This document shows positions 1 to 37,802 of a DNA stretch of 37,802 nucleotides, in pieces. Origin of the DNA: Myxococcales bacterium (GTDB taxonomy: Bacteria > Myxococcota_A > Polyangia > Polyangiales > Polyangiaceae); NCBI GenBank assembly GCA_023248745.1, contig JAHFDZ010000006.1:10942-48743 (forward strand). The letters are read 5' to 3'. The notes beneath the pieces were generated by a model, which ran no database searches, had not been told where the DNA came from, and saw nothing but the letters and a program-made list of their open reading frames with translations. A program made the translations under genes and the position numbers. The stretch's first letter is position 1. Each line of letters begins with the position of its first letter.

Positions 1-138
1 ACGGCCACGGTTGAGGCGCTCGGTCGCTCACGAGGCGCCAAGTTTCTCGAACTCGCACGCCAGGAAATTTCGACCCTGGCGCCGCGCGCGCAAGAAGCAG
101 TCAAGCAAGTTGCCAATATGCGGGGCTACCATTTGTAA
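1..138 (+). CDS. C-terminal fragment of an unidentified protein
   Basis: The first reading frame is open from base 1 and ends at a TAA at 136-138, giving 45 C-terminal residues (start TATVEALGRS, end NMRGYHL). The codons look like those of neighbouring genes and the fragment is rich in Ala, Arg and Glu, as in a C-terminal helix (FLELARQEISTLAPRAQEAV). The stop lies only 12 bp from the stop of the convergent LysR gene, as expected for a real gene end. There is too little sequence to assign a family; the helical end is vaguely like a polyprenyl synthetase tail, but this is not a call. Confidence 0.55.
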   Translation, partial: TATVEALGRSRGAKFLELARQEISTLAPRAQEAVKQVANMRGYHL

Positions 139-150
139 CAGTCACGGCGA

Positions 151-1035
151 TCATTCATTGCCGACAAGCAGGACGCGATCCCGGCGCATGCGTGCACTCA
201 AGAAATCGAGCACTGCGCGCACGCGCCTTGTGTGCTTCAGGTCGCGATGAACCGTGATCCAAATCGCCTCTCGCGGCTCTCCTGGCATTGGAACTCGCAC
301 AAGCGTTGATTCTCGATCGCCGAGGTAACGCGGAAGCACTGCAATGCCGGCATCCGCGCGTGCGGCTTCAACGAGCGCCACCGTCATGTTGGTCACGAAG
401 GTGGGTCGCGTCGCCGCGGTGAGCTGCTCGACCCACGTCGCCTCCACCACACCTCGTCCGGGCGTGCTTGTCAGAATCGCGTGGTTGCGCAGGTCTGCCT
501 GATTCTTTACGGGCCTACGCGCCAGGTAGGTTCGCGATGCGTAGAGCGCGTGCGACAGCTCGGCAACGCGACGCACCACAAGATCGTCATGTCGTGATCG
601 AAAGAATCGGACTGCAACGTCGGCCTCACGGCGCGCAAGATCGAGGATCTCGCCTCCGGTGACGAGCTCGATTGTGAGCGCTGTGTGCTCTTGACCAAAA
701 GCCGCGAGGCGCGGCGCAAGGTAACAAGCGCCAAACGTCTCTGGCGAAGTCACGCGCACAATGCCCTCGACGGCATCATTTTGCGCATGCGCGCCCCGCT
801 CGAGCGAGAGAACCGATTCTTCGACCCGCCGGATGTCAGGAAGAAGCTGCTCGGCTTCGGCGGTGGGAACGTAACCCGTTGTCGTTCGCGTAAAGAGCCG
901 CACCCCGAGATCCGCTTCCAAGGATTCGATTCGCCTGCCCACCGTGGTGTGATCCACGTTGAGGATTTTCGCAGTGCGCGCCAACGAGCCGGCCTTGGAC
1001 AAAGCGAGCACAAAGCGGAGATCGTCCCAATTCAT
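151..1035 (-). CDS. LysR-family transcriptional regulator
   Basis: This 294-residue protein has the LysR layout. A winged helix-turn-helix lies at about residues 1-60 (MNWDDLRFVLALSKAGSLARTA, VDHTTVGRRIESLE, LGVRLFTRT), followed by a periplasmic-binding-protein-like effector domain at about 90-290. Length is normal for the family. LysR proteins bind as tetramers to promoters and respond to a small metabolite; the ligand cannot be inferred here. The gene diverges from a hypothetical gene at 1217, leaving about 180 bp that could hold its operators, but I saw no convincing T-N11-A site. The next gene in its direction is on the opposite strand, so it is monocistronic. Confidence 0.9.
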   Translation of the reverse strand: MNWDDLRFVLALSKAGSLARTAKILNVDHTTVGRRIESLEADLGVRLFTRTTTGYVPTAEAEQLLPDIRRVEESVLSLERGAHAQNDAVEGIVRVTSPETFGACYLAPRLAAFGQEHTALTIELVTGGEILDLARREADVAVRFFRSRHDDLVVRRVAELSHALYASRTYLARRPVKNQADLRNHAILTSTPGRGVVEATWVEQLTAATRPTFVTNMTVALVEAARADAGIAVLPRYLGDRESTLVRVPMPGEPREAIWITVHRDLKHTRRVRAVLDFLSARMRRDRVLLVGNE

Positions 1036-1216
1036 CGTCTACGACCTCTGCGCAGCTTGCGTCATCTCGCACGGACGGTCCAGGCCGTTTCGGCTCAATC
1101 TGTGTTTTTTTGCACAACCCATGTGAATGCTTGTCGGCTGCACAATCCTTCCAAGAAGAGGCACAACAGGCTCGTCTACATGGGCCGCACGCTTCATCCG
1201 TGCAAAAAGGAACACA

Positions 1217-2422
1217 ATGCGCATCTTAAGTTCGCGTGCACACGACGCAATGGCGCTCGCATTCATGGACCTCGCCTGTGGGCGAGTGGAAGACGTCGAG
1301 TCTCCACTCTCCGCCCCCGCGGGGGAGCGTCAGCCTGGCTGGTACGACGTGCCAGCAGAACCGGCGACAATCTTCGTCGGTGAGCTCAGTATCGCATCCG
1401 AAAACGGTACGATCTCCGGAACCGTTTACAATCCGGCGCTTCCAACCGATCGTCTTTTCTACCTTGCGATGAAGTGGCCGGGCGAAGCGCCCATCGCCAT
1501 CACCGAACTGCTCAAACCCGCCGACCGTGCGTCGTATCGCGCTGCGCTCAACCCTCCCGGGCGTGTGCGAAAGCCCAGCTTGGTGGGGTCGTGTTCAGGA
1601 GAGCGCGCAGAGGGCATCTTGCTCGCGTACCTCGCACGTCCAAACACAACGACGCCCGATCCTGCAAGCGACGAGCTCATCGGCGCATCGTTCAAACAGA
1701 AGGAGCTCTTCTCGTACAATCAGACTGCCTACAACACGAAAGTCACTTGGGATACGTGTGTCTCAATCAAGAGGTGGATCCCATCGCTCTTCCTTCAACG
1801 CGACGCGCGTCTCGCGTTTGCGCTGTGCGAAGAGCCCGTCAACGCCGGTCGCATTTGCGGTCAGCCCGTCCTTGATCGCACACGCGTTGAGTCGGTCGAT
1901 TTGGCAATCGATTCCGGGTTCCTAAACTTCGGCCTAAGTGACGTCGGCGGCACGATGGGTGAATCGACGACGGTCGAGGTCAATGGCGTCGCATTCGACC
2001 CGAAACCTAGGACGGAGCCAGGTATCGCGCCGTTTCACGCCGGTGAAAATTTCGTTCGCGTCAAGACGGGCCAGCTCGCACCGTGGGAAGCCAAAGTCGT
2101 TCTCCCGACTTCATCTCTGCGTCCGCGTCTCGTCGAAGCCGCCTTGCGACAGAACGCACCCTTCACCGTGGCCTGGGACGACGCTCCATGGGCCACGAGC
2201 TTCGACGTGCGGATCTCTCCTGTCGACGGTCCAATTCGCAGGGTGGCGTACCCGGAATATGCAGCAAAAGGATCCTCCGTCACGGCCACGTTCGAAGGCT
2301 TCGATGATGCTAAAGGCGGCAAGGACATTACGCCACGTGCACGCGTCAGACTCAACGCACGGGTTACTGGGCAGGGCACGCTCAGCTGGGCAGAAGAATT
2401 CAACGTAAACGTGCTTCCGTGA
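1217..2422 (+). CDS. Hypothetical protein, 401 aa
   Basis: I chose the ATG at 1217 because an AAGG sits at 1207-1210, six bases upstream; the frame is open further upstream but without a good ribosome site. The protein begins MRILSSRAHDAMALAFMDLA and has no clear signal peptide or membrane segment. The middle and end look beta-rich, with many Val/Thr strands and Pro/Gly turns (VEVNGVAFDPKPRTEPG, SSVTATFEGFDDA), and three cysteines lie in the central part. I do not recognise a family. It diverges from the LysR gene, which could make it a target of that regulator, and ends 3 bp from the convergent potassium channel gene. Confidence 0.7.
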   Translation: MRILSSRAHDAMALAFMDLACGRVEDVESPLSAPAGERQPGWYDVPAEPATIFVGELSIASENGTISGTVYNPALPTDRLFYLAMKWPGEAPIAITELLKPADRASYRAALNPPGRVRKPSLVGSCSGERAEGILLAYLARPNTTTPDPASDELIGASFKQKELFSYNQTAYNTKVTWDTCVSIKRWIPSLFLQRDARLAFALCEEPVNAGRICGQPVLDRTRVESVDLAIDSGFLNFGLSDVGGTMGESTTVEVNGVAFDPKPRTEPGIAPFHAGENFVRVKTGQLAPWEAKVVLPTSSLRPRLVEAALRQNAPFTVAWDDAPWATSFDVRISPVDGPIRRVAYPEYAAKGSSVTATFEGFDDAKGGKDITPRARVRLNARVTGQGTLSWAEEFNVNVLP

Positions 2423-2425
2423 GCG

Positions 2426-3475
2426 CTACTTCGCGGGACGAAACGTCTCTTGAATGCGATTCACACTTCCGATTTCGCCCATCACAATAACCGCCATGCC
2501 ACCTTCGAGCTTCGTCGACAGGTCGGGATTGTAAACAAGCTCGCCCGATGCACGTTGCACAGCCACGATCATCACGTGACTATCGCCGCGAAGCCGCAGC
2601 TCACCGAGCGTGACGCCGATAAGAGGCGAGTCCGCTGGAATCACGACTTCTTCAAGGCGCAGCGTCTGATTGCGATCGCGCATCAGTTGATCGAGAAACT
2701 CGTTGAGCTTCGGGCGAATCAGTTCTGTGGCCATGCGCCGACCCCCAATTTGCGTCGGATTCACCGTGCTCGACGCGCCAGCCTTCATCATCTTGGGCGA
2801 GGCACCGTCCTCGGTGACCTTCGCGACAATGCGCATCGTCGCATTTAGACTTCGTGCACTTAGAGTTACAAATAGGTTGTCCTTGTCGTGCGTCAGGGCC
2901 GAAACCAATCCGCGTGCTCGTTCGATGCCAGCTGCAGAAAGCACCGAGTCGACAGTCGCGTCACCGTGAACGAAAATCATCTTTCCGTCGCATAGTTCCT
3001 CGGACACACGTTCGAGGTGATCGGGGTTGCGATCGATCACCACGAACGGTGTCTGAGCGCTGACAAGCTCTTCGATAACGTGCCTGCCTGTCGACCCTGC
3101 GCCCGCGACGATCACGTGTTGTGACAATGAGGTGATCTGTTTCTTCATCCGATTTCTCCGCAGCGCGACACCGATCACGCCCTCGATCAAGAGAGCAGTC
3201 AGATTGCTTTGAAAGTACGCGATCGTGCCCAAGCCCAGGATGATCAAAGCCGCAGTCGTGAATCGCGCGCCTGCGACTTCGTGCATTTGACTGAGCTCGC
3301 CAAAGCCCACCGTCGTAATCGAGATGATGGACATGTAAACGCACTCACCGAACGTCCATCGCCCGTGGCCAAGAACGTAGAGGGCGAACGAGCCAATCAC
3401 GACGAGCATGCAGAACAGTCCGAAGGCAACGAGCAATCTTCGAACCAGTGGGTGCAACGAGCGGCGCTCAGTCAT
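2426..3475 (-). CDS. Two-TM potassium channel with RCK (TrkA-N/TrkA-C) domain
   Basis: This 349-residue inner-membrane protein fits a potassium channel gated by a cytoplasmic RCK ring, like MthK or Kch. The first transmembrane helix spans about residues 12-34. The pore loop carries the selectivity filter TVGFGE at 55-60, and a second helix spans about 71-93. A Rossmann-type RCK domain follows, with a dinucleotide-type loop GAGSTG at 125-130 and an Asp at 148 (VVIDRNPDHL). A TrkA-C domain occupies about 265-345. It is read in the same direction as the epimerase gene and overlaps its end by an ATGA, so the two are probably translationally coupled. Family knowledge says such channels pass K+ and can be gated by Ca2+ or nucleotides; the ligand here is unknown. 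Confidence 0.9.
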   Translation of the reverse strand: MTERRSLHPLVRRLLVAFGLFCMLVVIGSFALYVLGHGRWTFGECVYMSIISITTVGFGELSQMHEVAGARFTTAALIILGLGTIAYFQSNLTALLIEGVIGVALRRNRMKKQITSLSQHVIVAGAGSTGRHVIEELVSAQTPFVVIDRNPDHLERVSEELCDGKMIFVHGDATVDSVLSAAGIERARGLVSALTHDKDNLFVTLSARSLNATMRIVAKVTEDGASPKMMKAGASSTVNPTQIGGRRMATELIRPKLNEFLDQLMRDRNQTLRLEEVVIPADSPLIGVTLGELRLRGDSHVMIVAVQRASGELVYNPDLSTKLEGGMAVIVMGEIGSVNRIQETFRPAK

Positions 3476-4407
3476 GGCGACGCCGAGCTCCCCACAATGT
3501 CGGCGAGCGCAGCATCAATGTTCGGAAATGCGAATTTGTAACCTTCATTGCACAATTTAGTCGGGAGCGCTCGTTGCCCGGTGAGCGCAGCCTGCGCGAG
3601 GCCTTCTCCCAATGCCATTCTCAGTGCGAACGCAGGGACCCGCATCACCGCGGGTCTTCGAACGGCCCGGCCGAGTTGCTCCGCGAACGTGTTCATCGTC
3701 ACGGGCCTTGGAGCCGTCACGTTGAACGCGCCCATCACATTGTGATCGATCGCAAAAAGGATGGCACCCACGACGTCGCGATGATGAATCCAACTGAGAA
3801 ACTGTTGCCCATCTCCAATGGGGCCTCCAACGCCGAGGCGGAATGGCGTGATCATCTTTTTCAGCATGCCACCCTCAAGACCAAGCGCGAGCCCAATGCG
3901 TGGGTGCGCAACGCGTACGCCCGCATCTTTGGCTGCCTGCGCTGCAGCTTCCCACTCTTCGCAGATGCTCGCGAGCAGATCCTGACCGTGCGATCCAGAT
4001 TCATCAAGAATCTTGTCGTCTTTTCGCATCCCGTAAATTCCGACTGCGGACGCACTGAGGAGCACACGCTCCCTCTCTTTCGCCCGATCCGCGAGTGCAC
4101 GCGCAAGGACCCTCGTCGGCAACGTCCGACTCTCGCGCAACTCTACGATGCGCGCGTGGCTCCAACGCGAATCAGCCACGCTGGCGCCCGCGAGATGCAC
4201 CACCGTGTCTGCGCCCGCAATCATGGATCGTGCAGCGCCCTCATCGCGTCCGTCCCATTCGACGACCGAAACCCGAGCCCCAAAGGTGCGTTCGGCTAAT
4301 GCCTTGTCTCGCGACGTCACAGAAACGCCGTCGCCACGAGAAAGGAGCGCGGCCACAAGCTTTTGGCCCACAAACCCCGTCGCTCCCGTTACGAGCACCG
4401 TCGCCAT
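3472..4407 (-). CDS. TIGR01777-family NAD(P)-dependent epimerase/SDR
   Basis: The start is set at the ATG at 4407 because the Rossmann motif follows at once: MATVLVTGATGFVGQKL has the GxxGxxG loop. Upstream in-frame residues look random. The 311-residue protein has the family hallmarks VVHLAGASVADSRW, ESRTLPTR, LLSASAVGIYG, GPIGDGQQFLSWIHHRDVV and a C-terminal DUF1731-like end (PAFALRMALGEGLAQAALTGQRALPTKL). E. coli YfcH belongs to this family; substrates are unknown, and the members are extended SDRs. It diverges from the dipeptide epimerase gene across 67 bp and is coupled to the potassium channel gene downstream by a 4-bp overlap. Confidence 0.88.
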   Translation of the reverse strand: MATVLVTGATGFVGQKLVAALLSRGDGVSVTSRDKALAERTFGARVSVVEWDGRDEGAARSMIAGADTVVHLAGASVADSRWSHARIVELRESRTLPTRVLARALADRAKERERVLLSASAVGIYGMRKDDKILDESGSHGQDLLASICEEWEAAAQAAKDAGVRVAHPRIGLALGLEGGMLKKMITPFRLGVGGPIGDGQQFLSWIHHRDVVGAILFAIDHNVMGAFNVTAPRPVTMNTFAEQLGRAVRRPAVMRVPAFALRMALGEGLAQAALTGQRALPTKLCNEGYKFAFPNIDAALADIVGSSASP

Positions 4408-4474
4408 CGCCCTACGATGCCACAACTCGAGCCTGTTGCTCCGCGAATGCGCAAGGCCTGTTACGCTCACCTCT

Positions 4475-5590
4475 ATGCGTGTGCGCATCGAAGGCATCGA
4501 TCGCCGTCCACTCCTGTTGCCTCTCCGCGTCCCGTTCGTCATCGCGTCCGGAGAAGTCACAACCACGCGCGCCGTCGAGATTGAAGCGAGCGTATCGTCT
4601 GACGGCGTCACAGCGCTCGGTCTCGGTGAGGCCGCTGCGCTTCCACCAGTGACCCACGAGGACGTTGACGACATCGTCAACCGCGTTGATCAAGCCGTGC
4701 GCGTCCTTCGAGCCGCCGAAGGTGACATCGCACCCGAGCACGCCAAGACCCTCATCTTCGCGCTCGATCGCGCGTTTGAAGGTGCTCCCGTCGCGCGTGC
4801 CGGCGTCGAGGTGGCGATACTCGATGGCATCGCGCGCCTCGAGAAGGTGCCGCTCTATCAATGGCTTCGACCCTCGGCCACGCATCAGACAAGTTTCTTG
4901 ACCGATATCACGCTCAGCATCGGCGCGATCGAACCCATGCTTGAAGAGGCACGGTCGTGGCACGGGCGCGGCTTTCGCTGCTTCAAGGTCAAGGTTGGCC
5001 GCGACGTCGACCACGACATGCGCGCCCTAGAAGCGATCGCAAAGTCTCTCTCAGACGTTACGTTTCGCATCGACGCAAATGCTGGGTTTTGCGCACATGA
5101 CGCGCTCACCCTGCTCGGTGCGATCGAACGTTTATCGCTCCGAGTCGAGTGCTTCGAGCAGCCATGTGCTGCAAGCGACCTTGATGCGATGGCCGAAGTG
5201 ACGCGCGCATCGAAAGTCCCAGTCATTGCCGACGAGAGCATTCGCACGCTACGTGACCTCCAAGCCATCATTGCAGCCAGGGCTGCGCACGGTGTGAATC
5301 TGAAACTCTCGAAGATGGGGGGCGCGCTTCATGCGCTGCGCATTGGCGTCGCTGCCCAAACTGCAGGCATGCGATTGATGATGGGCGGTATGGTCGAATC
5401 GCGCCTCGGCATGACCGCCGCGGCACACGTCGCAGCGGCCCTCGGTGGCGTCGACTTCGCCGATCTCGACACCGCCTTCTTGCTCACGGCCGAAGCCCAC
5501 GAAGGGGGCTACACAAGCGAAGGCCCGCACCTCACGCTGACCGGAGCAAAGGGCCTGGGTGTGAGGCGCTTACTTCGTCAACCAAGTTAA
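4475..5590 (+). CDS. Dipeptide epimerase (enolase superfamily, L-Ala-D/L-Glu epimerase type)
   Basis: The start at 4475 gives MRVRIEGIDRRPLLLPLRVPF, a normal beginning for muconate-lactonizing/mandelate-racemase enzymes, and a protein of 371 residues. Visible active-site elements are KVK at 171-173, metal ligands D200 (RIDANAG), E228 (CFEQP) and D253 (IADES), and the opposite-side lysines at 277/280 in NLKLSKMGG. These fit the two-lysine chemistry of Ala-Glu epimerases. MMGGMVESRLG near 302-312 matches the dipeptide-binding segment of that group. The likely role is inversion of L-Ala-D-Glu from murein, or a related dipeptide, during peptidoglycan recycling; exact specificity cannot be read from sequence. 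It faces the SDR gene divergently and ends 16 bp from a convergent lipoprotein gene. Confidence 0.85.
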   Translation: MRVRIEGIDRRPLLLPLRVPFVIASGEVTTTRAVEIEASVSSDGVTALGLGEAAALPPVTHEDVDDIVNRVDQAVRVLRAAEGDIAPEHAKTLIFALDRAFEGAPVARAGVEVAILDGIARLEKVPLYQWLRPSATHQTSFLTDITLSIGAIEPMLEEARSWHGRGFRCFKVKVGRDVDHDMRALEAIAKSLSDVTFRIDANAGFCAHDALTLLGAIERLSLRVECFEQPCAASDLDAMAEVTRASKVPVIADESIRTLRDLQAIIAARAAHGVNLKLSKMGGALHALRIGVAAQTAGMRLMMGGMVESRLGMTAAAHVAAALGGVDFADLDTAFLLTAEAHEGGYTSEGPHLTLTGAKGLGVRRLLRQPS

Positions 5591-5594
5591 CTGC

Positions 5595-5607
5595 AGCCGA
5601 CGCGGCT
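5595..5607. terminator. Weak bidirectional hairpin between convergent genes
   Basis: AGCCG, a 3-nt loop and CGGCT form a short hairpin between the convergent gene ends, overlapping the stop of the lipoprotein gene. On the plus strand it is followed by ACTTTG, only a poor U-tract. It may end transcription from both sides weakly. Confidence 0.25.
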
Positions 5608-5977
5608 ACTTTGAAAAAACCGCGGTGTACTCTTTGCAAATGCCATCGTACACGGCCGACTTCTCGCGGTCGGTGATCACCTTGAGCTTGAGGCCGCAGA
5701 TACCAATCACGCCCTTGCCCAAACTCTCTTTGAGCTTTGCCTGGTTCTCGCTCGAGACCTGAAATCCGCGAGCGGTCTTCAGGTCTCCGTATCGGGTCTT
5801 CAGGTCTTCCTTCTTCGCATCGAACGCCTTCTTGACGGCCTCTGGCCCCTCTTTGTCGGCTTTCTCTTTGAGCTCGGTGACGAGAGCGTCGTTTGCCTTG
5901 ATGAGCGCCTCAAAGTCAGAGTTTTTGCTGCAACCCGTCGCGAGCATTGCAACGACCAAACCAAAAGCCAACTTCAT
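5606..5977 (-). CDS. Small lipoprotein, 123 aa, unknown function
   Basis: The ATG at 5977 was chosen because GGAGG lies five bases upstream and because it gives a compact lipoprotein signal, MKLAFGLVVAMLATGCSKN, with lipobox LATGC. The mature part is Lys/Glu/Ala/Asp-rich and helical (ALIKANDALVTELKEKADKE), with a C-terminal segment containing two cysteines (GICGLKL, DGICKEY) that may pair in the periplasm. I do not recognise a family. It follows livF by 51 bp on the same strand and may be the last gene of the sspB-liv operon. Confidence 0.75.
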   Translation of the reverse strand: MKLAFGLVVAMLATGCSKNSDFEALIKANDALVTELKEKADKEGPEAVKKAFDAKKEDLKTRYGDLKTARGFQVSSENQAKLKESLGKGVIGICGLKLKVITDREKSAVYDGICKEYTAVFSK

Positions 5978-6028
5978 CGGAGCCTCCATCGGTATGACGT
6001 TTCCACTTTTCAAGCGGCCGAGAGTCTA

Positions 6029-6781
6029 TCAGCCGCCAAGATAGGCCGCTTGGATTTCCGGATCGGCCGCGAGGTCAGGTGACCGCCCGCTCTTTGCGAT
6101 CTCGCCAGTTCGAAGCACATACGCGCGATGGCTTGCTTTGAGTGCAACGCGCGTGTTTTGTTCGACGAGCAAAATTGTAACGCCTGCGGCTGCAATTTGG
6201 CTGATGGCCACGAAGATCTGCTGCACGAGCTTTGGGGCAATGCCGAGCGATGGCTCATCGAGAAGCAAAAGGGATGGCCGCGCCATGAGCGCGCGCGAAA
6301 TCGCCAGCATCTGCTGCTCGCCCCCAGAGAGTGTGCCAGCCTCTTGTTTGACCCGTTCACCGAGTCGAGGAAATAACCGCACAATGTCTTCGAGTGATTC
6401 ACGCATCGTTTTCTTGTCGCGATGCACGTAAGCACCGAGCTCTAAGTTCTCGAGCACAGTGAGGGTAGGGAAAATCGCTCGGCCCTCGGGCACGAGCGAA
6501 ATGCCAGCTTCGACGAGATCCTCGGTCGCCGCGCCGACGATCGATTTTCCTGCAAACGTGATTGCACCATCCGCAATCGGCAGAAGCGAAACGATGCTCT
6601 TTAGCGTAGTCGTCTTGCCTGCGCCGTTCGCGCCGATCATGGCTACAATTTCGCCCGAACCCACTCTGAGGCTCACGCCCTTCAGCGCGGCGATCCCGCC
6701 GTAGCTGACTCGCAGGTCAGTTATTTCGAGCAGCGATTCGTTCGGCGCAGTCGGCGCGCGATGAGGATGAGCGACCCTCAT
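6029..6781 (-). CDS. livF: Branched-chain amino-acid ABC transporter ATPase LivF
   Basis: This 250-residue cytoplasmic ATPase has Walker A GANGAGKTT at 50-58, the signature LSGGEQQ at 151-157 and Walker B LLLLDEP at 171-177. The family marker EGRAIFPTLTVLENLELGAY follows the Q-loop. In LIV transporters LivF and LivG form the ATPase dimer that powers the LivH/LivM permease. The start overlaps the livG stop as ATGA, indicating coupling. The first 15 residues (MRVAHPHRAPTAPNE) are a short extension before the usual start, so initiation slightly downstream is possible but no better start is evident. Confidence 0.93.
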   Translation of the reverse strand: MRVAHPHRAPTAPNESLLEITDLRVSYGGIAALKGVSLRVGSGEIVAMIGANGAGKTTTLKSIVSLLPIADGAITFAGKSIVGAATEDLVEAGISLVPEGRAIFPTLTVLENLELGAYVHRDKKTMRESLEDIVRLFPRLGERVKQEAGTLSGGEQQMLAISRALMARPSLLLLDEPSLGIAPKLVQQIFVAISQIAAAGVTILLVEQNTRVALKASHRAYVLRTGEIAKSGRSPDLAADPEIQAAYLGG

Positions 6782-7563
6782 GCTCCTCCTCCGGCGGATG
6801 CCTCGTCGTCCTCACCGAGGTAAGCGCTGATGACGGCCGGATGGTTGCGAATCACATCCGGAGTGCCCTGCGCGATGGTTTCGCCGTGGTCAAGAACGTG
6901 AATCTCTTCACACACACCCATGACGACCTGCATGTTGTGCTCGACGAGAACAACCGTGAGCGCAAACGTGTCTCGCAACCACCGCACTTGCGTCTTAAGC
7001 CCCTCGGCCTCGCCGTAGTTCATGCCGGCTGCAGGCTCGTCAAGCAGCAGGACCTTTGGCGAGAGCATCATGGCGCGCGCAATTTCGAGCCTTCGTTGAT
7101 TGCCATACGAGAGCGACGTCGACGGCGCATCGGCGAGCTCTCCGAGCGAAAAGACCTCAAGCAATTCGAGCGCACGCTTTGTCATCGCCGCTTCGTCGCT
7201 GAAGTGCGAAGGCGTGCGCAGGAGCGCAGAAAATAAGTGTGCTTTTTTCTGCAACTCGCACGCGACGAGCAAATTTTCGAGCACCGTTAGTTGCGAAAAG
7301 AGGCGGATATTCTGAAACGTTCGCGCGATGCCTGCTCTGGCGATTTCCGATGGTTTCAATCCCGCAAGCGAAAGGCCGCCAAGTGTGATCGTACCGCCGT
7401 CGAATTGGTAAACGCCGGTGATCAAATTGAAGACCGTCGTCTTTCCGGCGCCATTCGGTCCGATGAGACCAAAGATGGATCGCTCGGGCACCTCGAAGGT
7501 GACATCGCTCACGGCGCGAAGGCCGCCAAACGATTTGCTCACGCTCCGCAAGGCAAGCGTCAT
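6778..7563 (-). CDS. livG: Branched-chain amino-acid ABC transporter ATPase LivG
   Basis: This 261-residue ATPase shows Walker A GPNGAGKTT at 35-43, a LivG-type helical insert (ARAGIARTFQNIRLFSQLTVLENLLVA), the signature LSYGNQRRLEIARA and Walker B VLLLDEPAAGMN. TVVLVEHNMQVVMGVCEEIHVLDHGETIAQGTP is the typical LivG end. It would pair with LivF. Its start overlaps the livM stop (ATGA at 7560-7563) and its stop overlaps the livF start. Confidence 0.93.
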   Translation of the reverse strand: MTLALRSVSKSFGGLRAVSDVTFEVPERSIFGLIGPNGAGKTTVFNLITGVYQFDGGTITLGGLSLAGLKPSEIARAGIARTFQNIRLFSQLTVLENLLVACELQKKAHLFSALLRTPSHFSDEAAMTKRALELLEVFSLGELADAPSTSLSYGNQRRLEIARAMMLSPKVLLLDEPAAGMNYGEAEGLKTQVRWLRDTFALTVVLVEHNMQVVMGVCEEIHVLDHGETIAQGTPDVIRNHPAVISAYLGEDDEASAGGGA

Positions 7564-8693
7564 GACGCCCTTTTCTTTTGAAACAACTCGCCCTCACCCA
7601 GCAATCCCTCGGGTCTCAGGATCATGAGCACGATGAGCAATACCGAATACACAATCATGCGCAGCGCGTTGAGATCGAGCCACTCGGCATGCCGGCGCAA
7701 GTCTTGAATGAAACTGCTTCCTTGGCCGTACTCGATCGCCTTGATGCTGAGCGTGACAAAAATACCGCCGAGCACGGCGCCAGTGACAGAACCTGAACCA
7801 CCCAAGATCACCATGGTGATGGCGTCGAACGACGTCTGAAAGTTGAACGCGTCGGGTTGCACAGTTGGCGTTCCGTCGCGCATCATCGCCAAAAGACCGC
7901 CTGCAACGCCAGCCCCAACCGCGGCGAGTACGAACGAAGTCACCTTGTACCGCGTCGGATCAACACCCACCGCCGCTGCTGCGATCTCGTCCTCGCGCAA
8001 TGCGCGCAGCGCGCGACCCCAACCGGAAAACTTGATGCGCCACGCAAGCGCGACCATCAAGGTGACAATAGTTAAGATCCAGAACGGTCCCGCGTAGAGC
8101 GGCACGCCTTGATCTGCCGTACCTGCGTAGCCTTGTGGACCCCCGAGCGAGGTGAGCGAAACGCCGAGTGCGTGAAAGAACGTTTCGGGGCCACGCACGT
8201 TGGACCAAGCCTGCGAAAGCGTATCCTTGGCGCCAACATCCGCCGTGGCGATGAGCAGGCGAAAAATCTCTGCGAACCCGAGCGTCACGATCGCGAGGTA
8301 GTCCCCTTTCAAACGCAAACTCGGCAGCCCCAGCAGGAAACCGAACGCACCCGCAACCGTCGCTGCGGCGAGCAACGCAATCGGCACAACAATAAATGAA
8401 CTGGCGAGAGTGGGGGCTTGCGAGCCAAGTTTCACGTGCAGTTGTGACGCAACAATCGCGGCCGTGTAGGCACCCACGCCAACGAAGCCCGCGTGTCCGA
8501 TCGAGAACTGCCCGGCCATGCCATTGATAATGTTGAGCGAGACCGCCACAAGCACGTTGCAAGCCGTGAGCATCAGCAGCTGTCGCAATGATCCATCGGT
8601 TAAGATTCGCGACAAGCCGACGTCGAGCGCGACCGAGACCGCCGCCACCAGCAGCGCAATCAGGAGCGTTCGAGGCCAAGTGCGGGCAGCCAT
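7560..8693 (-). CDS. livM: Branched-chain amino-acid ABC transporter permease LivM
   Basis: This is a 377-residue polytopic inner-membrane protein with about nine hydrophobic helices. It contains the family motif GMAGQFSIGHAGFVGVGAYTA and the EAA-like cytoplasmic loop GRALRALREDEIAAAAVGVDPTRYK, which contacts the ATPases. LivM normally dimerises with LivH. No livH or periplasmic binding protein gene is adjacent: the gene 15 bp upstream encodes a small lipoprotein. The missing partners must lie elsewhere, or the system may work as a LivM-only permease. Confidence 0.92.
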   Translation of the reverse strand: MAARTWPRTLLIALLVAAVSVALDVGLSRILTDGSLRQLLMLTACNVLVAVSLNIINGMAGQFSIGHAGFVGVGAYTAAIVASQLHVKLGSQAPTLASSFIVVPIALLAAATVAGAFGFLLGLPSLRLKGDYLAIVTLGFAEIFRLLIATADVGAKDTLSQAWSNVRGPETFFHALGVSLTSLGGPQGYAGTADQGVPLYAGPFWILTIVTLMVALAWRIKFSGWGRALRALREDEIAAAAVGVDPTRYKVTSFVLAAVGAGVAGGLLAMMRDGTPTVQPDAFNFQTSFDAITMVILGGSGSVTGAVLGGIFVTLSIKAIEYGQGSSFIQDLRRHAEWLDLNALRMIVYSVLLIVLMILRPEGLLGEGELFQKKRAS

Positions 8694-8708
8694 GCGTTCG
8701 TTGGGCTT

Positions 8709-9089
8709 CTATCGCACGCCGGGCTGACCGTCGACAATCGCCTTCTGCGTCTTGTCCATCCAGTCTGCAAGCGCACACTCCTTGCGGCCAACGCCTGACG
8801 ACTCAGCGCGAAGCTGTGCTGCCGCCGTCGTCCACACTTTGCATGGCTCAACACCCGAAACGCCCCCAAGTGCGCACCCTTCTATCTTCGTCAGGAGCGC
8901 TGATCCCTCAGATGAATGCACGTTCCTGCGCGCCCACTCGAGCTGAACACGAAGCTGCTCCTTCGGGTCATTTTCACCCGCAAGATTCGCGTGACGTGAA
9001 GCGTCGCACATCGTGCCAACGTCGAGTTTGTAACTTGTGCAGCTCACAATGGAGGCGCCCAGCACCAAACCGATCATCAAATCGTTCAT
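8709..9089 (-). CDS. Small cysteine-containing lipoprotein, 126 aa
   Basis: The start ATG at 9089 overlaps the sspB stop (ATGA), which supports it; MIGLV four codons on is an alternative. MNDLMIGLVLGASIVSC is a short lipoprotein signal with lipobox IVSC. The mature part has four more cysteines (GTMCDASR, EGCALGG, EPCKVWT, KECALAD), suggesting periplasmic disulfides, and an amphipathic helical character. No family is recognised. It sits between sspB and livM and is presumably cotranscribed with them. It does not resemble a LIV binding protein, being about one third of that size. Confidence 0.7.
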   Translation of the reverse strand: MNDLMIGLVLGASIVSCTSYKLDVGTMCDASRHANLAGENDPKEQLRVQLEWARRNVHSSEGSALLTKIEGCALGGVSGVEPCKVWTTAAAQLRAESSGVGRKECALADWMDKTQKAIVDGQPGVR

Positions 9090-9847
9090 TTGACGATGCG
9101 CAGATAAGGCGGCAGCTCACGCTTTGATCGCGGCGGCTCGGTCACAAGCTTCTTGTCATCGAGCTTTGCGGAATCGGCCAATAGAGGCTGAGGTGGCGCA
9201 GTCTCGAGTAGCGGCGAAGACTTGGGCGCCTCGCGAATGGGCGTGTCGGCGAGTCGCGCGCCTCTTGCGGCCTTCTTGACGCGTGGCTTGGTCGCTTTTG
9301 GAGCGTCGGACTCGACACTCTTTTTCTTGATTGCCTTCTTTGCTTTGACCTCGACCTCTGCGGTCGCGGGAGCCTTCTTGCCCACTTTCTTTTTGAGTTT
9401 CGGTGTGGGTTCCGGCGGCGTCGCGACATCTGCCGCAGAGACGCTCGACGCTTCGGCGGCAGGAACGGCTCGCAAGTGAGGAACCTTCGGAGGCGGCGCC
9501 GACTTTGTAACGCCAAACTGTGGCGCAACCTCGAACGGTACTTCGTCCGGCCAGATCACCCCACGACCATCTTCACCGGAGAGCGCAAAAATTGCGCTCC
9601 ACGGCATCACGCAAAAAAAGGGCGCGCGGTTGAAGCTCAACGTGCACGAGATGCCCTCGTCTTCGACGCGAAGATCGTGAATGGGCACCGCCATGTTAAG
9701 GCCGACTTGCAGGACCAAGTGGGGCTGCTTGCGAAACCAGGGAGGCACCATGACCCCGCTTGCACGTGGGTCGAGGTGAATGAAAAGGCTGGTCTGCGTG
9801 AGCAGTTGCGTGGCGCAGTCTTTTTTCGGTGGAAGAACGGGCTGCAT
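9086..9847 (-). CDS. sspB: SspB-like ClpXP specificity-enhancing factor
   Basis: The N-terminal part (about residues 10-105) matches the SspB fold: LFIHLDPRASGVMVPPWF, LVLQVGLNMAVPIHDLRV, GISCTLSFNRAPFFCVMPW, AIFALSGEDGRGVIWP. A Lys/Ala/Pro-rich, probably disordered linker covers about 106-235. The protein ends in YLRIVK, which matches the ClpX-binding tail (LRVVK) of E. coli SspB. SspB tethers ssrA-tagged and other substrates to ClpXP. I use the ATG at 9847 (253 aa) because a promoter-like sequence lies just upstream; an in-frame ATG at 9919 would add 24 unrelated residues. It heads a minus-strand operon with a lipoprotein and livMGF. Confidence 0.8.
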   Translation of the reverse strand: MQPVLPPKKDCATQLLTQTSLFIHLDPRASGVMVPPWFRKQPHLVLQVGLNMAVPIHDLRVEDEGISCTLSFNRAPFFCVMPWSAIFALSGEDGRGVIWPDEVPFEVAPQFGVTKSAPPPKVPHLRAVPAAEASSVSAADVATPPEPTPKLKKKVGKKAPATAEVEVKAKKAIKKKSVESDAPKATKPRVKKAARGARLADTPIREAPKSSPLLETAPPQPLLADSAKLDDKKLVTEPPRSKRELPPYLRIVK

Positions 9848-9860
9848 CAGGAATGGGGAC

Positions 9861-9888
9861 CTTATAGCGCATTCCCCCTCGATGTCAT
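9861..9888 (-). promoter_or_regulatory. Predicted sigma-70-like promoter of the sspB-liv operon
   Basis: On the minus strand ATGACA (9888-9883) and TATAAG (9866-9861) are separated by 16 bp, close to the sigma-70 consensus. Transcription would begin about 7 bases before the ATG at 9847, giving a very short leader; no Shine-Dalgarno sequence is visible there. This is a pattern match only. Confidence 0.35.
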
Positions 9889-9999
9889 CACGCGGCGAAG
9901 CCCGAGGGACGGCTCGCATCCCCCGGGAAAAGTAAGGCTAAGTGATGAAAGCCAGAAGAGATGCTCTGGTCCTTCCTCTGTGCGCGCGATCGCGAAACG

Positions 10000-10021
10000 T
10001 AGCTGACCAGCTGGTCAGCTA
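10000..10021. promoter_or_regulatory. 22-bp perfect palindrome, operator-like
   Basis: A perfect 22-bp palindrome contains TGACCAGCTGGTCA at its centre (10004-10017). It overlaps the TAG stop of the GIDE-domain gene and lies about 150 bp upstream of sspB. There is no loop and no U-tract on the minus strand, so it is not a convincing terminator. A dimeric repressor (TetR-like) site is a reasonable guess; a second TGACC-N4-GGTCA site occurs at 12204-12217. Confidence 0.45.
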
Positions 10022-11164
10022 TTTTGCGACGCCAGCGGCCACCGCCTTTGGCGCGGCCCCTGAGGTCGCAGGTGCGGCCCCACCCGCCGACGTGATCTCA
10101 AGCGAGTAGCCGAGGCCTCCGCTGATGTTGTCAGTGTGACCCTCGACGGCTTCCTTAACGTTGATGGTGTAGTCGCCCGGCTCAAACTTCGCGGTCAGTG
10201 TGACGCCGTTTTCGTCACCTTCTTTGTGCCACTTCGACTTGCCGTTGCTCACCGTGAGGTCGGGCCAAAGGCGAAGCAATTTGTTCGTGCCCGTGGGCGT
10301 AACCTTGAACGAGTATGAACCTGCGGTCGCGACCTTCCACGTTTTGGTGTCGCCCTCTTTGTTCGACACGCGAGCGGAACAGGCACCGTTCTTTGGCGCA
10401 TCCACCATGTTGGCGCAGCTGTCTACGGGAGCATCCGCGAAAATCGAAACGGGAAGACCAATCGCCAGCGAAAGACCGGCTGATGCGAATCCGATAATCA
10501 TGTTGCGCTTGGTTGAACCGACCAACTTATCGCGACCCTTCGTCGAGATCAGAAGCTTGCCAAGCATGCCATCAGGACGCCCAATCGCGCCGTTAGCGAG
10601 CTTGCCCATGGCGAAGAGATTGCCTTCGGCAGGAATGATCTTCTCAACCGCCATGAGACCCAACGCCACACCTTCGCCGAAGTGCGGCTTGATGTTGACC
10701 TGATGCTGACCAAAGATCACGTCGCCCGAAGTCGCAGCTGTGCCTTGCTCAAACGACTTGACCAAATCACTGGCGGTCACGTCTTTTCGCGCGTCAACCG
10801 AAACGGGACCTGAGCCGTCATTGATCAAAAAGTACGCGCCGCCATTTTCGGTGTGTACGTTGCTCTTGTTCTTTTGCTCCTTCGTTCCGTTCTCAGTCGT
10901 GACGTACTTCTTCACTTCGCGCTGAATTTCGATCTCGTAGTAGACGCAAGGACGACCCGACATGGGAGCGATGAACGGCTGCTGCAGACCGATGGCGCCT
11001 TCTACCGAGATCATCCCCTTGGCGTCAGCCGACTGAGGGTTGTTCGCCTCCGCCGTCTTGCGGAACGGCGCCGCAAGAATTTTCTTCATCTTCGCGCGCT
11101 GAAGAAAGCCGAAGACCACGGTCGCCATCGCTACGACGACCAGAAAAAAACCGAGATATTGCAT
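10019..11164 (-). CDS. GIDE-domain membrane protein with C-terminal beta domain
   Basis: The ATG at 11164 follows a clear GGAGGAGC ribosome site. The 381-residue protein opens with a membrane helix (QYLGFFLVVVAMATVVFGF). The next domain (about 45-215) resembles the GIDE family, named for the mitochondrial ubiquitin ligase MULAN: VEGAIGLQQPFIAPMSGRPC, VYYEIEIQREVKK, YFLINDGSGPVSVDARK, VEKIIPAEGNLFAMGK. A second membrane helix lies near 218-240 (IIGFASAGLSLAIGLPVSIF). A C-terminal secreted-type beta domain follows (AGSYSFKVTPTGTNKLLRLWPDLTV, KFEPGDYTINVKEAVEGHTDN). Bacterial GIDE proteins lack the RING finger and have no known reaction. The likely location is the inner membrane, with the C-terminal domain in the periplasm. 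Confidence 0.75.
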   Translation of the reverse strand: MQYLGFFLVVVAMATVVFGFLQRAKMKKILAAPFRKTAEANNPQSADAKGMISVEGAIGLQQPFIAPMSGRPCVYYEIEIQREVKKYVTTENGTKEQKNKSNVHTENGGAYFLINDGSGPVSVDARKDVTASDLVKSFEQGTAATSGDVIFGQHQVNIKPHFGEGVALGLMAVEKIIPAEGNLFAMGKLANGAIGRPDGMLGKLLISTKGRDKLVGSTKRNMIIGFASAGLSLAIGLPVSIFADAPVDSCANMVDAPKNGACSARVSNKEGDTKTWKVATAGSYSFKVTPTGTNKLLRLWPDLTVSNGKSKWHKEGDENGVTLTAKFEPGDYTINVKEAVEGHTDNISGGLGYSLEITSAGGAAPATSGAAPKAVAAGVAK

Positions 11165-11327
11165 AGCAAGCTCCTCCCGCACGGGCGGGGTTTGGGTGGC
11201 GCACGTACCTGCGCGCCACGCCCCCTGAGCAGCTCGCGTGCCAATGCGAACGACGGCCTCGTTTGTTGCCAATTCATCAATCGACGCTGACGAACACCGG
11301 GTGGCGAGCACCCCAGCACGATCTCCC

Positions 11328-11364
11328 AAAACGAAACAAGGTGGGCACCTCGGCACCCACCTTG
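11328..11364 (-). terminator. Rho-independent terminator of the SDR gene
   Basis: CAAGGTGGG (11337-11345) and CCCACCTTG (11356-11364) form a perfect 9-bp stem with a 10-nt loop. Read on the minus strand it is followed by TTTCGTTTT, a good U-tract. It lies 20 bp beyond the stop of the minus-strand SDR gene at 11384 and should separate it from the GIDE gene. Confidence 0.75.
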
Positions 11365-11383
11365 CGGAGAGAACAGCGCGCGC

Positions 11384-12148
11384 TTAGAGGCCGCGTGGAT
11401 CGGCGGCGCTTACCAAACGATCGTACAGCGCGTTAGGCAACAGTCGCGCAAAGCGAAGCGCAGTAACGAGAGGCCACGGAAACGCGATTACGCTTGGCGC
11501 CTTCTGCAAACGTTCGGTGATGACCTTTGCCGCTTTCTCAACCGGCCACTTGAACGGCATCTTGAACGTGTTCTTGTCGGTCATCGGTGTCGTGACGAAA
11601 CCGGGCTGCACATCGGTCACCTTCACACCCGTTGCGCGAAGGTCGATGCGAATGGCTTCGAGGAACGTCGAGAGCGCCGCTTTGCTTGCGCTGTAGACCG
11701 CGGAGTTCGGCAGCGCGCGCAGGCCAGCGATGCTCGAAACGCCGACGAGTTGACCCGACCCCCGCTCCACCATGTGCGGGATGGCAGAGACCAGCGTCGC
11801 GACCGCACCATTAACGTTCGCGTCAATCATCTGCTCGGAAAACGCCCAGGAAATTTCTTTCGCGTGCTTGGTGCCACCGACGCCAGCGTTGGCGATCACC
11901 ATGTCGAGTCCACCGAATGTGGCAATCGCATCTCCGACGGCCTTGTGCACAGTCTCGGATTTTGTGACGTCGGCAACAAGAACGAGCGGCTCGCCACCGA
12001 GGGCGCGGACTTCTTGGGCGACCTCGTTGAGTGACTCGATACGACGGGCCACGAGGGCAACCTTCGCGCCCGCCTTGGCATACTCGAGCGCGAGCGCACG
12101 CCCGATTCCACTTGACGCACCCGTAATCAGCACCGTTTTTGGCGTCAT
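11384..12148 (-). CDS. Classical short-chain dehydrogenase/reductase (SDR)
   Basis: This 254-residue cytoplasmic oxidoreductase has the cofactor loop TGASSGIG at 9-16, ANAG at 86-89, the catalytic Ser in VGVSSI (138/139), and Y152 and K156 in VYSASKAAL. ARR at 34-36 after the second strand suggests NADPH preference by family rule. The substrate is unknown; VQPGFVTTPMTDKNTFKMPF and the C-terminal helix (ALRFARLLPNALYDRL) recall DltE/YqjQ-type SDRs acting on lipids or ketones. The ATG at 12148 is preferred over a GTG three codons upstream. A TGACC-N4-GGTCA palindrome lies 56 bp upstream and a strong terminator follows. Confidence 0.88.
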   Translation of the reverse strand: MTPKTVLITGASSGIGRALALEYAKAGAKVALVARRIESLNEVAQEVRALGGEPLVLVADVTKSETVHKAVGDAIATFGGLDMVIANAGVGGTKHAKEISWAFSEQMIDANVNGAVATLVSAIPHMVERGSGQLVGVSSIAGLRALPNSAVYSASKAALSTFLEAIRIDLRATGVKVTDVQPGFVTTPMTDKNTFKMPFKWPVEKAAKVITERLQKAPSVIAFPWPLVTALRFARLLPNALYDRLVSAADPRGL

Positions 12149-12203
12149 GTCTCGCACTCTTGCACCACCCGTGGAGCGCGCAAGTTGAAACGGGGTGCAT
12201 TGA

Positions 12204-12217
12204 TGACCCGCCGGTCA
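12204..12217. promoter_or_regulatory. TGACC-N4-GGTCA operator-like site
   Basis: TGACCCGCCGGTCA has perfect 5-bp arms around 4 bp and sits 56 bp upstream of the SDR start. A TAGAAT (possible -10) lies next to it on the minus strand. It shares both arms with the centre of the palindrome at 10000-10021, so one dimeric regulator could bind both. Confidence 0.35.
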
Positions 12218-12265
12218 ATTATTCTACGGCAAGCACGAAAGACGGCCGCATCAGCGAATGCGGGG

Positions 12266-13426
12266 CTAGCTCGACAGCACTTCGAAACTGATGCCTGCCT
12301 TTTGGAGGCGCTCGAGCAGCACGTCTTCAAGCGCTGCCACCGGCGTGAGCACCCCATAACGCGCTGGCAAGCGCTTGCGATCGAGCGCAAGTGAAAGCGC
12401 GCACTCCGCGATCATTTTTGACGTCTCAGCGTATCCCGGCTCGCCGCCCTTCACGCGGGTGACCACTCGTTGCGACGGCGTCGTGCCCTCGAACGTAACT
12501 TGGAACCAACCATTTTTTAGCTGCGTATCTGTGGGCCCCTGCCCGCTTGGCCGCGCTTTGCTGAGCAGTCGCCGCGTCGGCTCGAACTGCGCGAGCGCAA
12601 TCAGCGTACCGATGCCCGCAGCGGCACCGACGACAGTGGAAAGATGCTTGACGTGAGCGTAGTGCCCGTAGCTAAACGCAGGGCCGTACGCCGCCACCGC
12701 GCTCGCTGACCGCAAGACAATTGGGCCATCGATCGTTGGAAGTGGACACGCCCAAGCATTGATCGTGCGCTCGTAGTGCAGGCGCGCTTTGCCGCCTGAG
12801 ATACGTCGATCGGTTGCGTGCCTTGGAACAGAAAACTTGGACTTTCGAGCCTCGCCAAAGCCATTGATGGCCGACTGCCAAGTGCCTCCAGAGAACGTGC
12901 TGCCGCCAGTGCGAACGAACCCCGACAGGGTGATTGGCTCGCGATCGCCAAGTTTCTTGACGGTGTAGTAGGCGCCGACGTCGTGCGGAATGCTGTCGAA
13001 ACCGCAGCAGTGAACGATGCGCGATTGGCTCTCGATCGCGACGCCGTCATACTTTTCGATCATGTCGCGAACGAATTGCGGCTCACCCGTAATATCGACG
13101 TAGTCCGCGCCAAACGTGGCGCATGCCTTGACGAGCGGTTCGCCGTGCAAAGCGTACGGCCCAACTGTTGTGAGCACGACGCGCGTCTTTTTGACCATCG
13201 CCTCAAGTGACGCGGGATCTTCAGCGCTCGCCTCGAGAATCGGCAGAGACGCAAGCGCGGGATTCATCGCAACGAGCTGCGCCTTCACTTCGGCAAGTTT
13301 ATTTACGTTACGTCCTGCAAGTGCCCAGCGCAGTTTGGCGGGCCCATTGGCAGCGAGGTACTGGGCCGCAAGCTTGCCGGTGAAACCAGTCGCGCCGTAA
13401 ACGACGATGTCTAAGTCCTTCTTCAT
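12266..13426 (-). CDS. Saccharopine dehydrogenase-like / trans-acting enoyl reductase family protein
   Basis: The ATG at 13426 (386 aa) starts directly on the Rossmann fold, MKKDLDIVVYGATGFTGKLAAQYLA. Family features follow: LRWALAGRNVNKL, VVLTTVGPYALHGEPLVKACATFGADYVDITGE, CGFDSIPHDVGAY, and a GGTWQSAINGFG segment. A hydrophobic stretch (VVGAAAGIGTLIAL) suggests membrane association. Mycobacterial relatives (Rv2953 type) reduce enoyl intermediates of complex lipids in trans; here the substrate is unknown. The Shine-Dalgarno region is poor and is replaced by a GC-rich hairpin. The unusual three-hairpin array lies 84 bp upstream on the same strand and could be its leader. Confidence 0.85.
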   Translation of the reverse strand: MKKDLDIVVYGATGFTGKLAAQYLAANGPAKLRWALAGRNVNKLAEVKAQLVAMNPALASLPILEASAEDPASLEAMVKKTRVVLTTVGPYALHGEPLVKACATFGADYVDITGEPQFVRDMIEKYDGVAIESQSRIVHCCGFDSIPHDVGAYYTVKKLGDREPITLSGFVRTGGSTFSGGTWQSAINGFGEARKSKFSVPRHATDRRISGGKARLHYERTINAWACPLPTIDGPIVLRSASAVAAYGPAFSYGHYAHVKHLSTVVGAAAGIGTLIALAQFEPTRRLLSKARPSGQGPTDTQLKNGWFQVTFEGTTPSQRVVTRVKGGEPGYAETSKMIAECALSLALDRKRLPARYGVLTPVAALEDVLLERLQKAGISFEVLSS

Positions 13427-13427
13427 C

Positions 13428-13447
13428 GGCGGCACTATTGGGCCGCC
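13428..13447 (-). promoter_or_regulatory. Hairpin covering the ribosome-binding region of the enoyl reductase gene
   Basis: GGCGGC (13428-13433) and GCCGCC (13442-13447) form a 6-bp GC stem with an 8-nt loop that ends one base before the ATG at 13426. In the mRNA this would cover the place where a Shine-Dalgarno sequence belongs. It may lower or regulate initiation. Confidence 0.35.
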
Positions 13448-13536
13448 GGCCGGACTCCGCAAGCGCAGGCGTGACGAAACTCATCCGCGGGTGGGGATGG
13501 GGAAAAAAACCAGCGACGCATGACGACGCGGAGTTT

Positions 13537-13567
13537 GCGCGGATTGAAAGGGGTAGGTGACAGTAAA
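13537..13567 (-). repeat. Constant 31-bp repeat, copy 1
   Basis: The plus strand begins GCGCGGATTGAAAGG and ends GGTGACAGTAAA; all 31 bases are identical in the three copies. It forms the loop of hairpin 1. On the minus strand it contains a C-rich run (CACCTACCCCTTTC). Confidence 0.95.
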
Positions 13568-13633
13568 AACCCCGAGCCGGCACAACGTCACTGGCGAACT
13601 CAAATTGTGGGCAACATCGCGAAGGCCGCCGGG

Positions 13634-13664
13634 GCGCGGATTGAAAGGGGTAGGTGACAGTAAA
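13634..13664 (-). repeat. Constant 31-bp repeat, copy 2
   Basis: Identical to copy 1, starting 97 bp later. It is the loop of the best-paired hairpin: 24 of 30 arm positions are perfectly complementary and five of the other six are G-U-compatible on one strand. Confidence 0.95.
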
Positions 13665-13728
13665 CCCGACGACCTTCGCGATATTGCTCACAGAAAACAG
13701 TGCAAGGGGGCGACGCGAGCCCGAAGCT

Positions 13729-13759
13729 GCGCGGATTGAAAGGGGTAGGTGACAGTAAA
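13729..13759 (-). repeat. Constant 31-bp repeat, copy 3
   Basis: Identical to copies 1 and 2, starting 95 bp after copy 2. It is the loop of hairpin 3, whose arms run GCAAGGG..CCCGAAGC and GCTCCGAACCC..CCCTTGC. Confidence 0.95.
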
Positions 13760-13955
13760 GCTCCGAACCCTCGTCGTCCCTTGCGAGAGGAGGTAAGAGC
13801 AAGTCGCAGGCCAGGACACAAAGGGCGCAAAATGTCCAGATTTGTGCTCGGTTACTTCGGAAAACCCAGGCCGTGCGTTCACCCCACCGAACCGGTTTGC
13901 GTTCAGGTGGCAAGGCTACTTGGGTCGGCGGCTCTGAATCAGATACCACTAGGCG

Positions 13956-15485
13956 ATGTATGCGAATCCGTTGCGCGTCGGCCTAGAGACCGAGCGCGTT
14001 GCTCCGCCTTGCGCGTTCGTGATCTTCGGCGCTTCAGGTGACCTCACGCGCCGCAAGTTGATTCCGGCGCTTTACAACCTCAACGTGTCGCGGCTCTTGC
14101 CCGCGAGCTTTGCCATGATTGGCTTCGCGAACACCGAGAGCACAACTGAGCAGTTTCGCGAGAACATGCACGTCGGTACGGCTCAGTTCTCACGGCGCAA
14201 GCCGGTCGAAGATGCAACGTGGCTCGATTTCGCAAGCCGACTCCACTACGTCACCGGCACGTTCGAAGATGCTGCGGCGTACGCTCGGCTGCGCGAGAAG
14301 CTCGAAGAGCTCGACCAGACCGCGGGCACGAGAGGCAACCGCATTTACTACCTTGCGATCCCGCCGAGCCTCTTCCCGATGGCGATCGAAAATCTCGCCA
14401 AGGCTGGCCTCGTCTCTGACCCCAACGATCGGTCGCGCTTCACGCGCATCATCGTTGAGAAGCCCTTCGGTCGCGATCTCGCGAGCGGTGACGCGCTCAA
14501 TCATCAGCTTCACAAAGGATTCGCCGAATCGCAGATCTTCCGTATCGATCACTACCTTGGTAAAGAAACTGTACAAAATCTCCTCGCGTTCCGATTTGGC
14601 AACGAGATCTTTGAACCGCTCTGGAATCGGAACCACATCGATCACGTTCAGATCTCTGTCGCCGAAGACATCGGTGTTGAAGGTCGCGGCAAGTTTTACG
14701 AAGAGGCCGGCACAACGCGCGACATCGTCCAAAATCACCTTTTGCAATTGCTCATGGTCATGGCGATGGAACCTCCCGCCGCGTTTGAGGCTGACGCCGT
14801 TCGCGACGAGAAAGTGAAGGTCTTGCGAGCGCTACGGCCAATCGTCGGCGAATCCGTTTCGAAGCTCACCGTGCGCGGTCAGTACGCGCACGGCAGCTTC
14901 GCGGGCAAACCGGTTGTCGGCTACCGCGAGGAGCCAAACGTCTCGCCACATTCGATGATCGAGACCTACGTTGCGATGAAGCTCGAGGTCGACAATTGGC
15001 GATGGGCGGGCGTACCGATTTACATTCGCGCCGGCAAGCGCCTCACCAAACGTTCCACCGAAATCTCGATTCACTTCAAACGCGTCCCTCATTCGCTGCT
15101 CTCACCGAAGGAGCCGATCACGCCCGACGTTCTCGCGCTGCGCATTCAGCCCGACGATGGCATCAGTCTACGGTTCATGGCGAAGGTGCCCGGACCCTCC
15201 ATGATCCTTCGTCCGGTCAACATGGACTTTCACTATGGTACGACCTTCGCCGAGAGCTCGCCGGAAGCCTACGAACGACTCAACCTCGATTGCATGCTCG
15301 GCGATCCAACGCTCTTTGCGCGTGCTGACGAAGTGAGTGCGGCGTGGCGGTTTATCACGCCGGTTATCGAAGCTTGGCAACACGGCGTGCAGCCCACCTT
15401 TCCGAATTATCACGCGGGCACCTGGGGCCCCGACGATGCGGCGCGCTTGATTGAGAGAGACGGTCGCGCATGGAGGCGTCTATGA
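13956..15485 (+). CDS. zwf: Glucose-6-phosphate 1-dehydrogenase
   Basis: This 509-residue enzyme oxidises glucose 6-phosphate to 6-phosphogluconolactone with NADP+ or NAD+, the entry step of the oxidative pentose phosphate pathway. The N-terminal Rossmann loop is FGASGDLTRRKL (24-35), followed by EKPFGRDL (168-175). The substrate-binding signature RIDHYLGKE lies at 196-204, with the key Lys at 203. RDIVQNHLLQ carries the catalytic His. Length is normal. It starts an operon: its TGA overlaps the opcA ATG. The 530-bp region upstream contains the hairpin array, and no clear promoter was found. Confidence 0.97.
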   Translation: MYANPLRVGLETERVAPPCAFVIFGASGDLTRRKLIPALYNLNVSRLLPASFAMIGFANTESTTEQFRENMHVGTAQFSRRKPVEDATWLDFASRLHYVTGTFEDAAAYARLREKLEELDQTAGTRGNRIYYLAIPPSLFPMAIENLAKAGLVSDPNDRSRFTRIIVEKPFGRDLASGDALNHQLHKGFAESQIFRIDHYLGKETVQNLLAFRFGNEIFEPLWNRNHIDHVQISVAEDIGVEGRGKFYEEAGTTRDIVQNHLLQLLMVMAMEPPAAFEADAVRDEKVKVLRALRPIVGESVSKLTVRGQYAHGSFAGKPVVGYREEPNVSPHSMIETYVAMKLEVDNWRWAGVPIYIRAGKRLTKRSTEISIHFKRVPHSLLSPKEPITPDVLALRIQPDDGISLRFMAKVPGPSMILRPVNMDFHYGTTFAESSPEAYERLNLDCMLGDPTLFARADEVSAAWRFITPVIEAWQHGVQPTFPNYHAGTWGPDDAARLIERDGRAWRRL

Positions 15486-16606
15486 ATATTCCGCTCGATC
15501 AGGTCGATAAACATCTTGCCAAAATGTGGGACGGCGCGACGCGCCACGACCAAGCAACGGCGCGCACCACGCTCCTCACGCTCGTCATTATCGTGACCGA
15601 AGATGCGATGTTGGAACGGGTTAACAAAGTCATCGCAGACGTGGTTGAAGCGCAGCCCGTTCGAACGATCGTCGTGAGCTCTGCGCCCGGCGGCGATGCA
15701 GAAATCATCGCGAATGCCGCGTTGCACATGAACTCGCAAAACCAGCCCAGTGGCGATGCCATCACGCTGCTTGCAAAGGGCAACGCGCGACATTGGCTAC
15801 CGGAGAACATTGACCGGTTCATTTTGTCGGGCATGCCCTGCTGCGTGTGGTGGGTTGGCGATCTTCCCGATCGCGACAATCTGTTCGAGCGCATGGTGGA
15901 GCGCTCCGATCTCACGCTCATCAATTCGGCCGAGATGGACCTCCGCGATCTCAACAAGGTCGCCGACATTGCTGACAAATTTCGACAGACCGCGATCGCC
16001 GATTTCACCTGGGCTCGTCTTCGCGGCATGCAGGACTTGATCGCACGGTTCTTCGATCATCCCGACGCCGCTCCTTATCTCGATGAGCTCACGCGCATCA
16101 CGTTCGCGTTCTCACCGAGAGAAAACGACATCGACGTTGCGAGCACGCGCGTTGGCCTTTTGCTCGGATGGATTTGCCACGCACTTCACCTCGATACGCA
16201 ACACGCAAAGTGGTACCTCAAAAAGGGTGCCGCGCAGATCGTGCTGCATCGCAGCGGCGGAAACTACCCAGAGGTCACGATTCATATCCAACGCGACAAG
16301 CGCCCTGGCGTTCACGACGGTGCGCTTACGCGCATTGAGCTCGCCGCGGGGGCCGACGATGAAGCACTCTTCACCATCGCGCGCCAGGATGATCCAGCCA
16401 ATGTGCTTTGGACGGCCCGCATCCCTAACGTCGTCATCCCACCGCAGGTTATGCACTTCGAGAGCCACAACGAAGGGCGCATGCTTCGCCGTTGTCTCGA
16501 GAATCCGGTGCGTGATCCGCTCTTCGAACAGAGCGTACGTGCCGCGCGCGAGATTCTGCGGAGTGTCGCTCCGCGACTTTCAGGTCCACCTTCGACTTAC
16601 CGATGA
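15482..16606 (+). CDS. opcA: Glucose-6-phosphate dehydrogenase assembly protein OpcA
   Basis: The ATG at 15482 overlaps the zwf stop (ATGA) and is preceded by a GGAGG inside zwf, so it is preferred to the in-frame ATG at 15470. The 374-residue protein shows OpcA features: ATARTTLLTLVIIV at the N-terminus, RTIVVSSAPGGDAEI, CCVWWVGDLPDRDNLFERMVERSDLTLINS, RFFDHPDAAPYLDELTRI and the C-terminal strands YPEVTIHIQRDKR. OpcA is required for active G6PDH in cyanobacteria and is paired with zwf in actinobacteria; the direct coupling here supports the same job. It overlaps the next gene by ATGA. Confidence 0.92.
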   Translation: MNIPLDQVDKHLAKMWDGATRHDQATARTTLLTLVIIVTEDAMLERVNKVIADVVEAQPVRTIVVSSAPGGDAEIIANAALHMNSQNQPSGDAITLLAKGNARHWLPENIDRFILSGMPCCVWWVGDLPDRDNLFERMVERSDLTLINSAEMDLRDLNKVADIADKFRQTAIADFTWARLRGMQDLIARFFDHPDAAPYLDELTRITFAFSPRENDIDVASTRVGLLLGWICHALHLDTQHAKWYLKKGAAQIVLHRSGGNYPEVTIHIQRDKRPGVHDGALTRIELAAGADDEALFTIARQDDPANVLWTARIPNVVIPPQVMHFESHNEGRMLRRCLENPVRDPLFEQSVRAAREILRSVAPRLSGPPSTYR

Positions 16607-17205
16607 CAGAACCTACGACCAAAGCGCTGTCGCACTCGCCCGACGTCGCCTTCATTGCAGCGCTGTGTGGCGGAGCGTCTCTTTTGCCGATTCCCTTTGT
16701 GGATGGTCCCATCCGCGCGCGACTGCACGCTCAAATGTTTCGCACGCTCGCGGCGCGAAAAGGTAAGTCACTTGACGATCAAAGCGTCAAGCAGCTGCTC
16801 GGCAAGAAGGCAGGACTCCTCGGCGCGGTAGGCAAGTTTGCCCTTCTCTATCCTGCGAAACGCCTTTTTCGCCGCCTCTTCGGCGTGCTCGCCATCGCAA
16901 GCGTCATCGACGAAGTGAGTCAAACCTATCATCTTGGGTTCCTGTTCGCGACGGCACTCGAAGACTCATCGTGGGGGACTCGCTCAATGGTTGGAGTTCG
17001 CACGGCCATCGACGCAACGATCAAGGCGATTGACCCAAAGCCCGTGCGTCACCTTTTTCGCGGTGCGGTGAGCACGTGGGCAAGGTCGAAGACCAAAGAC
17101 GATTCTGTCGATACCGACCCATTGCTCGAGAGACTCGCCAAGTATGGCGCGGCACACTTCGAGGCTGCGGCTGAAATGCTGCACGAAGAGTTACAAAAAG
17201 CGTAA
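16603..17205 (+). CDS. Hypothetical protein, third gene of the zwf-opcA operon
   Basis: This 200-residue protein starts at an ATG overlapping the opcA stop, so it is probably cotranslated with opcA. The N-terminal part has a hydrophobic segment (DVAFIAALCGGASLLPIPFVDGPIRARL) and a second one (GAVGKFALLYPAKRLFRRLFGVLAIASVID), suggesting peripheral or integral membrane association. The rest is helical and basic (AIDPKPVRHLFRGAVSTWARSK). I do not recognise a named domain. Its place suggests a link to carbohydrate or NADPH metabolism, but this is by position only. Confidence 0.75.
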   Translation: MTEPTTKALSHSPDVAFIAALCGGASLLPIPFVDGPIRARLHAQMFRTLAARKGKSLDDQSVKQLLGKKAGLLGAVGKFALLYPAKRLFRRLFGVLAIASVIDEVSQTYHLGFLFATALEDSSWGTRSMVGVRTAIDATIKAIDPKPVRHLFRGAVSTWARSKTKDDSVDTDPLLERLAKYGAAHFEAAAEMLHEELQKA

Positions 17206-17228
17206 GGCGCGTGCGTCTCGCTTGCAGG

Positions 17229-17301
17229 TACTCGTGGCAGGAGTCGAACCTGCAGGTTCTCCGTTCTGAGCGGAGCGACGTTGCCGTTTGCCTACACGAG
17301 T
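17229..17301 (-). tRNA. tRNA with anticodon CAG (nominally Leu), class I body with short variable loop
   Basis: The 73-nt minus-strand sequence folds as a full cloverleaf. The acceptor stem is ACTCGTG/CACGAGT, followed by T8 A9; the D-arm is GGC..GTC with GG in the loop, A14 and A21. The anticodon stem is CTCCG/CGGAG with loop CTCAGAA. The variable loop AACCT has 5 nt, the T-arm is GCAGG/CCTGC with loop TTCGACT, and the discriminator is A73. The genome gives CCT after A73, so CCA is not encoded. The anticodon CAG reads CUG (Leu), but bacterial tRNA-Leu normally has a long variable arm. The body recalls tRNA-Gln or tRNA-Cys more than tRNA-Leu. It is isolated, convergent with the zwf operon. 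Confidence 0.8.
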
Positions 17302-18097
17302 GAAAAAGTGGCCCTGTTTTTGACGTCTGGGCCCAGAGTGCGCGCGCGTAGCGGGTGAGATCCGGTGCACGCAACACTCCAAGACGCAGGGATACCAATC
17401 GTCAGGACACGGGACAGTTCAGGTCATTGACCATGTGTAGTTCTTCCCAAAGAGAAGGAACTCGGTCATCGACAAAAACCGCAGCACATGCAGGAGCAAG
17501 ATGGGTCGAAAGCCGCATTTTGCGCGGGCATCATCCCAACCGCTCTGGCGAGAGGTTCCCCTCTACGAACAATTTTCAGCTGCAACGAAAGGCACAAAGT
17601 TCAGGTGCCTTCTCAATGAGTTCTCCTTCAGTTTTTTCCAAATAATGACTCGCGCGCGAAACGCATCGCGCGATTGTTCAATTGAACAATTAATTTTATG
17701 CTCAATTGAGCAGTTGCAACATATGCAATTGATTACTGCAAACGCAGGACCGAAAAGCCATGCGCGACGCGCCAACCCGATCCAATGCAGGCGCCCTACG
17801 CACGGCGCAAAGGCGGGCCCCACGTCGGGCCTAGACCCGACAAACCCGAAACGGTACCTCGCCGCACAAAGCAAAAAAGGCCACCTGGGTTTCCCTAGGC
17901 AGCCTCCGTGAGAGCGGAAGATAGAAACCTAGAGTTTGGGCTTTCGACGAAGTCGCAGATCGGACGGCCAGAAGGAATGCTGCCCTACGAAACGAGCGCT
18001 CTCGCCGCAATCGCACAGATCGACGCATTGGTAGGCCTGCTTCATGCCGAAGGGGCGCTGACCTGCGAACGATCGATTTTGTAAGATTGTCGGTTTC
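17302..18097. other. About 800 bp without a convincing gene
   Basis: Open frames here are short, overlap each other in several frames and have no protein-like composition or ribosome sites. The only strong signals are the AT-rich palindromes near 17673-17731. The segment is more AT-rich than its surroundings in its middle part. A decayed gene or an integration scar is possible, but no recognisable remnant was seen. Confidence 0.5.
17673..17731. promoter_or_regulatory. Phased CAATTG palindromes, tandem operator-like
   Basis: An 18-bp perfect palindrome (17673-17690, core TGTTCAATTGAACA) and a 14-bp perfect palindrome (17699-17712, TGCTCAATTGAGCA) share 12 of 14 bases. Their centres are 24 bp apart. 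A third CAATTG core (17726-17731) follows 23 bp later without good arms. TAAAAT lies between the first two on the minus strand and could be a -10 box. Such arrays usually bind a dimeric repressor cooperatively, but no regulator gene is adjacent. Confidence 0.5.
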
Positions 18098-18277
18098 ATG
18101 GCCCCTCATCAAGAAGCAGCGCGTGCCCAGCGGCTCGCTTTTAGCTTCTGCATGCACTTCGACGCACAAAGCGCCGAGACAATTCATGGTGTAGCGGAGT
18201 TTCTTCACTCAGTCCAGAAATATGTCTCTGGTCATTGCAAATTGATCGCCGTCGATGCGGACACATCAATTCGCTAA
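18098..18277 (+). CDS. Possible small protein, 59 aa
   Basis: An ATG at 18098 opens a 59-codon frame (MAPHQEAARAQRLAFSFCMH.. to ..AVDADTSIR) with balanced, protein-like composition. An in-frame TGA lies 39 bp upstream, so this is the only ATG start available. There is no good Shine-Dalgarno sequence. It overlaps the end of the convergent lipoprotein gene by 12 bp. No family is recognised. It could be a real small protein, a remnant, or chance. Confidence 0.3.
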   Translation: MAPHQEAARAQRLAFSFCMHFDAQSAETIHGVAEFLHSVQKYVSGHCKLIAVDADTSIR

Positions 18278-19006
18278 CTTGACCTTTCGCCCAGGCACGA
18301 GCCCATCAACGAACACGAGCTCGACGCTCTCTTTCGATGCCGCCGAAGCGGATGCGACGAAGAGATCGACGACCAAACCCCAGATCATCACATCGTCGGC
18401 ACCCATCACGAGACGAGCCGCCGGGCATGCGGCGCGCGCCTTGCTGAACGCACCACCGCCCATGGTCATGTCGGGACCTCCAAGGCCTTTCGTGAACTTC
18501 TGTGCCACGCCTCCGCCCGCCGTCCACACCGAGATGTTCGCTTCTTTGCTGATAAACGCCGTTGCGACGCACGTCTCTGGTTCGGCGGCGCCGAGATACG
18601 TTTCGATCTTAGTCAAGTTACCTGACCTATGGGTCGTTGAGATGGAAAGCGACTTTGGCTTCTGCGCGCGAACGGTGTCGACCAGTTGCCGAACGGCGCT
18701 TGGCTTGGCTTTGCGATCGACTTCAAGGTTGATCGCTTCTTGAGCGATGCGTTCGCCGGCGAGCACAACCGCGAGGCGTTTCGCCCACTCGTCGCGCGAG
18801 CCGATCGACTCGCCGCTTACGATGAGCGTTTCGGCGTTGAGCTCGATGCGAGCCGGCCCTCTTTTCGGCGGCGGCGGTGGGGTTGAAGGTGCGGCCGAAG
18901 GCGTGGCAGACGACGTTGCCGGCGGACTGGCCTCGTCCTTCGAACAGCCGGCGACGGCGATCGCAATGGACGCGAAAATAGCACACTCAACGTGACGAAT
19001 TGGCAT
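18266..19006 (-). CDS. Lipoprotein with ExbD/TolR-like periplasmic domain
   Basis: This 246-residue protein starts MPIRHVECAIFASIAIAVAGC, a lipoprotein signal with lipobox VAGC at 18-21. A Ser/Thr/Pro/Ala linker (about 25-48) follows. Residues 52-140 (IELNAETLIVSGE, INLEVDRKAKPSAVRQLVDTV, PKSLSISTTHRSG) resemble the periplasmic domain of ExbD/TolR in strand-helix order, although the usual N-terminal membrane helix is replaced by a lipid anchor. The C-terminal part is glycine-rich in the middle (TAGGGVAQKFTKGLGGPDMTMGGG) and unassigned. A role with an ExbB/TolQ motor is speculative; no such genes are nearby. Confidence 0.75.
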   Translation of the reverse strand: MPIRHVECAIFASIAIAVAGCSKDEASPPATSSATPSAAPSTPPPPPKRGPARIELNAETLIVSGESIGSRDEWAKRLAVVLAGERIAQEAINLEVDRKAKPSAVRQLVDTVRAQKPKSLSISTTHRSGNLTKIETYLGAAEPETCVATAFISKEANISVWTAGGGVAQKFTKGLGGPDMTMGGGAFSKARAACPAARLVMGADDVMIWGLVVDLFVASASAASKESVELVFVDGLVPGRKVKLAN

Positions 19007-19077
19007 CGGCGGAACTCCTCGCTTTCGCGAGAGTGCACCGCGGATGCCTCAGCCGCAAGACCCTGCCTGCCGTCCGC

Positions 19078-19341
19078 TTACGCTGCAGCGTGCAGACTGC
19101 GAAGCTTGATGCGAATCTCGTCAAAGCTTGGCGTGGCAAGCCCGCGGGCGTGACACAACAAAAAGAGCGCGTGGTGAACCTCGGCGTCGTCCGGCTCATC
19201 GGTGCAGCCGTCGAACGTATTGCGATCAACGGCCAGCAACATTGCCGCCGCAAGCTCGTCCCGCTTCGCGTACTCAATGTACGCACTCGCCTCTGCGAGG
19301 GTTAGCGCGCCGAGACTCACAATCGAGGGCTTCTTTCGCAT
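19078..19341 (-). CDS. Small hypothetical protein, 87 aa
   Basis: The ATG at 19341 follows GGAGAG at good spacing and gives MRKKPSIVSLGALTLAEASA. The protein is helical and acidic in the middle (VDRNTFDGCTDEPDDAEVHHALFLL) with no membrane segment. The upstream extension of the frame is Arg/Ser-rich and unlikely to be coding. No family is recognised. It is followed on the same strand by the lipoprotein gene at 19006, 71 bp away. Confidence 0.6.
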   Translation of the reverse strand: MRKKPSIVSLGALTLAEASAYIEYAKRDELAAAMLLAVDRNTFDGCTDEPDDAEVHHALFLLCHARGLATPSFDEIRIKLRSLHAAA

Positions 19342-19446
19342 GCACTCTCCGTGTTGTTTGGACGATCGAGAACGCGTCATCGCAGAACGTAGGAGCGATG
19401 AACGCAGAGATTGTCGTTGCAACAGCCCCGCCACCAAGCCAACCAA

Positions 19447-19579
19447 CACTCGGTCGTCGACCGATGCTTGTCCGAGTGCAGAGCTAACGATCGCCATCGA
19501 ATGATGGCGCATGGTGCGAGTTCCTCGGGCGCTTGGCTCGTACGCCGAAAGAGTGCGTCGTCCTTGTCGACGCTCTTTT
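19447..19579 (+). ncRNA. Chain of hairpins ending in a terminator-like structure
   Basis: The 436-bp gap between the 87-aa gene and the isomerase gene holds three successive stems. CACTCGG (19447-19453) pairs with CCGAGTG (19472-19478), competing with CGGTCG/CGACCG inside it. CGCCATC (19492-19498) pairs with GATGGCG (19503-19509). GCGTCG (19555-19560) pairs with CGACGC (19568-19573), followed by TCTTTT. The last looks like an intrinsic terminator on the plus strand, so a short plus-strand RNA may end here. No clear promoter was found. Confidence 0.3.
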
Positions 19580-19777
19580 GCTCTCCCTTTTTGCGATCGT
19601 GCTTCAGGCATCGCCCTCGGTGGAGGCTTGTCGCCTCACCTTTCAAGATAACGCGCCAGTGCGACTGCTACCAATTTCCACTAGACGTTTTCGGGGTCGT
19701 TGTCGCACCTGATACCTCGATACTTCGCCGTACTTGACCTCTTTATCGTCGTTCTCTCGGCATTTCGCACAAGCCCG

Positions 19778-20365
19778 CTATTTTTGCAGCGCGCGCTCGA
19801 CAAGAACAAGGCGATCTTGGCCCCAAAAGAGGTGCTTCCCATCGACAACGAACGTTGGCGCGCCAAAAATTCCGTGAGTCTCTGCGGATGCCGTCGCATC
19901 GCGCAACGTATCTTTGATACTTTGTTCGTTACATTTTGCAAGAATCCGAGACGCATCGTCGCCGATGAGCGACGCAAGCGTTGTTTCGTTGGCGATGTCT
20001 TTGTCTTCGGCCCAGTACGCGCGAAACGTTCGCTCGAAGAAACCACGCTTCTCTTGCTCCTCGAGCGCTAGGTACGCACGCAGGGGCTTGACCGTGGGCA
20101 TAGGAAATCGCGATGGCATGACCAGTGGCACGCCCCAGTGTTCCGCCCACCGAAACATGTCCTGAAAGTAGTATCGACGCTTGGCTTCAGGCCACGTGAG
20201 GATGGGCGCGTCGGGGGTTCCTATTCCCTTAAACAGCGCGCCGAGCAACATCGGTTTCAGTGTGAGGGTGGCGCCGGTGCGCTCGGCAAGCGCGTGCACC
20301 TGAGTCGAAGCCAGATAGGCAAAGGGCGAAGAAAAGTCCCAATAAAAGTCGAGCGTGTGGGCCAT
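19778..20365 (-). CDS. 2-hydroxychromene-2-carboxylate isomerase family (DsbA/GST-kappa fold)
   Basis: This 195-residue protein begins MAHTLDFYWDFSSPFAYLAS, the typical HCCA isomerase start in which Ser (12/13) replaces the CxxC of thioredoxin-fold oxidoreductases. Family segments follow: LKPMLLGALFKGIGTP, KRRYYFQDMFRWAEHWGVPLVMPSRFPMPTVKPLRA, and GIFGAPTFVVDGKHLFWGQDRL with the cis-Pro. Enzymes of this group use glutathione to isomerise 2-hydroxychromene-2-carboxylate in naphthalene degradation. No degradation genes are nearby, so a general glutathione-linked role is more likely. Confidence 0.88.
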   Translation of the reverse strand: MAHTLDFYWDFSSPFAYLASTQVHALAERTGATLTLKPMLLGALFKGIGTPDAPILTWPEAKRRYYFQDMFRWAEHWGVPLVMPSRFPMPTVKPLRAYLALEEQEKRGFFERTFRAYWAEDKDIANETTLASLIGDDASRILAKCNEQSIKDTLRDATASAETHGIFGAPTFVVDGKHLFWGQDRLVLVERALQK

Positions 20366-20399
20366 AGCAAAAACGTTATATCGCGATGCACCCCAGCGC

Positions 20400-21494
20400 T
20401 CACGGACTCATTGCGAAGCGGTTTCCCACAAAGTCCGGGCGGTGCACGCTTGCGAGATCCGTCGCCAAAAGCTGACCGACAAGCCTGTCTCTCACCTTGC
20501 CATCTCGAAGCTGACGGGGATCGTCAACCACCCTGACGAGCGCCTCATCGGGGTCGACCAAGGCACAGGAGAGCGCATCTGCCACTCGCGTTTCGACTTC
20601 TGAGAACGCTTGTCGCTTTCGATCGCCACGAACGAGCAAGCACGAGGCCGAAGGGTAACGTTTCATCCACGCGCGCCCCATCGAAAGCAGAGACGATTCG
20701 TAACTTTGTGCGCCATGTTTTGCCGGCGCGCGCAGCACCCACAAGTCCACATCCGAAAGAAACGCCGACGTCTTCGGAGCATACTCAGGCAGATCGCACC
20801 CGACTTCGAAGACACTGACACCGACCGTTTGGCGATCGACAATGATGGCGCGAAGATTGATGGGACCATCCCCGGTCGAGACGATTTCGATGGCATGTGG
20901 CGCCTCAGGTACGTCACGCGTCACTTCCGCAAGCGCACCGCGCGCGCCATCCGTCGCCATGTGGATATCGTAACTTCCGTCGATACGAATCCGAAGCGAA
21001 CCTCCCGCAGGCTGAGCGTCGGCCAGCACCTCGATGCGTGAAAACGGCTCTCGCATCTCGAGCGTCAATCGTGCGCCGCGATCGCGCGTTGTGAGAGCCC
21101 CGGCGTTCGCAGTCCACTTGCCCTTGCGTCTCAGCGATCCAAATTCGCGCACCGAATGACCGACTGGCGAAACCCAGCGCGCACCACCGAGGCCAAAGTG
21201 CTCTTCAAGTCGTTCTCGAAGCGCCGAAGCAATACGGCTCTGGCGCTGGCCACACACGGTCATTCGAAGGTCGCGCGTCGGATGGGCTCCTTTTAGTTCG
21301 ATGGCCGCAGCCTTCCAGCGAGAGAGCCGCTCGGCGTGGACAATGGCAAGAGGGTTGACGACCACGCCTTCATGCACCGGAACCGCCTTCGGAGCCTCAG
21401 GCTGCGAGTGAGCCACATGCTCGTGAAGCGAAACAGGCGGCCCTTCGCGCGCAGCACAGGAAATGAGGGCAAGCAGCAATACAGGCGCGCGCAC
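20400..21494 (-). CDS. Lipoprotein with a degenerate SGNH-hydrolase-like domain
   Basis: I prefer the GTG at 21494 because it begins directly at a lipoprotein signal (MRAPVLLLALISC); a TTG eight codons upstream is possible. Mature residues resemble bacterial SGNH/GDSL hydrolases with an extra beta domain: LKGAHPTRDLRMTVCGQRQSRIASALRER, HFGLGGARWVSP, KGKWTANAGALTTRD, INLRAIIVDRQTVGVSVFEVG. The GDSH nucleophile block is absent (replaced by TVCGQRQSR) and no DxxH end is seen, so it is probably not a hydrolase. Similar proteins may bind peptidoglycan or polysaccharide. It diverges from the iron operon. Confidence 0.6.
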   Translation of the reverse strand: MRAPVLLLALISCAAREGPPVSLHEHVAHSQPEAPKAVPVHEGVVVNPLAIVHAERLSRWKAAAIELKGAHPTRDLRMTVCGQRQSRIASALRERLEEHFGLGGARWVSPVGHSVREFGSLRRKGKWTANAGALTTRDRGARLTLEMREPFSRIEVLADAQPAGGSLRIRIDGSYDIHMATDGARGALAEVTRDVPEAPHAIEIVSTGDGPINLRAIIVDRQTVGVSVFEVGCDLPEYAPKTSAFLSDVDLWVLRAPAKHGAQSYESSLLSMGRAWMKRYPSASCLLVRGDRKRQAFSEVETRVADALSCALVDPDEALVRVVDDPRQLRDGKVRDRLVGQLLATDLASVHRPDFVGNRFAMSP

Positions 21495-21571
21495 AGGACG
21501 ATCGTGACATGTAGACAAATGTCAGACGAAGTTTCCTGCTTCACGCATTGAAGAACGCATCCGCCCTTATT

Positions 21572-21590
21572 GAAAGTGATTGTCATTAGT
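21572..21590 (+). promoter_or_regulatory. Fur-box-like operator
   Basis: GAAAGTGATTGTCATTAGT matches the 19-bp Fur consensus at 14 positions by my count. It lies 34 bp upstream of the small lipoprotein that opens the imelysin-TonB operon. Fur would repress these genes when iron is sufficient. The divergent lipoprotein gene (20400-21494) may be controlled too. Confidence 0.6.
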
Positions 21591-21623
21591 GACCGGTGCC
21601 ACTAGCTCTCCCTAGAGCACCTC

Positions 21624-21845
21624 ATGCAAATTGAGCCGTTCCTCCTCCTGCCGTTTCTTGCCGCGTGCGCACCGCCGCCAAGCAACGGGCCATCCGACGC
21701 GGGGACTTTCGTTTTCGACGCACCGCAAACCGAAAGCGGACTCGCGGACGCGACCCACGATGGGTCGACCGGCGACGCGACCCACGACGCACCGCCTGAT
21801 GCGCGTTCGGACGTCCCATTCGACGCGCCAAGCATCGACCCCTGA
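21624..21845 (+). CDS. Small Asp-rich lipoprotein, 73 aa
   Basis: MQIEPFLLLPFLAAC is a lipoprotein signal with lipobox LAAC. The mature 60 residues are low-complexity, rich in Asp, Ala, Pro and Ser (FDAPQTESGLADATHDGSTG), with about a dozen Asp and only one Glu. It precedes the imelysin gene by 11 bp in the same direction and lies just after the Fur-like box, so it is the first gene of the operon. The acidic stretch could bind metal loosely, but such linkers are also common in myxobacterial lipoproteins. Confidence 0.6.
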   Translation: MQIEPFLLLPFLAACAPPPSNGPSDAGTFVFDAPQTESGLADATHDGSTGDATHDAPPDARSDVPFDAPSIDP

Positions 21846-21856
21846 GGCCCTCGCAC

Positions 21857-23050
21857 ATGAAACGATGCTCCATTCTTTTTGTCCTCGTCGCAGCCACCGC
21901 ATCTCTCGGCTGCAAGCGCGCGACACCAACCAATGGCGACGCCGGTACAAGCCGTGCCTCCGAGGCAACGCGTGAGCAGGTGTTGCGTGGCATCGGCGAG
22001 TGCACCGCGTCCGAGGTCGCCTCATTTGCAACCAAAGCTGCCACATTTGGCCAAAAGGCAAACGCCGCTGCGACAGTGCCAAGCGACGCCACGCGCAAAG
22101 AAGCACAAGACGCCTGGGTCGCCGCAATCGATCAGTGGGAGAGACTCGAAGTCATGCAGTTCGGCCCGGCGGCCACAAAGGCGCATCCAGGTGGACAAGA
22201 TCTTCGAGGCTCTATCTATGCCTGGCCGCTCACAAGCCGGTGTTTGATTGAGCAGCAAATCGTCAGCAAAGCATACGAGGGCGCAACGTTTTCAACCGCG
22301 CTCTCGAGCAGCCGCGGGCTGGGCGCCGCCGAATATCTATTGTTTTATGCGGCTCCCGACAATGCATGCTCAGCGGGCGCAACCATCAACGCGGATGGCA
22401 TGTGGAACGCCCTTGGCGCAACAGAGATCGCCGCACGACGTCTTGCGTACGCCGGTGCGGTCGCCACCGACATCGCCGCCGTTGGAACGAAGCTCAACAC
22501 CGCGTGGGATCCTGCGCAAGGCAACTTCGTCAATGAACTTGTCAAATCGGTACGCGGCGGCTCGATTTACAAAACGGATCAGACCGCGTTCAACTCGGTG
22601 AGCGATGCTCTCTTCTACGTCGAGGCCGACGTCAAGGACACCAAGGTTGCGCATCCGCTCGGAATCTTGAATTGCACGACCCCGACTTGCCCTGAAGGCG
22701 TCGAGTCGCCGTACGCGAAGCGATCCCTGACGCATATCGTCAATAATCTTGCCGGTTTTCGCAAATTGTTCTTTGGCTGCAACGACGGCAATGGCCAAGC
22801 ATTTGACGACCTCCTGGATGCCATCGGCGCTTCGAGCATCAACACCTCGGTCAAGGTGGCGCTCGAGCAGGCCGAAGCCGCGCTCGCTTCGATAACGTCG
22901 CCCGATCTCGAGACTGCCATTGCGCAACAGAACGACAAAGTGCGGGCTGTTCACACCGCGCTAAAAAAACTCGCCGACGTCCTCAAGACGGAATTCGTCA
23001 CTGTGCTCGACCTCGAGCTTCCGCAACGCGTCGAAGGCGACAATGATTGA
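21857..23050 (+). CDS. Imelysin-family iron-regulated lipoprotein
   Basis: This 397-residue protein has a lipoprotein signal (MKRCSILFVLVAATASLGC). The imelysin domain covers about 50-385, with helices WVAAIDQWERLEVMQFGPA, SIYAWPLTSRCLIEQQIV, the core GLGAAEYLLFY (equivalent to GxHxxE plus YLL, with His replaced by Gly here) and VNNLAGFRKLFFGCN. Imelysins (IrpA, ICMP; EfeO-related) are outer-membrane- or surface-linked proteins induced by iron limitation; the lack of the His argues against a peptidase role. It overlaps the HTTM gene by 8 bp. Confidence 0.85.
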   Translation: MKRCSILFVLVAATASLGCKRATPTNGDAGTSRASEATREQVLRGIGECTASEVASFATKAATFGQKANAAATVPSDATRKEAQDAWVAAIDQWERLEVMQFGPAATKAHPGGQDLRGSIYAWPLTSRCLIEQQIVSKAYEGATFSTALSSSRGLGAAEYLLFYAAPDNACSAGATINADGMWNALGATEIAARRLAYAGAVATDIAAVGTKLNTAWDPAQGNFVNELVKSVRGGSIYKTDQTAFNSVSDALFYVEADVKDTKVAHPLGILNCTTPTCPEGVESPYAKRSLTHIVNNLAGFRKLFFGCNDGNGQAFDDLLDAIGASSINTSVKVALEQAEAALASITSPDLETAIAQQNDKVRAVHTALKKLADVLKTEFVTVLDLELPQRVEGDND

Positions 23051-24404
23051 GCGACTCAGGCGAGCCCTTGAGAAGCAGGTCGACGCGTCCGGCGTCGCGG
23101 TGTTTCGAATGGCGTTTGGCGTGCTCGTCGTTGTGAGCGTCATTCGTTTTTTTGCGTACGGCTGGATCGACGAGCTTTACACCAAGCCAAAGTTCTTCTT
23201 CACGTTCTGGGGCATGTCGCACGTAACGCCGCTCGGTGGGCGGGGCATGCACACGGTGTTTGCCGCAATCGGTCTGCTTGCCCTCATGGTCGCAATCGGC
23301 GCGTTCTATCGGATCGCGATCGTTCTCTTGTTCGCGCTATTTACGTACGTCCAGCTCGTTGACGTCACCAACTACCTCAATCACTACTACCTCGTTTCGC
23401 TGCTCGCGTTTTTGCTGTGCTTCACTCCAGCGAACGCGAAGTGGTCGGTCGACGCTTGGATTTCGCCAGAACGCGCGCGCCAACAATTGCCTGCGTTTTA
23501 CACCTATCTTCTTCGGTTTCAGATCACTGTCGTTTACTTCTACGCAGGTCTGGCGAAAGCAAACGTCGACTGGCTTCTGCACGCGCAACCTTTGAACATC
23601 TGGCTCAACGCGCGAACGAATACCCCAATCATCGGAAGCCTCTTTGCGCTGCCGCATGCGGCCTACGTCATGAGTTGGGGAGGGTTCCTCTTTGATACGA
23701 CGATTCCCTTTTTCATGCTCCAAAGGTGGTCCCGTCCGTACGCCTACGCGGTCATTGTGATCTTTCACGTGTTCACGCAAGTGCTGTTCCCTATCGGAAT
23801 GTTCCCCTCCATCATGGCGACGTCGGCGCTCATCTTCTTTGAGCCAGATTGGCCGCGGCGACTTTTGGCCTATGTCGGCATTAAAGTTGACGAGGCGAAA
23901 GCCGCAAGCCAAGCCGCTCCAATTAATCGCATCGCTCTCTCACTCGTGTTGCTCTACTGCGCGATCCAAATCGGCTTCCCGTTGCGGCATCGTATCTACG
24001 GAGGTGACGTGAGTTGGCATGAGCAAGGCATGCGCTTCTCGTGGAAAGTTATGACCCGCGAAAAGAACGGCAGCGTGACCTATAACGTCACCGATCCCGA
24101 AACCGGACGCACGTGGGAAGTGCTGCCACGCAAGTACCTGACCGATCGTCAGCTTCGCGATTTCTCGACGCAACCCGATATGATTCTTCAACTTGGTCAT
24201 CACGTTGGTGAAGAGCACAGCCGACGTCTAGGACGCAAAGTGCGCGTCACCGTGGATGCCCTCGTCTCGCTCAACGGCCGCCCCGCAGCGCTTCTCATTG
24301 ACCCAAATGTCAATCTTCTTGACATTCGAGACGGCATGGGACTTGCGCGCTGGATCCTCCCTTCACCCCGCAACGCGCCTCCGCACTTTGTGCCAGTGTC
24401 ATGA
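23043..24404 (+). CDS. HTTM / vitamin-K-dependent gamma-carboxylase-like membrane protein
   Basis: This 453-residue protein has multiple transmembrane helices in about residues 18-320 and a C-terminal soluble domain to about 440. HTTM family features are VAVFRMAFGVLVVVSVIRFF, the YLNHYYLVSLLAFLLCFTPA segment, and YFYAGLAKANVDWL near 165-178. The last aligns with the GxKKLDADW region of human GGCX, keeping the second Lys (K172), the proposed catalytic base. VSWHEQGMRFSWKVM recalls the carboxylase region that follows. In animals the enzyme carboxylates Glu using vitamin K; bacterial activity and substrates are mostly unknown. It is coupled to imelysin and to the TonB receptor by overlaps, so an iron-uptake link is likely. 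Confidence 0.85.
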   Translation: MIERLRRALEKQVDASGVAVFRMAFGVLVVVSVIRFFAYGWIDELYTKPKFFFTFWGMSHVTPLGGRGMHTVFAAIGLLALMVAIGAFYRIAIVLLFALFTYVQLVDVTNYLNHYYLVSLLAFLLCFTPANAKWSVDAWISPERARQQLPAFYTYLLRFQITVVYFYAGLAKANVDWLLHAQPLNIWLNARTNTPIIGSLFALPHAAYVMSWGGFLFDTTIPFFMLQRWSRPYAYAVIVIFHVFTQVLFPIGMFPSIMATSALIFFEPDWPRRLLAYVGIKVDEAKAASQAAPINRIALSLVLLYCAIQIGFPLRHRIYGGDVSWHEQGMRFSWKVMTREKNGSVTYNVTDPETGRTWEVLPRKYLTDRQLRDFSTQPDMILQLGHHVGEEHSRRLGRKVRVTVDALVSLNGRPAALLIDPNVNLLDIRDGMGLARWILPSPRNAPPHFVPVS

Positions 24405-26611
24405 GGCTATTTGTAACTAGATCTGTCGTATTTTCGGGAGCGGCACTTGCAATTGTCTCGCGCGCTCGCGCTGAAGAAGACGTGGGTCGTCCGAATGAAG
24501 AGAACGAGGTTCTCGTCACTGGCACGCGTCTCAACCGGGTGGGTGGCTCGGTGACCGTCATCAACCGTGAGGAGCTCGATCGCTTTCACTATGACGACGT
24601 TCACCAAGTTCTCCCGACCGTTCCCGGCGTTTACGTTCGAGGCGAAGACGGTATGGGGTTGCGACCCAATATAGGGCTGCGCGGCGTAAGTTCGGATCGA
24701 AGTAAGAAGATCACGCTGATGGAGGACGGAATCCTCTTCGCGCCTGCGCCCTATTCGGCTCCTGCTGCCTACTACTTCCCCATGATCGACCGCATGCAAA
24801 GTGTTCGCGTCCTCAAAGGTCCAGCGGCGATTGCCTATGGCCCGCAGACGGTCGGCGGTGCGATCGATTTAATCACGCGCGATATTCCATACGAGCGCAA
24901 GGGTACTGCGGACATGTCCCTCGGACAGTTTGCCTTCCGCAAACTCCATCTCACCTACGGCGCTGGCGACGAACGCATGGGCTTCTTCATCGAAGGCATG
25001 CACCTCGCCAACGACGGCTTCAAAGTGCTCGACGGCGGAGGCGACACCGGTTTCGCGCGCAACGAGTGGATGGTCAAGGGACGGTACAGTCCAAATCCCG
25101 ACAGCGAACACTCGCACGAGTTTCAGATCAAGCTCGGATACTCGGACGAGGCCTCGAACGAGAGTTACCTGGGTCTCTCCGGCCGCGACTTCGACAAGAC
25201 ACCTTACCGCCGATATGCAGGTTCCAAGTTTGACCGCATGGAGTGGCATCGAACCCAAATCGTCGTGCGCCACAACGTGCATGCAGCGCGCGATTTCGAA
25301 ATTACGACGACCGCGTATAGGCAGCAGTTTTCGCGATCGTGGAATCGGTACAAAGGGATCGCAGGAGCAGAGACGAACAGCGTTCTCGCAGATCCCGATT
25401 CGTCGCAAAATCAGATCTATTACGCGGCGATGAGCGGCGCGTCCGATTCGTCGAGCCGCGGCGAGCACTTGCTCATCGGACCCAATCAACGCGACTTCTT
25501 ATCGTTCGGAGTGCAGACCCAACTTCGATACACCCAGCGCACAGGCCCCGTTCATCACCGTGCCGAACTGGGCATGCGCTACCACTACGACGAGATCGAG
25601 CGACTGCACACTGAGGACCGTTTCGCGATGACGAACGGTGCTCCCGTGCGCGTGGCGACTGAGCCGACCAACATCTCTGCCGAGAACAAAGCCTCGACAC
25701 ACGCGCTCGCGCTGAACTTCACGGACGCCATGACATGGGGCCGCCTTTCGGTAACTCCTGGTGTGCGGTTTGAATCGATCCACAGTCGTTACGAGGATCG
25801 CACAACGGGCAAGACCGACGGCGCCATCACGCCTGTCGTTCTCCCAGGCGTGGGAGCTTACCTAGGCATCACGCGGAATTTCGGACTGCTCTCTGGGGTG
25901 CATCGTGGGTTTAGCCCTCCACCGCCAGGCGACTCGAGGAACAACAAGCCCGAGCTCAGCGTCAACTACGAAGCCGGCGTTCGCTACAGCGGAATCGCGC
26001 CTGGGAGTAACAAGCTCCCGCTGCGTGCAGAGGCAATCGCGTTCTACAACGACTACTCGAACATCACGAGCATCTGCACGGCGTCGTCAGGTTGTTTAGA
26101 CAAGAATATTGACCGTCAGTTCGACGTCGGTGCAGCCCGCATTTACGGAGTCGAGCTCCTCGCGGAAACGAAAGTCCCGCTACCCAAACGCTACAAGCTG
26201 CCGTTGCGTGCAGTATACACGTACACAAACACCGAGTTCTTGAGCGCATTTAGTGCAGACGATCCGCTCATCGGCAAGGTCCAACCGGGTGACTACATGC
26301 CGTACGTACCTATGCACCAAACGTCGATGGGCGTCGGCATTGAATCTCCGCGGTGGGCACTCAACTTCGCGGGCACCTTTGTGGATTCGATGCGCGAGCG
26401 AGCTGGACGTGAAGAGCCTGCTCGCTATGACAGGACCGATCCGTATTTTCTGCTCGATGTGAGCGGGAGCGTTAATGTAACCAAGAGAGTGCAAATTTAC
26501 GCCAACGCCCGCAATTTGCTCGACAACGTGTACGTCGTCTCACATCGGCCGTTTGGCGCGAGGCCCGGCGCACCACGATGGGTAACGGCGGGCGTGCGCG
26601 TCGACTTCTAA
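24401..26611 (+). CDS. FecA-like TonB-dependent outer-membrane receptor
   Basis: The 736-residue protein has a signal peptide (cleavage near ARA-EE, residue 25). The plug domain (about 45-160) contains VTVINREEL, LPTVPGVYVRGEDGMGLRPNIGLRG, KITLMEDGILFAPAPYSAPAAYYFP and GPAAIAYGPQTVGGAIDLITR, all typical of FecA-type siderophore/ferric-citrate receptors. The 22-stranded barrel ends in GVRVDF with the terminal Phe needed for outer-membrane assembly. It lies last in the Fur-box operon, overlapping the HTTM gene by ATGA. No N-terminal signalling domain is present, so it does not act through a FecI/FecR relay. Confidence 0.93.
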   Translation: MRLFVTRSVVFSGAALAIVSRARAEEDVGRPNEENEVLVTGTRLNRVGGSVTVINREELDRFHYDDVHQVLPTVPGVYVRGEDGMGLRPNIGLRGVSSDRSKKITLMEDGILFAPAPYSAPAAYYFPMIDRMQSVRVLKGPAAIAYGPQTVGGAIDLITRDIPYERKGTADMSLGQFAFRKLHLTYGAGDERMGFFIEGMHLANDGFKVLDGGGDTGFARNEWMVKGRYSPNPDSEHSHEFQIKLGYSDEASNESYLGLSGRDFDKTPYRRYAGSKFDRMEWHRTQIVVRHNVHAARDFEITTTAYRQQFSRSWNRYKGIAGAETNSVLADPDSSQNQIYYAAMSGASDSSSRGEHLLIGPNQRDFLSFGVQTQLRYTQRTGPVHHRAELGMRYHYDEIERLHTEDRFAMTNGAPVRVATEPTNISAENKASTHALALNFTDAMTWGRLSVTPGVRFESIHSRYEDRTTGKTDGAITPVVLPGVGAYLGITRNFGLLSGVHRGFSPPPPGDSRNNKPELSVNYEAGVRYSGIAPGSNKLPLRAEAIAFYNDYSNITSICTASSGCLDKNIDRQFDVGAARIYGVELLAETKVPLPKRYKLPLRAVYTYTNTEFLSAFSADDPLIGKVQPGDYMPYVPMHQTSMGVGIESPRWALNFAGTFVDSMRERAGREEPARYDRTDPYFLLDVSGSVNVTKRVQIYANARNLLDNVYVVSHRPFGARPGAPRWVTAGVRVDF

Positions 26612-27537
26612 GCGAGGTCGAATACAGGAAGATCAAGCGCGGCTTCACTCGCCAGCCACGCACGAGCCGCCGTCTCGGGATCGGTGCACTTTTTGGGAAG
26701 GCGCGCTTCCTTGCCAATCGCGGTGTAAAGGACACCCGACTTTGCCTCGCTGCTCGACGCTGCCCAAACAAGCGGCGCCGCACCTTGGTCAACTTTCTTG
26801 AACAATATCGGTCCAACGAGTTGACCGAGCATCCGTTGAATACGGGATCCCTGATTGACGTTGTCGGTCAGCGTCGGACCAGGATCGACAGCATTGAACC
26901 TGATTGAATGCAGGTTCGAGTTTGAGATTCGCCTCAGAAATTCTCCCATCATGAGCGCGAGCAACACCTTGCTGTTTGGGCTCGAGAACATTTGGGCCGC
27001 AGGCTTGGGTGGATCTTTTGCGATCATCGCGATGTCGGCACGAGAAAAAGGATTCTTGTGGACGCTCTCCGAGAGGGTCACGACGATGCGAGCGTTTTCA
27101 GAGAGGATGCCCAGCATCGCAAGCTTGTAGAGGAGCAAGAAGTGGCCGAGGTAGTTCGCGGCAAGCGTGTACTCGAAGCCTTCGTCTGTGAGCTGCCTCG
27201 GCACCGCGAAAACACCTGCGTTCAGAAAAAGCATATCGATCGGTGCGTCTCGTGAGAGGCCATCGAGATAGGCATGCACGGACGCAATGCTCGATAGGTC
27301 GCATGGATGCGGTTGACACCGCTCGGCCATCGCGGAGGCGTGCGCTATGCGAAATTCACCTAGCACGCGCTTTGCCTCGTCGAGACTGCGACAAGGCATG
27401 AGAACGCGCGCGCCACGCAGCGCCAAGACACGCGCGCACTCTCGACCGAGGCCGCTGGTTGCGCCTGTGACGAGCACCGTCGTTTGCGACAAACCAGAAC
27501 CCTCAGCATCGGTGAGCGCAGTTTGGTGCATGCACAT
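26608..27537 (-). CDS. Atypical SDR (retinol dehydrogenase-like) lacking the active-site Tyr
   Basis: I use the ATG at 27537 (309 aa); a TTG at 27579 overlapping the acnA stop is possible. The cofactor motif VTGATSGLGREC is intact, followed by NAG (LFLNAGVF) and VTLSESVHKN for the Ser. The position of the YxxxK motif reads SSPNSK, so Lys is kept but the Tyr four residues before is Ser. It may therefore be inactive or use another residue. The RFNAVDPGPTLTDN segment is normal for the family. The 3' end overlaps the end of the TonB gene by 4 bp (convergent). Confidence 0.8.
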   Translation of the reverse strand: MCMHQTALTDAEGSGLSQTTVLVTGATSGLGRECARVLALRGARVLMPCRSLDEAKRVLGEFRIAHASAMAERCQPHPCDLSSIASVHAYLDGLSRDAPIDMLFLNAGVFAVPRQLTDEGFEYTLAANYLGHFLLLYKLAMLGILSENARIVVTLSESVHKNPFSRADIAMIAKDPPKPAAQMFSSPNSKVLLALMMGEFLRRISNSNLHSIRFNAVDPGPTLTDNVNQGSRIQRMLGQLVGPILFKKVDQGAAPLVWAASSSEAKSGVLYTAIGKEARLPKKCTDPETAARAWLASEAALDLPVFDLA

Positions 27538-27575
27538 TGTTACTATTAAAGTGCTCGATTGAATGAAATCGAACG

Positions 27576-30242
27576 TCAACGATTCGCCACCAACTGCCGC
27601 AGCACGTACTGCAAGATGCCGCCGTGCTCGTAGTACAGCACCTCTTGGGGCGTATCGATGCGCACCTTCGCGACGAACTCCTTCAACGATCCATCTGCCT
27701 TGGTTGCGCGCACGGTGATGACCTGCTTGGTGAGCGATGCGTGAAGCCCACTGAACGCATAGACTTCTTCGCCAGTGAGACCGAGTGACGCCGCGGTTTG
27801 TCCGACTGGATACTCGAGGGGCAAGATGCCCATGCCGACCAAGTTCGATCGGTGGATGCGTTCAAAGCTCTCGGCGATCACGACACGGACACCAAGAAGC
27901 TTAGGTCCCTTAGCAGCCCAGTCGCGCGAAGAACCCGAGCCATACTCCTTGCCCGCAAGGATGACGAGCGGAACACCTTCTTTTTCGTAGCGAACCGAGG
28001 CATCAAAGATGCTCATTGGATCGCCACTTGGAAGGTGACGCGTGACGCCGCCTTCGGTGCCTGGCGCCAACTGATTGCGCAACCTGATATTTGCAAACGT
28101 ACCGCGCACCATCACTTCGTGGTTACCGCGACGCGCACCGTACGAATTGAAGTCGCGCGCGGCAACGCCGTGTTCCATCAGGTACTTGCCCGCAGGACCA
28201 TTGGCTTTGATGTTGCCCGCCGGCGATATGTGGTCGGTCGTGATGCTGTCGCCAAGAACCGCGAGCACGCGGGCACCCATAACGTCTTGCACGGCATCCG
28301 GCACGGCCTTCATGTTTTCGAAGTAGGGAGGATGCTTCACGTACGTCGACTTGGCATCCCAATCGTAGAGATCGCTCTCCTTGGTCGAAATTGAGCGCCA
28401 TGCTTCGTCGCCCTCGAACACCTTGGCGTAAACCGCTTGAAACATCTCTTTTTTGAGCGCGCCCTCGACAGCCTTTGCAACTTCGGCGTTCGTTGGCCAG
28501 ATGTCCTTTAGGTAAACATCTTGACCATCAGTCCCCTTGCCTATCGGCTCGGTCGTGAGGTCGAGATTCATCGTGCCAGAAAGGGCGTAGGCCACAACGA
28601 GAGGCGGTGATGCGAGATAGTTCGCGCGCACGTCGGCGTTGACGCGGCCTTCGAAGTTGCGGTTGCCGGAAAGCACGGCCGCGACGGTGAGGTTGCCTTC
28701 GTCGATCCCCTTTGACACCGCCTCAGGCAGAGGCCCGCTGTTGCCGATGCAAGTGGTGCAGCCGTAACCCACAACGTGAAAGTTGAGCTTTTCGAGGTAC
28801 GACAAGAGTCCCGAGGCCTGCAGGTACTCAGTCACGACCTTGCTGCCTGGGGCGAGGCTCGTCTTGACCCAAGGCTTCGCCGTGAGGCCTTTTTCGACGG
28901 CCTTCTTGGCAACGAGCCCAGCGGCCATCAGCACCGAAGGGTTCGATGTGTTGGTGCAGCTGGTGATGGCGGCAATGACAACGGAGCCATCCTGAATCTC
29001 GGAATTTGTACCGTTCAATGTTACATTAACGGGCTTTCCTGCACCCTTGGGATTGGGCGTCTTGGCGACCGCTTCTGCAAAGTTTGCCTTCGCCCCAGAG
29101 AGGAGCACGCGATCTTGCGGACGTGCGGGCCCTGCAAGGCTTGGTTCGACCGTCCCGATGTCGAGCTCCAGCGTGTCGGTGTAGACAGCGTCTTTCGTGC
29201 TCGGCGTACGGAACATGCCTTGCTCTTTGTAGTACGCCTCAACCAACTTGACGGTCTCTTCGGGACGACCCGTAAATCGCAAAAATCGAAGCGTCTCATC
29301 GTCGACCGGAAAGATGCCGCACGTGGCGCCATACTCAGGCGCCATGTTCGCAATCGTTGCGCGATCGGCGAGCGAAAGATCGTTGAGACCCGGACCGAAG
29401 AACTCAACGAACTTGCCGACGACACCCTTCTTGCGAAGCATCTGCGTCACGGTGAGCACCAGGTCGGTGGCGGTGATGCCTTCGCGCGGCTTGCCAACGA
29501 GTTTGAACCCAACCACGTTCGGAATCAGCATGCTCACGGGTTGACCAAGCATCGCGGCTTCGGCCTCGATGCCACCAACGCCCCAACCGAGCACGCCCAA
29601 ACCGTTGATCATCGTCGTGTGCGAATCCGTGCCGACGAGCGTGTCGGGATAGGCGATGCCGTTCTTGCTCATCACGACGCGCGCCAAGTTCTCGAGGTTC
29701 ACTTGATGAACGATGCCTTGGTCGGGCGGAACGACGCGGAAGTTCTCGAACGCCTTTTGACCCCAATTGAGGAATTGGTAACGCTCTTGGTTACGTTCAA
29801 ACTCAAGCTGCGAGTTTCGAATGAGCGACTGCGCCGAGCCGTATTCGTCGACCTGAACAGAGTGGTCGATGACGAGCTCAACGGGCTCGAGCGGATTGAT
29901 ACGTTTTGCGTCGCCGCCGAGAGCTTTCATCGCTTGGCGCATCGCCGCAAGGTCGACGACCGCCGGAACACCGGTGAAGTCTTGAAGCAGCACACGGGCT
30001 GGCGTAAACGCGATCTCGCGCGTTGGCGTGGCCCTTACGTCGATCGATGCGAGCGCGGAAATGTCATCGGCGCGAACAGAAAGCCCGTTCTCGGTGCGGA
30101 GCAAATTCTCGAGCAGAATCTTCAGCGAGAACGGGAGGCGCTCGGCTTGAGGAACTCTCGCGTACAACGCGCTGAGTTTGAAGAACGAGAAGGACGCTGA
30201 ACCCACGCTCAGCGACGAGCGCGCACCAAAGGAATTGGCCAT
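27576..30242 (-). CDS. acnA: Aconitate hydratase A
   Basis: This 888-residue enzyme converts citrate to isocitrate in the TCA and glyoxylate cycles. The [4Fe-4S] ligands are Cys429 in [10 protein letters not shown] and Cys495/Cys498 in [12 protein letters not shown]. Other landmarks are [22 protein letters not shown] (207 onward), [14 protein letters not shown] and [13 protein letters not shown] near the C-terminal swivel domain. Length fits AcnA/IRP1-type aconitases. A GGGAG lies before the ATG. It stands on the same strand as, and may be cotranscribed with, the SDR gene downstream. Confidence 0.97.
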
Positions 30243-30343
30243 CTTTTGCTCCCTAATGTTGAGTGCGCACGGTTGTACTCGTGCGCTCGATGAACCTCAA
30301 TGAGCGTGATGGCCGAAGGCCGCTGCCGCTTGGGCGAGCGCGG

Positions 30344-30634
30344 TTACTCGCACTGTTTGTCGTTCGAACTGTCGCGCGTGCAGTCCTTACGGCAGTCGCT
30401 GAAATTGGAGCTCGCACAGGCGTAATAGGCAGTGTTGTAACAACACGAACCGGCGGATGAAGACTTCACGGGGCCTCCGCCTCCCGTGCCACCTCCCGTG
30501 CCGCTGCCGCCTCCGCTTCCTCCTGTGCCGCCTCCGCCCCCGGTTCCACCCTTTCCTCCGCCAGTGTCACCTCCGCCACAAGCAACCGTTGCCAAAACAA
30601 GTGCCGTAGCCATAGAGAAAATAAGCCGCGTCAT
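30344..30634 (-). CDS. Small lipoprotein with Gly-rich linker and six-Cys C-terminus, 96 aa
   Basis: MTRLIFSMATALVLATVAC is a lipoprotein signal (lipobox TVAC). Residues 20-54 are almost all Gly with Thr/Ser. The C-terminal 34 residues contain six cysteines (SCCYNTAYYACASS, SDCRKDCTR, KQC), enough for three disulfides in a tiny domain. Such Gly-tethered Cys-rich tails are common among myxobacterial surface proteins of unknown role. It lies alone between acnA and uraH on the minus strand. Confidence 0.7.
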   Translation of the reverse strand: MTRLIFSMATALVLATVACGGGDTGGGKGGTGGGGGTGGSGGGSGTGGGTGGGGPVKSSSAGSCCYNTAYYACASSNFSDCRKDCTRDSSNDKQCE

Positions 30635-30710
30635 TGAAAATCATCCCTTCCATCGGCGGACTGCCGACAACCTAAGGACAAGCGGCGCGCGCTTATGTCG
30701 CAGAAAAATG

Positions 30711-31055
30711 TCAGCTACCGCGATACGTCGAGTATCCAAACGGGCTCAGCAATAGCGGTACGTGGTAGTGCTGCGCGACATCGCCAACGAAGAACGCGAT
30801 TGTCACTTCAGGAAAGAACCCTTGGTCACCGTGCGCGCTTTGATAGCCGCGGACGTCAAAGGTGAGGCGATAAGTTCCGGTTCGGAAAGCGGCTTCGGAG
30901 AGAAGCGTGCGCAGGCGACCATCGGCATCGGTGACGCCTGTTCCCACTTGAGTGAACGTGCCTGACGTATCGCGATACTCGAGCGTGACCGTCACGCCCG
31001 CAGCGGGTTTGCCGTGCGCCGTATCGAGAATGTGCGTCGTGATGGGGCTGCTCAT
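30711..31055 (-). CDS. uraH: 5-hydroxyisourate hydrolase (transthyretin-like)
   Basis: This 114-residue enzyme hydrolyses 5-hydroxyisourate, the product of uricase, to OHCU. It has the N-terminal THILDTAHGKPA with catalytic His8, RLRTLL, and the closing signature YHVPLLLSPFGYSTYRGS. Length is typical, without a signal peptide. Its ATG overlaps the stop of the fused allantoicase gene. It is the last gene of the purine-degradation operon. Confidence 0.95.
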   Translation of the reverse strand: MSSPITTHILDTAHGKPAAGVTVTLEYRDTSGTFTQVGTGVTDADGRLRTLLSEAAFRTGTYRLTFDVRGYQSAHGDQGFFPEVTIAFFVGDVAQHYHVPLLLSPFGYSTYRGS

Positions 31056-32578
31056 CGTCTCACCAGCTTTTCCAAGCGAAGATTCGTGATCTTGCGCTGC
31101 TCTTCCGCCGCAACGCGTAACTCTGTTTCGCGATCGTGGTTCATGCGCGACTTGGCAAGCACGAGCATTTCGTCAACCGACTTACCTGTCGCGCACACAA
31201 TGTAAATGAAGCCAAACTTTTGCTCGTAACTGTCGTTGACGCTCGTTAGCTCCGCGCGCGTTGCTGCATGAGCATCACTCACCCTTGCCTGCTCGGCCGA
31301 CGACCAGCTTTTGGCGACGCCACTCTGTTCGCGCTTCGCATGCGATTCGCCGATGCGTGGATGCGATTGAAACGCTTCGAGCCAGTCCTTCTCACTCACA
31401 ATTGACCACGCAGCATCACTCGCTGCGACGAGCGCGTCGATCGAACCGAACGGACGCTTCGCAACAAGAGCGCTCACCCAAGCACAGCTTCCGCAACATG
31501 TGCGCAGCTCGTGCGCGAGTGCATCAGGAGGCAACGTTGAGAGAAATCGAAGCCCCACGAGCGCTCTGCCATCCGCCGTTGGCAAACCCCAAAGGCGCAA
31601 ACGACTGATGCCACCGTCGGGGAAAATGCGAACACGTACGTGCGTCGCTTCGGCATGCGCAAGCACATCTTCTTCGTAAAAGTGGCGTGTGTGAGGCTGC
31701 AGCTTTGTGCGCGAGACGAGCGGCGTCCATACGTTGTCGTCGGTCGCGAGTGCTTCAATATTGTCGCTTGTCGTGTTGCAAACTTCGAGCGCGACGCTCT
31801 CTGGGAAATTGCCCTTGAAGTGATTCGTGTCAACTTCGATTCGCGTGATGTGCCCACGCGCAGCAAGCCTCACGACGCACCAATCGGGGGCCTCCTTGCG
31901 TGAGCGCTTGGTTTCCCATCCGTCGCCCATGTTCACCGATCGACCGGGCAGGATCAGGTTGTGTCGCGACCCGAAGAACATGTCGTTGCACGCAACGACC
32001 GCGCCGCCATTTTCGATCGCCGCGAGATCAATTTCTTGCGGCAACCCGATCGGACCAAGAAAGCGCCGATCCGCGATGACTTCTCCGTGCACACGAAGGC
32101 GTGCGACGCCGCCATCGGGATAAATATTGAGCCGTAGGTGCGAGAAGCGCAGCTCGGATGCGATTGCGAATTTGTTAGCCGTATCGCCAAGCAAGTTGAC
32201 CTTTGGCAACACCTCGACCCATTGCACATCGGGCGACATGAGGTCTTCGGGCGTGGGCTGGCCGGCGACCGCACACGCGTCGATCGAACAGGCTTGCGGA
32301 AAGTTGCCCTTGAAGAACGCCGTATCGACAACAACACCGCGCAGAACGCCCGGCGCGCCTAGCCGAATGAGGCAGAAGTCGTACCCTGGCGTGCGGCGTC
32401 TTCGCGACTCCCAACCGTCCATCCACTTGCCACGATCGGTGTACTTGCCGTCGATGAAGATCGCCCTTTCGGGCTTGAGCAAGTTGTCTTTGGACGCGAA
32501 AAAGTCATCGTTCGCATACAGAACCGTTGCGCCAAATTTCTGCGACGCGAGGTCGACCAAGTCTGTGAAGTCGCTCAT
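31052..32578 (-). CDS. alc/uraD: Fusion of allantoicase and OHCU decarboxylase
   Basis: The ATG at 32578 follows GGGAAAGAG and gives MSDFTDLVDLASQKFG, the usual allantoicase start; a TTG at 32623 overlapping the allantoinase stop is an alternative. Residues 1-340 hold the two allantoicase repeats: GKWMDGWESRR..DTAFFKGNFP (about 15-165) and VNMGDGWETKR..DTNHFKGNFP (about 195-330). Residues 341-508 are an OHCU decarboxylase: HELRTCCGSCAWVSALV, SHPRIGE with His406, and FGFIYIVCATGKS (455-467). OHCU decarboxylase makes S-allantoin; allantoicase splits allantoate into urea and ureidoglycolate. The two steps are separated by allantoinase, encoded upstream. Confidence 0.93.
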   Translation of the reverse strand: MSDFTDLVDLASQKFGATVLYANDDFFASKDNLLKPERAIFIDGKYTDRGKWMDGWESRRRRTPGYDFCLIRLGAPGVLRGVVVDTAFFKGNFPQACSIDACAVAGQPTPEDLMSPDVQWVEVLPKVNLLGDTANKFAIASELRFSHLRLNIYPDGGVARLRVHGEVIADRRFLGPIGLPQEIDLAAIENGGAVVACNDMFFGSRHNLILPGRSVNMGDGWETKRSRKEAPDWCVVRLAARGHITRIEVDTNHFKGNFPESVALEVCNTTSDNIEALATDDNVWTPLVSRTKLQPHTRHFYEEDVLAHAEATHVRVRIFPDGGISRLRLWGLPTADGRALVGLRFLSTLPPDALAHELRTCCGSCAWVSALVAKRPFGSIDALVAASDAAWSIVSEKDWLEAFQSHPRIGESHAKREQSGVAKSWSSAEQARVSDAHAATRAELTSVNDSYEQKFGFIYIVCATGKSVDEMLVLAKSRMNHDRETELRVAAEEQRKITNLRLEKLVRR

Positions 32579-32619
32579 CTTCTCTTTCCCGGTTGGGCAA
32601 TGCCCATGAACGAAAATGG

Positions 32620-33978
32620 TCAAGGTGCGGAAATAACACGACCGGTCGAAGACGGCGAAAGCGTTCCATCAAAGATTCGCCTGCCACGCAGATAGGTAGC
32701 GCACACTCTCCCGGTCACTGAGCGCTCATCATAGGGCGTGAGCTTGTGGCGATGCTCGAGCTTCGATCCCGCGATCGTTTGGATCGCATCGGGATCGAAT
32801 ACCGTAAGGTCCGCGTCGAAGCCCGTGGCGATTGCGCCCTTCTTGCCCCAAAGCCCGACCAGCTTCGCCGGCGTTTCGCACATCCATTTTGCAACGTCAC
32901 CGAGCGTGGCGCCGCGCTGCTGTGCTTGCGACCAAATCGCGATGAGGCCGAGCTGCAACGACGCGATACCTCCCCATGCCTTCGAGAAGTCGCCCGAGTC
33001 GCAGCACTTGAGGGCGGGCGTTGCAGGGGAGTGATCCGTCACGACTTGCGTGACAATTTCGTCCTTGAGCCCTCGCCAAAGGCGCTCTCGATTCTCGCGT
33101 TCACGGATCGGAGGTGCACACTTGAACTCCGTAGCGCCATCGGGGATCTCTTCTGCGACAAACGTTAGGTAGTGAGGACACGTTTCGGCGCTGATGGTGA
33201 CACCCGCCTCTCGTGCGTCGCGAATGTTGAGCAGTGCATCTGCTGACGAAAGATGAACGATATGCGCGCGAACGCCGAACTCGCGCACGAGTCGTATCAC
33301 CATGTCAACGGCCTGGTTTTCGGCCGCTTTGGGTCGCGACTCTAAGTAGTAAATATACTTTCTCAATTCGGCCGGCGATAAATTGTGCTGCGCTTTGAGT
33401 GCTTCGTCGATAGGACCCGATACCTCGGCGTGCACCAACAGCGGCGCGCCGGTCTCGGCGAGCAAAGGCAGCGCACGTCGCAGGTCGTCTTCGAGCACGT
33501 GCGGAAACTCGTCGACGCCTGACTCGGCGAGAAAGCACTTGAATGCAACGGCTCCGTGCGCGCGCAGCGGCACGAGCTCGTGGCCATTGCTCGGCAAGAG
33601 ACCACCCGAAAATGCAACATCGACCCACACATTTTTCTCTGCCGCTTCGCGTTTGCGCTCGATGCCGCTTACCGTGGTGGTCGGCGGCAAGCTGTTCAGC
33701 GGCATGTCAACGAGCGTGGTCACGCCGCCTGCGGCCGCCGCGCGTGTGGCGCTCGCAAAGCCTTCCCACTCGGCGCGTCCTGGATCGTTAATGTGCACGT
33801 GCGAGTCAACGAGCCCAGGCATCACGACAAGCGAGCCGAAGTCGTCAAGTGGAACGCCTTGCTCGATCGATTCGTAACTATCAATGCGAACAATTGTTTC
33901 GCCCGTGATGTGCACGGCCGCGGCGCGCAGTCCGTCTTGCGCGAGGACGCGCGTGCTTCGAACGATGCGACGATCCAT
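32620..33978 (-). CDS. allB: Allantoinase
   Basis: With the ATG at 33978 the protein has 452 residues. Cyclic amidohydrolase metal ligands are visible: H60 and H62 in VDSHVHINDPGR, the Lys147 that becomes carbamylated in AVAFKCFL, H183 in LVHAE, H239/H242 in HIVHLSSAD and D315 in VTDHSP. The enzyme opens allantoin to allantoate. The N-terminal start could be the TTG at 34008 that overlaps the previous stop, but the family begins near the chosen ATG. It is followed 41 bp later by the fusion gene. Confidence 0.94.
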   Translation of the reverse strand: MDRRIVRSTRVLAQDGLRAAAVHITGETIVRIDSYESIEQGVPLDDFGSLVVMPGLVDSHVHINDPGRAEWEGFASATRAAAAGGVTTLVDMPLNSLPPTTTVSGIERKREAAEKNVWVDVAFSGGLLPSNGHELVPLRAHGAVAFKCFLAESGVDEFPHVLEDDLRRALPLLAETGAPLLVHAEVSGPIDEALKAQHNLSPAELRKYIYYLESRPKAAENQAVDMVIRLVREFGVRAHIVHLSSADALLNIRDAREAGVTISAETCPHYLTFVAEEIPDGATEFKCAPPIRERENRERLWRGLKDEIVTQVVTDHSPATPALKCCDSGDFSKAWGGIASLQLGLIAIWSQAQQRGATLGDVAKWMCETPAKLVGLWGKKGAIATGFDADLTVFDPDAIQTIAGSKLEHRHKLTPYDERSVTGRVCATYLRGRRIFDGTLSPSSTGRVISAP

Positions 33979-34004
33979 TGACGGCGAGGGTAAACCTCTT
34001 TGGA

Positions 34005-35429
34005 TCAAAACAACTTAAAGAGCACCTGAAACGCACCCAAACACATCTCGTCGAGCGTCGTCTCGCCGAGCTTCACGTTCTGCGGCGCAGTGAGGCCTTG
34101 CTGCTTGAGCGCGCCCGCCACTGCGAGGTTGTCGAGCGTGTTGTTGTACGTGCACCGCATCTTGACCTTGTCACCAGGATTGAGAATCGGCAGCTTGTCG
34201 AATGCGGCGTCATACGAATAGCTGCGCTGCCAGTTGAAGTCCCATCGCGGCTCTTGAAGGAGGCACTGGCTGGTTCCGTCTTTGCGCTCGACCCAAATTT
34301 TTTCGTCGACGCCGACGTAGTGCATGTGCGCGCCGATGCCTGAAAGATGCAGTGGGGGCGTCGCAAAGCCGCCTATCTTTTCGGGCACCGTAAAGACCAT
34401 CGTCTCGGTATGCGCGGTCGTTCCTGCCGGAATCTCAAACGCCACGCCCTTGGTGGGGTCGTCGGGACCACTCATCAATCCGGTACCACTGATTGTGGCG
34501 TCGCTCTGATAGTTGCCCTGCAAGAGTGCGTATCCAAAGTACGTCGGAGTGGAGGCCGTGTAGCGGAGCTGCACCTTGGTTGAGTCAGGCGCCATCACGC
34601 CTGCGTGCGGGTGGTAGTGAACCTGCATCACGAAGAGCGTATTGGGTTCGATTGGCGTGCCCGCATCCGGCGGAAATTCGGATGGCCTGCTGCCCGGAGC
34701 CCATGCCCCAAGGAGCGCGTTGCTGCTGATGCCGGGGCCGCCGAAGCAGTCATAGGACTCGCCGACGCTTGCCTTCTTCAGGCTCTGACGGTTGGGGTCC
34801 GAGAAAAGTAACGCGTGATGCACAATTTTCGGATTGCCCGGGATGAAGTAGCTGCCGTTGAGGTATTGGCGCTCCGTGATTTTGGGATCGAGAACGAAAC
34901 ATCGAAACTGGTCCTTCGAACCAATGGGCGTGTACGTCGACGTTGGCACGAGCTCGATATTGGGAGTCGCAAGTTCGATCTTGGTTGGCGGCGTCGCCAC
35001 GGGGAGATCGGCAGGGTTGCCTTCGGCCATGCCGGTATCGGACCATGCCTTGATCGTCGCGATTTGCGCTTCGGTGAGACGCTCGTCATTTTGCCAAGGC
35101 AGCGGTGGCGTGCATTCGCCCGTGTCGTGAGCTCCCCACGGAGGCATTCGCTTCGCGCTCGTTTCTTCGACGATCGCCCCTGCCATATTGCGCGCGTGTA
35201 AGTACGTGGTCAGCGCAAAGGGCGCGATGCCCCCTTCGGTGTGACACGTTTGACAGCGGGCCTGAATGATGGGCGCGACGTCCTTGTTGTAGGTAACGCC
35301 GCCAGCTGAAGCGTCGGCCACAACCGCCGCGCCATCCGCCACGCCCGCCTCTTGCGGCAGCGGAGGTGCCGTTTGGACCGTTGAAGAACAGCCGAATACC
35401 GTAACTGCCAAAGCAGCAAACCACCGCAT
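34005..35429 (-). CDS. Lipoprotein with heme c and copper ascorbate-dependent monooxygenase domains
   Basis: The ATG at 35429 follows GGAG and gives MRWFAALAVTVFGCSS, a lipoprotein signal. Residues 45-135 are a c-type cytochrome domain: C59-x-x-C62-H63 (RCQTCHTEG) and Met95 (KRMPPW) as probable distal ligand. Residues 150-470 resemble the copper type II monooxygenase (PHM-like) fold: HH204-205 in KIVHHALLFSD, H271 and H273 in VHYHPH, and H368/H370 in IGAHMHYVG. Such heme-fused members in Myxococcota and Planctomycetes are uncharacterised; an oxidative periplasmic role is inferred. It lies 26 bp before allB on the same strand. Confidence 0.82.
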   Translation of the reverse strand: MRWFAALAVTVFGCSSTVQTAPPLPQEAGVADGAAVVADASAGGVTYNKDVAPIIQARCQTCHTEGGIAPFALTTYLHARNMAGAIVEETSAKRMPPWGAHDTGECTPPLPWQNDERLTEAQIATIKAWSDTGMAEGNPADLPVATPPTKIELATPNIELVPTSTYTPIGSKDQFRCFVLDPKITERQYLNGSYFIPGNPKIVHHALLFSDPNRQSLKKASVGESYDCFGGPGISSNALLGAWAPGSRPSEFPPDAGTPIEPNTLFVMQVHYHPHAGVMAPDSTKVQLRYTASTPTYFGYALLQGNYQSDATISGTGLMSGPDDPTKGVAFEIPAGTTAHTETMVFTVPEKIGGFATPPLHLSGIGAHMHYVGVDEKIWVERKDGTSQCLLQEPRWDFNWQRSYSYDAAFDKLPILNPGDKVKMRCTYNNTLDNLAVAGALKQQGLTAPQNVKLGETTLDEMCLGAFQVLFKLF

Positions 35430-35507
35430 GCGCACTCCAAACCCCAATTCCCGTTTTGAGTGTAACGGGGGACGGTTCATTGGCACCAAATGCTACGTCT
35501 CAAATGC

Positions 35508-37001
35508 TCACAGGATGCGAATTGCGCCCAACCGGTGGCCTTCCTTCATCCAGGCGCCAATGCGATCGGCATGGCTGCGCGTGTCGATGGCGGCCTTGGG
35601 GATGGTGCCATCCGCGATCATGCGCTCGAGCTCGGGCTGGCTCGATTCACCCACGCGATCGGCGAGGGCTTGCTGCAAATTCATCGCAACGACGGGCATT
35701 CCGGTCGCAGCGGCTTGGGGCTTTGCGACGAGCAAGGGATCGATGCAGCTCGAAAGATCGTTGGTATCCGCCATGCGATTGCTGAGATTCGCGATATTGA
35801 ATCGCGTTTTGAGCGTCGCCGCGACCGACGAATGCTCGAATGTCGTCGACACGACGGCGCCACGCTTTGCACGGCCCCCAATGACCAGCGCAGGAACGCG
35901 AAATCCACGTTGCTGGAATTCGACGTACTCGTCCTTGGCCGACGGCGGCGGCACGTGGTCGAAAAAGCCACCGTGCTCATCGTAGGTAATGATGAACAGC
36001 AATCGATCCCATTGTGGGGATTGCGCCAGCGCTTCGTACACGGTCGCGACGAAAGCTTGTCCTTTGCGAACGTCGTGCGAGGGGTGGTCGTCGCTCGACA
36101 GAAAATCAGGGTCAATGAGGCTGAAATTGGGCAGTTTACCCGCTTTGGCAGCGCTAAAAAAATCGCTAATCGGAGCGGTCGGATTCATCGTTGCGAGCTT
36201 TCCAATAAAGCCGCCCAAGTACCAAGCTGCCGCTCCGGCGTAGTAGTTCTTATAGGACTTTCCAACCGATTTCATCCGGTCCCAAACGGTGTCTGGGATG
36301 CTCGTAAGGATTGGGTTGTTGGACTTTTTGCCACCTGCGGTGCACGCGTGAAGGTAGTAGCGATTGGGCCAAGTCGGGCCGAGCACCGATGCAAACCAGT
36401 TATCGCAAACGGTGTAATTGTCTGCGAGCCAATAGTAAAATGGGATTTGCGATCGGTCGTGATACCCCATCGTGTCGCGTTCGTTGGCGCCAGCGTGCGC
36501 TTTGACGAAACCATCATTTTTCCCGTCGTTCCATGAGGAATGGACCGCGTCCCAATCGTGAGGGAGGTCTTCGGGAGTAAAGTCTGTAAACTGATGAACG
36601 ACAACATCGTTGCCATTCTTGTCGGCATTCGACTCTTTTCCGCTTAATCCCTTTATTGATGTTCGATTGGCATATTTCGCATCGAGCTGAAGCGCCCCGA
36701 GGAAGTGGTCAAACGAGCGGTTCTCCATCATCAACACGACGATCGTGTCGATTGGCGCCAGGAGCTCTTCGGGCGTGAGGGTTGGCACCCGCGACGCATC
36801 GGGCGTTGTTGCGGCGTCTGCCACCTGCTGATCGTTCGGTTGCTGGGTATCGCGCGGGGGAGCTGGCGGCGCCGTTTCGGACGCCTCGGAAAGCGCGTCG
36901 CTACTGCATCCCGCAATCGCGACGGCCCCAAGGCCTAGCTGTGCGACGACAGTGCGCCGCGAAACCACGTTGTCGCTATCGTTCTCTTTCCGCTTGCTCA
37001 T
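35508..37001 (-). CDS. Phosphoesterase / phospholipase C family protein with Tat-type signal
   Basis: This 497-residue protein starts with SRRTVVAQLGLGAVAIAGC, a twin-arginine motif followed by a lipobox, so it is probably a Tat-exported lipoprotein. A Pro/Ala/Asp linker runs to about residue 75. The phosphoesterase domain begins at IDTIVVLMMENRSFDHFLG and contains WFASVLGPTWPNR, SSDDHPSHDVRKGQAFV and YDEHGGFFDHVPPP, with the metal/phosphate residues of acid phosphatase/phospholipase C (PF04185 type). Its substrate may be phospholipid or another phosphoester. It is 78 bp upstream of the monooxygenase gene. Confidence 0.88.
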   Translation of the reverse strand: MSKRKENDSDNVVSRRTVVAQLGLGAVAIAGCSSDALSEASETAPPAPPRDTQQPNDQQVADAATTPDASRVPTLTPEELLAPIDTIVVLMMENRSFDHFLGALQLDAKYANRTSIKGLSGKESNADKNGNDVVVHQFTDFTPEDLPHDWDAVHSSWNDGKNDGFVKAHAGANERDTMGYHDRSQIPFYYWLADNYTVCDNWFASVLGPTWPNRYYLHACTAGGKKSNNPILTSIPDTVWDRMKSVGKSYKNYYAGAAAWYLGGFIGKLATMNPTAPISDFFSAAKAGKLPNFSLIDPDFLSSDDHPSHDVRKGQAFVATVYEALAQSPQWDRLLFIITYDEHGGFFDHVPPPSAKDEYVEFQQRGFRVPALVIGGRAKRGAVVSTTFEHSSVAATLKTRFNIANLSNRMADTNDLSSCIDPLLVAKPQAAATGMPVVAMNLQQALADRVGESSQPELERMIADGTIPKAAIDTRSHADRIGAWMKEGHRLGAIRIL

Positions 37002-37074
37002 CTTCCCTCTTGGTCAGCTTCATTTATCACTTGCGAAACACATCTCTTTGCGACAACGCGGCCCGAGCACGTCC

Positions 37075-37647
37075 TTAGCGAGTCTCTCGCCTCGCGCATC
37101 GATGCGCAAGACCCACGCCGACGCATCGCGCTACGGAACATGGATCGCAGCTGCGTAGCTGCATCATGCATGAAAAGGCGTGCATCGTCACCTCACCGAC
37201 CGAGCCGGCTGCATCCGCTTCTTGAAGCGACTCGCAGGCGGACACCGCCTCATCTGCACATCCACTACGGCGCAACGCGACGCAATTCACGGGCAGTGCA
37301 ACGGGCGAGCAGTGAGCGACCTTCGGCTTTTCTACGACGCCACATGCGTGGAGTCGATCGGTGAGCGCCACGCGAGGCTTCCCGATCGCCTGCTCTATCG
37401 AAGGGTCGTCGACAGGTGCGTCAACGGTTTGTGGCAGCGTTGCCGAAACGTCGGCTATCGGTGCGGCCGCGCGGACAGTCAATTCATTTGACGAATCGAC
37501 ATAACTCGGGACGACGGCTGGTGGCAGGCGAAGGGGCCTTTCCGCGCACGCGGCGGACGTTGCCGCCACAAGAACCGCAAACGCACGGAAGTTTTCCTTT
37601 GGTGGCCTAAGGCCGACAATTACCGGCTCGGCTTTTCGAAATGGCAT
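37075..37647 (-). CDS. Cysteine-rich lipoprotein, 190 aa
   Basis: The ATG at 37647 follows GAGG with good spacing. The signal (MPFRKAEPVI..FAVLVAATSAAC) ends at lipobox TSAAC. A Pro/Val/Ala-rich linker covers the first half of the mature protein. The C-terminal part has about ten cysteines (HACGVV, AHCSPV, VNCVAL, RSGCADE, SACESL, FSCMM, RSCDPCSVARC, HRCARR), suggesting a disulfide-rich domain. No family is recognised. It is divergent from, and starts within, the RND gene start. Confidence 0.65.
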   Translation of the reverse strand: MPFRKAEPVIVGLRPPKENFRAFAVLVAATSAACAERPLRLPPAVVPSYVDSSNELTVRAAAPIADVSATLPQTVDAPVDDPSIEQAIGKPRVALTDRLHACGVVEKPKVAHCSPVALPVNCVALRRSGCADEAVSACESLQEADAAGSVGEVTMHAFSCMMQLRSCDPCSVARCVGVGLAHRCARRETR

Positions 37648-37802
37648 TTGTAACCTCACAGAATCCGCTCGACAAACCGGCACCCGTTTGGATGGTGCGG
37701 CTCGCAGCGCTGCAGGTGGGGCGACCGTGGATGATCGTCTCCATTGTGTTGTTCTTGGCCGCGATTGGAGCCGCCCTTGCGACCCGGCTCGAGTTGAAAA
37801 CG
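37641..37802 (+). CDS. N-terminus of an RND/MMPL-type transporter (partial)
   Basis: The frame is open from the ATG at 37641 to the end of the window: MAFVTSQNPLDKPAPVW followed by MVRLAALQVGRPWMIVSIVL and a hydrophobic helix ending LATRLELKT. This pattern (basic start, LQV.RPW, first helix, then RLELKT) matches the beginning of RND/MMPL exporters. An internal ATG at 37692 is a possible start and would avoid the 7-bp overlap with the divergent lipoprotein gene. The remainder lies outside the window. Confidence 0.6.
   Translation, partial: MAFVTSQNPLDKPAPVWMVRLAALQVGRPWMIVSIVLFLAAIGAALATRLELKT

Follow-up and report, generated by a model that had tools for sequence, protein, structure and literature searches.

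We identified a feature that is best read as a small RNA gene not described before and of narrow distribution. It lies in the 37,802-nucleotide stretch of DNA from a Myxococcales bacterium that was analysed here (the window). Three tandem hairpins are encoded on the minus strand, where they follow a sigma-54-type promoter match and end at a terminator-like run of U's (Table 1). Our best reading, held tentatively, is that they form a stand-alone small RNA with its own promoter and terminator, whose loops would act in trans on mRNA starts.

Table 1. Features of the hairpin locus and its neighbouring genes (window coordinates)
Feature	Position	Strand	Basis and remarks
Saccharopine-dehydrogenase-like gene, downstream, same strand	12266-13426	-	Pfam PF03435; ATG at ~13426 read from sequence
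Run of 7 U's, terminator-like	13503-13509	-	Adjoins the end of the last stem (13509-13510); 8 U's in G003
Predicted small RNA, ~285 nt, three tandem hairpins	13503-13787	-	Both ends predicted, from promoter distance and U-tract
Hairpin unit 1, last transcribed, terminator-like	13509-13595	-	Loop 13537-13567; folding, arm shuffles
Hairpin unit 2	13606-13692	-	Arms 13665-13692 and 13606-13633, loop 13634-13664; folding, arm shuffles
Hairpin unit 3, first transcribed	13702-13784	-	Loop 13729-13759; folding, arm shuffles; 5' arm conserved in G003
Upstream block CCTGCGACTTGCTCTTACCTC	13789-13809	-	Common to the three RNA-carrying genomes (alignment)
Sigma-54-type promoter CTGGCCTGCGACTTGCT, -24 GG, -12 GC	13798-13814	-	Match to YTGGCNNGN4TTGCW
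zwf, glucose-6-phosphate dehydrogenase, divergent neighbour	13956-15485	+	Pfam PF00479/PF02781

The loop sequence GCGCGGATTGAAAGGGGTAGGTGACAGTAAA occurs in three exact copies of 31 nt each, which start at 13537, 13634 and 13729 on the plus strand (spacing 97 and 95). Each copy is enclosed by a stem of 21-28 pairs. The stems are unrelated in sequence to one another, and a comparison between different units revealed no significant likeness. With the loop kept unpaired, the minus-strand stem energies of the three units were -33.6, -48.5 and -35.8 kcal/mol (z -5.8, -10.1 and -4.8). When the arms of each unit were shuffled 1000 times, no shuffled stem was as stable as the real one. Arms preferred their own partners by ~10 kcal/mol or more, since own-partner duplexes reached -36.9, -51.1 and -38.7 kcal/mol as opposed to -14 to -27 kcal/mol for cross pairs. 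An additional A in units 1 and 3 pairs with the first loop U, leaving 30 nt free. An ungapped scan of 252 kb of the genome for 20/20-pair hairpins with loops of 24-40 nt returned only unit 2. These results confirm the description, in an earlier note on this DNA, of three identical 31-nt loops on differing, self-pairing stems. The own-partner pairing also supports its view that the intervals are arms of adjacent hairpins and not CRISPR spacers.

Several known classes were considered for the locus. CRISPR was rejected, because the inter-repeat DNA consists of paired arms and no cas Pfam was found among the window proteins scanned; the Rfam model CRISPR-DR9 scored 13.7 bits at the locus against a cut-off of 45 bits. 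A minus-strand open reading frame (13308-13949) crosses the array, but the distances between loops place them in different frames, and a coding explanation was rejected. The only Rfam family above cut-off in the window was tRNA (17229-17301), and a search of the locus alone gave mir-6302 at 25 bits against a cut-off of 90 bits.

To determine the distribution of the RNA, we searched the class with the loop pattern (318 genomes) and with a covariance model, R1 (310 genomes). A second model, R2, was run with laxer filters on 39 near relatives. The earlier note had proposed searching for the loop in the same genome and its relatives, and the search returned three local copies plus one copy in each of two congeners, G001 and G003. 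Allowing up to three mismatches, all copies in the window's own genome are at this locus. By the class-wide pattern and R1 searches, only these two congeners carry the RNA besides the window's genome, and among the ~310 genomes of the class no carrier from outside the genus was detected. The R2 search found no copy in genome G002, whose zwf has a different upstream gene without such a loop; a weak R2 match in G016 (E 0.22) was rejected, as it also had no such loop. Among GTDB contigs an exact 18-mer gave 11 matches, with the full loop reached in the congener only. There was no loop match in IMG/VR and none in phages and plasmids. The RNA looks genus-restricted and regulatory.

The two congeners differ in their copies. 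G001 carries one hairpin only, surrounded by other genes than in the window. Its loop is identical save for one missing U, and its stem is unrelated in sequence to the window stems, yet almost fully paired (z -3.4). In G003, which matches contig JAHFDY010000076.1 ('Myxococcales bacterium isolate nzgw256'), the orthologous site (L004 1473-1568) holds a single loop, between flanks 80-85% identical to the window. Its 5' arm pairs with the 3' arm of window unit 3 (-38.8) and its 3' arm with the 5' arm of window unit 1 (-31.5), while its own arms pair at only -21.1, a value that 7% of shuffles reach. Either the array collapsed to this single unit when loops 3 and 1 recombined, or an assembly of ~4x coverage skipped units; likewise, either the RNA of G003 is decaying or the low-coverage assembly is wrong. 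Under either reading, the match of its arms to units 3 and 1 indicates an ancestor with at least two units.

Covariation was evaluated on four hairpins from two species. In this alignment 75% of the cells were paired, and 13 of the 22 pairs showed double changes. The covariation score was 0.64 compared with 0.26 in shuffles, and 0 of 500 shuffles reached 0.64. When the partners were slid by one to three columns, every covariation measure dropped. Thus, in these four hairpins, a small sample, the arms cannot have drifted freely, and the co-varying stems previously claimed for the window are borne out with the congener hairpin included.

We also examined which strand would be transcribed. In a strand-blind arm alignment of the three units, the minus-strand reading gave 13 G-U against 4 A-C positions, and 15 against 4 once the congener hairpin was added (one-sided binomial p = 0.01). 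The wobble bias reported before (about 11 against 2-3) therefore holds in direction, with close figures, and this excess points to a minus-strand RNA. The per-unit fold z-scores were -3.9, -6.5 and -2.6 on the minus strand versus -0.15, -3.7 and -0.45 on the plus strand. The full predicted minus-strand transcript folded at -120.4 kcal/mol (z -6.7) into the three hairpins and almost nothing besides. We consider it very probable that the locus yields a transcribed minus-strand RNA.

The opposite reading is that no RNA is made, and that the array is a DNA-level element, either a series of binding sites or a small element, mobile or palindromic, that lies between divergent genes. The nearly even spacing of the direct repeats and their position between such genes would suit this reading, and so would the other genomic place in G001. 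However, the one-strand G-U excess and the covariation argue against it, as do the alignment of promoter and U-tract with the stems, the restriction to three genome copies and the lack of any phage or plasmid match. We regard this explanation as quite improbable. The likeness to REP elements moved by RAYT transposases, suggested earlier, was rejected by the search of the window's own genome, since the three genome copies are all at this locus and none is dispersed.

The limits of the putative gene were then assigned. The sigma-54 consensus has a single match in the window (0.09 expected) and a single match in the 252 kb genome sample. Counting 12 nt from the -12 GC, transcription is predicted to start at ~13787, ~3 nt ahead of the first stem (13784). 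The element is conserved in G003; in G001 the block is kept and the -24 GG is changed to GA, so that a full match is present in 2 of the 3 RNA-carrying genomes. In a search of 4 genomes, the upstream block was found with 0-1 mismatches at these RNA loci only, and the block CCTGCGACTTGC(T/G)CTT(A/C)CCTC precedes the hairpin in G001 as in the window. At the other end, the terminator scan admits loops of 3-8 only, and the hairpin with its U-tract was read from the sequence instead. We detected rpoN in the window's genome and in G001; the assembly of G003 is 88% complete. A -24/-12 promoter at the right distance and an rpoN gene are thus both present, as for a sigma-54-dependent small RNA, with the -24 of G001 off consensus. 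On this sequence evidence the RNA is probably driven by sigma-54. Neither promoter nor terminator was part of the earlier note, and together they indicate that the repeat is an RNA gene.

An alternative is a cis-acting leader, in which the hairpins and terminator would govern read-through to the downstream same-strand gene. The ATG of the saccharopine-dehydrogenase-like gene lies ~77 nt beyond the end of the predicted RNA, and in G001 a same-strand open reading frame begins ~120 nt downstream. But the downstream genes in the window and in G001 are unrelated, and attenuation does not require a loop kept identical three times. A leader function is therefore unlikely.

Other genes of the window were noted as well. 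Directly after zwf lies a gene for an OpcA-like glucose-6-phosphate dehydrogenase assembly protein (15470-16606, plus strand). Imelysin-like, HTTM/vitamin-K-dependent-carboxylase-like and TonB-dependent receptor genes stand in a row at 21857-26611 (plus strand). At 31052-34008 (minus strand), an allantoicase/OHCU decarboxylase fusion beside an amidohydrolase represents purine (ureide) breakdown genes.

To predict the function of the RNA, we examined possible partners of its loop. The transcribed loop CACCUACCCCUUUC is C-rich, and the earlier note had suggested that it could pair with Shine-Dalgarno regions. One M48-like lipoprotein gene has a 13-nt complement to the loop in its ribosome-binding site (AAAGGGGTAGGTGGGAAGAAATATG); a match of this length is no rarer than expected by chance, and it shrinks to GGTAGGTG in G003. 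The M48-like peptidase lipoprotein gene (L056, reverse strand, start codon at ~1491 in plus coordinates) lies directly downstream of a protein-kinase gene. A bulk pairing test against 170 gene starts revealed nothing beyond C-richness, and 9 of 60 shuffled loops did as well. Action of the loop on mRNA starts is proposed with reserve, at somewhat less than even odds.

A serious rival, although we consider it rather unlikely, is a protein decoy, in which the same sigma-54-driven RNA would use its 30-nt loops to bind and sequester an RNA-binding protein, in the manner of CrcZ and Hfq/Crc. Conservation covers all 30 nt of the loop, more than a pairing seed requires, the copy number ranges from one to three, and CrcZ offers a precedent as an RpoN-dependent RNA with repeated binding motifs (PMC8395346). 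However, the candidate proteins fail. Hfq was found in none of the three RNA-carrying genomes, and CsrA was not detected in G001, although G001 carries the RNA; its lone loop would also make a poor sponge. CsrB/RsmZ-type sponge RNAs consist of repeated hairpins with GGA in their loops. They resemble the present RNA in showing one motif on repeated hairpins and differ from it in that GGA is absent from the loop of the transcribed strand. The CsrB-type sponge put forward in the earlier note is accordingly disfavoured, by the loop and by G001.

We compared the predicted RNA with published small RNAs. The nearest analogue in setting is Pxr of Myxococcus xanthus and relatives, an intergenic RNA of ~108 nt in which three stem-loops follow a predicted sigma-54 promoter and the SL1/SL2 sequence is conserved across myxobacteria (PMC5568312, PMC5684412). 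Myxobacterial host, sigma-54-type promoter and number of stem-loops would all agree with a divergent relative of Pxr. But the stem-loops of Pxr are short and unlike each other, the RNA lies beside pxrR among other gene neighbours, and its published primer sequences do not contain such a loop (a comparison by primers and description), whereas here one loop is presented three times in ~285 nt. We find descent from a common RNA highly improbable.

CrcZ, CrcY and CrcX of Pseudomonas are likewise RpoN-dependent and intergenic, with one binding motif several times per RNA, but they are 407 nt long with A-rich Hfq motifs, in contrast to the C-rich 30-nt loops and missing Hfq found here (PMC8395346). 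NrsZ, also from Pseudomonas, is intergenic, RpoN/NtrC-dependent and of similar length (~226 nt); it differs in having the conserved motif ACAGGCAG, in being processed and in its target rhlA, and no sequence in common was seen (PMC8395346, PMC9308961). NmsRA and NmsRB of Neisseria are tandem siblings of three stem-loops each that expose UC-rich anti-Shine-Dalgarno loops, but these two RNAs are 70% identical including their stems, have -10/-35 promoters and do not carry a long, invariant loop on stems of unrelated sequence (PMC5362039). As far as these descriptions tell, none of Pxr, CrcZ, NrsZ and NmsR repeats a single long loop on stems unlike each other.

The genomes agree in the promoter block, in the pairing of the arms and in the loop; they differ in the sequence of the stems, in the number of copies (1-3) and in genomic location. 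We infer that this division fits a trans-acting RNA with a working loop. In the mechanism we favour, a sigma-54 activator would answer a signal, for example nutrient state, and the RNA would be made from its promoter and end at the last hairpin and U-tract. Each hairpin would serve as a scaffold, whose stem sequence may change provided that pairing holds. The single-stranded loop (UUACUGUCACCUACCCCUUUCAAUCCGCGC), present in 1-3 copies per RNA, would be the conserved, active part, and through its C-rich sequence it would pair with target mRNAs at G-rich sites around their translation starts. Points against this mechanism are the GA at -24 in G001, the poor pairing of the lone G003 hairpin, the low number of carriers (three genomes), the failure to detect Hfq in any of them and the weakness of the target matches. 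A bolder proposal, which we regard as possible but doubtful, is a new class of 'loop-display' RNA. Here, long stems free of sequence constraint would serve solely to present an invariant loop of 30 nt, recombination between loops would enlarge or shrink the array, and the ligand of the loop, RNA or protein, would be new to known small RNA families.

To our knowledge, the number of small RNAs described in myxobacteria is small, and no Hfq was found in the genomes that carry the present one. In this RNA, selection splits the parts cleanly, as the stem must pair and the loop must stay, which makes the active part obvious and usable as bait or as a target for mutation. Since sister species carry one-copy and three-copy versions, the effect of repeat number can be tested.
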